64,000 nt of DNA from Tridacna crocea (taxonomy: Eukaryota > Mollusca > Bivalvia > Cardiida > Cardiidae). Each line of letters starts with the position of its first letter. Positions within the stretch are counted from its first letter, which is position 1. The position numbers and the translations under genes were made by a program. Below, piece by piece: positions 1 to 64,000 of this stretch. The stretch lies in contig OX031073.1 of NCBI GenBank assembly GCA_943736015.1, positions 25,695,210 to 25,759,209 on the forward strand, written 5' to 3'. The notes under the pieces are model-generated. The model did no database searches. It saw nothing but the letters and a program-made list of their open reading frames with translations, and had not been told where the DNA came from.

Positions 1-582
1 GCAGCAAACCTTAGTCAGACTTCTTTTAAAAACATTGTGGCTAAAGGAGAAACTGTGAGTAACCAGCATTTTCTCCTATTACCACAATGTTTTCTACTCT
101 ATCAACAAAAGAAGTTACTTTTTAAGCTACATTTAATTTGTTATCTGCAATGGCTATTTAATTGGTTGAGTGTAAAATTTTGTCATGTGGCAAAGAGTTA
201 ACCTTTTACCACACAATCCAGACTTTTAACGATCCTGTGAAAGAAGCCTTTAGAAAACATTGTAGGAAAAGGTGAAAAATGCTGGTAACCAGCATTTTCT
301 CCTTTTCCCACAATGTTTTCTACCCTTCCTTTCACAAATTTTGAATTTCAATCACATTTTTTTTTTTCATCTGCTAATGCTTTCAATTTGGGCCAGTCTA
401 CAGTTTTGTTGTTTGGTAAAGAGTTGATTTTATGAAATTTTGCCAAGAATTAAAAAAGGTAATTTTGTTTGTTATCTGCATTATTATGCACAGAGGCAAC
501 AGCTTTCAGTTTGGTTGAGTGTAAAAGTTTAGTCATGTTTCAAAGAGTACAGTTCATTGTATTTTGCTGTTGAAATGGAATT
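1..582. repeat. TTAA-A palindromic elements, one truncated by the window edge plus one complete
   Basis: TTAA-A is the commonest element here: about 230 bp, TTAA at both ends, ends reading TTAACTCTTTACCA or TTAACCCWTTACCA, and a central palindrome of about 65 bp centred on GCTGGTTACCAGC. The first copy runs off the left edge and ends at TTAA 198-201. The second, minus orientation, shares that TTAA and ends near 427. 455-550 is a decayed right-end fragment. The TTAA target and CCCTTT-like tips suggest a piggyBac-type non-autonomous element (inference). No coding capacity is seen. Confidence 0.8.
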
Positions 583-812
583 TTAACCCATTACTCCATA
601 GATACTCATTTCTACGCATTGCTTGTAGGAGCCTTTGGAAAACATTGTGGCAAAAGGTGAAATTGCTTGTGATGAGCAATTTCACCTTTTGTCACAATGT
701 TTTCTATGCTATCAAAAGATGTCATAGACACATACGAAACGGCTTCATCTTTGCTGTTATTTAGGGTCAATTAGAGATGCCATAGAAATGCCTTATGGGG
801 GTAAAGGGTTAA
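583..812 (+). repeat. TTAA-B palindromic element
   Basis: This is a relative of TTAA-A with the same outer core (AAAACATTGTGG) but a different inner palindrome (AAAAGGTGAAATTGCT and its complement) and different flanks: TTAACCCATTACTCC at the left, GTAAAGGGTTAA at the right. Other copies are at 17108-17339, 39920-40146 and 46418-46627. Confidence 0.8.
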
Positions 813-829
813 TTTTGTTTGAAGTAATG

Positions 830-1056
830 CTTTATCACACAATGACGACTTTTAACGACCCTGAGAAGGAGGCCTTTGAAAACTTTGTGGGAAAAGGAGA
901 AAATGCTGGTAACCAGCATTTTCTCCTTTTCCCACAAAGTTTTCTTCTATATCAAGGACTGATTTTGTCAATTGACCCAGTATGAAATTATTGCCTGCAA
1001 AATTTTTAATGCTTTCCATTGGCATAGGTCTAAAATTCTGCTGTGTGGAAAAGGGG
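830..1056 (-). repeat. TTAA-A element, minus orientation
   Basis: Central palindrome at about 880-950 with the usual CCTTTTCCCACAA arm. The terminal TTAA motifs have decayed. Confidence 0.7.
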
Positions 1057-1129
1057 AAAGCATTTGCAGTACAGAAGCTCATTTGGCCTGGTAATGATAT
1101 ATGAACCTGTTAGATGTTACACACAATAA

Positions 1130-1210
1130 CTGTATTCGTCTGTTTACTTTCAAAACATCGTAACTACAGCTTGTAACAAGCTGTAGTTACGAGGTTTTGG
1201 AAGTAAACGG
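1130..1210. repeat. Short hairpin element (TACAGCTTG stem)
   Basis: Inverted repeat with stem GTAACTACAGCTTG and complementary right arm, flanked by the inverted tips GTTTACTT and AAGTAAAC. The same unit recurs at 2808-2886, and a diverged one at 29236-29296. It is a small foldback element, not a gene. Confidence 0.65.
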
Positions 1211-1261
1211 ACATATTACTAATATTATTCTTGACTCCCTATGGGTAGGGTGTTTCGGCAC

Positions 1262-1600
1262 AGAGGACTGTGTAGATCCAAGATCAATTTGCGCATTTTA
1301 TGCAGTCTGATCTTAGTACATTATCTCCTGCTAGATGGCATTCTGCAAATACTCAGCTATCTAATTTGAGCATTCTGGGTACACAGGACCGGACCACATT
1401 TCTACTCGACAACCGTTACTTGGAACTTCAAACAAAAATAAACGTATACTCAATAAAACGCTAGCTGGTGCGATTTGAGCATCCTGGGTACACAGGATAG
1501 GACCATATTTCTACGCGACAACCATTACTTGGAACTTCAAACTACAATAAACGTATACTCAATAAAACGCTGGCTGATGTGATTCACTTAGCTATGATCA
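1262..1600 (-). repeat. Inverted copy of repeat R1 with an internal 109-bp tandem duplication
   Basis: 1330-1430 is the reverse complement of the R1 repeat at 5096-5205 and 7440-7580 (shared phrase CTAGATGGCATTCTGC / GCCATCTAGCGG). Within it the block starting TTTGAGCATTCTGGG is repeated once about 109 bp downstream. 1262-1320 is a hairpin of the GATCAGACTGCA family. Confidence 0.65.
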
Positions 1601-2200
1601 GCAGTTGATGCACACTCTTTCGAAGTAACTGGTCTTGTGCTATGTATTTTGTCGCAATTGAAGAGTTATCATTGAATTTGCATTTATTTATCGTTGCCAC
1701 TGCCAGTTTCCCATAATTTATGGGCAATACCACCTGAAGGCTGTATGTATTGTTAAAGGGGATAGTGCAGAATACAGGATGAAACCCATCCTAAGTTTCA
1801 CCTAGTTCTTTTATGTGCTCGGTGTATAGCACTGTTATATGGGACCTCGGTTTAACGTCTCATCCGAAAGACTATTAGAAATTTTAGATGGCCAGCCATG
1901 GGGATCGAACCCACCAAAGAGTTGCCATAGAAGAGTTGAAGAGTTACCATATTTGGTAAAGGTTTTAAATTAGTATCTCTCTATATATGAGCCATGCTCT
2001 ATGTAAAGGGGGTTTATGGCATCTTCTTCGTACATCGTACCTGGCCAGCCATCACATTATAAGTTATTGATCCATAAGATACAATTTTATCTTACGACTG
2101 GTTCGATCTTTCGTCAGACTAGACCTTGGGCATGCAGGAAAATGATCAGTATTAAAAAGTATCAACCTATGTAGTAGGCCTGTGCAGGATAATCTGGATT
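1601..2200. other. Unassigned repeat-like DNA, no gene seen
   Basis: No long open frame. 1890-1915 contains GGGATCGAACCCACC, which resembles an antisense tRNA B box and suggests an old, inverted SINE fragment. 1970-2180 resembles other spots in the window with the phrase CGTTAAACCCCCTTTT. Confidence 0.4.
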
Positions 2201-2745
2201 AAAGGTGGGTACTTAGAATTTTCACATCACATCAAATCAAAAACTATATATATCACTGAAATTTATATAAAAAAGCAATACAAATCATTAATAATTAAGA
2301 ATCATAAAATTACCAAAATAATTTTTTTGGTGGTATTCCCTTAAAAGGCTACGTAGCTTCTTAAGCTATTTTTAGATTTCGTGCCAAAAATAAAAAAGCA
2401 TTGTGGGAATGTTAAGTGACTGGCACGTGACTAATGACGCTTAAATTCCATTACATAACAAACATGTAATTTTTTTCATAATATCTTCTTCGGACGCTAT
2501 GTTTGAAGCTTCTTCTTTGTATTTCCAGTATGTAAATGAGCGAGTTGTTCATGTAAAAATAGAATGTGTTTCCCGTTGTTGTCGACCTTGGCCGTAGTAA
2601 ATCTCAAATTTCTCGTGTTGTCGGATGGTTTTGGACTACTGGGGTTTTATGAATGACGATTATAAGGCTTTGGGAGTTTAAGGATGATATTTTTGAGTTT
2701 TTGTAAAATTTTCGTCCCAAATTCTGAAAGGCCACCTTTAATATT
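2201..2745 (+). repeat. TTAA-G element, about 540 bp, plus-orientation copy
   Basis: Opens TTAAAGGTGGGTA and closes GGCCACCTTTAA. A second copy, inverted, lies at 43003-43535 with the same termini. The phrase GGCTACGTAGC and the GCATTGTGGGAATG block are shared. The short terminal inverted repeats and TTAA ends fit a non-autonomous DNA transposon. Confidence 0.75.
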
Positions 2746-2807
2746 GTTTTTTGCAGGTGTATTAAGCCCCCTTTTCACAGAGCATGGTTCATATGTATTA
2801 TGTATTA

Positions 2808-2886
2808 CGTCGGTTTACTTCTAAGACCTTGTAACTACAGCTTGAAACAAGCTGTAGTTAGGAGGTTTTGGAAGTAAACCAGCCAT
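2808..2886. repeat. Short hairpin element (TACAGCTTG stem), second copy
   Basis: Nearly the same foldback as 1130-1210, with tips GGTTTACTTC and GAAGTAAACC. Confidence 0.65.
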
Positions 2887-2981
2887 TAGAGAAAAGGTGT
2901 GTGACTGGACTTAATGTCATGACCTCATTTACCCTTTACTGAGTAAGCTTTGGTTTTAACGACCCTTAGATATGTATGGGC

Positions 2982-3640
2982 TTAACTCATTACTAAATGA
3001 TAAGATTTTAGGTTTGTCCAAATCGAAGGAATTTGCAGATGACGAAATAATAGTGACTGAAAATTTGAAATTTGTTTTGTTAAAGGGTAGAAAACGTGGG
3101 AAAAGGGAGAAAATGCTGGTTACCAGCATTTTCTCCCTTTTCTCATGATGTTTTCTATCCCTGCACAGAAACATTGTCACATTTCATGATGTTAGCTGCA
3201 GAAGTTTTCAAAAAAGGATTTGTCTTTGCGCCCAGACAACTTTGAAAACATCTGTGTTTACAAATGCATAATATGTATGGATAAAGGCCATTATAAATGC
3301 ATGAACCCTTGTAGAAAACATTGAGGGAAAAGGAGAAAATCCTTTTTGAAAATGATATTAGCTCTTTCCTACAGTCGTTTTAGAAAGGATAAAAGTTAGC
3401 TGCAGATACAAATGTGTTAAAAAAGGATGGGTTTGTGAAAATTAAATGTCAGTTGGAGTGAGAAATTTCGTATGTTTAAACTAACACAGCATGAGGGGTT
3501 ACTTGTTTACCAACTTGAAATTCTCCATTCTAAACTCATCATTTTGATAAATGCATGAATATCTATAGAAATATAGAATGAAAACTGGTGTGTGGGAGTG
3601 CTCTTTAAAAAGACACTTCAGAGCACAGCTATGTCCTGGT
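2982..3640 (+). repeat. Truncated TTAA-A element and fragments
   Basis: 2982-3150 holds the left arm and centre of a plus-oriented TTAA-A copy. Its right third is missing. 3300-3420 keeps only a short core remnant. The rest up to 3640 shows no gene. Confidence 0.6.
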
Positions 3641-5205
3641 GTTGTCTATGGAAGTTTAGAACTATCTAAGCCCTTTTCATCCATTGTCTACCATGTCATA
3701 TTCTTTGAAGATTTGACCTGTCTGATATGATGCATCTCTCCCCAAAATTGGGGGGATTGTAGTAATACACGCTATAAAGTAGCAATGGAGACAAATGGCT
3801 TTTATCAATGTGTTTGAGGATAAATCGGGCCTGTTTTAGCTCCAGATTTCTCTAAAATGCTGATCATAGTAACTGTTGTTTGAATCGCACCAGGTAGCGT
3901 TTTATTGAGTAAACATTTACAGTAAAACCTCGATAATTCGAGGTCCCAACGGGACAAGCAAAATGCTTGAGTTTTCGTGGTGCTCGAATCATCCAAAATG
4001 TCCTTGGAAAAAAATGCACTGCTTTTGAGATCGGCGATCAACTTCTTCCCAGGCAGTATAACCTTGTATCTTTCCTCGTCTGATTCATTTTCTGTGAACT
4101 TTCCTGGTTGGATGATATGAGCATGGATTCTAAATAATCTGGCCTTTCTCTCGATAGTTTTTGGAAAAGTAATGTTCGGTAATTTTAAAAAAATCATAAA
4201 ATTTGCCCTTTAAAATGTCGAGAAAGACGACAAAATTTTTTGTCACAAATGGTATCGTGTGATTATGGCACTGTTGAAATGGTCAGAGATAGAATTGTAA
4301 ATTACTGAAGTTATAGTGCTGAGCTAATGAGAGATAAAAACAGAGAATAACGACTTTTCTCATTACATTGTCTTCGACACGAAAACATCAGAATATCTAC
4401 ACAACCTGTGAAAATCACATTTACATGTGTCAAAGGTAAATTTCTAAGACATTAAAAGGTATCAGTGATATTCACAAAGAATCAGAAATATGATTCTGAT
4501 ATGGCACATAAACCCAAAGTACGACGTCAGCGTAACAAGACAGTTGAAATTTACGTGATCAAACGGGTCCTAATCGTGGTGATGGGACTGGGAAAAACCT
4601 GATGCTATAAATAGAATGACACGAAAACTGATAAAAATTAGATGTCGTCTGATCACAAATGCTGTAACTAAACTTGTCTTTTCAGGATCACCAATGAATT
4701 TAAAGGGGTCTTGTCACAATTAGCCTCTCATCATTAATTAGCATCAACACCTTCTCAAATCGTACTGTGGTATGAATACCCCATAGTAATTGTCATAGTA
4801 AAACTTATGCCACACCCTAGACGGGCTGGCGAGATGAAATCCTTTGCTTGGAAAGGTGTGAAAATAATCGTTAGAGATTTGCGAAAATATTGTATTCGAA
4901 TAAACAATCAATTTAAAGAAGGAAAATAATTACAGGGTCCAGCATCCGTGTTCGAATTATCGACTTACCGAGATTCAAAATTACCGAGCTACATTTGGTG
5001 CAATAATGTAGAGTTTTTGCCGGGGCTCTTGGAATTCCTCGAAATATGCCGGGTTCTCGAATGTCCGAGACTCAAAATAACGAGGTTTTACTGTATTTTA
5101 GTTTGAAATTCAAAGTAACAGTTGTCACATAGAAAAGTAGTCCGTTTCTGTACCCAGAATGCCCAAATTAGATAGATGTGTATTTGTGGAATGCCATTCT
5201 AGTGA
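3640..5205 (+). repeat. Repeat R1, copy interrupted by a pogo-like transposon
   Basis: 3640-3919 continues into 5096-5205 once the insertion at 3920-5093 is set aside. The uninterrupted counterpart is 6990-7580, which carries a different insertion. Shared phrases include GAAGATTTGACCTGTC and GCCCAAATTAGATAGATG. No coding frame is convincing. Confidence 0.7.
3920..5093. mobile_element. Pogo/Tigger-like DNA transposon, non-autonomous
   Basis: Termini are inverted: CAGTAAAACCTCG at the left and CGAGGTTTTACTG at the right, each flanked by TA (3918-3919 and 5094-5095), the TA target duplication of Tc1/mariner-pogo elements. Length is 1174 bp. Comparison with the R1 copy at 6990-7580 shows the insertion is clean. 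Several internal inverted phrases (CGAATTATCGA, CCGAGATTC) echo the termini. The longest internal frame is about 130 codons, in antisense, and shows no transposase DDE or HTH pattern I recognise, so it looks non-autonomous or decayed. Confidence 0.8.
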
Positions 5206-5489
5206 GAGATAATGCCTTTTCATCACTACTGGATAGTCTCTAGTAGAAATTTAGAGGGAAGACAGTCAATTTCTGGTCACTGTGACGGAAGTCCTTCCTC
5301 TGGCTTTATGCTGATTGCTGGTTTGAAGATGTTTATGTGGAAAAGCAGCCAATGGCTTAGGAATGATGTGAAAAGTACTGGTAAAGAAAATTGCAGGAAA
5401 GCATGGATAGGTGAACAGGCTGTCATTGCAGAAATTGTGTTGAAAACAGCATTCAACTGTACCATTCATAGAGGTAGTTACTCAACCAA
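5206..5489. other. SINE-tail-like repeat, no gene
   Basis: 5330-5465 is similar to 10110-10245 (GGAAAAGCAGCCAATGGCTT versus GGAAAGCAGCCAGTGGCTT), where that block follows a tRNA-like head. It is probably the body of an old SINE without its head. Confidence 0.5.
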
Positions 5490-6212
5490 AATAACCCTTT
5501 ACGAGATGACAAAATTTCAGACTTGCCGAACTGATAGCACTTGCAGACGACAAATTAGACGTTATTCAAAAATTGAAATTTGTTTCCAGCAGGGTAGAAA
5601 ACACTGTGGGAAAAGGAGAAAATGCTGGTTACCAGCATTTTCTTCTTTTCCCACAATGTTTTCAAAAGGCTCCTATCTCAGGGTCGTAAAAACCAGGGAT
5701 TGGTTTGGTAAAGGGTTAAGGAAAAAAAATGCAGATTACAGATTCATTCTGATTCAAATGATGAAATTTGTTTCTAATTGTGTCAGAAAAAATAGTGGGA
5801 AAAGGAGAAAAAAATGCTGGTTACCAACTTACCAGTTTGATGATGATAATGATTGGGTGGGCCGCCAAAGTGACCTTTTGCTTCAGTTTGAATATTCAAT
5901 GTCTCTAATGTATGTAATACATAAATCAAGTTAATAGATTTGCATATAGACATTGTGTGGGCGATTAAAACTTTACCAGATTACAGAATTTTGCCAAATA
6001 ACAAAATTTTTGACTGGCCCATAATATTCAAAGCATAAAATTGCAGACAAGAAAATAAATTCAATTCAAAATTGATTTTTGTTTTTGGAAGGTGAGAAAA
6101 CATTATGGGTATAGGAGAAAATGCTGGTTAACTGCATTTTCTGCTTTTCCCACAATGTTTTCAGGAAGATTGTTTTGTTGTATATAGATAGGATTGTGTG
6201 GTAAAGAGTTAA
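5490..6212 (+). repeat. Two TTAA-A elements, plus orientation
   Basis: Copies at about 5490-5719 and 5985-6212. Both end in GTAAAGRGTTAA and keep the central palindrome. 5760-5830 is a further core fragment. Confidence 0.7.
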
Positions 6213-6252
6213 CACTCCTCTCTATCAAAGATTTTTCAGAGGATGAATTGAC

Positions 6253-6841
6253 TTAACCCATTACCACACAATCCCTACTTTTGATGCCCCTGAGAAAGAC
6301 GCCTTTAGAAAATATTGTGGCAAAAGGAGAAAATGCTGGTAACCAGCATTTTCTCCTTTTTCCACATTTATTTCTACTCTTCACAAAACAAAGTTCAAAT
6401 TTTCAGTCGCTTTTATTTTGTCGTCTGCAATTGCTTTCAAATTGGACCAGTCCAAAATACTGTTGTTTGCTAATGGGTTAATGGATTTGTCTTAAATTTA
6501 AGGGTAGAAAATATTGTGGGAATGGGATGAACTCCTGATTATCAGCATTGTCTGCTTTTTCCACATTGTTTTCAAAGGTGTCATCTTAACTCTTTACCAA
6601 ACAGTCGCCTGTTTTTACGACCCTGAGATAGAAGTCTTTTGGAAACATTGTAGGGAAAGGAGAAAATGCTGGTAACCATCATTTTCTTCTTTTCCCACAA
6701 AGTTTTCTACCCTATCAAAGCAAAATTGTACCATTTGGGCCACTTTGAAATTGTCGTCTGCAAATGCATTGAATTTGGATAGATGTAAAATTTTACTATG
6801 TAGTGACAGAATAAACAAGAGATTGTTTAGTATAGTGTTAA
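6253..6841 (-). repeat. Two TTAA-A elements (6253-6481 and 6596-6841) with a fragment between
   Basis: Both are minus-oriented with TTAA at both ends. 6482-6595 is a decayed plus-oriented core. The three are abutted, a pattern seen repeatedly in this window. Confidence 0.75.
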
Positions 6842-6989
6842 TATTTGTCCCTTCACTAAGTAATAACATTTTTATGTCACATTATAAAAAAAACATAAAT
6901 TCAGGAAATAAAACCTGACCTCATTTCAGATTTAGGCTAGAATATTATCAACAAATATATTACAGTATTTTATATAAATATTCATAACC

Positions 6990-7580
6990 TTGTTAGAAGT
7001 ACTGCTCCAGTCCATTGTCTGCACATGTCATACTCTTTGAAGATTTGACCTGTCATATATGACAAATCAGTCTCCCCAATATTGGGGAGATTGTAGTAAT
7101 ATTGCGTTATAAGGAAGCAATGGAGAAAACGGCTTTTATTAACTCATTACCAAATGACGAAATTTAAGGCTTGTTCAAGTCAAAAGCATTTGCAGACGAC
7201 AAAATAAAAGTGACAGAAAATTAGTTTTGTGAGGGGTAGAAAACATTGTGGGAAAAGGAGAAAATGCTGGTTACCAGCATTTTCTCCTTTTCCCACAACG
7301 TTTTCTAAAGGCTTCATTCTTAGGGTCGTCAAAAGTAGGGATTGTGTGGTAATGGGTTAATATATTTGAGGAAAAATCAGGCCTGTTTTAGCTACAGATT
7401 TCTCTAAACTGCTGATCATAGCTGAGTGAATGGCATCAGGTAGCATTTTATTGAGGAAACGTTTAAGTTTGAAATTCAAAGTAACGGTTGTCGAGTAGAA
7501 AAGTAGTCCGGTTCTGTACCCAGGATGCCCAAATTAGATAGATGAGTATTTGTAGAACGCCATCTAGCGGAAGATAATGT
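6990..7580 (+). repeat. Repeat R1, copy split by a TTAA-A element
   Basis: R1 sequence runs 6990-7138 and resumes at 7361. At the matching place in the 3640-5205 copy there is no insertion, so the TTAA-A copy at 7139-7360 landed in R1. Confidence 0.7.
7139..7360 (+). repeat. TTAA-A element nested in R1
   Basis: Complete copy, TTAA 7139-7142 to TTAA 7357-7360, with a near-perfect central palindrome. Confidence 0.85.
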
Positions 7581-7599
7581 ACTCCAGTCTTTTGAAAAT

Positions 7600-7964
7600 A
7601 TAACAGCAAGTAATACTACTCTAGAAATTGCCCATAGTGAGCAGTTTATCATTTGAGTAAAGGTTATACAAAGCAAGTCACTATGTAATTATGGATAGAA
7701 AAATATTTTTCTTTCAACCAACTATATCATATGCTAGACTGGTCCTTTGATATGCAGAAAGGCAAGACCTTTAGCAAAAGGTTGCAACCTTACATAACCA
7801 TGGGTCCATACCCTGTAAATTTTTTTTATGTCTAATAGCTGTCTGAACCATGAGATAGGATGGTCCTTTTACAAGCAGGAAACTGACTGAATAGCAAAAA
7901 GATTAGACCTAGGTCACCCTCAGACCGCACAGGCTGTGCTGGGGAGAGTTTCTTTGCAGATGCA
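7600..7964. other. Repeat-like DNA, no gene
   Basis: Contains the phrase CTAGACTGGTCCTTTGATATG, related to 37490-37520 (GACTAGTTCTTTGACATG) and to 2095-2130. It is probably another short dispersed element. No frame is supportable. Confidence 0.4.
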
Positions 7965-8457
7965 TTAACTCTTTACCAAACAAACCCTGGTTTTTACAAC
8001 TCTTGAGAAAGTAGCCTTTTGAAAACATTGTCGGAAAAGGAGAAAATGCTGGAAACCAGCATTTTCTCCTTTTTCCACAATGTTTTCTATCCTGCTTGAA
8101 ACAGATTTGAATTTTTGAGTTATGTTTATTTTGTCATCTGCAAGTGCTTTCAATTTGGACCAGTCTAAAATTTTGTTGTTTGGAAAAGAGTTAAATCCTT
8201 TTCCATAGAACAGGGCTCTTTTTTTCCCTGAATCAACCCTGTCTGTGATGTGAACTAATGAAAGGGAGTACCCAACAAGATTCACACAATGGCTAATTGG
8301 TGTTGAAAACTGCTGAAAAGGAATAATTTTGTAATTTATGTTTTATTAAACAGTGTCAAAAAATGGTAGAATTATTTCCTCATTTTTTTTTCCACAATAT
8401 TTTCAAAAGCCGTCATCCTAGATGTCATTAGAATTAGGGATTGGTTGGTAAGGGGTT
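7965..8457. repeat. TTAA-A element and a right-end fragment
   Basis: 7965-8194 is a complete minus-oriented copy. 8378-8457 keeps only the right arm and terminus of another. 8458-8744 between this and the next copy shows nothing else. Confidence 0.7.
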
Positions 8458-8744
8458 AGATATGTGTATGCCTTGCACAGATAAGATGAAAAAGATAGTT
8501 AACAGGAAAAGGGTTTTTATTATAAAATTCTGGTTGGATGAGTTTAGTCTGTTAAAATTATACATGGTTGTGTTTGTGAGTGATAGTTTTGTTCAAGTTA
8601 TAAAATTTTATGTGTTCATCAGTTTGTGGGATTTAACATGTGTATGATATTGGAATTCCACTGTGAAATTTGTTCAGTGTTGTGATAGATTGCTCAAGAC
8701 ATGTAATATCAGAACCAAAAAGTCTTCATTTGAAGATAAAAGTT

Positions 8745-9150
8745 TTAAGTCATTACCAAATGACAGAATTTTAGGCTTTTCCAAATTGAAAGCATTTGCA
8801 AGATGACAAGATAAAAGTGACTAAAAATTTGAAATCTGTTATGTGAAGGGTGGAAAACCTTGTGGGAAAATGGAGAAAATGCTGGTTACCAGCATTTTCT
8901 CCTTTTCCCACAATGTTTTCAAAAAGATTCTTTTCTCAGGGTCTTCAAAAGTAGGGGTTGTGTGACCATAATGGGTTAATTTCGTATCCATTGAAAGCAT
9001 CTGTGGACAAGGTATGAATCTTTTACCAACCAGTTCTGTTTTTAAACAACCCTGAGGAAACAGGCATTTGAAAATATTATTGGAAAAGGAGAAAATGCTT
9101 GTTGTCAGCATTTTCACCTTTTCCCATAGTGTTTTTCACCTTTTGACAGA
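8745..9150. repeat. TTAA-A element and a partial copy
   Basis: 8745-8979 is plus-oriented and complete. 9015-9150 is the left arm and core of a minus-oriented copy. Confidence 0.7.
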
Positions 9151-9176
9151 CAAACTTTATATATCGTTTTAGCAAA

Positions 9177-9325
9177 TCCTGATTGATTGATTGATTGATT
9201 GGTTGGTTGGTTGGTTGGTTGGTTGGTTGGTTGGTTGGCTGGCTGGCTGGATGGTTGGTTGGTTGGCTGGCTGGCTGGTTGGTTGGTTGGTCGGTTGGTT
9301 GGTTGATTGAATGATTGAATGGTAC
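9177..9325. repeat. TTGG/TTGA tetranucleotide microsatellite
   Basis: About 150 bp of GATT, GGTT and GGCT tetramers in a row. Confidence 0.95.
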
Positions 9326-9459
9326 TTTATGCTGCTTTCAACATTTTTTCAGTCATATCACGGCAACAGCTCATGTATTTATGTATGTCCTATGTTTTAC
9401 AATACTTGGCTGGAGCTCTGAGTTTGACCAATAAAACTAGCTTTGACAGTTTCATTTTT

Positions 9460-9760
9460 TTTTTCAAATATAAAAGATATTAGTATAAATGGAAGATGGT
9501 AACCTCTCAACAAAAATCCCTTTTTGAAGTATTTTTTTTTGCAATATAAAAGATATTATATAAATGGAAGATGGTAACCTCTGAACAAAAATCCCTTTTT
9601 GAAGTATTTTTTTTTGCAATATAAAAGATATTATATACATGGAGGATGGTAACCTCTGAACAAAAATCCCTTTTTGAAGTATTTTTTTTTGCAATATAAA
9701 AGATATTATATACATGGAGGATGGTAACCTCTGAACAAAAATCCCTTTTTGAACTACCTA
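9460..9760. repeat. 75-bp tandem repeat, four copies
   Basis: GGAAGATGG/GGAGGATGG recurs at 9491, 9566, 9641 and 9716, an exact 75-bp period. Each unit includes a T9-10 run and AATATAAAAGATATTA. Because 75 is divisible by three, long open frames arise on the minus strand. They look fortuitous. Confidence 0.95.
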
Positions 9761-9915
9761 GAGGAACTAGCTTTAAAAACAGTATGGGTAGGGGAGAACA
9801 TGCTGGTAAACAACATTTTGTCCTTTTCTGGAAAACCTTTTCCAACCTATGGTAAACAGATCCCATTTGAGCCGCATTATGAATTGTTTTACCATCTGTA
9901 AAATTTAATGCCTTC
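9756..9915 (-). repeat. Degraded TTAA-A element
   Basis: The core is recognisable (GGGGAGAACATGCTGGTAAAC) but heavily diverged. No TTAA ends. Confidence 0.5.
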
Positions 9916-9932
9916 ATACTTTTGACTTGGGC

Positions 9933-10240
9933 GGAGCCCTGATAGCTCAGTTGGTAGCGTGCAGGACTTTAGAACACAGGGTCCAGGGTTGGATCCCTGG
10001 CTGTGACGACCCCTGGCTGTGACGACCCCTGGCTAGGCCAATTTTTTTGGGGGAATTGATGATAGTCAATGCAACAGGATTCATTCCTCTCCCGCCGCTG
10101 ACCATTGTTTCAATGATGATTATGTTGGAAAGCAGCCAGTGGCTTATGAAGAAAATTGTGCAAAGTACTGGTGGAGACTCAAGGGATACATGGATAGGTG
10201 CACTGGCTACTGTGATATAACTGAAATAGTATTGAAAAGG
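9933..10240 (+). mobile_element. tRNA-derived SINE
   Basis: tRNA-like head at about 9936-10000 with A-box-like TAGCTCAGTTGGTAGC and B-box-like GGGTTGGATCCC, followed by a short TGTGACGACCCCTGGC duplication and a tRNA-unrelated body that matches 5330-5465. The head cannot fold as an intact tRNA, so this is a SINE and not a functional tRNA gene. Confidence 0.75.
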
Positions 10241-10243
10241 GCA

Positions 10244-11400
10244 TTAACCCATTACCTCACTATCCCTACTTTTGACAACCCTCAGATAGAAGCCTTCTGA
10301 AAACATTTTGGGAAAAGGAGAAAATGCTGGTAACCAGCATTTTCTCCTTTTCCAAAAATGCTTTCTACTTCATCAAAAAATGAGCGCACTGTTTGAGCCA
10401 AATTGAAATTAAAAAGTCTAAAATTTTGTTGTTTGGTAAAGGGTTAAACACCATACAATCAATCAATCTTTTCACTTGGACAAGTTGAAAGCTTTGTCAA
10501 TTGGAAACGGGTGAATCTAGAGTGACCGAAATTATTTTACAAACTGGATGGGAATTTGATCCCTTGAGTTTTGGATAGCTCAGGCATTTCCCTTAAAATG
10601 TCAGCAAAATGTCATCATAATATGATAGTTATATAGGTCTATTTCCATGTATGCGGAAGGTAAAATTTGCATAATTATGTTAGGTCAGAATTTTTATTTT
10701 TAACCATTTACCGAAAATCTGTGTTACAATTTTTTACCAAAATGTAGACTGGTCCGAAATGAATGTGTTTGTAAACAACAATTTAGATTTTGCTCAAATG
10801 GCCAAATTTGTATTTGATATTTGATTAAGTTGAAAACATTGTGGTAAAAGGAGAAAATGCTGGCTACCAGCATTTTCTCCTTTTTCCCCAATGTTTTCAA
10901 AAGGCTTCTTTCATAGGGTCGATAAAACTTGGGAGGTCACGGGAAAAGGTTAATGAAGATGAAGGCTATTGAAAACATGATAGGAAAGGAGAAATTGCAG
11001 GTAACCAGCATTTTCTCCTTTTCTCCACAATGTCTGAAACCTTACCACACCATGCTAACTTTTGACGTTCTTGGAAAAGAAGCCTTTTGAAAACATTGTG
11101 GGAGACATTGTGGTAACCAGCATTTTCTTCTTTTCCCACAATGTTTTCTACCCTATCAAAGAAAAATAATTTCATATGAGCCACATTGAAACTGTCTTCA
11201 GCAAATGCTTTCAAATCAGACAGGTTTAAAATCTTGTCATGTGGTTGAAGGTTAAATGTGTCTCAAAGTATTTCTATCTGAAAGGGTAGAAAAAATTGTG
11301 GGAAATGGAGAAAAATGCTGGTTATTTTCTCCCTTTTTCCACAATGTTTTCAAACGGGGTTTTTCCTCAGGGGCATAAAAAATTTGGACTGTATACTTAA
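10244..11400. repeat. Cluster of TTAA-A elements
   Basis: Copies: 10244-10447 (minus), 10699-10953 (plus), 11038-11255 (minus), and incomplete cores at 10965-11035 and 11270-11400. 10450-10698 shows no gene. Confidence 0.7.
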
Positions 11401-11726
11401 ATGTTCAGACTGGACAGGGTGGAGTCTGAATACAGAAGAAAGGCAATCTGACATATATATAAATACCTCAATTTATGTCAGTTTTATGTTACAGGGGAAA
11501 AAACAACAAAGCTCTGGCTTTATGGCCTTTGTGTTATTATACTGAGTATTTTTATTAATTACATCTGTTGTTTGTAATTAGCCTCAATGGCAAAAAAAGA
11601 AAATGGACATTTTAAGGATGGAGGGAAAAAAGCTACATTTGTTGCAACAACTACAGGGCTATGTTGGCAAGAATGCCTTGCTTCAAGTTGCTTGCATCAA
11701 AAGATGATATGGTATATTTAAATCTA
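11401..11726. other. No feature recognised
   Basis: AT-rich DNA with short frames only. No repeat family is identified. Confidence 0.4.
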
Positions 11727-12812
11727 TACTAAATGGCTAAATTTGGGACTGGTCCACATTGAAAGCATTTGCAGATGATAAGTTTTAATGTTGCTAAAAT
11801 ACTGAGAATTAATTCTGAAAGGATAGAAAGTATTGTGGGGAAAACGATAAAATGCTGATTAGCAGCATTTGCTCCTTTTCCGAGAAATTTTTCTAAAAGC
11901 TATTTTTCTTAGGGTGGATGAAAGTCGGGATTGTTTGGGCAAGGGTTAACTGTTAGTTAGCCAAAATTTACTTACTGAACAGAGTTTTTTAATCTGAGAG
12001 TAAAGGCCAAATAATTCTTTTTGTAAAAGTTTTTTTCTGAAAGCTAATTTCCTTATAGTGGACAAAAGTTGGGATTGTTTTGCAAGTTTTGCGCAGTCTG
12101 ATCTTGGTCTACACTGGCTTCAAAGGCAATTATAGTCATGAAAGATGCTATAACTCTTTACCACACAGTCCCAATCTGGTAACCAGCATTTTCTCCTTTT
12201 ACCACAATGTTTTCCCCCTTTCCCAAATCAAATTTCAATTTTTCAGTCAAAATTATTTTGTCGTCTGCAAATGCTTGAACCAGTCTATAATGTTGTCGTC
12301 TTGTAAAGAGTTAAAGGTCCGGATTTGTCTGCCAACATTCTGGTGTAGGGTACCAAGGTCTTGGTACCGGATACTGATCAAGGAGCTTTAACCCAGTACC
12401 ACATAGTCCAGACTTTTAACAACTCTTAGAAAGAAGCCTTTACAAAATTTTGTTGGAAAAGGAGAAAATGATGGTTTTGTATCCTTCCCAAAACCAAATT
12501 TCAACTTTGGAGTCAAATTAATTTTGTCGTCTGCAAATGCTTCCAATTCGGACCAGTCTAAAATTATGTTGTTTGGTAAAGAGTTATTCCTTTACCACGT
12601 AATCCCGAGTTTTAATGACCCTGATGAAGAAGCCTTTTGAAAGCATTGTGGGAAAAGGAGAAAATGCTGGTAACCAGCATTTTCTCTTTTTCCCACAATG
12701 CTTTCTAACCTTTCAAAAACAAATTTCATCATTTTAGACACTTTCAGTTTGTTTTCAACAAAAACTTTCAGTTTGGAAAAGTCCAACATAAAGTTGTGTG
12801 ATGAAGGGTTAA
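11727..12812. repeat. Cluster of TTAA-A elements
   Basis: Copies: 11727-11949 (plus), 12149-12314 (minus, internally deleted), 12388-12586 (minus, half of the palindrome lost) and 12584-12812 (minus). The last two abut and share the junction. Confidence 0.7.
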
Positions 12813-12831
12813 GGGACATAGATTAACTATC

Positions 12832-14484
12832 AGAAATACCCTAGTGGCCCAGGAGACCTAGGTTTTGTAACAGAGACCCTCGTAGTTGTCCAGGAGACAT
12901 AGGTTTTATTCCATAAACCCATCATTATGGTCCAGGGACCATAGATTTTACGCAAGAAACCATGGTAGTGGTCCAGAGGACACAGGTTTTTGCCAGAAAC
13001 CCAACATAGTGAGCCAGGGAACAAAGATTTTATTCCAAACGACCAACATAATGGTCCAGGAAACATAGGTTTTATTCCAGACACCCAACATAATGGTCCG
13101 GGAAACATAGGTTTTATTCCAGACACCCAACATAATGGTCCGGGAAACATAGGTTTTATTCCAGACACCCAACATAATGGTCCGGGGAACATAGGTTTTA
13201 TTCCAGACACCCAACTTAATAGTCAGGGGAACATAGGTTTTATTCCATACACCCAACATAATGGTCCGGGAAATAGGTTTTATTTCATACACCCAACAAA
13301 ATAGTCTGGGGAACATAGGTTTTATTCCATACACCCAACATAATGGTCTGGGAAACATAGGTTTTATTCCATACGCCCAACATAATGGTCCAGGAAACAA
13401 AGGTTTTGTACTAGACACCCAACATATTATGGTCCAAGGAACATAGGTTTTGTACCAGAAAGCCAACATAATGGTCCAGGGAACATAGGTTTTATTTCAG
13501 ACACCCAACATAATGGTCAGGGGAACATACTATTAGGTTTTATTCCAGACACCCAACATAATGGTCCAGGAAACATAGGTTTTATTCCAGACACCCAACA
13601 TAATGGTCCAGGGAACATAGGTTTTGTACAAGAAAGCCAACATAATGGTCCAGGGAACATTGGTTTAGTTCTATACACCCAACATAATGGTCCAGGGAAC
13701 ATAGGTTTTGTACCAGAAACCCAACATAGTGAGGCAGGGAACATAGGTTTTACTCCAGACATCCAACATAATGGTTCAGGGAACATAGGTTTTATTCCAG
13801 ACGCCTAATATAATCGTCCAGGGAACATAGGTTTCATTCCAGGCACCCAACATAATGGTCCAGGGAACATAGGTTTTGTATCAGAAAGCCAACATAATGG
13901 ACCAGGGAACATAGGTTATATTCCATACACCCAACATAATGGTACAGGGAACATAGATTTTATTCCAGACACCCTACATAATATTCCAGGGAACATAGGC
14001 TTTATTCCATACACCTAACATAGTGGTCCAGGAAACATAGGTTTTATTCCAGACACCCAACATAATGTTCCAGGAAACATAGGTTCTATCCAAACACCCA
14101 ACATAATGGTCCAGGAAACATAGCTTTGATTCCAGACACCCAACATAATGGTCCAGGAAACATAGGTTTTATTCAATACACCCAACATAATGGTCCAGGA
14201 AACATAGGTTTTATTCCAGACACCCAACATCTTGGTCCACAGGGAACATATGATTTATTCCAGACACCCTATGTAATGGTCCAGGAAACCTAGGTTTTGT
14301 ACCAGAAAGCCAACATAATGGTCCATGGAACCTAGGTTTTGTATCAGAAAGCCAACATAATGGTCCAGGGAACATAGGTGTTGTACCAGAAAGCCAACAT
14401 ATGGTCCAGGGAACATAGGTTTTGTACCAGAAAGCCAACATATGGTCCAGAGAACATAGGTTTTATTCCAGACACCCAACATAA
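12832..14484. repeat. 42-bp minisatellite, main block
   Basis: About 39 tandem units of 42 bp; for example ACACCCAACATAATGGTC recurs at 13081 and 13123. Each unit carries GGTCCAGGGAACATAGG and TTTTATTCCAGA. Homogeneity is highest around 13060-13260 and falls towards the left edge. Because the period is 14 codons, both strands give long periodic open frames (unit peptide GIKPMFPGPLCWVS on minus, NIGFIPDTQHNGPG on plus). Nothing shows they are translated. Confidence 0.97.
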
Positions 14485-15053
14485 CACCCTCGTTGACCCT
14501 GGGTTTCGATTCATACTGTAATCGACCCAGGGTTATTTGGCTGGCGTTTTCTCGTTCTCATGAATTATTCATGAAGCATTTTGATTGGTAATCTCAGTTT
14601 TTCCTTGAGAAAATTTAAACTATTTTTATCACAAATATGCTGTCATTTCTATTTTTAGTAACTGAGGAAATGAAATTGCTCTCCCTACAATAGAGAATGA
14701 ATATGTTATCGATCTTTTGGACAGCATGCATGTCGTAAAAGGCGACAAAAGGGGCATCATTTTGTGTTTCATCCATTCCTCATTTATCATGTTTGTCTTA
14801 TGATGTTGCACATGTATGTTATTTTCACCTCTCATTATTGTTTACTAAGTAAGTGCGCCCAATATGACCTAAGTTGTCGACGGGCCATAAAACACTATTC
14901 ATTCATTCATTCATTCATTCATCGATCTTTTGATTGGCTATTAGGGTACTTTCCGATCATATGAATATTCATGTAAAATGAAGATTTGCTAGTCAATTCT
15001 CCCCAGGGTGATGCATGGAGTGTAACGTAATGCTTAAACCTGGGTTCCGCGGA
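14485..15053. mobile_element. Insertion splitting the minisatellite
   Basis: The 42-bp array stops at 14484 and resumes at 15054. The insert begins with an inverted repeat (ACCCTGGGTTTCGATT ... AATCGACCCAGGGT) and carries similar ATGAATATTCATG motifs near both ends. It is itself interrupted by a SINE at 14720-14920. No transposase frame is present. Its family is not recognised. Confidence 0.65.
14720..14920 (+). mobile_element. SINE with ATTC tail and 12-bp target duplication
   Basis: Flanked by the exact direct repeat ATCGATCTTTTG at 14708-14719 and 14921-14932. It ends in five to six ATTC tetramers after the phrase CGACGGGCCATAAAAC, a tail style common among mollusc SINEs. The exact target duplication implies a fairly young insertion. 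Confidence 0.85.
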
Positions 15054-15340
15054 TGCCAACATAATGGTCCAGGAAACATAAGTTCTTTCCAGAAACTCAT
15101 CATAATGATCAAGGGAACATAGGTTTTACTCCAGATACCCAATATAATGCTTCAGGGAACATAGGTTTTATTCCATAAACCCAAAATAATGGTCCAGGGA
15201 ACATAGGTTTTGTACCAGAAAGCCAACATATGGTCCAGGGAACATAGGTTTTGTACCAGAAAGCCAACATAATGGTCCAGGGAACCTAGGTTTTATTCCA
15301 GAAACCTATAGTCATGGTCATCTGGACATAGGTTGCGTCA
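15054..15340. repeat. 42-bp minisatellite, right block
   Basis: Six to seven units of the same array as 12832-14484, more diverged at the right edge. Confidence 0.95.
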
Positions 15341-15633
15341 TCTGGTAAATAGCTAAGAAGTAAAACTAAGCCCCAATTTTCTGTTACACACATCTGTAAG
15401 AATCACCTGATTATAGGAAATACCAGAGTGCTGCCAGGTATACAAACATCTTTGTGAACAAATAGGTAATCAATTTTCTAATGAGTTGGAGATATTGTAA
15501 ACTAGAACAATACACGGGTAACTAAGGAAATACATAATTTGAAGCTCCAGAAAAACAGAGAGAATTGGGTTCGTTTTCACCAACATTCTTGGCCTTATTC
15601 TTGATTTAGAAAGTAACACAACTTCTGATTGAT
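15341..15633. other. No feature recognised
   Basis: Only short frames. No known repeat. Confidence 0.4.
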
Positions 15634-15858
15634 TTAACTTGTTACCAAACGACAATATTTTAGATTGGTCCAAATTGAAAGCATTTGCAGACGACAAAAT
15701 AAAAGTGAAAATGTGAAATTTGTTTTGTGAAGGGTAGAAAACACTGTTGGAAAAGGAGAAATTGCTCGTTATGAGCAATTTCTCCTTTTCCCACAATGTT
15801 TTCAAAAGACTTGTGCTGCAGACACATAAAAACAAGGGCTTGTTTGGGAAAGGGTTAA
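15634..15858 (+). repeat. TTAA-A element with a TTAA-B-like palindrome centre
   Basis: The flanks are TTAA-A, but the centre reads GAAATTGCTC ... GAGCAATTTC (15758-15767 and 15773-15782), the inner palindrome otherwise found in TTAA-B. Both arms carry the change. Confidence 0.85.
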
Positions 15859-16135
15859 CTTGTGAAAGTAGTACAATAATACTCATTTTTAATCTTAGCA
15901 AATTTTCTAGGATTATATTATAGTGGAAATATCTGTCTTCTATCACGATTCCTCTATGTTAAGAAAAATTTTAAACTGAGCTTATCCTCTACATAGGTGT
16001 GTTGTGGGGCCAACGAGTGGATAATTATATTAGTTGTTAAAAACATCATGGAAATAGGAAAAAATAGTTCTTTTTCAATGCTTTTTGTCTTAAGACATCT
16101 ACATTATTTTACAATCAAAATAGCAGGAAATCTGC

Positions 16136-16364
16136 TCAACCTATTACCACTCAATCCCTACTTCTGACGCCCCTGAGAAAGAAGCCTTTAGAAAACATTG
16201 TGGGAAAAGGAGAAAATGCTGGTAACCAGCATTTTCTCCTTTTCCCACAATGTTTTCTACCCTTCACAAAACAAATTTCAAATTTTCAGTCACTTTTATT
16301 TTGTCATCTGCAAATGCTTTCAATTTGGACCAGTCTAAAATATTGTCATCTGGTAATGGGTTAA
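16136..16364 (-). repeat. TTAA-A element
   Basis: Complete, with an exact central palindrome of about 65 bp. One of the best-preserved copies. Confidence 0.85.
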
Positions 16365-16559
16365 AATGTACACTGGAGAAAATCAGACAATCATGACTTG
16401 TTTATAAAAATAAAACTACAATGGGATCTTTTCAATTACATCTGGCACTGAACAGCCTCAAAAATTGAATTGTCTACAGACTTCAAAATAACTATTCACT
16501 ATTTTTAGAATGTTTGAATGTTGATTGTTTTAACCAACACGCCCTCTTCTTCCTTTCAC

Positions 16560-16839
16560 ACCCCCCCCCCCCCCCCCCCCGAACATGATTTATATAACAA
16601 AGCATTTGTCAAGGCCTCTCTCCTTCCCTCCCTCTCTCTATCACAAATTCTCTACTTCACACTCTCTCTTTCTCTCTCTCTCTCCCACAAAATAAAAGCA
16701 AAAAAAAAAAGAAATATAAAACATTGTGGGAAACGGAGAAAATGCTGGTTACCAGCATTTTCTCCTTTTCCTACAATATTTTCATAAGGCCTCTACCCCA
16801 GGGTTTTGAAAGCACAGGATTGTATGATAAAGGCTTAAT
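16560..16839. repeat. Poly-C tract, CT-rich tract and a TTAA-A right half
   Basis: C20 at 16561-16580, CT-rich 16612-16690, then the core and right end of a plus-oriented TTAA-A copy (16712-16839). Confidence 0.8.
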
Positions 16840-17072
16840 TATGAATTTTCACATTTTCACCTGCAGAGACAGGTGTTATGATTCCTGTAATTTCACACCA
16901 TTCTTTAGAGGTACTTCTGCTGTTGGCTTACCTGAACATAAAGAGCCGAAGATGATTTCTCTGTATTTTTATGCTTCCTGAAGGGCAAGCATATAGTGTC
17001 TGCTTCGTCTGTCCATCTGTTTGTCCGTTTATCCAATATACTTACTTCGATCTGTCCGTCCATCCATCCATC

Positions 17073-17512
17073 TTTTAACTTTTAACAACTCTGAGAAAGA
17101 AGCCTTCTTAACCCTTTACTCCACAAATACTCACTTATACCATTGCTTGTAGGAGCCTTTGGAAAACATTTGGGCAAAAGGTGAAATTGCTCATGACAAG
17201 CAATCTCACCTTTTGTCACGATGTTTTCTATGCAACCAAAAGGTGTCATATACACATAACAAACGTCTTCATCCCTGGTGTTATTTAGGGTCAATTAGAG
17301 ATTCCATAGAAATGCCTTATGCATGGGGTAAAGGGTTAAAGCATTCTGGGAAAAGGAGAAAATGATGGTAACCTGCTTTTTCTCCTTATCCCACAATGCT
17401 TTCTCACCTTTCACAAACGGAAATTTCAAATTTTTAGTCACTTTTGTCTTCTGCAAATGCTTTCAATTTGGACCAGTCTAACATTTTGTCATTTGGTAAA
17501 GAGCTAAAAGCA
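17073..17512 (-). repeat. TTAA-A element interrupted by TTAA-B
   Basis: The TTAA-A left arm runs 17073-17107 and its core and right arm run 17340-17512. The TTAA-B copy between them has TTAA at each junction, which shows TTAA is a target-site duplication and that TTAA-B moved after this TTAA-A copy was in place. Confidence 0.85.
17108..17339 (+). repeat. TTAA-B element nested in TTAA-A
   Basis: Complete copy, TTAA 17108-17111 to TTAA 17336-17339. Confidence 0.85.
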
Positions 17513-17744
17513 GCACTTAATACCAAACAGTTTACCCTACAGTAAAATGTTCTTTGATCCAATTTTCATATTTCTTTGTCAGAATGGGCATCCTGATAAA
17601 TCTTTGCCAAACTGTAAAACTCGGAAACTGAGGTTTACAAAATACAGCTGCAAAGATTACAGCTTGACCCATCTTGTCTTGTTTGCAAACTTGGAGACTG
17701 CTCAAAACATCAATATGTTCTAAATATTATACCACCTGGGGTCT

Positions 17745-17900
17745 TTAACCCTTTACCTAACAGTCTTGTGGTCGAATGATCAAGAGGTAAATGATTTTTT
17801 TCGAAAACACTGTGGGAAAAGGAGGAAATGTTGGTAACCAGCTTTTTTTCCTGTTTTCACAATGTTTTCTACTGTATCAAAGTTGAAAATCATATCTTAA
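17745..17900 (-). repeat. TTAA-A left half
   Basis: Left terminus and core only. It ends abruptly where the AAGTAC-rich repeat starts. Confidence 0.65.
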
Positions 17901-17924
17901 ACTACCCCAGCCACAAATTCAGTA

Positions 17925-18400
17925 CCTTTAAAGTATATTTTAAGTACAAATGAAGCCCCTCTTAAAGGTATCAGTGAAGTGCTATTAAAGCATATGCTTC
18001 TACTGTACTTAAAATTTTTATCAGAAATGTACATTAGAAATATGCAGCATAAGTACTTTTAAAGCGCGTCTAAAATATGTAAATTAGGCCTCAAATGTAC
18101 TTCATTCAGGGCAGTATCATTGAAGCTTCCCATGAAGTACCACTGAAGCCTCATGCTATCTACAGCTTGAGGTACATTTAAAGTACATGTTGAAGTACAT
18201 TTAAAGTACATTTCTTCATGTGATGCTCCAAAGATGCTTTACAATACGAAGCACATTTAAAGTACTTCTCATTTTAACTGGAAGTACATTTGAAGTACTT
18301 ATCCCTGTGAAAACAAGTCCATGTACTTAATGTGTACTTCATGTTGCGAAGTATCTTTGAAGCTTCACCTGAAGCGCTGATGAAGTCTCCCCCTTTTTTA
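17925..18400. repeat. AAGTAC-rich degenerate repeat
   Basis: Dense recurrence of GAAGTACATTTAAAGTAC-like words without a fixed period. A related block lies at 29740-30055. Confidence 0.65.
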
Positions 18401-18424
18401 TTCTTTTGCTGGTAGGAAATTGTC

Positions 18425-18650
18425 ACTATGCCTCCTTTTCCCATTTTTGAAGGAATTAAATTCTTTCAAAAAATTCTGAAGAGGACCATGGCAGGATGGT
18501 TTCTGTGAAGTTTCATCAAAATTGGCTTGGTAATACTCGTAGTTTCAGAGAAGATGTTTGAAAAAAAAAAAGTTAATGCACGGACGGATGACGGACAACG
18601 TGCCATGACATAAGCCCAATGGCCTTTGGCCAGTGGAGCTAAAACAAAGT
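18425..18650 (-). repeat. End of a GCTCCACTGGCC-type element, inverted
   Basis: Reverse complement of the 5' part of the element at 32162-33845: CCATGACATAAGCCCAATGG and CCAGTGGAGCTAAAA at the right edge. Internal tandem repeats are absent. Confidence 0.7.
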
Positions 18651-19090
18651 TCATGAACAATCTTTAAAATTACCTAAAAGTTTTTAAAAAACCTTTCAAG
18701 GACAGGTGTCCATGAATCATTCAAGAACTTATGGACAGTAAAACATTGAAATGTTCTTGAGTAGATCATTACTGGGTCATTCAAGTTCTTAAGGGTTTTA
18801 GTTCTTGTACAGTTCCCGATATGTACACTGCCAGTTCATGAAGAGATGATGGTTTAGATATTCATGAGCTGTTCATGAACTCATGACCCCCTCCCCCCCC
18901 CCCCCCCCCCCATCAGAATTTCAAGGTCTCATATGCATTTCAGGGACTTTTAAGAGGTATTTCATGGTCATAAATTCATGAAAAAATGAAGAAATAAGTC
19001 ATCAAGAGTATTTCATGGCCACAATTTTATGAACAGATGAAGAACTAAATTGTGACCTTGAGCTGACCATGAGCTTTTGCACCAGACATC
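18651..19090. repeat. TTCATGAAC-rich degenerate repeat with poly-C tract
   Basis: Recurring TTCATGAA and TTCAAGAACTT words, with a C-rich run near 18889-18911. No gene. Confidence 0.5.
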
Positions 19091-19696
19091 ATTTATTCAC
19101 CCTTTACTAGATTATAAATTCTGGATTTCTCCATTTTGAAAGCATTTGCAGCCAACACTGAATGATGAAATTTTAGGTAGTGAATAAAACATCATGGGAA
19201 AAAGGAGAAAATGGTTACCAGCATTTTCTTATTTTCCCTCAATGCTTTAAAACTGCCTTCTTTCCTAGGGTTGTCAAGTCGAGATTCTGAAATTCAGTAT
19301 TAAAATTATAATGCTAACTACTGATTGTAATCAATGTTTGTTAATGGTACTATCAATTACAAATGCAAGTAACAGCACTAAAATACAGAAATGCAACCAG
19401 CAATTGATGATTTATTATGGAAAGATGGTATAAGGCTGACCTACAAAGTAGTGAAGCCAGTTATTTAGCTCTTTTGCTTATGACAAAATTTTAGACCGGT
19501 CCAATTTGAAAGCACTTGCACACGGCATAATAAATATAACTCAACAAAAAATGAAATTTGTTTCCAGCAGGGTAGAAAACTTTGTGGGAAAAGGAGAAAA
19601 TGCTGGTTACCAGCATTTTCTCCTTTTCCCGCAATGTTTTCAAAGGGCTTTTTTCTCAGGGTCGTTAAAAGTTATGATTGCTTGGTAAAGGGTTAA
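19090..19696 (+). repeat. Two TTAA-A elements
   Basis: 19090-19290 is degraded. 19464-19696 is well preserved and ends GTAAAGGGTTAA. Confidence 0.7.
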
Positions 19697-20119
19697 TCAA
19701 TAGAAAACACTGCTTTACACATTTAGTAGCATCTGATTTAAATCTGCAGTTTGTAATAGTATTTAAGATGTCCCATGGATTCACTAGTGCACAGTAACTA
19801 GAAATGCTCAAGCTTCAAATGTCTCAGTGCTTTAAAATTTACCAATTTCATAATAACAAAAACTCTTGGAAAAAGAAAAAATGCTATCAGATAAGAGGGA
19901 GCAACATAATTTCAAATGCAGAATATCAAAAATTGTGATAATCATCCCATTATATGAGTAGGCTCCGAGTATTCATTTGAATTGTCTTGAGACAGTTCAG
20001 ATGAATACCCACAAAAAAGGGGTTTGGAAGAGATTAAATGAATTTAAGATGACATAACTCCCTCTTTATCTGGAGCTCTTTGTTATTTTCAGATGCTCTG
20101 ATCTAAAAACAGTTTAAAT
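19697..20119. repeat. Palindromic repeat around 19971-20080, otherwise nothing
   Basis: GTATTCATTTGAATTGTCT and its inverse flank 19975-20015. The same element is at 44640-44800, where it is followed by the same CACTCCCTCTATCTG-like phrase. No gene is seen in the remainder. Confidence 0.5.
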
Positions 20120-20463
20120 CTAAGAATTTCCAGCCTCTGACATTTTTTCTTGCAGCTTCTTCATTCCGGTTTTCTGTAATGCAAGCCTCTGTAGATGCGG
20201 GTCCAACGGTGGCTTTGGAGATGCGCTACTCTTAAAAGACTTCTTTCCTGTTCTGGAACAATTAATAAGTTTGTCTTCAGTGAAAATATGTTTACCCAAC
20301 GAAGAAACAACGCCTTGCTTGTTATCTAAATGTTTGACTTAATCCAGTGCAAATTTGTCCTCTGACTTAGGGTTTCCATTTTTTCAATATAGCCTCCAAT
20401 GCTGCGATTTTACTGTCAAATCTGTTGACTTTCTTTCTGAGGATGCTACCTTCCTCCTCCCAC
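20120..20463 (-). pseudogene. Possible last exon of an unidentified coiled-coil gene, broken
   Basis: On the minus strand a good acceptor (TTATTTCAG, 20464-20472) precedes a frame reading WEEEGSILRKKVNRF then DSKIAALEAILKKWK, with coiled-coil heptads. That frame stops, but the neighbouring frame continues with codons that look protein-like: NPKSEDKFALD, a stop (TAA), then VKHLDNKQGVVSSLGK and later SASPKPPLDPHLQRLALQ, ending GNS and TAG at 20120-20122. The frame change falls at an A-rich run. So one frameshift and one stop separate what reads like one exon. I do not recognise the family. A sequencing error at the A run is possible for the shift but does not explain the stop. Partner exons may be 21562-21800 and 23939-24050. 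Confidence 0.35.
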
Positions 20464-20689
20464 CTGAAATAAGAACACCTATAATTCATAACTATTTCCA
20501 TTACAATAAATTTTAAGACTGTTTTAACACTTACAGTGCTGAGAGAGGAAACTTGCTTCTATGGACAGTGTAGATTTAGATAAGACTGCATAGAATGTGC
20601 AGTCTGAACTTTCATCTACTCTGTTTTCTACCTAGTTACATCTTATTGTTGAATGGCAATTTTTCCTTAAATTAGATGAAAAATGTGGA

Positions 20690-21090
20690 CTCTATCACAT
20701 AAACGAGAAATGCACATTTCAAACTTAAAGTTGCTACTTTTCAAACACTAATAGTCAGAACTTCTTGAAACCAGATAGAGTTCAAGCTGTTATGATACAA
20801 AAAAAACTGTGCAAGTTTCACAAAAATATAATAATAAATGTGAAATTTATCGCATGAACAAGAAATACGCATTACAAACTTTGAGTGGTTACTTTTTCCC
20901 ATACTAATGTCAGAACTTCTTCAAAACCAATGGGTTCAACATATGAACAAACTGCAAGTTTCACTAAAATTGGACAAAAAATGTGGACTTTCCTGCATTG
21001 TATACAAGAAAAGACCAAGGGACAGACGCACCCCAAAACTGGCCATGACAATAACTCTGCTGGCCTTTGGCCAGTAGAGCTAAAAAAAAC
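20690..21090 (-). repeat. Inverted fragment of the GCTCCACTGGCC-type element
   Basis: The right edge reads GGCCTTTGGCCAGTAGAGCT, the reverse complement of the 5' end of the 32162-33845 element. 20690-20980 holds two diverged copies of its internal unit (ACTTCTTGAAACCAG, ACTTCTTCAAAACCA). Confidence 0.6.
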
Positions 21091-21561
21091 AGAAAGTACC
21101 AATAGTGCATGTTCTGCTTTTGATTCGATGCTTCCAGTTGTCTGTTTGCAATTGTCTACCACTGAATTTTAACTAATTCAATCTTGGTAGATATCAAGTA
21201 CAAATACTATAAGCAAAAGATCCAGGCTAAAAGAATGTTAAAACTTTGGTGCAATAAGATTTTTGACCCTTGATAATCCTGACTTTTAATGACCTTGAGA
21301 AACATGGCATTTTGAAACAATATTAACCCTATACATATTAATAACTGAAATAGTATTTTGAATAGAAAGTAAAATCCAAGATTTTTAGGGGGAGAGGGGG
21401 GATTTCCCATTCTAGGGCAGTGTAGATCCAAGATCAGACTGCATGTTCTGGCCAGTGCTGGCTCCACTTTAAAAATGTTTTCCTCCCTTTGGAAGACTAT
21501 TTCCATTATTTATGTTCCATGTACTTTTTTACCTATGCTTGAAAATGAAAAAGTATTGGCT
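21091..21561. other. No gene seen
   Basis: 21240-21340 resembles a decayed TTAA-A left arm. 21421-21470 contains half of the GATCAGACTGCA hairpin. Confidence 0.4.
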
Positions 21562-21800
21562 TTAAATGAGACTAACATCAGCATTTGAAATTAGACCTGA
21601 TAAATTTAAAATGATCCTCTTCATGTCTGTGAAAATTAGTGGTGTGGGGTGTTCCTCCTCTTTTTCAGTGGGCCTTCTGAAGACAAATAAGTTTCGAAGG
21701 ACATCTATGGATGTACCAGTAGAAGACTGCTGTTTCTTTGCCATGACATATTCAAACTTTGATGGAAGTTATGCTTCTTGAAGCAAACGTCTCTTGCTTG
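21562..21800 (-). pseudogene. Possible middle exon of the same minus-strand gene, broken
   Basis: A strong acceptor (CCTTTTTCAG on the minus strand) ends at 21801. Joined in phase to the donor at 23938 it reads PSKRRLLQEA, then an in-frame TAA, then continues openly LPSKFEYVMAKKQQSS ... DVLRNLFVFRRPTEKEEE for a further ~65 codons to TAA at 21562. Low-complexity chance openness is possible but the Lys/Glu-rich composition is protein-like. No clear donor was found, and its join to 20463 is not in register. Unidentified. It could be a decayed exon or a terminal exon stopping early. Confidence 0.3.
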
Positions 21801-21825
21801 CTGAAAAAGGGTCATGAGAATACAA

Positions 21826-22658
21826 TTTAATCCTTTTCCACACAGTGTTAATGTTCTGTGACCATGGAAAGAAGTCCTTAATAAAATATTGTCAGAAAAA
21901 GAAATGCTTGTAGCTAGTATGTCCTTTCTTTTTCTCCCAATGTTTTCTATCCTTGAAAATTGCATCATTTGATCCACATTGGAATTTTCTATGTAGATAC
22001 ACTTATGACAAGGTTCAGATTTTGTTGTGTGGTGAGGGGCTGCTGTGACACCATCATAACTTTGAAAATATTAGATCCAAGTGTGCAAGTACTGTCTGCC
22101 AGAACTTAAGATTCCAAGAAAAAATACAGAAAACCTGTTGTGTCCACTGCCCAGGGTGCTGTCGCTCAAAAAATTTCACCTCATGACACAATATATTCCA
22201 CTGATATTCAATTAACCAAAGGATAACTACTGGTGCATGACCACATTTTAGGTTTGAAAGCATTTCTAGACAAGATAACTGAGACTTGGATTTTAACCCA
22301 TTACCAAACAACAATATTTTAGACTGGTCCAAATTGAAAGCATTTGCAGACAACAAAAAAAAAAAGTGACTGAAAATTTGAAATTTGTTTTGTGAAGGGT
22401 AGAAAACATTGTGGGAAAAGGAGAAAATGCTGGTTACCAGCATTTTCTCCTTTTCCCACAATGTTTTCTAAAGACTTCTTTCTCAGGGGTGTCAAAAGTA
22501 GGGATTGTGTGGTAATGGGTTAAAATTGCTTTGAAAAGGGTTACATTAAAGGAAAAGGACAATATACAATATACCAGCATTTTCTCCTTTTCTTACATTG
22601 TTTTCTGAAGCCTTGTCTTCAGGGTCTTCAAATGTGGGATTACATGGTAAAGGGTTAG
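21826..22658. repeat. TTAA-A elements
   Basis: 21826-22040 is degraded. 22293-22523 is a complete plus copy with an exact palindrome. 22523-22658 is a decayed fragment abutting it. 22041-22292 holds nothing recognisable. Confidence 0.75.
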
Positions 22659-22752
22659 GATGTCATTTATTCTTCAATTTTACCATATATTTGTTGCAAT
22701 AATTTCTGGCTTTGGCAAGATACAACACTGGACATTGTGAAACCACCAAATG

Positions 22753-23204
22753 CACGGCGGGGAATCACGTGACACAACAACAACAACAATGACCGTTATT
22801 TGAAAAAAATTCCCCAACTTCAGGTAAGAAAATCTTCAATAATTCCGTTAATACGTGACCGATTGGAATTTGGTTTGAAGCAGAGAAGGCGGAAGGACTC
22901 CAGGGATCTGCTTGATGTGTTAGAGTTTTTAAACAACACCTGATAAAAAAGTTATTGACGAGCAAACAAATTTTTTACCCTGGATAATTTATTTGCTCGT
23001 CAATAACTTTTTTATCAGGTGTTGTTTAAAGAATCTAACACATCAAGCAAATACCTGGAGTCCTTTCGCCTTCTCTGCTTCAAACCAAATTCCAATCGGT
23101 CACGTATTAACGGAATTATTGAAGATTTTCTTACCTGAAGTTGGGGATTTTTTTCAAATAACGGTCATTGTTGTTGTTGTTGTGTCACGTGATTCCCCGC
23201 CGTG
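22753..23204. mobile_element. 452-bp foldback (palindromic) element with 5-bp target duplications
   Basis: Two arms of about 212 bp are near-perfect reverse complements around a ~25-bp centre near 22980. The outer tips are CACGGCGGGGAATCACGTGA and its complement. AAATG occurs immediately outside both ends (22748-22752 and 23205-23209), so this was inserted as a unit. Both arms contain the same open frame (starting MLVNNFFIRCCLK), a consequence of the symmetry. A TTG trinucleotide run lies in each arm. The terminal CACGGCGGGGAAT word and 5-bp duplication do not let me place the superfamily. Confidence 0.85.
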
Positions 23205-23938
23205 AAATGGGGAAACTATTCTACACCAGAAAACACAGAATTCTCCTTCCCCCCCCCCCACACACACACACTTTCCTAGGTAATTCTCTGTATCAATATG
23301 CAACATTGTAAAATCGAGAGAAATTTCTCATTGTGAGCAATTTTATCTTTTTTCTGATGTATTTTTGAGTTGCATTTTCTAGATACATGGATCAAGACAC
23401 ATACATGTAGATCTCTTGAGCTTGAAGTTGTTTACCCCAGTCTCATTTCTGTAAAACCATTTTAAATTTAACCAAATTTTTACAACCCCCCCTCCCCCAA
23501 TCCCCTTTAGATACATTTGTGTTGGGTTATATCAATTCTATTTCGTTATTTTCTTTTTATGGATCTAATTATAAAATTCAATCTAGATCTATAATATTTT
23601 GGAACATACAACAGTTGGTGTACAATGTTTTACAATGCTAGTCCGTATCGTATGCAAAATAAGCTCCTTCGTCCGACATCTTGGACCAATTTTCCGGTCA
23701 TGATTAATTGGAATGACTAAAAAAAGTGGGCCATACAAGTATGTAGCAGCTATAAATCTGTGTAATAATCCCTGATAAGCATATTTTGGAATGCAAAAGT
23801 ACTGTAAAATCTACCTTTAGTAAGAATATTGGCATACAACAAGCATAGGTTCACGAAGACATTAGAATTCACGAGGTAATAAAAATCGACGATATCTGTG
23901 TTTTTCTAGAAGTCATGAATGTTGAGAAATTTACTTAC
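23205..23938. other. Intron-like sequence, no feature
   Basis: Contains a CCCC/CACA tract at 23250-23272 and AT-rich unique-looking DNA. Confidence 0.4.
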
Positions 23939-24050
23939 GATGAATTTCACGCATAACTGCTCCACTAACTTTCTTTTCGAAAACAGCTCTGTTAAGATTT
24001 CCTTCCCTGTTACCATCTTTCGCTGGAATGACTATCTGTTTAACAGACAT
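23939..24050 (-). CDS. Candidate first coding exon of an unidentified minus-strand gene
   Basis: Minus-strand ATG at 24050-24048 opens MSVKQIVIPAKDGNREGN and then NLNRAVFEKKVSGAVMREIH, 37 codons plus one base, ending at a consensus donor (GTAAGT, 23938-23933). The frame is open upstream to a stop at 24170 but without an earlier ATG, so this ATG is the likely start. The upstream DNA is GC-richer and contains a GGCGGGAA (E2F-like) word. It faces the plus-strand gene at 24423 across about 370 bp. The downstream exons that fit (21800, 20463) contain stops, so the gene is either decayed or mis-joined. Family not recognised. Confidence 0.4.
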
Positions 24051-24422
24051 AAAGCGATCTTTCCATTGAACGAGAAAGTTTTCCTCCGCCCTGATTTCAA
24101 GTTTCAAGCGGTCTACTGTGCGGGGTTTCCACTTCCGATGCAGACCTTCCCGCCGAAAACGCGCCACCTATCGCGGTAAAAATTTGGGCCGCTTAAGCAC
24201 CATACGGATATTTGATAAATACAAATTTCTTCCCTATTCTTTTATTTCTATATAGGATTAATGCATCGTTTTTATGTATAACGATATAGTTATCAGATCA
24301 TAAAATTTTATCGAAACAAACCGGCCCCAATAGAACTTTTAGTATACAACAATGACGTAAGCAGCCGATGTTTACCCCTGACCGGATCGCAGACGAAAAA
24401 GCTTTCCTCAGCTTCTTGACAG
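24051..24422. promoter_or_regulatory. Putative bidirectional promoter
   Basis: This segment separates the divergent starts at 24050 (minus) and 24423 (plus). It is locally richer in CpG than its surroundings at 24100-24185, with TTCCCGCC (E2F-like) at about 24147-24154, and lacks dispersed repeats, unlike almost everywhere else in the window. No TATA box is placed with confidence. The divergent-promoter reading is inference from layout. Confidence 0.4.
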
Positions 24423-27400
24423 ATGAATTTTTCGTATTTTTGCATCAACCTGGTATGTATATCCACTGAAGTTACTTACTATTTTTTATTTTACTTACAC
24501 AACCTCTTTTCCCGTGTTACCGAGTGGAAATTTCTCACATGTCTACAAAAACACTCGGCACTTTCGCACCATAACAGTTTCGGGGACCAAAGTTTCGCAC
24601 CAAAAATAGTATTATTAGCTCCGCCGGCCAAAGGCCAGCAGGCTTATGCCATGGCCGGTTTCCGTCGTGCGTGTGTTAACTTTTATTTCAAACATCATCT
24701 CTGAAACTACTCGATTTTGAAGAAACTTCACAGAAATGTTCCTGCCATAGCCCTCTTCAAAATTCTTTCAAGGAATTTGATTCCTTTAACTCTTTACCAC
24801 ACGAGAAAATTTTAGACTGGTCCAAATTGAATGCATTTGCAGACGACAAAATAAAGGTGACTAAAAATAGAAATTTGTACTGGGAAGGGTAGAAAACACT
24901 GGGGGAAAAGGAGAAAATTATGGTTACCAGCATTTTCTCCTTATCCCATAGTGTTTTCAAAAGGCTTCTTTCTCAGGGCTGTCAAAAGTAGGGATTGTGT
25001 GGTAATGGGTTAAAATACTGGTTACCATGGCCACAAAACTTAAAGAAAATATTATAAATCTTTGAAAATTTTCTTCTCCTGAACAATAAGGCCTAGAGGT
25101 ACCAAATTTGGCATAAGTCTTAACAAATGGAGCTCCACCTGGTTGTATCACACTATAGCCCTGGGGTCATGATTGGGCAAATCCTGAGGGTAACACATTT
25201 CAAATGAGCTTCTACAGTGAAAACTTAAAAAAATCTTATCCATAAACTGTAAAGCCTTGGGTTATCAAATTTGGCATATAGCTGTGGATAAAAATTTTTG
25301 CCCTGGCCCAAAAGGGAGGGGGAGGGGGGGCAGCACAAGTTTTGAATTGGCTTCTGTAGTGAAAACGTTTTAAAAAAAAATGATCTCCAAAATCACATAC
25401 TATAGCAACCAAGATCAGCATGTAGCTTCATCTAAGTCTATTGGGTCTCTATAAAATTCTCTTAAAGTGAGCCCCAGGATTAATGTTAGGGTCTCAACCT
25501 GTATTATTTGGCATGTGGCTTTATCCTGTCATTCCTCTACAGGGATTCAAGTACGTTTAATTATAGGCCTTCGGTCACAAGACTTTGCCTTGTGGTCACA
25601 ATTTTCACTGGGGCTTGATACCATTTGGCCCAGAATTATAAATTTTGGTACATATGGTTTGTACTTATTAGCCAGTAGAGCGATGGCCCACTAGTTCATT
25701 TGATACTGTAATATTGGTAACTGACAAGTTTGGTAAATTGGTAAATGCATTGGATATTTCAATATTAATATTTTGGCATAATTCCTGCAAACCACCGCCA
25801 CTATTTAGATTTATGCATTTACATGGTTATTGTTTTATGTGTGAAAAGATAAATGGAAATTTTTAGCTTCATGAGTTGACCAATGTTGTAAATGATGTGT
25901 ACGTAATGCATCTGTAAAAAACTACATAATTTCAAAACTTATGGTTTTCGCTTCATGGATGGGGCGTTTGCAGGTATTGTTCCGTTATTTTAGAATTTAT
26001 TTATATGCTGTTCAAATTTCAATTTTTCTCTTAGACATTTGCCTTGTTTTCTTATTTCAGATATTAATGATATATGATGCCTCAAGCAGTAAAGAAAATT
26101 GTCAGCTTTGCAATTGCACAGTGAATTCCAAATGTTCCATCTTGCACCGTTTGTTCAATTTACATGGACTTTGTAAGTACAAATCACATTGACTGCACTA
26201 AATAAATGAACATTCTTTATCCGGTTATCTATTTTCATGTAGTAAAATTTGGCACTAATCCCAACTGAAAACCTCAAAAAAAGTCCTCAAAGAATGTTAA
26301 GTATTCTGATCAGGAAGGAATATTGTACAGAAAAGGAGAAATCCTTTTACAAACAGGCATGTACAATACCCAATCTTCAGGAATCAACTTCAGATCCTGA
26401 GAGTCACTTACAGTTAGGCAAGCACATTGCAAGTTAAATGACCATAAACAGGTAAAAGGATAATAAATAACACATGATTTCTCCTATCCCAAAAATGTTT
26501 TCTACACTCTCAGAAAATATTATCAGTCATTTGATATAATTGAATATCTTTTTCTACAAAATCCTTTCCATTTGAAATTCCAATTGTGCTATATTAGGGA
26601 AGTGTTGATTCTTTCCAAAAATTAGCCTTCTCAAAACTTTTGGCCTGGGTTGAGGGTAAACACACGTTCTATGCAAAAATACTGATGAAGCCCAGGATAT
26701 GCATGAGTAATAAAGCTGGTGCCGTGATATAACTTGAAACAATGTTAAAAGCACCATTAACCCTTTACCAAACAGCCCGCACGAGTGGCTCAGTGGTAAG
26801 CGTGTCGGACTCATGACCTGGTGTTTGTGAGTTCGATACCTGGTTGAGGCAAACTTTCTTTCCGGCATATTTTCGCCTCTCACCTCTGCTGAAGCATGTG
26901 AGAAAAGTAGTCGGTGGCTTTGGAAAGAAAGTAGTGTAAGTACCAGTGTGAGAAAGCCAGGAAACAAATATGCGTCACCAACCGCCATGATATGACCTTA
27001 GCTGTTAAAGTGGCGTTAAACCCCATTACAACCAACTTTACCAAACAAAAATGACCCAAAGGAAAAAGTCTGTTAAAAGACATAGTAAGGAAAGGAGAAC
27101 ATGCTTGTAATCAGCATTTTTTTTTTCCTTTCCCTCTATGTTTTCTATCATTTATCATTTGAGCCACAATTGTCTTCTGCAAATGCCTTCAATTGGAACC
27201 AATCTATAATTTGGCTGTCTGGTGAAGGATCAAAAACTTTTCAATCAGATTGAGATTTCAATGGGTTGACACTTATTTAGCTGTATTTCTTTCAGATTGC
27301 ATGGTTTTCATCAAACAATGCGACATACAGCAGTGATTGTGATTTAAACAACACAACTGACAAAGAAAACAAACTATCAGGATTTGAGACACACTCATCT

Positions 27401-27484
27401 GTAAGCAGTGATGATCATGGCATTTCATTCACAGACTCATTCAGTGTAATTTCTGAGATTATAAAGAAGAGAATTGTAAAATAA
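24423..27484 (+). CDS. Unidentified four-exon gene with two in-frame TGA codons
   Basis: Exons: 24423-24452 (MNFSYFCINL, donor GTATGT), 26061-26172 (acceptor TTATTTCAG, donor GTAAGT), 26243-26451 (acceptor ATGTAG, donor GTAAAA) and 27296-27484 (acceptor TTTCTTTCAG, stop TAA 27482-27484). Phases agree throughout: 0, 1, 0. The frame encodes about 179 residues. Exon 2 has a Cys cluster (CQLCNCTVNSKC). The last exon is Ser/Asp/Asn-rich and ends IIKKRIVK. In that single consistent frame exon 3 contains TGA at 26266-26268 and 26398-26400 and no TAA or TAG. Options are a decayed gene, a short 56-residue product ending at the first TGA, or selenocysteine recoding; I saw no convincing SECIS downstream. 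AATAAA overlaps the stop. The product is not recognised. Confidence 0.4.
24609..25700 (+). repeat. GCTCCACTGGCC-type element (diverged), interrupted by TTAA-A
   Basis: Opens TTAGCTCCGCCGGCCAAAGG and closes GCCAGTAGAGCGATGGCC. The interior has diverged units (GGCCTAGAGGTACCAAATTTGG) like those of 32162-33845. It lies within the first intron of the plus-strand gene. A TTAA-A copy sits at 24786-25013. Confidence 0.7.
24786..25013 (+). repeat. TTAA-A element nested in the GCTCCACTGGCC-type element
   Basis: Complete copy with TTAA at both ends. The host sequence matches 32370-32410 across the insertion point. Confidence 0.85.
26758..27235 (-). repeat. Diverged TTAA-A element interrupted by a SINE
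   Basis: Left tip TTAACCCTTTACCAAAC, then the SINE 26774-27036, then the remaining TTAA-A core and right arm to about 27235. It lies in the third intron of the plus-strand gene. Confidence 0.75.
26774..27036 (+). mobile_element. tRNA-derived SINE with 10-bp target duplication
   Basis: Exact repeat TTTACCAAAC flanks it (26764-26773 and 27037-27046). The head has an A-box-like GTGGCTCAGTGGTAAGCG and B-box-like GAGTTCGATACC. The body ends GGCGTTAAACCCC and ACAACCAAC. Same family as 37677-37942, with partial copies at 49880-50023 and 52985-53205. Confidence 0.9.
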
Positions 27485-27659
27485 AAGTGAAGAGGCTAAG
27501 AATAGTGTTTTGTTGTTAGTTAATTGTTTATGAAAGAGAGGGTTAGCTAGACATGTTTTAAGTGTGTTAACCCTTAAAGCACATAAATTTTGAAAGGCAT
27601 ACTTTTAGTCAGGCCAAACATGTAAATTATTGCAATTTCAGGGTTATTTTGGCAAGAAT

Positions 27660-27774
27660 ATGTACTGAATAGGGGAAACTGTAGATCTAAGATCATACTG
27701 CATGTTTTTTGCAGTCTGATCTTTGTTTACACTTTCATCTAAAGCAATTAAAGTTGGTTCTAGGCCATTAGAGG
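27660..27774. repeat. GATCAGACTGCA-family hairpin
   Basis: AGATCATACTGCA ... TGCAGTCTGATCT within 27684-27722. Equivalent hairpins: 20568-20610, 30468-30520, 36594-36655, 37047-37110, 41990-42040, 44440-44495. Confidence 0.6.
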
Positions 27775-28332
27775 TTAACTCATTACCACACAATCCCTAC
27801 TTTTGACGACCCTGAGAAAGAAGCCTTTTGAAAACATTGTGCGAAAAGGAGGAAATGCTGGTAACAAGCATTTTCTACTTTTCCCACAATGTTTTGTACT
27901 CTTCACACAACAAAGTTTGAATTTTCAGTCACTTTTATTTTGTCGTCTGCAAATGCTTTCGACTTAGACAAGCCTAAAATATTGTCGTTTGGTAATGAGT
28001 TAAGCAACGCTAGATTGGAGGTTTTTGAAATATAATGGATGTAATGTAGTAGCTGTTATTACTGACGATACTTAATTCAAACTTGGGCAAGTTTTTCATT
28101 ATTAACTCTTTACCAAACAACAAAATTTTGGACCTGTCTAAATTGAAAGCATTTGCGGACGACAATATAAATGTGAATCAAAATTGAATTCTGACTTTAG
28201 AAAGGGAGAAAAAAAAATTGTGGGAAAAGGAGAAAATGCTGGTTACCAGCATGTTTTCCTTTTCCCACAATGTTTTTAAAAGTCTCCTTTCTTAAGATTG
28301 TTTAAAGGCGAGATTGTTTGGTAAAGGGTTAA
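27775..28332. repeat. Two TTAA-A elements
   Basis: 27775-28003 (minus) and 28103-28332 (plus), both complete. Confidence 0.8.
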
Positions 28333-28379
28333 ACTGGAAATCTATACACCTAATGTTTCTCATACCGATCTCAAATATT

Positions 28380-28640
28380 TACACACAGGGTTCCTAGATA
28401 TATGAAGTTGTGCTTGTGCAATTTTCATGACCCTGCTGCAGTTTGTTGTGGAATTATCTCCCCTTGAATTTTTTCAACTCTTACTTTTGTTTTAAACCCT
28501 TATGCATTCTGTGACAAAGACCTGTTTTATGATATTAGGAGATGATGGGGGTATAATCAGTGATAGCATTAGTTTTTAACTTGGTTCTGTTGCAAGCAGC
28601 TTTGTGACTTTTTGGTTATGTTTTATTAGAATTCAACATT
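28380..28640. repeat. Dispersed repeat J (TTATCTCCCCTTGAA)
   Basis: Shares a long block with 58840-59030 (GAAGTTGTGCTTGTGCAATT; CATTCTGTGACAAAGACCTG) and more loosely with 51345-51600 and 63800-64000. Confidence 0.65.
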
Positions 28641-28646
28641 TTATGT

Positions 28647-28880
28647 GGCGTCCATGGCTGTGAGGTAGAGTGTCAGCCTGGTAACCGTAAGATCCTGAGT
28701 TCGATATCCCGGAGCGGCTGTCACCTTAGGGATTTTTCATTGGCCCACACATTCTGCGCGAGTACTGGTGTAGTTCCCAGGAAGCAGAATTGAGAAAGAT
28801 TAGTATAAGTTGTATATCAAACACAATGAGAAATGGAAAAGAATGAATGAAAATGTGTTATTTTCGTCCTATTTATGGAA
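28647..28880 (+). mobile_element. tRNA-derived SINE, different head
   Basis: The head has CCATGGCTGTGAGGTAGAGTG and B-box-like GAGTTCGATATCCC. The body contains GCGCGAGTACTGGTGTAGTT and ends AAGAATGAATGAA. Confidence 0.7.
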
Positions 28881-29739
28881 AAGTGAAGTGTACATTGAAA
28901 TACCAATGACAGCTCAAGATATTTTACATATTTTTCACGTTAGCATTTAAGAATGCTTTTGCCCAACTTTTGTGTCTAATAGAATCAGATGCTCGACAGA
29001 AATTCTTTGATTGGTTAAAAAATGTGTATATTGTTGAAAAAGAATTGTTTTCCAGAGAGAAAATATGCTAGAAAGTACACAAATAATACCCAAAATTTTG
29101 ATGGTCAGTGAAACTGATTTCTTATTCACTGCTTTGATGTAAAACATTTGGTCAGTCGGGTAAAATTTACCCTTTGCTGGTGCATTTGTCAATTTCGTGC
29201 TGATATTTAAACAAAACTATTATATATATATCATCGGTCAGCTCCTAAAACATCATAACTACTGCTTGAGCTACAATGTCTTAGGAGCCCATTGGCAATA
29301 TTTAACTTAAATACTTAAACATGTTTATATCTTTTTAAAGATATTTGCTGTTATGTATGGTTTTAGTATCATGACCTATGACTATCTGTGAGGTAATCTA
29401 AGTATTATCCTTCCATAGTAAATTTTCAGAAAACAACTCTTTACAGTTTTGTCACAATCACAACAAAAAGAAAGTGCTTGTGACAATAGTATTAATTTTT
29501 CATAGATGTAACCTTATTTTCATAGCTTCAGCACAGATGTTTTTTTAATTTGGAAGAGTACATAAAGGAAAAAAATGGGAAAACAGTTATTTGGTAAAAC
29601 TCTCTCACTTGCATAGAATGTGGAAAAAGCAGAAAAACCCTATCAATAAATATACCAACATTTAATGGCAACTGGCAATACAAATTAATTCATATAACTA
29701 TTAAAAACTTTGCTTCAAGACACCCAGAAAACAACAAGT
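28881..29739. other. No gene recognised
   Basis: Apart from a diverged TACAGCTTG-type hairpin at 29236-29296, this is AT-rich DNA with no repeat family I recognise. Confidence 0.4.
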
Positions 29740-30061
29740 CATAGAAGTATACATAAAGTTCCATAGCTTGTGCACAAGTATTTGTAAAGTTATTAAAGTA
29801 TTATGGAAGTCCCACTTTAAATTAGTAAAGATTCTGAAGTACATCTAAAGTCCTTGGTACTTCTTCAGAAGTCCCCAGTGCTAAAGAGGAGCGCATTTGA
29901 AGCCCATGAGCTTTAACTGAAGTATAATCGGAAGCCTTAATGAAGTCTGTGGGACTTCATATGAAGCAGACCTACATGACTTGAAGTATGTTATATGTAC
30001 ATTTGAGGTACATATGAAGCAGAGGGCTTATCTGAAGTCTCTGCTTCTTTTGTGGCGGGGA
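29740..30061. repeat. AAGTAC-rich degenerate repeat, second block
   Basis: Same vocabulary as 17925-18400 (GAAGTACATCTAAAGTC, ACATTTGAGGTACAT). Confidence 0.6.
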
Positions 30062-31380
30062 CGTTTATTGTGTTATTTTGCAGATGCTGTCACTGAAGTT
30101 GTTTGGTAAAGGCTTAACTCTTTGCCAGACGACAAAATTTGGGACTTGTCCAAATTGAAAGCATTTGCAGACAACAAAATAAATGTGAATAAAAAATTGA
30201 AAATTGATTCGGAAAGGGTAGAAAATATTACGGGAAAAGGAGAAAATGCTGGTTACCTGCATTTTCTCCTTTTCCCACAATGTTTTCATAGGCATTCTTT
30301 CTCAGGCTTGTTAAAAGTTGGGATTGTGTTGTAAAGAGTTGAAAAGAAAATAAAAACAGAAGTTTTGTTTTATCCCTCTGGGACAACTAAAATAAATTGT
30401 CATGGGCCTCTCCCCTCAACAAAGAAGAAATGACATACATGTTTACCCTTTCCTTTTACCCACAATGTAGATTAAGATTACACTGCCCATTGCATGCAAT
30501 TTGATCTCTGACCAACATCTTTATTCTAAATTATTATGAAAATTGTCGCTTCATCTTGCAACAGAATTGTGTTTGTATGTTTTAAAAACATGTTACATCT
30601 ATTGATATGTTTGGGTTAAAAGGGTTAATTATGTATTGCAGTATCAGAGCTGTTATTTTTTGCCAGAAAAACACCGAACAACGAAATTTTAAACTAGTCC
30701 AAATTAACAGCATTTGTAGACGACAAAATAAAGTGACTGAAAATTTTAAATTTCTTTTTGAAAGGGTAGAAAACATCATGGGAAAAGGAGAAAATGCTAG
30801 TTATCAGCATTTTCTCCTTTCCCCACAATGTTTTCATAAGGCTTCTTTCTCAGGTTCGATAAAAGTTGTCATTGTCTGGTAAAGAGTTAACTCATTACCA
30901 AAGGACAATATTTTAGGCTTGTCCAAATCAAAAGCATATTTTGCAGATGACCAAATAAAAGTGACTGAATATTTGAAATTTGTTTTGTGAAGGGTAGAAA
31001 ACATTGTTGGAAAAGGAGAAAATGCTGGTTACCAGCATTTTCTCCTTTTCCTACATTGTTTTCTAAAAGCTTCTTTCTTGGGGTCGTCAATAGTAGGGAT
31101 TTTATGGTAATGGGTTAACTCGGCACTCTGTGGTTCAACTCTGCATCACAACAACAAAATAATTATATTTCTAGACTTGCACACCAACTTCTACCATTTG
31201 CCTTTGACTTACCAAACATGGCCCAAATGAGAGAATTTATCTTAGGTAGAAAACATTGTGGAAAAAGGGAGAAAAATGCTGGTTACCAGCATTTTCTCCC
31301 TGTTCCTTCAATTTTTTGTAAAGTTGTTTCTATAAGTGTTGCTAAAACACTAGATTTTTGGCAAATGGTTATATTTCCAT
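30062..31380 (+). repeat. Chain of TTAA-A elements
   Basis: 30062-30117 is a right end. 30114-30343 and 30660-30890 are plus copies. 30887-31118 is plus and shares TTAA 30887-30890 with its neighbour. 31205-31380 is a degraded core. 30344-30659 includes one GATCA-type hairpin and no gene. Confidence 0.75.
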
Positions 31381-31389
31381 ATGGTTTCT

Positions 31390-31615
31390 ATTGAAACATA
31401 GATTATATACTATTTACCTTTCGGAAACTGGCCTATGACATAATATATAAAGTTTGAACAACTTCCTAACCAGTAACATCTGTTTAAAAAGGAAAAAAAC
31501 GATACTATGCCGAAACAAAACATATCATTTCAGGAACTAGCCTTTGACATAATTTACAAATTTTGAGCAACCTTCTCATTGAAACCGTCTGTTCAAAGGA
31601 AATAATTAAACAATA
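31390..31615. repeat. Diverged direct duplication of about 110 bp
   Basis: TTTCGGAAACTGGCCTATGAC near 31417 is matched by TTTCAGGAACTAGCCTTTGAC near 31527, each followed by ATAATWTAYAAAKTTTGA. Confidence 0.65.
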
Positions 31616-32161
31616 ATGTTACAAAAAACAGATATGAGTGACATGAAGGCAAAAAGATGTTCATTACATATCTCGGTGATGCATAATACGGAGCATGACG
31701 TCTGGTCATAATGGATCCATAAAAATCCATCTCGTGAAGCAGCGGAATGAGTCGGGATGTAGATTAATTCATGAACATGTTTAAAATTGACCAATGGCAA
31801 AAGGTTTTGAGTCCTGTCGGCCGATGCAGGCTGACAGGAGTCAACACTTTTAGCAATTATATAATCAAAGCGTTGAAAACGCTGAAGTGGTATTTCTCAA
31901 GGAAACCCATTGTGTGGAATTAATAGTTTGAAAGAAACAGAGGCATATTGTTCAGATATTGGCTTAAAAGTCAACCCACTAAGCAAATGAATACCTTTCG
32001 GTAAGACAATTACAACCATTTGACCCACGTTTATTCAATCGTCTCCATATGCTAAGTATCTGGACGAGTCCAAAGTGTTGTCGTCGGGTGAAAACATTCG
32101 CAGTAACTATTTAAAACCCTATGCCACATAACCCAAGTTTTTTAGGACCCTTTGAAATATA
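31616..32161. other. No gene recognised
   Basis: 31812-31845 has an imperfect hairpin (GAGTCCTGTCGGCC ... GGCTGACAGGAGTC). Otherwise nothing. Confidence 0.4.
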
Positions 32162-33845
32162 GTTTTTAGCTCCACTGGCCGAAGGCCAGCGGGCTTATGT
32201 CATGGCCCGTTGTCCGTCGTGCGTCCGTCCGTCCGTCCGTGCGTCCGTCCGTCCGTGCGTCCGTGCGTTAACTTTTTCTTTAAACATCTTCTTCTCTGAA
32301 ACTACCCATCCAATTTTCATGAAACTTCACAGAAATGATCCTGCCATGGTCCTCTTCAGAATTTCTTGAAAGAATTTAATTCCTTCAAAAACTCTGGTTG
32401 CCATGGCAACAAAACTGAAAAATTTTGAAAATCTTTAAAAATCTTCTTGTCTGAAACCGTAAGGCCTAGAGCTACCAAATTTGGCATGTAGCTTTATCTA
32501 GTGGACCTCTACCAAGTTTCTTCAAATTATAGCCCTGGGGTCAAAATTGGCCCCGCCCCGGGGGTCACAAGTTTTACATGGGCTTATTTAGGGAGAACTT
32601 TAAAATCCTTCTGGTACCTAGCCATAGGGCCTAGGGCTACCAAATTTGGGATGTTGTTTTATCTAGTGGACCTCTACCAAGAGTGTCTAAATTATAGCCC
32701 TGGGGTCAAAATTGGCCCCACCCCGGGGGTACCAAGTTTTACATGGGCTTATATAGGGAGAACTTTAAAATTCTTCTTCCACCTAGCCATAGGGCCTAGG
32801 GCTACCAAATTTGGCATGTAGCTTTATCTAGTGGACCTCTACCAAGGGTGTCCAACTTACAGCCCAGGGGTCAAATTTGGCCCCGCCCCGGGGGGTAACA
32901 AATTTTACATGGGCTTATATAGGGAATACTTTCAAAATCCTCTCGCACCTAGCTATAAGGGCTAGGGCTATCAAATTTTGCATGTAGCTTTATCTAGGGG
33001 GTCTCTACCAAGGGTGCCCAAAGTATAGCCCTGGGGTCAAATTTAGCCCCGTCACAGGGGGTCACAAGTTTTACATGGGCTTATATAGGGAAACTTTAAT
33101 AATCTACTTGTACATAGCCATAAAGCCTAGGGCGACCAAATTTTGCATGTAGCTTTATCTAATGGGCCTCTACCAAGAGGGCCCAACTTTTAACTTTGGG
33201 GATCAAGTTTGACCCCACCCCAGGGGTCACAAGTTTTACATTGGCTTTATAAACCTGTCTCATGGGTCACATATTTTACAGGGCTTTTATTGAGCAAACT
33301 TGTTTTACAGGGCTTTTTATTGGGCAAGATTAAAAAATCTTCATGTTTATAACCACACATTCTAGTTTCATATTGTAGGTCTGGGGTCAAAATTGGCTCC
33401 ATCCAGGGATCACAAGTTTAACATGGGCTTCAAAATATAATCACTTCAATTTAAACAATAATCAAGGGAAATAACTCTCTTTATGAAAGATAAAGTTTGG
33501 TACTTTTTACCTCCCTTGATTATCAAACTACATTGATACATGATTGGTGCTAGACATTAAGTTTTTTGATAGAAAATATTCTGTTTTCAAGTGTGATTCA
33601 TTTTGATGCTAATAGTTATGCTCACATGAAGTGAATAATAAATTTAGAGTAAGGTTTCTATAATTCAGCTTATTTTTCCAAGGATTTTACCTTTCATGCT
33701 AATGAATTAACCTGCTTGTACTGCCTGACAATGTTCATTGTTTTTGAAGGCCCTCTTTTTCATGGTCATGAACACTTGAATTTGTGTGGTAAAGGGGTAA
33801 AAAGCCAGTGGAGCGATACAGGGCCATCATGGCCCTCTTGTTTAA
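32162..33845 (+). mobile_element. GCTCCACTGGCC-type element with internal tandem repeats
   Basis: 5' end TTAGCTCCACTGGCC with a short palindrome (CTGGCCGAAGGCCAG), then GTCCGT/GCGTCC runs, then about five diverged tandem units of ~165 bp (CTAGGGCTACCAAATTTGG, GCCCTGGGGTCAAAATTGG). Near the 3' end the 5' tip is repeated inverted (CCAGTGGAGC), then CAGGGCCATCATGGCCC and TCTTGTTT. It encodes no convincing protein. The same 3' palindrome ends the element at 47111-48790. Confidence 0.8.
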
Positions 33846-34271
33846 AAATGTTGTTGAAAAGGGTTATACGCTGGCATATGTAGAAATATGTATCATATAG
33901 AAGATCTGCAAATCAAGATTTAAATTGTCGTCCTAGATAGCTGCAAATTATGAAGAAAATGGCAATATTCATGTATTTAAATTGAACTACTTAATGCCAA
34001 CTTTTACATTCTTGCGCTAAAGCCCGGGACCTTTCAGAGGTTGATTAATTTATCAGTGTCTTTGGCGGCCGACTTTTTTTGAAAAGGGCTGAGTTATTAC
34101 ACTTGAAATTACGTTTTTTCAGCATGTCTGGCTTTTTTTGCGATAAAAGATCATATAATCATTGCTTTGTCTGTTTGTATGTGGTTAGGACAGAGAACGT
34201 AGTAATGATATTCCAAAGCGTTTGAAGCATTTTCAAGCTACAAACATCCAGGATATTCCGGCAAAATTTAA
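33846..34271. other. No gene recognised
   Basis: Unique-looking AT-rich DNA bordering the large palindrome. Confidence 0.4.
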
Positions 34272-35115
34272 GCCAGAACTACTCACAGGAATTTGACATT
34301 CAATAACAAAAATAAATGATAACATATGAAAAAAATCTCCCGTATATATAATATAAACACAAGGAACGCAACGTCTCGATTGCTGGCGCGAGCACCCGAC
34401 AGCCTTTCCCAACCAAAATCACCCACGAAACAAACATTTGATCATAATCTCCTTTAGCCTAGCGATAGACAACACAATAATGTACCTGCGACACCCGGCG
34501 ATACCTCAGAAGACACCTTTCAACCGTAGATATCTGTCATGTTTTACAACTCTATCCGAAATTTTTTATTTGTCTGTGACTCCATTTGCTGACATTACAA
34601 GAAGAGCCAGGAAGCGTATTTTCGTATTACTTATTACTATTATTTTTTTCGTTTTTAAGATATTTATGGACATCAAATGATACTAAAGATTCTAGAAAAT
34701 CTTTAGTATCATGTGATGTCCATAAATATCTTAAAAACGAAAAAAATAATAGTAATAAGTAATACGAAAATACGCTTCCTGGCTATTCTTGTGACATCAG
34801 CGAATGGAGTCACAGACAAATCAAAAATTTCGGATAGAGTTGTAAAACATGACGGATATCTCCGGTTGAAAGGTGTCTACTGAGGTATCGCCGGGTGTCG
34901 CAGGTACATTATTGTGTTGTCTATCGCTAGGCTAAAGGAGATTATGATCAACGTTTGTTTCCTGGGTGATTTTGGTTGGGAAAGGCTGTCAGGTGCTAGC
35001 GCCAGCAATCGAGACGTTGCATTCCTTGTGTTTATATTACATAGGGGAGATTTTTTTTTTCATGTTTTATCATTTATTTTGGTTATAGAATGTCAAATTC
35101 CTGTGAACTACTTGA
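34272..35115. mobile_element. About 840-bp palindromic (foldback) element
   Basis: Arms of about 415 bp are reverse complements around a centre near 34694 (ACTAAAGATTCTAGAAAATCTTTAGT). Outer arm sequence AGTTCACAGGAATTTGACATT-like words match at both ends. The inner ~340 bp arms are about 95% identical by eye and the outer ~75 bp are less so. The arms contain no related open frame. No target duplication was found by eye. Confidence 0.85.
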
Positions 35116-35580
35116 ACTCAATCTCTTTCTACTGCTGTGTACCTAAACGCGATGGAGTATTAGATTCATGGTACAAAATAAGATATATGGTTATCAAAAT
35201 TCAGTCTTGAACTCATAGTGGTTTTGTCTTTGCATAATTTTGGAACCATAAAAATCCATCTGATTTTAAAGATTATTTTGAGACAGGTAGAAAACAACGT
35301 TGGAAAATGAGAAAATGCTGTTTATCAGCATTTTCTCATTTTCATACAGTGTTTTCAAAAGGTTTCTTTTTCAGGGTTGTTAAATGTTGGGATTGTGTTG
35401 TAAAGGGTTAAACCAAGCCCTGATAGCTCCGAGTAAACTATTGCTAGTGTACTGGACTTGAAAACAGGGGACGCTGGTTTACTCCCAGACTGGCAAGAGC
35501 TTAGCAGAGGGTCATATTTTTTAAAAGGCAAAGTTTAGAACATCTTCACAAGCCAAGGGTTACGATCCACTATGCTACTC
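35116..35580. repeat. TTAA-A right half and a decayed SINE
   Basis: 35253-35411 is a TTAA-A copy whose palindrome is altered symmetrically (GAGAAAATGCTG, CAGCATTTTCTC with matching AAAATG/CATTTT). 35416-35580 begins AGCCCTGATAGCTC like the SINE at 9933 but is decayed. Confidence 0.65.
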
Positions 35581-36094
35581 TACCCTTGGCGGATTGAGCT
35601 TGATTTCGACAATCACCCGATAAGTATTTTCATCGGTTGCAGCTAGCTCTAACTGCATTAAATCAAATCGCTTGTAGCATTTCATCTTTGATAAATATAG
35701 AACAGGGTCGCGATAAAAATAGAAGGTAAACATGAATACCTCCGTGGATGTGTGCAGGATCTGTAATGATTTATTGCCGAAGAAAACATAGACTCAACAA
35801 TGTTTACATAAAGTTTCAATGTGACCAATCAATTATCAGATGTTTTAGGCTTTATCCCAGCACCTGACCATGGAATTTCGAAGTACGTTTATGCTTTATA
35901 ATTGCTTCATGTTGAATCATTGTATTCGTAAGTGGTTTGTAAAACGACATTTCATTGGCTATAAGAAATACGATGTAAAGGGATATAATAAGCAGCATCC
36001 AATTGGGAGCGTGTCATGGGAATCTCGAAATCGGGCTCAATCCTTCAAGGTAAGATCCGCTTAGTGATCGTAACCTTGGCTCGCCAAGATGAGT
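35553..36094. repeat. Inverted-repeat element of about 540 bp
   Basis: Left edge GCCAAGGGTTACGATCCACTA and right edge TAGTGATCGTAACCTTGGC are inverted. Inside them ATTGAGCTTGATTTCG and CGAAATCGGGCTCAAT are inverted too. It fits a short non-autonomous DNA element. Confidence 0.7.
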
Positions 36095-36229
36095 TTAGAA
36101 TGGCAGACAGCATATTAGGTTTAATGTGAAGTTGCACTCAGTAAGAAACAGAGGTTCACGAACTTAAATATAAACAAATTGATGTAAAACAGAACCGTGT
36201 ACTGTTAATGCAGCAATTAGTTAAACATT

Positions 36230-37390
36230 TTTCCACAAGACAAAAAAATTTATACTTGCCTTGAGAAGTTGAAAGCATAATGAGATAGCAATTTAAAGAT
36301 GGCTTAGTTGATGGAATTTGTAAGTGAAAGTGATGGAAAACATTGTGGTAAAAGGAGAAAATGCTGGTTACCACAATGTCCCACAATGTCGTCAATAGCC
36401 TTCTTCCACAGGGTTTGTTAAAAGTATGGGATTGCATGATAATGGGTAAATTTAGCAATTAGTTTAAAGCACCAGTTTTATGATTCACCTAACAGGCTTT
36501 CTCTACAGGTAGATAAGGTATGGAACCCTTCCTAAGACTGAACTATTACATAACCCATAAAAGCACTGGAACCAAGTTAATTTGTTTTTTTGCGGACAGT
36601 GCAGATTAAGATCAGACTGCACAGAATGTGCAGTCTCATCTTGGATGTACACAGTAAGCTACTGTCTTACATATTCTAGCCATATAAACTATGAAAATTT
36701 GGTACTGTGGACTCTTTTCATAAATAACCCATTACCACACAATCCCTACTTTTGACGACCCTGAGAAAGAAGCCTTTAGAAAACATTGTGGGAAAAGGAG
36801 AAAATGCTGGTAACCAGCATTTTCTCCTTTTCCCACAATGTTTTCTATCCTTCCCAAACCAAATTTCAACTTCTGAGTCCGATTAATTTGGTCGACTGCA
36901 AATTAATGCTTCGAATTTGGACCAGTCTAAAATTATGTTGTTTGGTAAAGAGTTAAAGCAGTCCATTATATTAATTCAGCACTGTAAGTGATAATCTATT
37001 TTTTTTTTAAAGATACCTGTTGGGGGAAAAATATCACCTCATCGGACTTTGTAGATCCAAGATCAGACTGCATAGTTATTTTCTGATCTTGATCTAGACT
37101 GTCCTTTAAAGATTCTTGAGTCAGGCTTAGCAGCCTAAGGGTTAAAAACTGCTGAACTAAAAATTTTGATTGTTTACCCTTTACCACATGATCCTGACTT
37201 TTAACGACTCTGAGAAAAAATCTTTGTGAAAACATTGTGGGAAAAGGAGAACCAGCATTTTCTCCTTTTCTCACAATGTTTTCTCCTCTTACAAAAACAA
37301 TTTTCGATTTTTGGGGCTCATTTGTTTTGTCGTCTGCAAGTGCTTTGAATCTGGAAAAGTGTAGAATTTTGTTATTTGGTAAAGAATTAA
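36230..37390. repeat. TTAA-A cluster with two GATCA-type hairpins
   Basis: 36230-36455 (plus, degraded, partly deleted palindrome), 36723-36955 (minus, complete) and 37168-37390 (minus, shortened core). Hairpins at 36594-36655 and 37047-37110. Confidence 0.7.
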
Positions 37391-37664
37391 TGGTATTTCA
37401 GTCTTGAAAATAACAGAGCGGTGCACTGGCAAACAGGTAGTTTATTGCATTATATTATAAAATTCATTTTGTCTATCAATTGACTGAAGTATGAGGTAGA
37501 CTAGTTCTTTGACATGCAGGAAAAAGGTTTGAACTAGGTCAACCTGTGCAGACTGCATAGGCTGAACTGGGTTGAAGGGTTATTTTTTTTTTATATAAGA
37601 TGCGTTAAACCCCCTTTTCACAGAACATGGCCCAATAGTCAATTCCATATTCATGTATCTTGGT
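37391..37664. other. Dispersed-repeat remnants, no gene
   Basis: 37490-37640 repeats phrases of 7700-7960 and of 2763-2790 (GTTAAACCCCCTTTTCACAG). Confidence 0.4.
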
Positions 37665-37676
37665 TCCTAAATATAG

Positions 37677-37942
37677 CCCGCCCGGGTGGCTCAGTGGTGA
37701 GCGTGCCGGACTCGTGACCTGGTGGTTGTGAGTTCGATACCCGGTTGAGGCGAACTTTCTTTCCGGCGTATTTTCGCCTCTCACCTCTGCTGAAAGCATG
37801 TGAGAAAAGTAGTCGGTGGCTTTGGAAAGAAAGTAGTGTAAGTACCGGTGTGAGAAAGCCAGGAAACACATGTGCGTCACCGACCGCCATGATATGACCT
37901 TAGCTGTTAAAGTGGCGTTAAACTCCAATACAACCAACCAAA
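37677..37942 (+). mobile_element. tRNA-derived SINE with 12-bp target duplication
   Basis: Exact TCCTAAATATAG at 37665-37676 and 37943-37954. The head has GGTGGCTCAGTGGTGAGCG and GAGTTCGATACCCGG. Closest relative is 26774-27036. Confidence 0.92.
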
Positions 37943-37954
37943 TCCTAAATATAG

Positions 37955-38120
37955 GGGGGGTGGGGGATGAAGGGGTGTTTACGGGTTTGAATCCCAGCTC
38001 TATCAGTTTCTTTTTGAGGATAGTGGGGGCGGGGGGGAGAAGAGTTGTTTAAGGGTTTGAATCCCAGCTCTATCAGTTTCTTTTTGAGGATTGATGATAG
38101 TCAAGTGGGATAGGATTCAT
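37955..38120. repeat. 70-bp direct duplication with G-rich spacers
   Basis: GGGTTTGAATCCCAGCTC followed by TATCAGTTTCTTTTTGAGGA occurs at 37983 and again at 38053, separated by GGGGG-rich DNA. The duplicated block contains a B-box-like word. Confidence 0.75.
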
Positions 38121-39827
38121 TCTTCTCTGACAATTGATCTATGTTTTTTGGGAAAAGGGGAACATTTTCTACTTTCCCTGCAATGTTTTCTACTCTTTCA
38201 AAAACAAAGCCCGTCATAAATTGTGCACTAGCTACATAATATGGATTTTTTTGTCCCTCTGTAACAGCTTTGAATTTGGACAAGTCTTAAATTTTGTTGT
38301 TTGGTAAAATAGTTAACTCTACCAAACAATCCCTGATATAGAAGCCTTATGAAAATATTGTGGAAAAAGGAGAAAATGGTTATCAACATTTTTTCGTTTT
38401 CCCACAAAGTTTTCTATCCTGCTGGAAACAAATTTCAATTTTTGAAATAGTTGTTTGTTTTGTCGTCTGCAAGTGCTTTTAATTTCGACCTGTCTAAAAT
38501 TCTGTTGTGGAGTAAAGGGTTAAACCTGAATAGTTCAGACAAATCATGCAGGTTTCATAATCAGTTGAATTTGTAGAAATTTAACCCTAAATTACCAGAC
38601 AGGTCAGTGTTTTACTAACTTCGAAGAAGAACGCTTTTGAAAATATTCTTGGAAAAGGAGAAAATGCTGGTAACCAGCATTTTCTCCTTTTCCCATAATG
38701 TTCTCTATTCAGTCAGAAAGCATCAGCTTATTTGTGTTAAGTTTGAAATTGTTGTCTGCAGGTGATATCAAACTCAAAAGAGTTCAGAAGTTGTTGTCTG
38801 GGAAACTAGTTAACTCTTTACCAAACGACAAAATTTTGGACTACTCCAAATTGAAAGCATTTGCAGACGACAAAATAAATGTGAATCAAAAAATGATTCT
38901 TGATTTTGGGAGAGTAGAAAACAATGTGGGAAAAGGAGAAAATGCTGGTTACCAGCATTTTCTCCTTTTCCCACAATGTTTTCAAAAGGCTTCTATATCA
39001 GGGTCGTTAAAAGTCGGGATTGTGTGGTAAAGAGTTAATTCTTGTCTAGGAAATGGATTAATTCTTTACTAAATGAAACAAAATGTAGACTTGTCCAAAT
39101 TGAAAGACTTTTGCAGATGACAATTCAAATATATCTAATATGATGGAAATTTTCTTTGATAGGATAGAAAACATTGTTGGGAAAAGAGAAAATGCTGCAT
39201 AAGGCTGACTTTTGATGAAGAAGCCTTTTGGAAACATTGTGGGAAAAGGAGAGAATGCTGGTCACCAGCATTTTCTCCTTTTCCCACTATGTTTTTTGTG
39301 CTCACAAAGAAATATTCCACCATTTCAGCTACATGAAATTATTGTTTGCAAATTCTCTCATTTTGGACAAGTCTTAACTCTTTACCACACAAGAAAATTT
39401 TAGACTGGTCCAAATTGAAAGCATTTGCAGACGACAAAATAATGGCGACTGAAAAATTGAAATTTGTTCTTGGAAGGGTAGAAAACACTGTGGGAAAAGG
39501 AGAAAATGCTGGTTACCAGCATTTTCTCCTTTTCCCACAGTGTTTTCAGAAGGCTTCTTTCTCAGGGGCGTCAAAAGTCGGGATTGTGTGGTAATGGGTT
39601 AATCCATTACCAGACAATCCCTACTTCTGATAACCCTGAGAAAGAAGCCTATAGAAAGCAGTGTGGGAAAAGGAGAAAACGCTGGCAACCAGCATTTTCT
39701 CCTTTTCCCACAATGTTTCTTACCCTTTACAAAACAAGTTTCAAATTTTCAGTCACTTTTATTTTATCGTCTGCAAATGCTTTCAATTTTGACAAACCTA
39801 AAATTTTGTCGTATGGTATTGAGTTAA
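38121..39827. repeat. Chain of seven TTAA-A elements
   Basis: 38121-38316 partial; 38313-38524 minus; 38581-38813 minus; 38810-39038 plus; 39050-39376 rearranged; 39374-39602 plus; 39599-39827 minus. Four junctions share a single TTAA, as expected if new copies use the terminal TTAA of a resident copy as target. Confidence 0.85.
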
Positions 39828-39919
39828 ATTTTGATGTCTGGCAGAGGGTTAAAATGTGAGATTTTGTGGTGAAGGGTTAGCAGGTTATTATGCACTTTTT
39901 ATACAATAAGGTCTTCTTT

Positions 39920-40146
39920 ATCCCTTTACCCCATAAGGCATTTCTATGGTATCTCTAATTGACCCTAAATAATAGCAAGGATGAAGCCGTTCATTATGTG
40001 TGTATGACACCTTTTGATAGCATAGAAAACATTGTGACAAAAGGTGAAATTGCTCGTCACGAGCAATTTCACCTTTTGCAACGATGTTTTCCAAAGGCTC
40101 CTAGAAGCAATGCGTAGAAATGAGTATCTGTGGAGTAAAGGGTTAA
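39920..40146 (-). repeat. TTAA-B element, minus orientation
   Basis: Right end GTAAAGGGTTAA 40135-40146. The central palindrome TTGCTCGTCACGAGCAA is exact. Confidence 0.85.
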
Positions 40147-40419
40147 ATTATCTTGTGAAAAGAAAGTCAACACCTTCCTTCCTGTGTAAAGTTACAGTCT
40201 AACTTTGTATTTGACTCTTTATTAGACAACTTTTATCAAACTTGTCCATACTGGATGCATTTTGCCAACGACATTTTATTGTGCATAAAATACTGAGATT
40301 TTTCTTTGAAGTCTTTTAATGAATAGATAAATTTTCAGGAAAAGGTAGAATTGCTGTGTAAAGTCGTAACAAAACAGGATAGTTTTAGGCTCAAAGATAT
40401 AGAAAACATTTGCAGATGA

Positions 40420-40785
40420 AAAATTGACCCTTTACCACACAGAAACGACTTTTAACGACCCTGAGGATGTCTTAAGCCTTTTGAAAACCTTGTGGGAAAA
40501 GGAGAAAATGCTGGTAATCAGCATTTTCTCCTTTTTCCCTTTAGCCACATTGAAATTATCGTCTGCAAATGCTTTCAATATGAATAGGTCTAAAATTTTG
40601 CATTTGCAGGCAATAGATTTAAAGGTAGCGGGAATGACAAAGTATGTTTTTGATGGGGGAGGAAAAGATTGTGGGAAAAGGAGAAAATGCTGGTAACCAG
40701 CATTTTCTCCTTTTGCCAAAATCTTTTCAAAAGCTTTATTCTTCAGAGTTGTGAAAATTTATGATTATTTTATATAGGGTTAACT
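40420..40785. repeat. Two degraded TTAA-A elements
   Basis: Cores near 40490-40540 and 40670-40725. The second has a shortened, perfect palindrome. 40147-40419 is featureless. Confidence 0.65.
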
Positions 40786-41360
40786 TGGAAAGGAAGTGGA
40801 TTGTAATCATAGCCAACCCTGTTGAGTGATCACTTTTACAATCATGAAAGGGCACAATAATTTTTTAGTCACAAAAAGTACATAAATAAATGCAAAACCA
40901 AGGTTATTTATATCAGGATATGGGACAGTCAAGTAAAGGTGTTGATTCAAGATGAATTTGTAGTTTTTGAAAGTCTTATTCTGATCTGCACTAAGCTCAA
41001 AGGTATGCTAAGGTCCTGAGAGATGAAAATATTTTGCAGGCTGTTGCAAAAAGCTTAAGTCACTTTATTCAAGAGCGTCTGCCTGATACCACAGAAAATA
41101 TTAGGCAGTGTAAAGGCTCATCTACACTACAAAACATTTCTTTGCAAATAGCACCAAAATTTTGTTTTGTGTTCTTTGGCCATTATTAACAGTTTGCCCT
41201 AGGATTGTCAACACTACCAGAAACAATGGAAAATCGTATTTTATGATATTTGAAGACCTTGTGATGTGTCCATCTAAAAAGAAAGCTGATGACTAGTCAG
41301 TTTATTCAGAAACCACCAAACATTACCAGACAGAGGAAGCAAAAATGAACATTTTTTATA
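40786..41360. other. No gene recognised
   Basis: Only short frames; no repeat family recognised. Confidence 0.4.
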
Positions 41361-41364
41361 TTAG

Positions 41365-41690
41365 CTAGTGTTCGCTGATATATGTACACTAGCAAACTAT
41401 TGTTAGCAAACATGTTGTTTGCATGTCAGCAAGTGTTCGCTGATATATGTACACTAGCAAACTATTGTTAGCAAACATGTTGTTTGCATGTCAGCAAGTG
41501 TTCGCTGATATATGAACACTAGCAAACTATTGTTAGCAAACATTTTGTTTGCATGTCAGCAAGTGTTCGCTGATATATGTACACTAGCAAACTGTTGTCA
41601 GCAAACATGTTGTTTGCATGTCAGCAAGTGTTCGCTGATATATGTACACTAGCAAACTGTTGTCAGCAAACATGTTGTTTGCTAGTGTGG
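41365..41690. repeat. 65-bp tandem repeat, about five copies
   Basis: GCAAGTGTTCGCTGATATATG recurs every 65 bp (for example 41429 and 41494). Each unit contains the small inverted repeat GCAAACATGTTGTTTGC. Confidence 0.95.
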
Positions 41691-41789
41691 ACAGGTTTGA
41701 AGTGTGTGCATCATTATTTGAGATTTTACAGACATTTCAGTCTGATCTTGACCTGTGCTGCAAGAACCAGTTTGACTTGTCCTTGACCC

Positions 41790-42995
41790 TTCATCATACA
41801 AACCAGTCTGTTAATAATCCTAATGAACAAGGCTTCTGAAAATATTGTGAGAATTAGAGAAAATGCTTGAAACCAGCATTTTCACCTCTACACACACTGC
41901 TTACCACTGATTTTTAATCATTACTGAACATTCTTTAATGAATGAAGAGACGGTTCATTTATAACTTGGAACTGAAGGTTGGATAGTATAGATTACAGAT
42001 CAAACTCCATGTTCTGTGCAGACTGATCTTGATCTACACTATTCACAAATGCTGTTTGTGTTGTCCACAGAAAGGAAGAAGTTAAATAAGATCAATAGGT
42101 GTAGTAAAACATATTTCTGTGGAGACAGAATTTTGGCAAAATGTCCTGTAATTATATACTTACTCTCATTCATTGCAGAGAGGAAAAATTTCACGGTGTT
42201 TTACTTGGCAAAGGCAGGTTTCTGTTGAAAATTCTGACATAAGTTGATTTTCCAGAGAGTGGTCTTAGAATGTGAAAGCCTGTACAACACATGCCTGAGT
42301 TTTAATGACCCTTTGAGAGAAGACCTTTGAAAATATTTTGGGAAAAGGAGAAAATGCTGGTAACCAGCATTTTCTCCTTTTCCCAAAATGTTTTATACCT
42401 TGTCATTGACAAATTTTAAGGTTTGAGCCACATTTCATTCGTTGACTGTAAAATAAATGCTCTCAATTTGGAAAATTCTAAAATACTTTAAAGAGGTAGG
42501 CAAATAATTTCATACTTGTACAAAATGGAAACATTTAAGGGCAAACGCTAGCTTGTATCATTGGATTTGACTTTGGTAGGGTAGAAAAATATTGTGGGAG
42601 TGAGAGAAAATCCTCAGTCCCCTCATGTAGATTTCACCATGGGGCAAATGGCCCTGACTTTTAAGGACCCTGAGGAGGATTTTGAAAACAAAGGAAAAAG
42701 GAGAACAAGAGGGCCAACATGGCCCTACTATGCTCACCTGAGCCTATGTATGTTTAAGAAGAAAAAGTGAAGTCAGTGATTTTCTCAGATGACAATTAGT
42801 AGGAAGGAGCTAGGTGAAAACATTTAGGGAAAAAGGTAAAAATGCTGGTGACCAGCATTTTCAACCTTTTCTAAAATGTTTTCTACCCTTCGAAACACAA
42901 ATTTCATGTTTTGAGTAACACTTTATATGTTGTCTGCAGATGATTTCAATCTGAACAAGGCTAAGATCTTGTTTTCTGGTAAAGAGTTAAGATCA
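41790..42995. repeat. Degraded TTAA-A copies and a fragment of the CACCTGAGC-type element
   Basis: TTAA-A remains at 41790-41940, 42280-42500 and 42775-42990. 42705-42745 reads AACAAGAGGGCCAACATGGC, then CTCACCTGAGC, which matches the termini of 47111-48790 inverted and fused with no interior. Confidence 0.6.
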
Positions 42996-43002
42996 CTTTA
43001 AA

Positions 43003-43535
43003 GGTGGCCCTTCAGATTTTACAAAATTTTACAAAAATGCAAAAAAATCATCCTCATACTCCCATACCCGTTTAATTTGCGTTCATAAAGCCCCAGCAGT
43101 CGAAAACCATCCAATAACACAAGATATTAGAGATTTATTACGAACCAGGTTGACACCAACAGGAGACACGTTCTAATTTTAGATTATCAATTCTCTCATT
43201 TAAATACAGGAAAACACAGACAAAGCTTCAAACATCCGTCCGAAGAAGACACTATGGAAAATGATTATTACATGTTTGTTATGTAATAGAATTTAAGCGT
43301 TATTAGTCACGTGCAAGTCACTTGACATTCCCACAATGCTTTATTGATTTTTGGCACGAAATCTAAAAATAGCTTAAAAGGCTACGTAGCCTTTTAAGGG
43401 AATACCATCAAAAAATTTTTTTCAATTTTATGATTCTTAATCATTGATGATTTGTATTGTTTTTTCATATAAATTTCAATGATATATATATTTTTGAATT
43501 TGGTGTGATGTGAAAATTCTAGATACCCACCTTTA
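43003..43535 (-). repeat. TTAA-G element, inverted copy
   Basis: Reverse complement of 2201-2745. Termini TTAAAGGTGGCCC and TACCCACCTTTAA. Confidence 0.75.
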
Positions 43536-43559
43536 AAGTGTTTTTGAACAATTCCAATT

Positions 43560-43990
43560 TTTAATGACCCTTAGAAATAAACCTTTTGAAAATATTGTGG
43601 AAAACAGAGAAAATGCTGGCAACTGGTATTTTCACCTATTCCAGCAACGATTTCTACCCTGTGAAGAAGGAAATTAACCCTTTACCACACAGTCCCGACT
43701 TTTAACGACCCTAACAAAGAAAACTTTTGAAAACATTGTGGGAAAAGGAGAAAATGCTGGTAACCAGCATTTTCTCCTTTTCCCACAATGTTTTCTACCT
43801 TTCCCAGCACAAATTTCAATTTTTGAGTCACATTTATAATTTTGTCATTTGCAAACGCTTTCAATTTTGACCAGTCTAAGATTTTGTCGTTTGGTAATGA
43901 GTTAAAGGTTTGAGTAACATTGGGTATATCATCTGCAAGATCTTTGAATTTAGAGGTTGCTGAAATTTTGTTGGTTGGTAACTTGTTAAA
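43560..43990. repeat. TTAA-A elements
   Basis: 43674-43905 is a complete minus copy with an exact palindrome. 43560-43670 and 43905-43990 are fragments on either side. Confidence 0.8.
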
Positions 43991-44973
43991 CAAACAATTT
44001 AGAAAACCTTGTGAAACTTAACATTTTAAGAAGGGGCATTTGGAAAGTGTGAATTTTCATAACACCTTTATAGTTTTCTTTAAATACTGACATAACTTCA
44101 CTTGAAAAGATACATACCGGTAGATATATTGGTCAAATTAAGCAGAAAAGTCGGGAAAAGCCATTTTCTTAAGCATTTTGTCAAAATTTCATCACTTTTA
44201 CGCACAGTGCATGTATATTAAAACAAAAACCATTGGATTCCCCACCTTGAGATAGTAAACACAGTCATGTACTAGAAGCTATTGTGGATTGAAGACAGGA
44301 GACTGATAGAGAGAAGGAAAGAGAGGTGGAGTTGAATGAATGGGCAAAAGAATACAGAAAGTGAGCTACTGAACAAATTTGTGTAGATATGATCAAGTAA
44401 CCAAGACATCAGCTGCTGGAGTATCATGCAGATCAGAGATTATCAAGATCAGACTTGACAGAATGTGAAGTCTGATCTTTGATCCATACTTTCCTTTGCT
44501 GGGACATTTGGAACAATTAAGCATCGTTATAAATACAAATGATTGGGTTTTACTTCTTCACTGAAAAATGTTCATTGGGTTTACAGAGGTCCAGGTAAGA
44601 GGGAGTGATGGTATTTTAAATCCATTATTTCCCTTTCAAACCCTTTGTTGTTGGTACTCATTAGAATCATCTCGATGAGACAATTCAAATGAGTACCCAT
44701 AACAAAGGGTTTTGTGAAGCAAAAATGATATTTTCAATTTTAAGATCAAAATCACTCCCTCTATCTGTAGCTCTTCAGTTTACTTTGTGCTCAAAGAAAT
44801 GAGTGCTAGAGTGTCTGTCGTATTTAGAGTAACTTTTGAAGCCTAGATTAAACACAGACTACACAGATTTTGAATCACCCAAATAGCCTTGTTATCGCAA
44901 TATATTTTTTTCATGACTTGAAATTCCATTTTGTTGGTAAGGCACTCCATAAGCTGGGGGAACTATTTTTCAT
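43991..44973. other. No gene; a hairpin and a palindromic repeat
   Basis: 44440-44495 is a GATCAGACTTGACAG-type hairpin. 44640-44800 repeats the palindromic element of 19971-20080 (GTACTCATTAGAATCATCT and inverse). Confidence 0.5.
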
Positions 44974-45202
44974 AACTCTTTACCAAACAATCCTGTGTTT
45001 TTCACAACCATGAGAAAGAAGCCTTCTGAAAACATTGAGAGAAAAGGAGAAAATGCTGGTAACCAGCATTTTCTCCTTTTCCCACAATGTTTTCTTCCCT
45101 TCCCAAAACAAATTTCAAATTTTCAGTCACTTTTACTTTGTCATCTGCAAATGCTTTCAATTTGGACCAGTCTAAAATTTTGTCATTTGGTAAAGAAATA
45201 AT
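44974..45202 (-). repeat. TTAA-A element immediately upstream of the Trio-family first coding exon
   Basis: Well-preserved palindrome at 45030-45095. It ends about 113 bp before the ATG at 45316, so it lies in or next to the promoter or 5' UTR of that transcript. Confidence 0.8.
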
Positions 45203-45315
45203 GATTTAGAAACAGACATAATGCCTGGAAGCGAACATAAGATTGTAATGAATTTATCTACAGCATTAGTATGGATAAACAGAATTGACTATAAGTTGGA
45301 ACAATATTCAAAATC
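45203..45315 (+). promoter_or_regulatory. 5' leader of the Trio-family transcript, with a short upstream ORF
   Basis: In the frame of the main ATG there are TGA (45286) and TAA (45292) codons shortly upstream, which fixes ATG 45316 as the start unless an acceptor lies in the last 20 bases. A five-codon upstream ORF (MDKQN) occupies 45271-45288. TTTATCTACAG at 45253-45263 could be an acceptor from a non-coding exon further upstream. The transcription start cannot be placed. Confidence 0.45.
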
Positions 45316-46390
45316 ATGAAACGTAGAAGGAGAATTGAGTCGGATGATAGACAAAATTCTACCCCAGAGGATGGGGCTCCTCACTGTACATCAAGTTTAG
45401 ATCGACGAAGAGTAGTGTTGCGCTGCGAAAATGGGCACAGATCTTCCTGGCATGGGACCACTCCATCTACATCTATAGAACAGGGGGCCAGTAGTTCAGA
45501 CTCGTCAGGGGTCACTGTTAGATCACAAAGCCATGGTAATTTGCAAGCTAGGGCTAAGCCTAGACTTAAACTGTTTCACAGAAGAAGTTACCCGGTCAAC
45601 CCAACACCTCCAGCCTCACCATCTAAAGACTCTAATGTATCAAGTCTCAGAACATTCTTTCAGAATATCAAGAGGGGTAAACTGAAAGCTGGAAAACATG
45701 CCAGCAAACTTACAAAACATGTATCCAATAAAGGCATTGCTGAAGCAAATAATAATGGTGATGCTACTACAAGTGCTAAAAGTGCTAACGATGTTGATGA
45801 TAATGATGATGTAGATGGAGATCAAACAGCTAAAAAGAGAATTAGAACTAGTCCTGAAATAGAAAATGATGAAAGTGATGACAGTGATGTTGCAATAAAG
45901 GGTCTTAGGGTCCAGCTCATCCCGGAAGGGCAAGATTTAGGTGCAACATGTGCCAACTGGGACAGTTTCTCTGATAAAAATTCTGATCCACAGAGATCAC
46001 AACTGTCTGACTTTGTTGTGACTTCGTCCGAAATATCTAGACCAGGACCCCATCCAATTCACACATTCCAAAGGCCTCAAAGTAGGTCAACGTTACAGAA
46101 CCAGTCGAGAACTTCAATATTTACAAGGGGCCGTTCTAAAAAGTCTGTGATACAGGAAGTTGAGGACAATTTAACTCATCCAGTGATAATTGCTATCTTA
46201 TCTGTGATAAACTTTGTACTCTGGGTGTTTCTGTTTGGTGCTAGTATCATCAGAAAGGGATCTGTTGTTGCCTTATGGATATGGCTGAGACTTTTGTATT
46301 TATTTGACTTCTTTCTCAAACTCTTCTACAGGATTTTTAACCTGGACCCAGAGAAGGCCAACCAGAACAGTGACTATACCCATATAGAAG
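45316..46390 (+). CDS. TRIO: Exon 1: disordered basic head plus hydrophobic hairpin
   Basis: It encodes residues 1-358 and the first base of codon 359; donor GTAAGA. Residues 1-40 are Arg-rich (starts [11 protein letters not shown]). 41-285 are Ser/Asn/Asp/Lys-rich, with an acidic stretch at about 158-195 ([12 protein letters not shown]), and likely disordered. Residues about 288-312 ([20 protein letters not shown]) form a clear membrane segment, then a short basic RKG link, then a second, more amphipathic hydrophobic stretch at 315-343 ([18 protein letters not shown]). No signal peptide. The tail DYTHIEG resembles the SINHIET that precedes the same repeat in vertebrate TRIO, so the join point is the ancestral exon boundary (inference). 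A hairpin would keep both ends cytosolic, as in reticulon or spastin-type anchors. Confidence 0.8.
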
Positions 46391-49300
46391 GTAAGAAGTC
46401 CAATTTCAAACTTTGCTTTAACCCTTTACCTCATAAGGCATTTCTATGGTATCTCTAATTGACCCTAAATAACAGCAAGGATGAAGCCTTTTCTTACGTG
46501 TATATGACACCTTTTGGTAGTGTAGAAAACATAGTGGCAAAAGGTGAAATTGCTCGTGACGACAATGTTCTTTAAAGGCTTCTGCAAGCAATGCGTAGAA
46601 ATGAGTATCCATGGAGTAAAGGGTTAAGTCTTTACCAAATGACAAAATTTTACCCTGATTCCTACCACACTATCCCTACTTTTAATGACGGTGAGAAATA
46701 AAGCTTTTGAAAACATTGTGGGAAAAGGAGAAAATGCTGGTAACCAGCATTTTCTCCTTTTCACACAATGTTGTCTACCATTCCGAAATAAAATTTCAGT
46801 ATTTGATTCACATTTATTTTGTCTTCTGCAAATGCTTACAATTTGGACTTGTTCAAAATTTTGTCATTTGGTAAAGATTTAATAGCAAGTGCAGACAAAA
46901 ATGTGATTCAAAAATTGAAATTTGGTTTCAGAAGGGTAAAAAATATTGTGGGAAAAGGAGAAAATACTGGTTACCAGCATTTTCTCCTTTTCCATCAATA
47001 TTTCCCTAAAGCTCTCTCAGGGTCGTTAAATGTTGTGATTGTGTGGTTAGGGGTTAAATTTTACAACACATGCCTATGTTTTTAGGCTCCCAAGGATTGA
47101 TATAATATTTTAGCTCACCTGAGCACGAAGTGCTCAAGGTGAGCTATTGTGATCGTGCTGTGTCCGTCGTCTGTCGTCAACTTTTTACCTTGTGTACACT
47201 CTAGAGGCCACATTTTGGGTCCGGTACTCATGAAAGTTGGTCAGGATGTTTGTCTAGATGATATCTCGGATGAGTTCGAAAATGGGTCATGTGGGGTCAA
47301 AAACTAGGTCACTAGGTCAAATCTTAGAAAAAAAACTTGTGTACGCTCTAGAGGCCACATTTTCAGTCGGATACTCATGAAAGTTGGTCAGGATGTTTGT
47401 CTGGATGATATCTCGGACGAGTTTGAAAATGGGTCATGTCGGGTCAAAAACTAGGTCACTAGGTCAAATCTTAGAAAATACTTGTGTACGCTCTAGAGGC
47501 CACATTTTCAGTCCAAAATTCTTTGAAGTTCTTCAGAATGTTTATCTTGATGATATCTCGGACAAGCCCGAAAATGGTTCATGTCAGGTCAAACTAGGTC
47601 ACTAGGTCAAATTTTAGAAAAACCTTGTGTACGCTCTAAAGGCCACATTTTCAGTCGGATACTCACGAAAATTGGTCAGGATGTTTGCCTGGATGAAATC
47701 TCAGACAAGATCGAAAATGGGTCATGTGGGGTCAAAAACTACGTTACTAGGTCAAATTTTAGAAAAACCTTGTGTACACTCAAGAGGCCACATTTTCAGT
47801 CCAAAACTCTTGGAAGTTGGTCAGGATGTGTGCCTGGATGATATCTCGGACAAGTTCGAAAATGGATCATGTGGGGTCAAAAACTAGGTCACTAGGTCAA
47901 ATCTTAGAAAAACCTTGTGTACGCTCTAGAGGCCACATTTTCAGTCCAAAACTCTTGAAAGATGGTCAGAATTTTTGCCTTTATGATATCTTGGACGAGT
48001 TTGAAAATGGGTCATGTGTAGTCAAAAACTAGGTCACCAGGTCAAATGTTAGAAAAACCTTTTTGTAGGCTCTACAGGCCACATTTTCAGTCCAAAACTC
48101 TTGTTAGTTGGTCAGAATGTTTGCCTTGATGATATATTAGATGAGATTGAAAATGGGTCATTTGGGGTTAAAAACTAGGTCACCAGGTCAAATCTTAGAA
48201 AAACTTTGTATATGCTCTGGATGCCACATTTTCAGTCCAACACTCTTAAATCAGTCAGATTGTTTGCCTTTATAATATCTTGGATGAGTTTGAAAATGGG
48301 TCATGTTGGGTCAAAAACTGGGTCAATAGGTCAAATGTTATAAACACCTTTTTTATGCTCTGGAGGACACATTTTCAGTCTGATACTCCTAAAACTTGTT
48401 TGTAATATTTGTCCTGGTGATACCTTGAATGAGTTTGAAAATGGGTCATATGGAGTCTGAAACTGTCACTGGGTCAAATATTAGAAAAACCTTGTGTACA
48501 CTCTAGGGGTTACATTTTCTGCCTGATACTCTTCAAACTTGGTCAGAATGTTTGTTTTAGTGATGTCTCAAAAGAGTTTGATAATGGGTAATTGTCGGGT
48601 CCAAAACTAGGTCTCTTGGTGAAATCTTAGAAAAACCTATTGGTCAGAATGTTTGTCTTATTGATATCTCAAAAGTGTTTGATGATGGGTAATGTCTGAT
48701 AAAAAACTAGGTCACTGGGAAACTAGATGGTTCATGTTTGGTCAATAGACTCAGGTGAGCAATTTCAGGGCCATCATGGCCCTCTTGTTTATTGTTTCAT
48801 GCTTTTTTTAACATTATTTCAGTTACATCAGGATGGCCAGTGCACCTATCAATGCTTTTCTGTAGCTTTTATATCTTAGAACAATAATCTTCTTAAGCTA
48901 CTGGCTGCTTTCCCAACATAACCATTGCTGAGAAAATATTCAGCTGTGAGAGAAGTATGCAAATACCATCATTAATCCTTGGAAAGAAACTGGCCAAACA
49001 TGTTCCTTAACTCTTTACCACACAAGAAAATTTTAGACTGGTCCAAATTGAAAGCATTTGCAGAAGACAAAATAAATGTGACTGAAAAATTGAAATTTGT
49101 TTTGTGAAGGGTAAAAAACATTGTGGGAAAAGTTACCAGCATTTTCTCCTTTTCCCACAATGTTTTCTAAAGGCTTCTTTCTCAGGGGCGTCAAAAGTAG
49201 GGATTGTGTGATAATGGGTTAAAACAGTTTTAATAGGCCATTTAACTCTTTACCAAACAACAACATTTTAGACAGGTCCAAATTGAAAGCATTCACAAAC

Positions 49301-52300
49301 AACAAAATAAATGGGACTGAAAATTTGCAGTTTCTTTTGGGAAGGGAAAAAAACATTGTTGGTAAAGGAGAAAATACTGGTTAACCAGCATTTTCTCTTT
49401 TTTCCCCCACAATGTTTTCAGAAGGCTTCTTTCTCAGGGTCATTAAAAATCAGGATTGTGTGGTAATGAGTTAAGGCTTAACTTGATTGTTGGAATAATA
49501 TAGCGCCTACTGGCTGAAAATTTTAGTGGAGAAAATGGGTCTATATTGACTTACAATGTATGAGCATGAAAAAGGTGCAAAGAAGAAGTTTTACTGTATA
49601 TTTTTTTATTGCAGGAGTATTACGGCAGTTGAATGAGAGTCGAACACAACTTGAAGAACTTTGGGCCAACAGAGAGTTGAAGCTTGACCTATGTCTGCAA
49701 CTAAGGCTGTTTGAAAGAGATTCTCTTGAGGTAAATAACTAAGTGAAATGGTTCTAGAGATGTCAAAAAAGTATCAGAAAAGTGCAATAACTTTTTGATA
49801 AAACTTCTCCTATAGAATATCACCCAGAGAAGTTTCCCCCTGTTACTACTACAAAATTGAAAGCATTCAGCAAACTGCATTGGCTCTTTGGAAAGAAAGT
49901 TGGAAAGAAAGTTGTGTTAGTACTGGTGTGCGAAAGCCAGGAAATACACGTGCGTCACCGACCGTCATGATATGACCTTAGCTGTTAAAATGGCGCTAAA
50001 CCCCAATACAACCAACCAACCAGCATTTGGCTCAGATGATTGTGGTTGCTTTGAAAGGTTAGAAAACACTGAGGTAAAAAGAAATAAAACGTTTCTTAGT
50101 TTACATTATTTTAGACTCATCTATATTGAAAATATTTCCCCCTTTACTACAACAAAATTGAAAGCATTTAGCAAATTGCATTTAGCTCAAATGATTGCGT
50201 TTGCTTTGAGTGGTTAGAAAACACTGAGGTAAAAGGAAATAAAATGTTTCTTAGTGTACATTATTTTAGACTCATCTTTATTGAAAGTACATGTATTTGA
50301 AGTTCGTCTCCAGCATTTTCTCCTTTTTCTACAATGTTTTCAAAGACTTTTTTTTTCTCAGGGTCGTAAAAAGTCGGGATTGTGTGGTAAAGAGTTAAAA
50401 CTTGGGATAGTGTGGTAGAGAATGAATAAGCATAGAGTAAAACATTCTCTATAGATTGTCAGGTGACATGTAAACAAGATGAGGGATTTATGAACAAGTA
50501 TTTTGTGGTTTGTGAACATGCATATATATATATGCATGAATGAATGAGACAATTATGATCAATCAAAAAGATCTTGTGACTGTTAATCCTTTACCACACA
50601 ATCCAGACATTAAAGGACCCTGAGAAAGAAGCCTTTTAAAAACATTGTGGGAAAAGGAGAAAATGCTGAATACCAGCATTTTCTCCTTTTTTCACAATGA
50701 TTTCTGCCCGTCCCAAAACAAATTTCAATTTTTCAATCACATTTAATTTGTTGTCTGCAAATGCTTTCATTTTGGACTCGTCTAAAATTTTCTTGTGTGG
50801 TGAAGAGTTTAAACAACCGCAGTCACTTAACTCATTACCAAACGACAATATTTTAGACTGGCCCAAATTGAAAGCATTTGCAGACGACAAAATAAAAGTG
50901 ACTGAAAATTTGAAATTTGTTTTGTGAAGGATAAAAAGAATTGTGGGAAAAGGAGAAAATGCTGGTTACCACGTTTTCTAAAGGCTTCTTTCTCAGGGGC
51001 GTCAAAAGTAGGGATTGTGTGGTAATGGGTTAAGAGTTGAATTTGAAACCCAGGTTGGTCCTTTTTTCGATTTTCACCAAAAATAGTTGGTTTCACGTAG
51101 GAGTATTTTTTGCCCAAAACATATTGGAGACCCAGCCTATTGCTAGTGAAACAAAGGACAAGTTTGAAAGAGCATTGCCCTGTGAAAAGGGGCTTAACCC
51201 TGTACCAAACAAACCCCTTTTTTACGACTCTGAGATAAAGGCCTTTTGATAACATTGTGGGAAAAGGAGAAAATGCTGGTAACCAGCATTTTCTCCTTTT
51301 TCCACAATGTTTCCTACCCTACTGGAAACAAATTTCAGTGTTTTCAGGGGTACACTGGAATCACCCTGTCTGTCCTTGTGTCCCTCCGTGTGTCCGTCTG
51401 AGTACAAAATACTAGTAATTTTGTGTCGTAAACTTCTCCTACAGTTTTGCTTCAATTTTATGGAAACTTTGCACATATATTGATGTTATATTGAAGATTT
51501 GCCAGACACATTTTTCAAGTGTCAACTCCTCCTAGTTGAGGAATTATCTCCCCCTTGAACTTGACATTTTTTTCTGTTAAAGTGCTGGCAGGGGTATAAT
51601 GATGACTTTTGATGACCTTGTGAAAGAGGCCTTTGGTGATAACCAGCATTTTTTCCTTTTTCCACAGTGTTTTCTACCCTTCTTAAAACAAAATTCAATT
51701 CTTTAGTCACTATTATTTTGTCATCTGCAAATGCTTTCAATTTAGAGCAGTCTAAAATTTTATTTTTAGTTACAGCTCTAGTTCAGTCCATTGTAAAATA
51801 CAAAATAGAATTTATTGATTGATTTTAATGTGATAACTTGCTTGGTAACATGCATCACAGTGATGCGTTAAACCCCTTTTTACTAGAGCATGCTTCAAAG
51901 ATCTTTAACAGTGATGATGGTGAAAATAAATGTTGAAAGCGTTGTTGGGTTCAAGCCATTACCACACAATCCCTACTTTTGACGACCCTGAGAAAGAAGC
52001 CTATAGAAAACATTGTGGGAAAAGGAGAAAATGCTGGTAACCAGCATTTTATCCTTTTCCCACAATGTTTTCTACCATTCACAAAACAAATTTCAAATAT
52101 TCAGTTACTTTTATTTTGTCATCTGCAAATGCTTTTGATTTAGACAAGACCAGAATATTTTCTTTTGGTAATGAATTAACACCATTTAACTTTTTACCAA
52201 AAAACGAAAATTGTAGACATGTCCAACTTGAAAGCATTTGCATACACAACAATTGTTTCAAATGATGTAAATTGCTTTTGAAAAGGAAGGAAACATTGTT

Positions 52301-55300
52301 GGAAAAGGAGAAAATATTGGTTATTGATTTTGTGGTAACAGGTTAGCATTCAATTAAGAAGTAATCTTCTTTCAATCGTGGTTTATCATTCAATAAACCA
52401 CAGCTGTGGGTTATGAGGCACAACAAATAATCCACAAGGGTGACAGCTCAAGTGGTTTATTCGTTGTGCCTCATAACTCACAATGGTTTATTGAAGGATG
52501 AACCACGATTCAAAAAAGATTATTTCGATTCTAACATGGCGAATTCTTAATGAAAGGAAAACAAGTTCAAACTGAGAGTAAAAACACGGATGAAGATAAC
52601 CCACTCATTGAATGACATCACTCAATACAGAATGACATCACTCTACATGGATTGTCGCAGATTTTACCATCCTTTCCTTGCACTGTGTTTATAGAGCCGA
52701 ATTCGCCTGTCATGTTAGAATTAATGATCAACAATCAGGACCTTTCTTATGTTGACTTCAGGTATCTTCCCAGCTAGAGCTGTGGGCAGAAGAACTACAA
52801 CATCAAGAGCTGGTCACGGATGGGAACAAGGCAGAACAAATGCTAGTGATGCACAATGAGAGTGTACTGCATATGCAGAACTGTACATTCGAAGTCCTAC
52901 AGAGAGGGCAGGAGCTGGCCCAGGTATGGACCCTTCTTTTACATGACTGCTCTCATGTATTTACAGGGCTTTGTCTTTATTTTCTGCTTGGCTATAACTC
53001 AGTGGTTAACATATCGGACTTGTGATACGGGGTTAGGTACCTGGTTTTGTCAAACTTTCTTTCTGTTAGTATTCTGCCTCTCATTCCAGATACATGTGAG
53101 AAAAGTATTCAGTGACTTTGAGAGGAAGTTTTGTCAGTACTGGAGTGAGAAAACCAGGAAACACATGCATAGATACACTGGCCACCATGATATGACCTAA
53201 GCTGTATTAATCCTTTGCCAAACAATTCCTGGTTATTATGACCCAGAAGAAGCCTGCGGAAAACATTGTGAGAAAAGGAGAAAATGCTGGTACCCAGCAT
53301 TTTCTCCTTTTCCCACAATGTTTTCTGCTCTACCAAAGTCAAGTTTCAATTTTTGAGTCACATTTATATTGTCGCCTGCAAATGCTTTCAATGGGGACAA
53401 GTCTAAAATTTTGTCATTTGGAAAAGACTTGAACCCCAATATAAACAAACTTTATTTATCTGTCCAGTGGCTGATGAGAGGCATTGCAACAGGCTTGAAT
53501 CTTGTCTCCCTGCAAAACACTGTTTCAGGTTTGTTCATATTGGAAAGCAGTAAATGTCATGGACAGAGTACTATACAAAGTACTTGTAGTGAAATTCCAG
53601 GAATGCATGGACAGTTACACCAGTATGCCATGCTATATATATGCAACACAATACAATTCTGAACCTTTTACCAAACAGTCCCTGGTTTTTATGACCATGA
53701 GATAGATGCCTTTTGAAAACATGGTGGCAAAAGGAAAAAAGGCTGGTAACCAGCATTTTCTCCTTTTCCCACAATGTTTTCTACCCTGCTGAAAACAAAT
53801 TTCAATTTTTGAGTTACATTTATTTTGTCATCTGCTGGTGCTTTCAATTTGGACCAGTCTAAAAATTTGTTATTTGGTAAAGGGTTAACTCTTTAACAGT
53901 CAGTATATTTGGTGGTAAAACATTGGTTTAAATGGTGAAAGTTGCCTTTGCAAGTGTAGAAACATTGTTGAAAATGTATGCCAGTTACCAGCACTCACTC
54001 CTTTTGCTACAATGTTTTAAAATGCTAACTTCTCCAAGGTTGAAATTAATGGCTTATTAGGTGCGGGTTTACCCCTTTACCGCATGATCCCTTGTTTTAA
54101 CAGCTGTTAGGAAGAAACCTGTCGAAAACATGGTGGGAAATGCTGGTAACCAGCATTTTCTCCTTTTCCTACAATGTTTTCTACCCTGATAGGGTCAGGT
54201 TTCATCAATTTAGCCACATTTAGTTTGTTGTCTGCAACAGCAGTTTGAATTTGGTAAAGAATTACTCAGCAAACAGACACTGTTTTGTTTTCTAGCTGTT
54301 TGAGACGACAGGGGTACAGTTGATGGCAGATTCCCACTATGATGCTCCAACAAGAATACAAGAATTGTTGGAATATTTACACGAGAGAGAAGTGGACCTC
54401 GAGACTCTAGCAGACTCGAAGAGGAACCGTCTAGAACAATGTGTTCAGTTGCGTAACTTTGAAAATGAGGCAAGACAGGTAAGTGTAGCACTGTAGACAT
54501 TTTTCAGCTCTTAACCCTTTACCACATAATGCCCACTTTTGACGACCCTGAGAAAGCAGCCTTTTTGAAATCATTTTCTCCTTTTTCCACAATGTTTTTT
54601 TTCCCTCTTTGATGTATATTTCAAATTTTCAGTCACTTTCAGTTTGACGTCTGCAAATGCTTTCAATTTGGACCAGTCTGAAATTCTGTCGTTTGGTAAA
54701 GAGTTAACTCTTTACCAAACGACAAAATTTTAGACTGGTCCAAATTGAAAGCACTTGCAGATGACAAAATACACGAAACTCAGAAATTGAAATTTGTTTT
54801 CAGCTAGGTAGAAAACACAATGTTTTCTAAAGGTTTCTTTCCCAAGGTCGTCATAAGGAGGGATTGTGTGGTAATGGGTTAAACTTTATGAGCCCATGCT
54901 TGTTGAAAAGTGGCTGTAATACATCTGCAAAAGGCATCAACTCACGTCAGCTTATGAAGGCTGTGCAGGTAGAAACTTTATGCTATTGGTCATTTTCTGG
55001 GGGTCAAAGGACGGTTCTATCTCATGATTAAATCTGTTGTAAAACAAAATTTTACGCATCCATTATTGTGGTATGACTTGCTTGCTATAGTGTGTCACGG
55101 AGATACGTTAAACCCCCTTTTACCAGAGCATGGCTCTAATGGAGTAGAATGTAAAGGATGATAGGGCCAGCAACATGTAAAAAGGGGCATTCGGACATTT
55201 GCGTAAAGTGCCCTCAAGGATCAGCCTGCGCAGTGCATGCAGGCTGATCCTAGACGATACTTTTCATTTTTATGTAATTTTCTGTTTCGCACAAGTCTAC

Positions 55301-58300
55301 TGTAGCACAAAATCTAATGTAGTTGTAAAATGCCATCTGGGATAGCCTGCGCAGACAGCGAAGGCTTATCTGAGACAACACTTTAACGCAATTGTCTGAA
55401 TGCCTGTTTTTGCGTGTTGCAGGTCATGTGGCTTGCAACATGCAAAAAGGGGCTTTCAGACATTTCCATAAAGTGTTGTCTTGGATTACGAGACACCACT
55501 TGATATCAGCATTAAATTTTGTTGATGGTAGGTTATTACATGGATAAGACATGGAGAATCCATGCTGACTGCCAGCTTCATGTGTTTACCTCTGTTTCTA
55601 TAACAGGTTATTACATGGATAAGACATGGAGAATCCATGCTGACTGCCAGCTTCATGTGTTTACCTCTGTTTCTATAACAGGTTATTACATGGATAAGAC
55701 ATGGAGAATCCATGCTGACTGCCAGCTTTATGTGTTTACCTCTGTTTCTATAACAGGTTATTACATGGATAAGACATGGAGAATCCATGCTGACTGCCAG
55801 CTTCATGTGTTTACCTCTGTTTCTATAACAGGTTATTACATGGATAAGACACGGAGAATCCATGCTGACTGCCAGCTTCATGTGTCCAAACTCTCTGATG
55901 GAAGCAGAGCAGCTGAAGAAAGAACAAGACCAGTTTATGTTGGCCATTGAGGTAAACTTTACCAGATGTTTGGGAATGAATACTTATCTGCAGACATGCT
56001 CCATACACCATATTTATACATTTAACTCTTTACCACACGACAAAATTTTAGACTGGTCCAAATTGACAGCATTTGCAGACAACAAAATAAATGTAACTCA
56101 AAAATTGAAAATTGTTTCCAACAGGGTAGAAAAACAGTGTGGGAAAAGGAGAAAATGCTGGTTACCAGCATTTTCTCCTTTTCCTACAATGTTTTCAAAA
56201 GGCTTCTTTCCCAGGGTCGTTAAAAGTGGTAAAGAGTTAAACTTTCTTTTACTTCTGCCAAAAGAAAACCTGTATACCTCTTTGCCATGCTAGAGAATTT
56301 TAGACTTATCCATTTTGAACATTGTTTATTGGAAAAGGAAAAAATACTGGTCAGCATGAACATATGGTAGCAACTGTATCCAGGTTGTAGAATGTGTAGA
56401 ACCCATGTATATTCAGTCAATTTAATCACAGAAGATTTGCATAGTGATCATTGGCCATCATCTACCAAATATCAGGTTTGTTTTTGTGTCAATATCCAAT
56501 GAAGAACAGTCAAGCTTGACTTTAATACATTCACCATAAATTGGAGCTGCAAACATATTTTTTTCATTATTCAAGACAACTTAATGTAAAAAAATGCAAA
56601 AACAATGCATACAAAGGTCACCCATATACCAGGACAAACTCACAACATGGAAGGTCTTAAATGTTGTTTTGTATAATAATTTACTGTCAGAAAACCCACC
56701 TTTAACATGGAAGTTACCCAATCATTGTTTTATACTTTCAGAAAACCCATTACAGTGTGGTACAAGTGACACAAAAGGCAGAAAATATGATTGGTTTACA
56801 ACATTATAACTCTGATAGGGTACGAGCCATCGCTGAAAATGTCACGTTAGAGTGGCAACAGTTGAGAAATCACGTAGAAGAGAGACACAAACTTGTGATG
56901 GCCTCCATGACCTGGTATAAATATGCCGAACAGGTAAATTTGGAATTTGATGTTACAAACCAAAGCTGATTTTTAGCTAAGCTTGTGTGTAAAAAAGACA
57001 AAGGTTTTTTCTTAGCCTTTCCATTGTCTGTGTTGTTGTTGATGTTAAAAAACTTTAACCCACTACCACTCAATCCCTACTTTTGATGCCCCTGAGAAAG
57101 TAGCCTTTTGAAAACACTGTGGGAAAAGGAGAAAATGCTGGTAACCAGCATTTTCTCCTTTTCCCACAATGTTTTCTACCCTTCACAAAACAAATTTCAA
57201 ATTTTGAGTCACTTTTATTTTGTCGTCTGCAAATGCTTCCAATTTGGACCAGTCTAAAATTTTCTCGTGTGGTAATTAGTTAACATGTACAGCTATTTCT
57301 GTCATGATTTTCTAGATAGATATTTTACTTCATACTCTTTCTTGTTGTGAAGGGTTCATTGTATGGTGGTGTTTAGTACTATTTTCTACATTATTACAGT
57401 TATATTGTGGTGGCCAGTGCACCTATCAGTGCTACCTTGAGTGCCTGTTACCAGTATTCTGCACAATATTTCTTCCAAGCCACTGGCTGCTTTCCCATAT
57501 AACCAGCATTAAAATAGTAGTCAGCTGTGAGAGAGGAATGAATCTTGTCACAATGAGTACATCAATCCATGGAAAAATTTTGCTGATTTTTGGCTCGGAA
57601 AGCAACCTCCTGTTCGCAAGACTTGTACACTGCTGGCTGAGCTACCCGGCTCTGCTGTGAGAGGTTCATGTAGTAATTGTAATTGTTATAATTTACTGGG
57701 GCATGTCATGCTTGGACGAGCTGAAGATTAATGTGAAAAATGGAATGGATGTCAAAAAATAGAACTGTGAAATAATTCTACTTCCTGTTTCTACTTCCAG
57801 GTGTGGTCAGTGCTGGAGAGTTTAGACCGGGACTACAAGAGAGATGAAGATTGGTGCGGGACAGAACGCGCCAACTCCTCAGATAAACCTAGCTATATGG
57901 TGCAGCTTATCAACAAACATAGTGAACAGAAAGAAGCTTTTCTGAAGGTATAGTGGGCTTGTATGCAGTGTCCAAACACAGTTAACTCTTTACCAAACAA
58001 CAAAATTTTAGACTGGTCCAAACTGAAAGCACCTGCAGACGACGTAATGAATATAACTCAAAAACTAAAAATTTGTTTCCAGCGGGGTAGAAAACATTGT
58101 GGGAAAAGGAGAAAATGCTGGTTACCAGCATTTTCTCCTTTTCCCACAATGTTTTCCAAAGCTTTCTACAATAGGGTCATTTAAAGTCGGCATTGCGTGG
58201 TAAAGGGGTAAGTTTGTGTCTGAACTCTTGACCACAAAAGCCCAAATTTTAAAGACCCTTAAAAAGAAGCAATTTGAAAACATGGCTGAAAAGGGAAAAA

Positions 58301-61300
58301 TGCGTGTAACCAGCAAAAATGTGTTCAACCTTATCGGAGGCAAATTTCATCATTTGAACCTTCTATCATTTGTCCTCTACAAATGTTTTCAATTTGATCA
58401 AGTCTTATTTGATTGATTTGTAAAAGTTTTCTTTTCTCGTAGTTAGAGACAAGGAAATTTGTAATGGCTGTATTATTGGACAGAGTAGATCAAGGATTAC
58501 ACTGTACATTCTGTCCTGTCTGATCATGAACTCACTATGTGCAAAAAGTAAGCAAGTCATGTTTAGCAGCCTAAGAGTTAATGCGATGCCGGATGAATTT
58601 GGTTTTGATCGAAATCTGATGTTGTGTTGAAAGTACTAGGACTTCGAAATGGTAAAAATTGATAAACAGCATTTTCACCTTTGTCAAGCAATATATACCC
58701 ACAACGTAGTGGAGGGGTGTACTGGAATTGCCCTGGCTGGCTGTCCCTATGACCGTCCGTCTGTCCGTAGACGCAGATTTGTCTGGAGCAGTAATCCAAC
58801 AGTTTTTCAAGCACTGAACTCAAATGTACACAAAGTGTTCCTATATATATGAAGTTGTGCATGTGCAATTTTTATGACCCTGCTGCAATTCTTTTTAAGG
58901 AATTATCTCCCCTTGAACTTTTTTCAACTCTTACGTTTGTACTAAACCATTCTGCATTCTGTGACAAAGACCTGTTTTTGTAACAAGGAGCTTGTGGGGG
59001 GTGAAATCATGTTAAGGGAAAGCTCAAGTTTCAACTTTTGGAAGAAAAATACTATCATTTGAATAACATGGGATTTGTTTTACAGGCTTGTACTTTAGCC
59101 AGAAGATCAGCAGAACGATTCTTGAAGTATGTTAACAGAAATCTACACACATTGGGCATGCAGATGAAATTTAGGAGCACAGAGGCCCATGTGAAAAGTA
59201 AGAAACAAACCGTTTTCGTTGTGAATGCCAAATACGTGTTTGACCCTATACCAAACAATCATGACTTAAACTGTTGACCTCCTGAGAAAACCTCAGACCA
59301 GTACAAATTGAATGCACTTTGATACAACAAAATAAATGTGACAAAAATGTTGAAATTTGGCTTAGGAAGGATAGAAAACATTGTGAGAAAAGGAGAAAAT
59401 GCTGGATACCATTACAATGTTTTCAAAATGCTTCTTTATTGGGCTCATTAAAAGCCGGAATTGTGTGGTAAAGAGTTAAATGTCCCTGAGATTGAAGCCT
59501 TTTGAAAATATTGTGGGAAAAGGAGAAAATGCTGGTAACCAGCATATTCTCCTTCTCCCACAATGTTTTCTACCCTTCCCAAAACAAATTTCAATTTTTG
59601 AGTCACTTTTTATTCTATCGTCTTCCATTGCTTTTGATTTGGACAAGTCTTAAATTGTGTCATTTGGTAAAATGTTAACACTTAAACAGCTGATTCACCC
59701 AACCAATACTTTCGGTCAACCTCCTGGCTTTAAGCTGTGTACATTACAAGTGAACTATCAGGCTTGGCTATATGATATTGATACAGAGGGAAAAAGTGAT
59801 GACGATAAAAAAGGGGGAAAACTCTTTAACTCTGTACCATACAATCCTGTGTTTTAACAACCTTGAGGAAAAAGGCTTTTAGAAACATTGTTGGAAAAGA
59901 AAAAAATGCTCCTAAGCAGCATTTTGTTCTTCCCCCACAAAATTTTCTACTCTGTCACAGACAAAACTCGTCATTTGAGTCACATTTAATTTTTCGCCTG
60001 CAAACCACAAAATTTCAGATTCCCTTAAGTTCAAAGTATTCGAAGATTGCAGATTATATAATATCTAAATCAGGGGGACTTTTTCTCTGAAAGGGTAGAA
60101 AACATTTTGAAAAAAGGAGAAAATGCTGATTCCCCTTTACCCACAAAGTTTTTACAAGCCCCTTACCTCAGGGTGGTTATAACTTGGGATTGCATGGTAG
60201 AGAGTTTAAGCTACCGTGCATTTTACTTTAATTATTATGTTCTTACGAACATGAAAGTTTGCAACAAATACGTAGATGAAATACAAACCGCATCTGGGGG
60301 GATTCAAACCCATGATGTGCAAATATCCTCGTTTTTTGAGGTTTAAAAGACCAATACCATAACCACTGAGCTAAAAAGATATCTCCCCAATGCATTTGTC
60401 CGGTATTGTGTTTAACTCTTTACCAAACGATGGAATATTAGACTTGTCTAAATTTAAAGCATTTGCAGACAAAAAATTAAACATGACTCTAAAACTGAAA
60501 CTTGACTTCAGGAGAGAAGAAAACATTGTGGGAAAAGGAGAAAATGCTGGTAACCAGCATTTTCTCCTTTTCCCACTATGTTTTCAAAAGCTTTCCTTCC
60601 CAGGTCTTTAAAAGTCGGGATTGTGCGGTAAATAGGAACAAAGCCATGCATGAAGGAGTGGTCTGTTACAATGTTTTTGTTTTCATTTCACACAGAGACC
60701 CTAGACTCCTTGCTACAACAGGAGAACGTTGTGATAGAATATTGGACCATGAAGAAAAAGAAGCTGGAACAATGTCACCAGTATGTGTTGTTCGAACAGA
60801 GCGCCAAACAGGTATGGAAATTCATAGAGTCTAGAGCATTGTGATATTCAAGAATTGGGTCTTCACTTTCAGACTGAAAATAAGAATAGTTGAAATAACC
60901 CAAAGTAGAGCTCCTTTGAACCAAAAGAGAATTAGCATTTCCCATACTTTAGCCAAATTGACAGAATTTTGGTTGTTCAGATTAAAAATTTGTATGGGTT
61001 ACATTGTCCATATTAACTCTTTACCACACAATCCCGACTTTTAACGATCCCCAGAAAGAAGTCTTCTGAAAACACTGTGGAATAAGGAGAAGATGCTGGT
61101 ACCCAGCATCTTCTCCTTTTCCCACAGTGTTTTCTACCCTTCCCATCCCAAATTTTAATTTTTCAGTCACCTTTATTTTGTTGTCTGCAAATGCTCTCAA
61201 TTTGGACCAGTCTAAAATTTTCTTGTGTGGTAAAGAGTTAAAAGAATCTGTAGGTGACAAATTGAGTATAGTTTTAACAATGGTATTTTTCTGTGGAAGG

Positions 61301-62914
61301 TTAGATAATATCGTTGGAGAGGAAGAAAACAGAAAATGCTTTCTTTCAACATACCTTTTCCAACACTGTTTTCAAAAATCGGTATTCTTTGGAGTTTTTA
61401 AAAACATTGGATTGGTGGATAACTTGTCAAGCAAATCCAAGGACTCATTTAACTGTTTACCAAATGACAAAAATGTAGACAGGTCCAAATTAAAAGCATT
61501 TGCAGATGAAAAAATATATGTGACTGAAAAATTTAAATTTGTCTTGGAAAGGGTAGAAAACATTGAGGGAAAAGGAGAAAATGCAGGTTACCAGCATTCT
61601 CTCCTTTTCCTACAATGTTTTCAAAAGCCTTCTATCTTAGGATTGTAAAAAACTAGGGATTGTTAGGTAAAGGGGTAAAGGGTTAAGGGATGGCATTGCA
61701 ATAGTATGACACCATCAATTTGTTACTTCATAGTTGGTTGTTGTTGCTGTTTGGTAGTAAATGATGTTTTCAGCAATATCAGTTATATTGGAGCTGCCAG
61801 TGCACCTATTGATGTATTTCTTTTACCAATACTTTGCAATATATTTTTTCCAAGCCACCAGTGGCATGCATTCTGGTTGAAAAACACCATCCAAACAATA
61901 GTGGTGAGAGAGGTATGAACCTGTCACAATGATGACTGTCAATTCATGGGAAGACAAATGGCCAGGTTTGGGAATCAAACCAACAACCTAAGGGTTTCAA
62001 CCCCTGTACATTACTGAGTTATAACCGAGTAACTAGGCTCAGGGAATAAATAAGAAATAATCTTCTTTCTATCATGATTTATTGTTCAATAAAACAAAGT
62101 TGTGAGTTAGGAGGCTTAATAAATTATCCACGGGGGCGATAGCCCAAGTGGTTTATACATCGTGCCTCATAACTCAAAATATGGTTTATTGAACGATAAA
62201 CCACAATAGAAAGAGGATTATTTCAACTCTTAACATGACCAACTCTTAATCAAAGGAAAACTAGTTAGGTCATATTTAGAGTGAAAACGTGGATGAAGAT
62301 TGTATTCCATTGAATAACTTACTTTGTACAGAATGACGTCAGTCTATATGGAATCATGTCACTCTACATAGAATAACATAGATTTTACCACGTTTCGTTG
62401 CACTATGTTTATAGAGCAGAATTCACGTGTCATGTAAGAATTAACCCTTTACCACATTAATCTGAATTGTTAAGATCCTGAAGAAGAAGGCCTTTAAAAA
62501 CACCATGGGAAATAAGAAATTGCTGCTAACCAGCATTTTATTCTTTTTGCAGAATGTCATCTACTCTATCAAGGACAAAGTTTTGTCATTTGAGCCACTT
62601 TTGGTTTATCATCTGCAAATATTTTCAATTTTTGATGAGTCTATATTTTTGTCGCATGGTAAAGAGTGTTTGAATCCAGTGAAATGGCAGTCAGTGGCTC
62701 CCTGTATTCATAGAGTTATAACTGTGAATAAATAGCTGGGACACAGATTAAAAATTGTTAATAAATAGCTAGCTCTTTATATTCTCCACAGGTGTTAGAG
62801 TGGATTAAAGACTATGGAGAGTCTTACCTAAACTCACACACACACTTAGGATCTAACCAGGTAGAGACAGAAGCTCTACTCAGAGAACATTATGACTTCA
62901 GGGCCAAGGCAAAG
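45316..62914 (+). CDS. TRIO: Trio/Kalirin/UNC-73-family RhoGEF, alternative membrane-anchored N-terminus plus middle spectrin repeats (continues past the window)
   Basis: Ten exons: 45316-46390, 49615-49730, 52762-52923, 54296-54478, 55832-55951, 56742-56933, 57801-57947, 59086-59197, 60696-60811, 62792-62914. All introns are GT-AG, phases agree, total 2346 nt or 782 codons, with no stop. Exons 2-10 follow vertebrate TRIO/KALRN from mid-protein: [79 protein letters not shown]. They cover roughly spectrin repeats 5 to 8. Family members activate Rac1, RhoG and RhoA through two DH-PH units that lie C-terminal to these repeats and would be beyond 64000. The canonical N-terminus (Sec14 domain and first repeats) is absent; exon 1 supplies a different head with a hydrophobic hairpin. 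It could be an alternative-promoter isoform of the full gene or a separate shortened paralogue; upstream DNA to position 1 shows no canonical N-terminal exons. Confidence 0.9.
46418..47056. repeat. TTAA-B then TTAA-A elements
   Basis: 46418-46627 is TTAA-B (minus, one palindrome arm shortened). 46640-46881 is TTAA-A minus. 46881-47056 is a partial plus copy ending GGGGTTAA. Confidence 0.8.
47111..48790 (+). mobile_element. CACCTGAGC-type element with about ten ~145-bp tandem units
   Basis: 5' end TAGCTCACCTGAGCACGAAG and the palindrome GAGCACGAAGTGCTC. Then GTGTCCGTCGTCTGTCGTC, then units of ~145 bp (GAGGCCACATTTTCAGTCC, GAAAATGGGTCATGTGGGG), decaying rightward. Near the 3' end the tip is repeated inverted (CTCAGGTGAGC), then CAGGGCCATCATGGCCC and TCTTGTTTA. 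It has the same plan and the same 3' palindrome as 32162-33845 though the interiors are unrelated. The periodic open frames are a by-product of the repeat. Confidence 0.85.
48815..49474. repeat. SINE fragment and two TTAA-A copies
   Basis: 48815-48985 matches the body of the inverted SINE at 57398-57665 (GCCAGTGCACCTATCA, CACTGGCTGCTTTCCC-like) without its head. 49007-49222 and 49242-49474 are TTAA-A, both plus. The first has lost part of the left core. Confidence 0.75.
49615..49730 (+). CDS. TRIO: Exon 2: start of spectrin-repeat region
   Basis: Phase 1 in, phase 0 out. 38 codons after the split Gly: [20 protein letters not shown] then [18 protein letters not shown]. Vertebrate TRIO at this place reads VLQQLDEAQSQMEELFQER and LQLRIFERDA, a close match. 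Helical heptad pattern. Confidence 0.9.
49731..52761 (+). other. TRIO: Intron 2
   Basis: It holds a SINE 3' part 49880-50023, TTAA-A copies 50310-50398 (right end), 50583-50812, 50827-51033 and 51193-51345, repeat J 51345-51600, TTAA-A 51600-51765 and 51955-52179, a fragment 52187-52345, and the F palindromic element 52358-52725. 50040-50300 has two copies of a CTACAACAAAATTGAAAGCA block. Confidence 0.75.
52358..52725. repeat. Palindromic element F
   Basis: Nested inverted repeats: GTGGTTTATCATTCAATAAA with its inverse, and GAGGCACAACAAATAATCCA with its inverse. The right part has ATTCTAACATGGCGAATTC and its inverse 170 bp later. A second copy is at 62048-62445. Confidence 0.75.
52762..52923 (+). 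CDS. TRIO: Exon 3: spectrin repeat
   Basis: Phase 0/0, 54 codons: [16 protein letters not shown] ... [15 protein letters not shown]. Vertebrate TRIO has DLESWNDELSQQ and NLTFDVIHQGQDLLQ at the same positions. Confidence 0.9.
52985..53205 (+). mobile_element. Degraded SINE in intron 3
   Basis: Head CTATAACTCAGTGGTTAACAT, body with ACATGTGAGAAAAGTATTCAG and CACCATGATATGACCTAAGC, relative of 26774-27036. Confidence 0.7.
53207..54270 (-). repeat. TTAA-A copies in intron 3
   Basis: 53207-53432 and 53660-53888 are nearly complete, both minus. 53885-54060 and 54070-54270 are degraded. 53440-53655 resembles the SINE-body block of 5330-5465 (GGAAAGCAGTAAATG). Confidence 0.7.
54296..54478 (+). CDS. 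TRIO: Exon 4: spectrin repeat
   Basis: Phase 0/0, 61 codons: [18 protein letters not shown] ... [18 protein letters not shown] ... [16 protein letters not shown]. Vertebrate TRIO has ASGVELLCDRDVDMATRVQD and [16 protein letters not shown]. Acceptor TTTTGTTTTCTAG, donor GTAAGT. Confidence 0.92.
54511..54882. repeat. Two TTAA-A copies sharing one TTAA
   Basis: 54511-54707 (minus) and 54704-54882 (plus) share TTAA 54704-54707. Both have most of the central palindrome deleted. Confidence 0.75.
54883..55500. repeat. Dispersed palindrome-bearing repeats in intron 4
   Basis: 55080-55140 has CGTTAAACCCCCTTTTACCAG. 55160-55500 opens AAAAAGGGGCATTCGGACAT, contains GATCAGCCTGCGCAGTGC with its inverse, and closes with a related inverted block (ATGCAAAAAGGGGCTTTCAG). 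It is a short non-autonomous element. Confidence 0.55.
55532..55831 (+). repeat. TRIO: Four tandem 75-bp copies of the exon-5 acceptor region
   Basis: Units start at 55532, 55607, 55682 and 55757. The real exon 5 at 55832 is the fifth. Each unit is the first 54 nt of exon 5 ([12 protein letters not shown] to MC) followed by a 21-nt pyrimidine-rich tract ending CTATAACAG, so units 2-5 each have a good acceptor. Unit 1 has a different flank (GTTGATGGTAG). The units differ from one another at only two or three sites, all synonymous. In the reading frame each extra unit ends TTA CCT CTG TTT CTA TAA, so using an upstream acceptor puts a stop before exon 5 proper. Confidence 0.92.
55832..55951 (+). 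CDS. TRIO: Exon 5: spectrin repeat
   Basis: Phase 0/0, 40 codons: [20 protein letters not shown] then [20 protein letters not shown]. Vertebrate TRIO has WIRNGESMLNAG and SLQEAEQLQREHEQFQ. This is the last of five tandem copies of the acceptor region and the only one that continues into the rest of the exon and a donor (GTAAAC). Confidence 0.92.
55952..56741 (+). other. TRIO: Intron 5, with a TTAA-A element at 56022-56240
   Basis: The TTAA-A copy is plus-oriented with an exact central palindrome. 56241-56741 is otherwise without recognisable features, ending in the acceptor TTTATACTTTCAG. Confidence 0.75.
56742..56933 (+). CDS. TRIO: Exon 6: spectrin repeat
   Basis: Phase 0/0, 64 codons: [18 protein letters not shown] ... 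[20 protein letters not shown] ... YKYAEQ. Vertebrate TRIO has KTHQSALQVQQKAEAML, IRDCAEKVASHWQQLM and YKTSEQ. Confidence 0.92.
57055..57283 (-). repeat. TTAA-A element in intron 6
   Basis: Complete; exact palindrome at 57112-57176. With 57982-58209 it forms an inverted pair around exon 7. Confidence 0.85.
57398..57665 (-). mobile_element. tRNA-derived SINE, antisense, in intron 6
   Basis: On the minus strand the head reads GAGCCGGGTAGCTCAGC. The body phrases GCCAGTGCACCTATCAG and CAAGCCACTGGCTGCTTTCC recur at 48815-48985 and 61766-62046. The right-end head is diverged. Confidence 0.75.
57801..57947 (+). CDS. TRIO: Exon 7: spectrin repeat
   Basis: Phase 0/0, 49 codons: [20 protein letters not shown] ... 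[13 protein letters not shown]. Vertebrate TRIO has SVLESLEQEYKREEDWCG and [13 protein letters not shown], among the strongest matches in the window. Confidence 0.95.
57982..58440. repeat. TTAA-A elements in intron 7
   Basis: 57982-58209 (plus) begins 34 bp after the exon 7 donor. 58215-58440 is a degraded minus copy. Confidence 0.8.
58680..59030. repeat. Dispersed repeat J
   Basis: GGGGTGTACTGGAATTGCCC and CCGTCCGTCTGTCCGT lead into the GAAGTTGTGCATGTGCAATT block shared with 28380-28600. The relative at 51345-51600 begins GGGGTACACTGGAATCACCC. Confidence 0.7.
59086..59197 (+). CDS. TRIO: Exon 8: spectrin repeat
   Basis: Phase 0 in, phase 1 out, 37 codons plus one base: [20 protein letters not shown] ... 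STEAHVK. Vertebrate TRIO has ACTLARRNADVFLKYLHRN and APEQQVKN. Confidence 0.93.
59240..60208. repeat. TTAA-A copies in intron 8
   Basis: 59240-59480 plus (degraded palindrome), 59476-59688 minus, 59825-60000 minus and 60060-60208 plus (degraded). Confidence 0.65.
60285..60380 (-). repeat. Antisense tRNA-like sequence (SINE head or tRNA pseudogene)
   Basis: Minus strand reads TTTTTAGCTCAGTGGTTATGG, then GGGTTTGAATCCCCCC about 50 nt later: A and B boxes at tRNA-like spacing with a long anticodon-side insert. The arms do not pair well enough for a working tRNA. Confidence 0.55.
60412..60635 (+). repeat. TTAA-A element in intron 8
   Basis: Exact palindrome at 60523-60587. It ends about 60 bp before the exon 9 acceptor, and the right TTAA is lost. 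Confidence 0.8.
60696..60811 (+). CDS. TRIO: Exon 9: spectrin repeat
   Basis: Phase 1 in, phase 0 out, 38 codons after the split Lys: [20 protein letters not shown] then [18 protein letters not shown]. Vertebrate TRIO has ILNELLQRENRVLHYWTMRK and LDQCQQYVVFERSAKQ. Confidence 0.95.
61013..61241 (-). repeat. TTAA-A element with symmetrically changed palindrome
   Basis: The centre reads GAGAAGATGCTGG (61087-61099) and CCAGCATCTTCTC (61102-61114): the usual AAAAT/ATTTT is AAGAT/ATCTT in both arms. Confidence 0.85.
61242..61686 (+). repeat. TTAA-A copies in intron 9
   Basis: 61242-61440 is degraded. 61449-61686 is plus-oriented with TTAA at both ends. Confidence 0.75.
61766..62046 (-). mobile_element. 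tRNA-derived SINE, antisense, in intron 9
   Basis: Minus strand: GAGTTATAACTCAGTAATG-type head, then GGTTTGATTCCC. Body shared with 57398-57665. Confidence 0.75.
62048..62445. repeat. Palindromic element F, second copy
   Basis: Matches 52358-52725 throughout, including GAGGCTTAATAAATTATCCA and the two CATCACTC/CATGTCACTC phrases. Confidence 0.75.
62443..62670 (-). repeat. Degraded TTAA-A element
   Basis: TTAACCCTTTACCACATTAATC at the left; the right end is GCATGGTAAAGAG. It abuts element F. Confidence 0.65.
62792..62914 (+). CDS. TRIO: Exon 10: spectrin repeat (last exon in the window)
   Basis: Phase 0/0, 41 codons: [20 protein letters not shown] ... [14 protein letters not shown], donor GTGAGT. 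Vertebrate TRIO has ALEWIHDNGEFYLSTHTSTG and LLKEHEEFQITAK. Confidence 0.93.
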
Positions 62915-64000
62915 GTGAGTCATACAAAAGTTAACTTGGTGTATCAAGTTTAAATAGTCTATTTCAGACTGTGTTGCTCAAAGTTAGAGGGCAAAGGATG
63001 TGCCATGTAATCCTTGATCTGCACTTTCTGCTTCTGTGAGAAATATTATGGCAAAAATCTCCTTTCAGTAACCGTGAATTGGTCTGACTACTTGTATATC
63101 ATCAGTCATTTCGAATGTAAATAACATTTTTTATGCCAAAAATCAGTACTCTGCCTGGACTCTACAGATCAAGATCAAACTGCCTTAACTCATTACTAAA
63201 CGTCAATATCTTAGCCCTTTACCAAACAACAAAATTTTAGACCGGTCCAAATTGAAAGCACTTACAGACGACAAAATAAACAGAACTCAAAAATGGAAAT
63301 TTGTTTCTAGCAGTGTAGAAAATATTGTGGTAAAAGGAGAAAATGCTGGTTACCAGCATTTTATCCTTTTCCCACAATGTTTTCGAAAGGCTTCTTTGTC
63401 AGGGTCGTCAAAAGTAGGGATTGTGTGGTAATGGGTTAACTCTTTACCACACAATCCCGACTTTTATAGACCCTGAGATAGAAGCCTTTTGAAAACATTG
63501 TGGGAAAAGGAGAAAATGCTGGTAACCAGCATTTTCTCCTTTTCCCTCAATGTTTTCTAACCTGCTGGAAACAAATTTCAGTTTTTGAGTTAGCATTTAT
63601 TTTGTCGCCTGCAAGTTCTTTCAATTTGGAGAAGTCTAAAATTTTGTCGTTTGGTAAAGGGTTAACTAAGAGTGGATTGGTCTTACTGCTTGTATATCGT
63701 TTGTCATTTCGAATGTAAATTACATTGTTTTTGTCCACAATCAGTACACTGCCTGAACTCTACAGATCAAGATCAAACTGCTTTAAAGGGGCCTGTATTC
63801 TCCAACCATTCTTAAGGATATCCTTTTTTATTTGCCCACAGGTCGTTGGTCCATCTGTCTTTCCGTTACCAATTGCACAACTCCTCCTACAGTTTTCATT
63901 GGAATAAGTTCAGACTTACAATAATGAATCTCTATGATGTGTAGTTGTGTATGTGACTTTTAAAACTTGATATTCTGCAGGGTTTTAGATTTTAATCCAT
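62915..64000 (+). other. TRIO: Intron 10, incomplete
   Basis: It holds TTAA-A copies 63212-63438 (plus) and 63435-63665 (minus) sharing one TTAA, duplicated CAGATCAAGATCAAACTGC blocks (63167 and 63766) and repeat-J-like sequence from about 63800. No exon is seen before the edge. Confidence 0.7.

Follow-up and report, generated by a model that had tools for sequence, protein, structure and literature searches.

The interval 45316-46390 of the giant clam Tridacna crocea probably serves as an intragenic alternative first exon of a Trio-family RhoGEF gene and, judged from its sequence, would give rise to a predicted membrane-anchored isoform devoid of the Sec14 domain. It lies in a stretch of 64,000 nucleotides, referred to here as the window (contig OX031073.1, C18:25695210-25759209); positions without a prefix are those of the window and positions preceded by C18 are those of the contig. 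The original prediction had treated the 1075 nt as a single first exon. It is made up of two parts: the canonical 59-nt Trio exon (46332-46390) and a 1016-nt in-frame 5' extension (45316-46331). The extension is open and coding-like, as had been proposed, but the exon is not free-standing, its last 59 nt being the canonical Trio exon with an acceptor of its own. What sets the proposed form apart is therefore limited to 45316-46331.

The Trio locus and its linker exon

The Trio exons were mapped by searching a joined segment of 264 kb (the window plus 100 kb on each side) with a kalirin probe, and genome-wide searches covered 1.05 Gb in 31 contigs. Spectrin repeat numbers and helix letters are those of kalirin. 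With this probe a Trio/Kalirin gene is found on the + strand of the 264 kb, represented by its N-terminal half. Sec14 exons are located on the same strand at C18:25645865-25651857 in five pieces, the first of which is weak (E 0.17) and the rest at 3e-6 or better. The genome search with Pfam CRAL_TRIO_2 lists no C18 match at the Trio locus, probably on account of the shortness of these exons. By the same probe, the exons for repeats 1-4 reach approximately C18:25676600. The exon for helices A and B of repeat 5 ends at C18:25678837 in phase 2 (ATG AG|GTGAGT), and an intron of 62.7 kb extends from there to 46332-46390. Downstream of the window, pieces of the DH1-PH1 module (GEF1) are matched by the kalirin probe at C18:25764634-25774548, and a Pfam RhoGEF match at C18:25769956 occupies a position fitting GEF1. 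A second RhoGEF match on the same strand, at C18:25964534, is weak (E 5.5e-4) and may represent the second DH domain.

The Trio exons agree one by one with the kalirin probe. Independently of the probe, two Pfam families are matched by the 456 amino acids encoded from the linker exon onward: Spectrin_6, 'Kalirin-like, spectrin repeats', at 1.5e-13, and Spectrin, at 4.7e-16. In the PDB, a sequence match to this spectrin part at E<=0.001 is given only by a pair of spectrin alpha chains, and not by Trio. Kalirin-type spectrin repeats, Sec14 exons and DH1-PH1 are all present at the locus, a combination that points to membership of the TRIO/KALRN family of RhoGEFs. A locus that begins in the middle of the protein is ruled out by the earlier exons that sit upstream. 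Since these exons, Sec14 included, are present, the proposed form would be one alternative form of the gene. The loss of Sec14 and the first repeats that had been predicted follows, for the proposed transcript, from exon order; most of repeat 5 would disappear as well, however, and the Sec14 exons do exist upstream. The features of this region are as follows.

45316-46331, + strand: 5' extension of the canonical Trio exon, proposed coding part of the intragenic alternative first exon (338 codons plus 2 nt)
46291-46331, + strand: polypyrimidine tract and CAG of the 46332 acceptor (acceptor score 7.1)
46332-46390, + strand: canonical Trio exon of 59 nt, loop inside repeat 5, phase 2 in and phase 1 out (better of two candidates)
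46391-46396, + strand: 5' splice donor GTAAGA (GAAG|GTAAGA; donor score 6.3)
49615-49730, + strand: Trio exon for helix C of repeat 5, kalirin numbering (acceptor TTGCAG|GAGTAT at 49615)
52762-52923, + strand: Trio spectrin-repeat exon, repeat 6 in the kalirin numbering (probe match, open splice join)
54296-54478, + strand: Trio spectrin-repeat exon (probe match, open splice join)
55832-55951, + strand: Trio spectrin-repeat exon, its 5' part within the final copy of a tandem array of 75-bp units
56742-56933, + strand: Trio spectrin-repeat exon (probe match, open splice join)
57801-57947, + strand: Trio spectrin-repeat exon (probe match, open splice join)
59086-59197, + strand: Trio spectrin-repeat exon (probe match, open splice join)
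60696-60811, + strand: Trio spectrin-repeat exon (probe match, open splice join)
62792-62947, + strand: Trio spectrin-repeat exon, 3' end approximate (probe match, open splice join)

A direct join between the upstream exon, with its phase 2 end, and the 49615 exon, which requires phase 1, is not possible: it is out of frame and meets a stop after 63 codons, whereas the canonical join through 46332-46390 remains open. A scan of the intron for linker exons (25-160 nt, acceptor score above 2, donor score above 3, right phases, no stop) yielded two phase-compatible candidates. Of these, 46332-46390 ranks first both by splice score (13.3 versus 9.6) and by comparison with the kalirin/TRIO linker (50 versus 32); as several real Trio acceptors fail the cut-offs of the scan, a further weak candidate is possible. 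In kalirin, the encoded peptide corresponds to a loop that ends in NHIE. In the joined repeat 5 this loop is spanned by Pfam DUF7799 with 25.7 bits, just below the 27-bit cut-off. Among 3826 intronic AGs, approximately 9 reach the score of the 46332 acceptor, this site included.

Use of an acceptor within the ORF would instead generate a full-length Trio variant with the anchor inserted into repeat 5. The frame shared by the ORF and the canonical exon speaks for this arrangement, which is nevertheless extremely unlikely: in the interval 45200-46331 four AGs have a score above 0 (1.7 at most), none of them is in phase with the upstream exon, and only 46332 fits. A variant of this kind spliced through a good internal acceptor is rejected on these grounds. 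The count takes in AGs scoring above 0, and some canonical Trio acceptors score down to -1.6, so weak sites may exist.

Coding character of the 5' extension

An ORF of 380 amino acids runs from 45316 to 46458 on the + strand. The stop expected just 5' of its ATG is indeed there, an in-frame TAA at 45292-45294, and no AG occurs between this codon and the ATG. Up to 46390 the ORF contains 358 codons plus 1 nt. The consensus donor that had been placed after 46390 is likewise borne out: it joins in frame to the nine downstream exons (49615-62792, the end of the ninth being approximate) and produces one open frame of 793 amino acids, which includes the Pfam Spectrin match given above. No stop codon occurs among the 338 codons of the extension; the remaining + frames contain 17 and 46. 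Not one of 3000 order-1 simulations lacked stops, which numbered 20.3 on average and never fewer than 7. At 387 codons the complete open run exceeds all others in the intron, where the runner-up has 242 codons, and in 40 simulated introns of 65 kb no run exceeded 257.

The sole in-frame ATG of the 387-codon run is its eighth codon. From 45316 to 46390 there are 23 out-of-frame ATGs, and none of the 357 codons after the start is an ATG, with the result that no in-frame AUG start inside the exon could bypass the anchor. Five ATGs are found in the 215 nt that precede the ORF ATG, four of them within 115 nt, and these count against the reading as a translated first exon. Genome-wide searches with the extension, in which only the best candidates were scored, returned one match by DNA and one by protein, and no other genome match to residues 1-289 was obtained at E<=10. 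A retrocopy of another gene in the same genome is rejected in view of these single matches. Pattern scans that gave 4 matching stretches in viral contigs and 80 in genome contigs disclosed no confirmed relative, as expected for an animal exon.

Coding potential was evaluated with a phase-specific order-2 model trained on the Trio exons and on the longest open frames of 14 genome stretches (six GPCR, two HSP70 and six B-box). The score is 0.154 bits/codon in the ORF phase, -0.142 and 0.002 in the remaining two; in leave-one-out checks the 14 frames range from 0.048 to 0.311. None of 302 intron windows of equal length attains 0.154 in any phase (highest 0.029), a null that is slightly flattered by the setting of the model background on the same intron. 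The ORF phase is the highest in all four quarters (0.134, 0.283, 0.096 and 0.086), and training without Trio leaves it at 0.152.

Cruder tests provide a mixed picture. Codon log-odds trained on the Trio exons alone assign -0.040 to the ORF frame and +0.025 to the next frame, which counts against coding, although the ORF frame is still near the top among 630 intron windows (highest -0.038). The synonymous-codon test is uninformative: 15.5% of intron windows score as high, and the Trio exons themselves reach only 0.049 per codon. Period-3 power is 6.6, a value matched by 3 of 656 intron windows, and it derives mostly from the middle third with its GAT runs; the last third, which contains the anchor, is devoid of a period-3 signal (36% of windows as high). 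The order-2 test outweighs the others because of its larger training set and its check on left-out genes. Overall the extension looks coding, strongly so by ORF length and by the order-2 model and less uniformly by the cruder tests.

A chance or decayed open frame of the intron that is never translated, with the 59-nt exon as the only real one, is a very unlikely source of these signals. It would account for the failure of the Trio-only log-odds and of the synonymous-codon test to single out the ORF frame, and for the other open run of 242 codons in the same intron. Against it stand the lack of any stop-free simulation and of any intron window with the ORF score, together with the order-2 values of the 242-codon run and of another of 202 codons, which are negative in every phase.

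In a sliding plot with the model trained without Trio, the ORF frame is positive from just after the ATG to the end of the exon and negative in two windows across and after the donor; beyond the stop it returns to +0.15 (46480-46599) and then to +0.01. The coding boundary at the 46390 donor is not sharp by this score, whose local fluctuations equal the signal of the last quarter. Another reading is that of a small membrane-protein gene in its own right, overlapping with the Trio exon. Its transcripts would start before 45316 and leave the donor at 46390 unused, and translation would proceed to the stop at 46456-46458 and deliver a 380-residue protein with head and anchor and without Trio domains. 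The ORF does run 22 codons past the donor, and intronic polyadenylation is a common mechanism. Such a gene is nonetheless unlikely: in the ORF frame 46391-46455 scores -0.24 bits/codon (few codons), the donor scores well, and the frame agreement with the Trio exon would have to be fortuitous.

Charged head, hydrophobic segments and the proposed isoform

The protein encoded by the extension is divided into three parts.

45316-46182, + strand: head, residues 1-289, charged, rich in Ser and Pro, with one Met (residue 1), from the translation
46183-46251, + strand: hydrophobic segment 1, residues 290-312 (Kyte-Doolittle 19-residue window up to 2.67; approximate insertion energy -1.0)
46261-46329, + strand: hydrophobic segment 2, residues 316-338, amphipathic and weaker (approximate insertion energy +2.3 to +2.7; moment up to 0.61)

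The head appears disordered by look only and displays basic clusters at residues 2-6 and 173-177. No Pfam family exceeds its cut-off in the extension protein, the only sub-threshold hit being AIM3 (E 0.16), and no relative was detected by PDB sequence search (best E 3.1). The two hydrophobic segments that had been anticipated are separated by a short basic link, RKG, but they are of unequal standing. Segment 1 is strong and passes by all three scales used. Segment 2 is weaker, and its second half is the translated pyrimidine tract of the canonical acceptor (73% pyrimidines); segment 1 lies outside the tract (60% over 46180-46251). The transmembrane prediction that had been recommended took the form of hydropathy and insertion energies, the latter being our own approximation of a published scale rather than a published predictor; the estimate favours segment 1 and is unfavourable for segment 2. 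By way of background, 516 of 9207 overlapping 54-codon stretches of the intron are open, and 6 of these 516 have a 19-residue mean of at least 2.6.

When residues 272-358 are modelled alone by AlphaFold2 without an alignment, helices are formed at 276-314 and 317-340 with a mean pLDDT of 75. This 87-residue single-sequence model has no PDB fold match at E<=0.001, and neither Pfam nor PDB sequence or fold searches relate the segments to a curated membrane-hairpin family (reticulon, REEP, caveolin and others). An alternative first exon might be real and its product peripheral rather than integral, with segment 1 alone inserting, or with the pair lying flat on the membrane or packing within the protein. 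The unfavourable, amphipathic and partly tract-derived segment 2 would be in keeping with this, as would the modelled helices with their lack of a fold match. Yet segment 1 passes three scales, and a single pass combined with a cytosolic GEF would consign a charged head of ~290 residues to the lumen with no evident signal peptide (by look), and this outcome too is regarded as improbable.

For the membrane-anchored isoform the following course of events is proposed. Transcription would begin inside the 62.7-kb intron and read through the 46332 acceptor, which would have no upstream exon to join and would stay unused, so that no new splice site is required. Translation from the only in-frame ATG would give the charged head of ~290 residues, followed by the two hydrophobic segments as a membrane anchor with both ends in the cytosol, a topology that we infer from the need of the GEF for a cytosolic substrate. 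Beyond the anchor the product would continue with the canonical loop and helix C from repeat 5, followed by repeats 6-9 and GEF1. Most of repeat 5 would be absent, as would repeats 1-4 and Sec14. Repeats 6-9 of Trio are described as enough for inhibition of GEF1 (PMC9467883), and the tethered form would therefore still be self-inhibited: a RacGEF permanently attached to a membrane, independent of Sec14 and retaining the repeat 6-9 brake. If real, an anchored Trio that keeps the GEF1-inhibiting part would be a natural experiment in which Sec14 lipid binding is separated from the spectrin brake. It would also imply the use of mid-repeat start sites, with a different coding content, in animals distant from vertebrates.

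As to the target membrane, the head could conceivably be a nuclear-envelope targeting cassette, a long shot that invokes NLS-like basic clusters (by eye), a disordered-looking linker of more than 110 residues and then the membrane segments. The same order of NLS, linker and membrane segments is described for inner-nuclear-membrane import of the Heh1/Heh2 type (PMC4695851). Should this idea be correct, the isoform would bring both a spectrin rod and a Rac/Rho exchange factor to the nuclear envelope, in the manner of a nesprin endowed with a catalytic output.

Intragenic starts have been described in mammalian Kalirin, where a Delta start drops Sec14 and four repeats (PMC11630257, PMC3048553). 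Delta-Kalirin isoforms are stated to begin at exon 11 (PMC3541206), and a 2024 study describes a further Delta start that overlaps exon 12 in its own numbering (PMC11630257). A published exon-13 primer, translated by hand, reads SAMSNNKTP, the linker homologous to 46332-46390 (PMC3541206). The proposed form would resemble Delta-Kalirin, as far as described in these sources, in its intragenic start, in the absence of Sec14 and the first four repeats and in the retention of the later repeats and GEF1. The Delta-Kalirin start lies two exons earlier, at exon 11, whereas the proposed form would start at the exon-13 equivalent and would also lose the exon for helices A and B of repeat 5; its start does not precede the exon-11 equivalent, as one of Delta-Kalirin type would. 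Delta-Kal7 is reported to be soluble and cytosolic, and the Delta 5' region to have start codons followed by stops (PMC3048553). The proposed first exon, by contrast, would encode a head of ~340 residues with a predicted anchor, which the Delta 5' region, in the account given there, does not.

The Kalirin first exons 1B and 1C provide front peptides, that of 1C being a phosphoinositide-binding amphipathic helix (PMC9823006). Exons 1A-1D are comparable with the proposed form in that an alternative first exon changes membrane behaviour; they differ in preceding Sec14 and in supplying short 'front peptides', none of which is described as a transmembrane anchor in the portion of the report consulted (PMC9823006). 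In published accounts of Kalirin isoforms, the N-terminus changes along with membrane behaviour and neuronal effect.

Nesprins and other KASH proteins combine a spectrin-repeat rod with a C-terminal membrane anchor and lack a GEF. The likeness to the proposed form is confined to a rod joined to an anchor; by description they differ in the C-terminal position of the anchor and in having no GEF. The anchor of Solo/Trio8 is likewise said to be C-terminal. Solo/Trio8 is described as membrane-associated (PMC4536496; also named in PMC8467920) and parallels the proposed form as a short membrane-associated Trio isoform with one GEF, from which it is set apart, according to these sources, by the possession of Sec14 and spectrin domains. 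A Trio or Kalirin form with an N-terminal transmembrane anchor does not appear among the titles and abstracts listed from the open-licence literature, in agreement with the initial impression that none was known.

Repeats and open runs in the intron and the window

A MITE-like palindrome, GAGAAAATGCTGGTAACCAGCATTTTCTC, yields 104 matches on the two strands with up to 3 mismatches (expected 0), which correspond to 56 distinct places in the window, among them 897, 45047, 46728 and 63510. None is situated within 45076-46727, the region of the ORF; longer free gaps exist elsewhere. The repeat with its palindromic core at 45047-45075 lies just upstream, and approximately 110 nt before the ATG are repeat-free by eye. 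On the - strand, 12830-13469 holds overlapping ORFs of a short tandem repeat composed of GIKPMFPGPLCW-like units. The 202-codon open run, which carries no coding signal, is located in the same intron upstream of the window, at C18:25687968.

At 55530-55885 a 75-bp unit is repeated 4.7 times with 98% match and includes a 3' splice site together with the initial 18 or so codons of the 55832 exon. As the array repeats a splice site, several near-identical acceptors are arranged in a row ahead of this exon.
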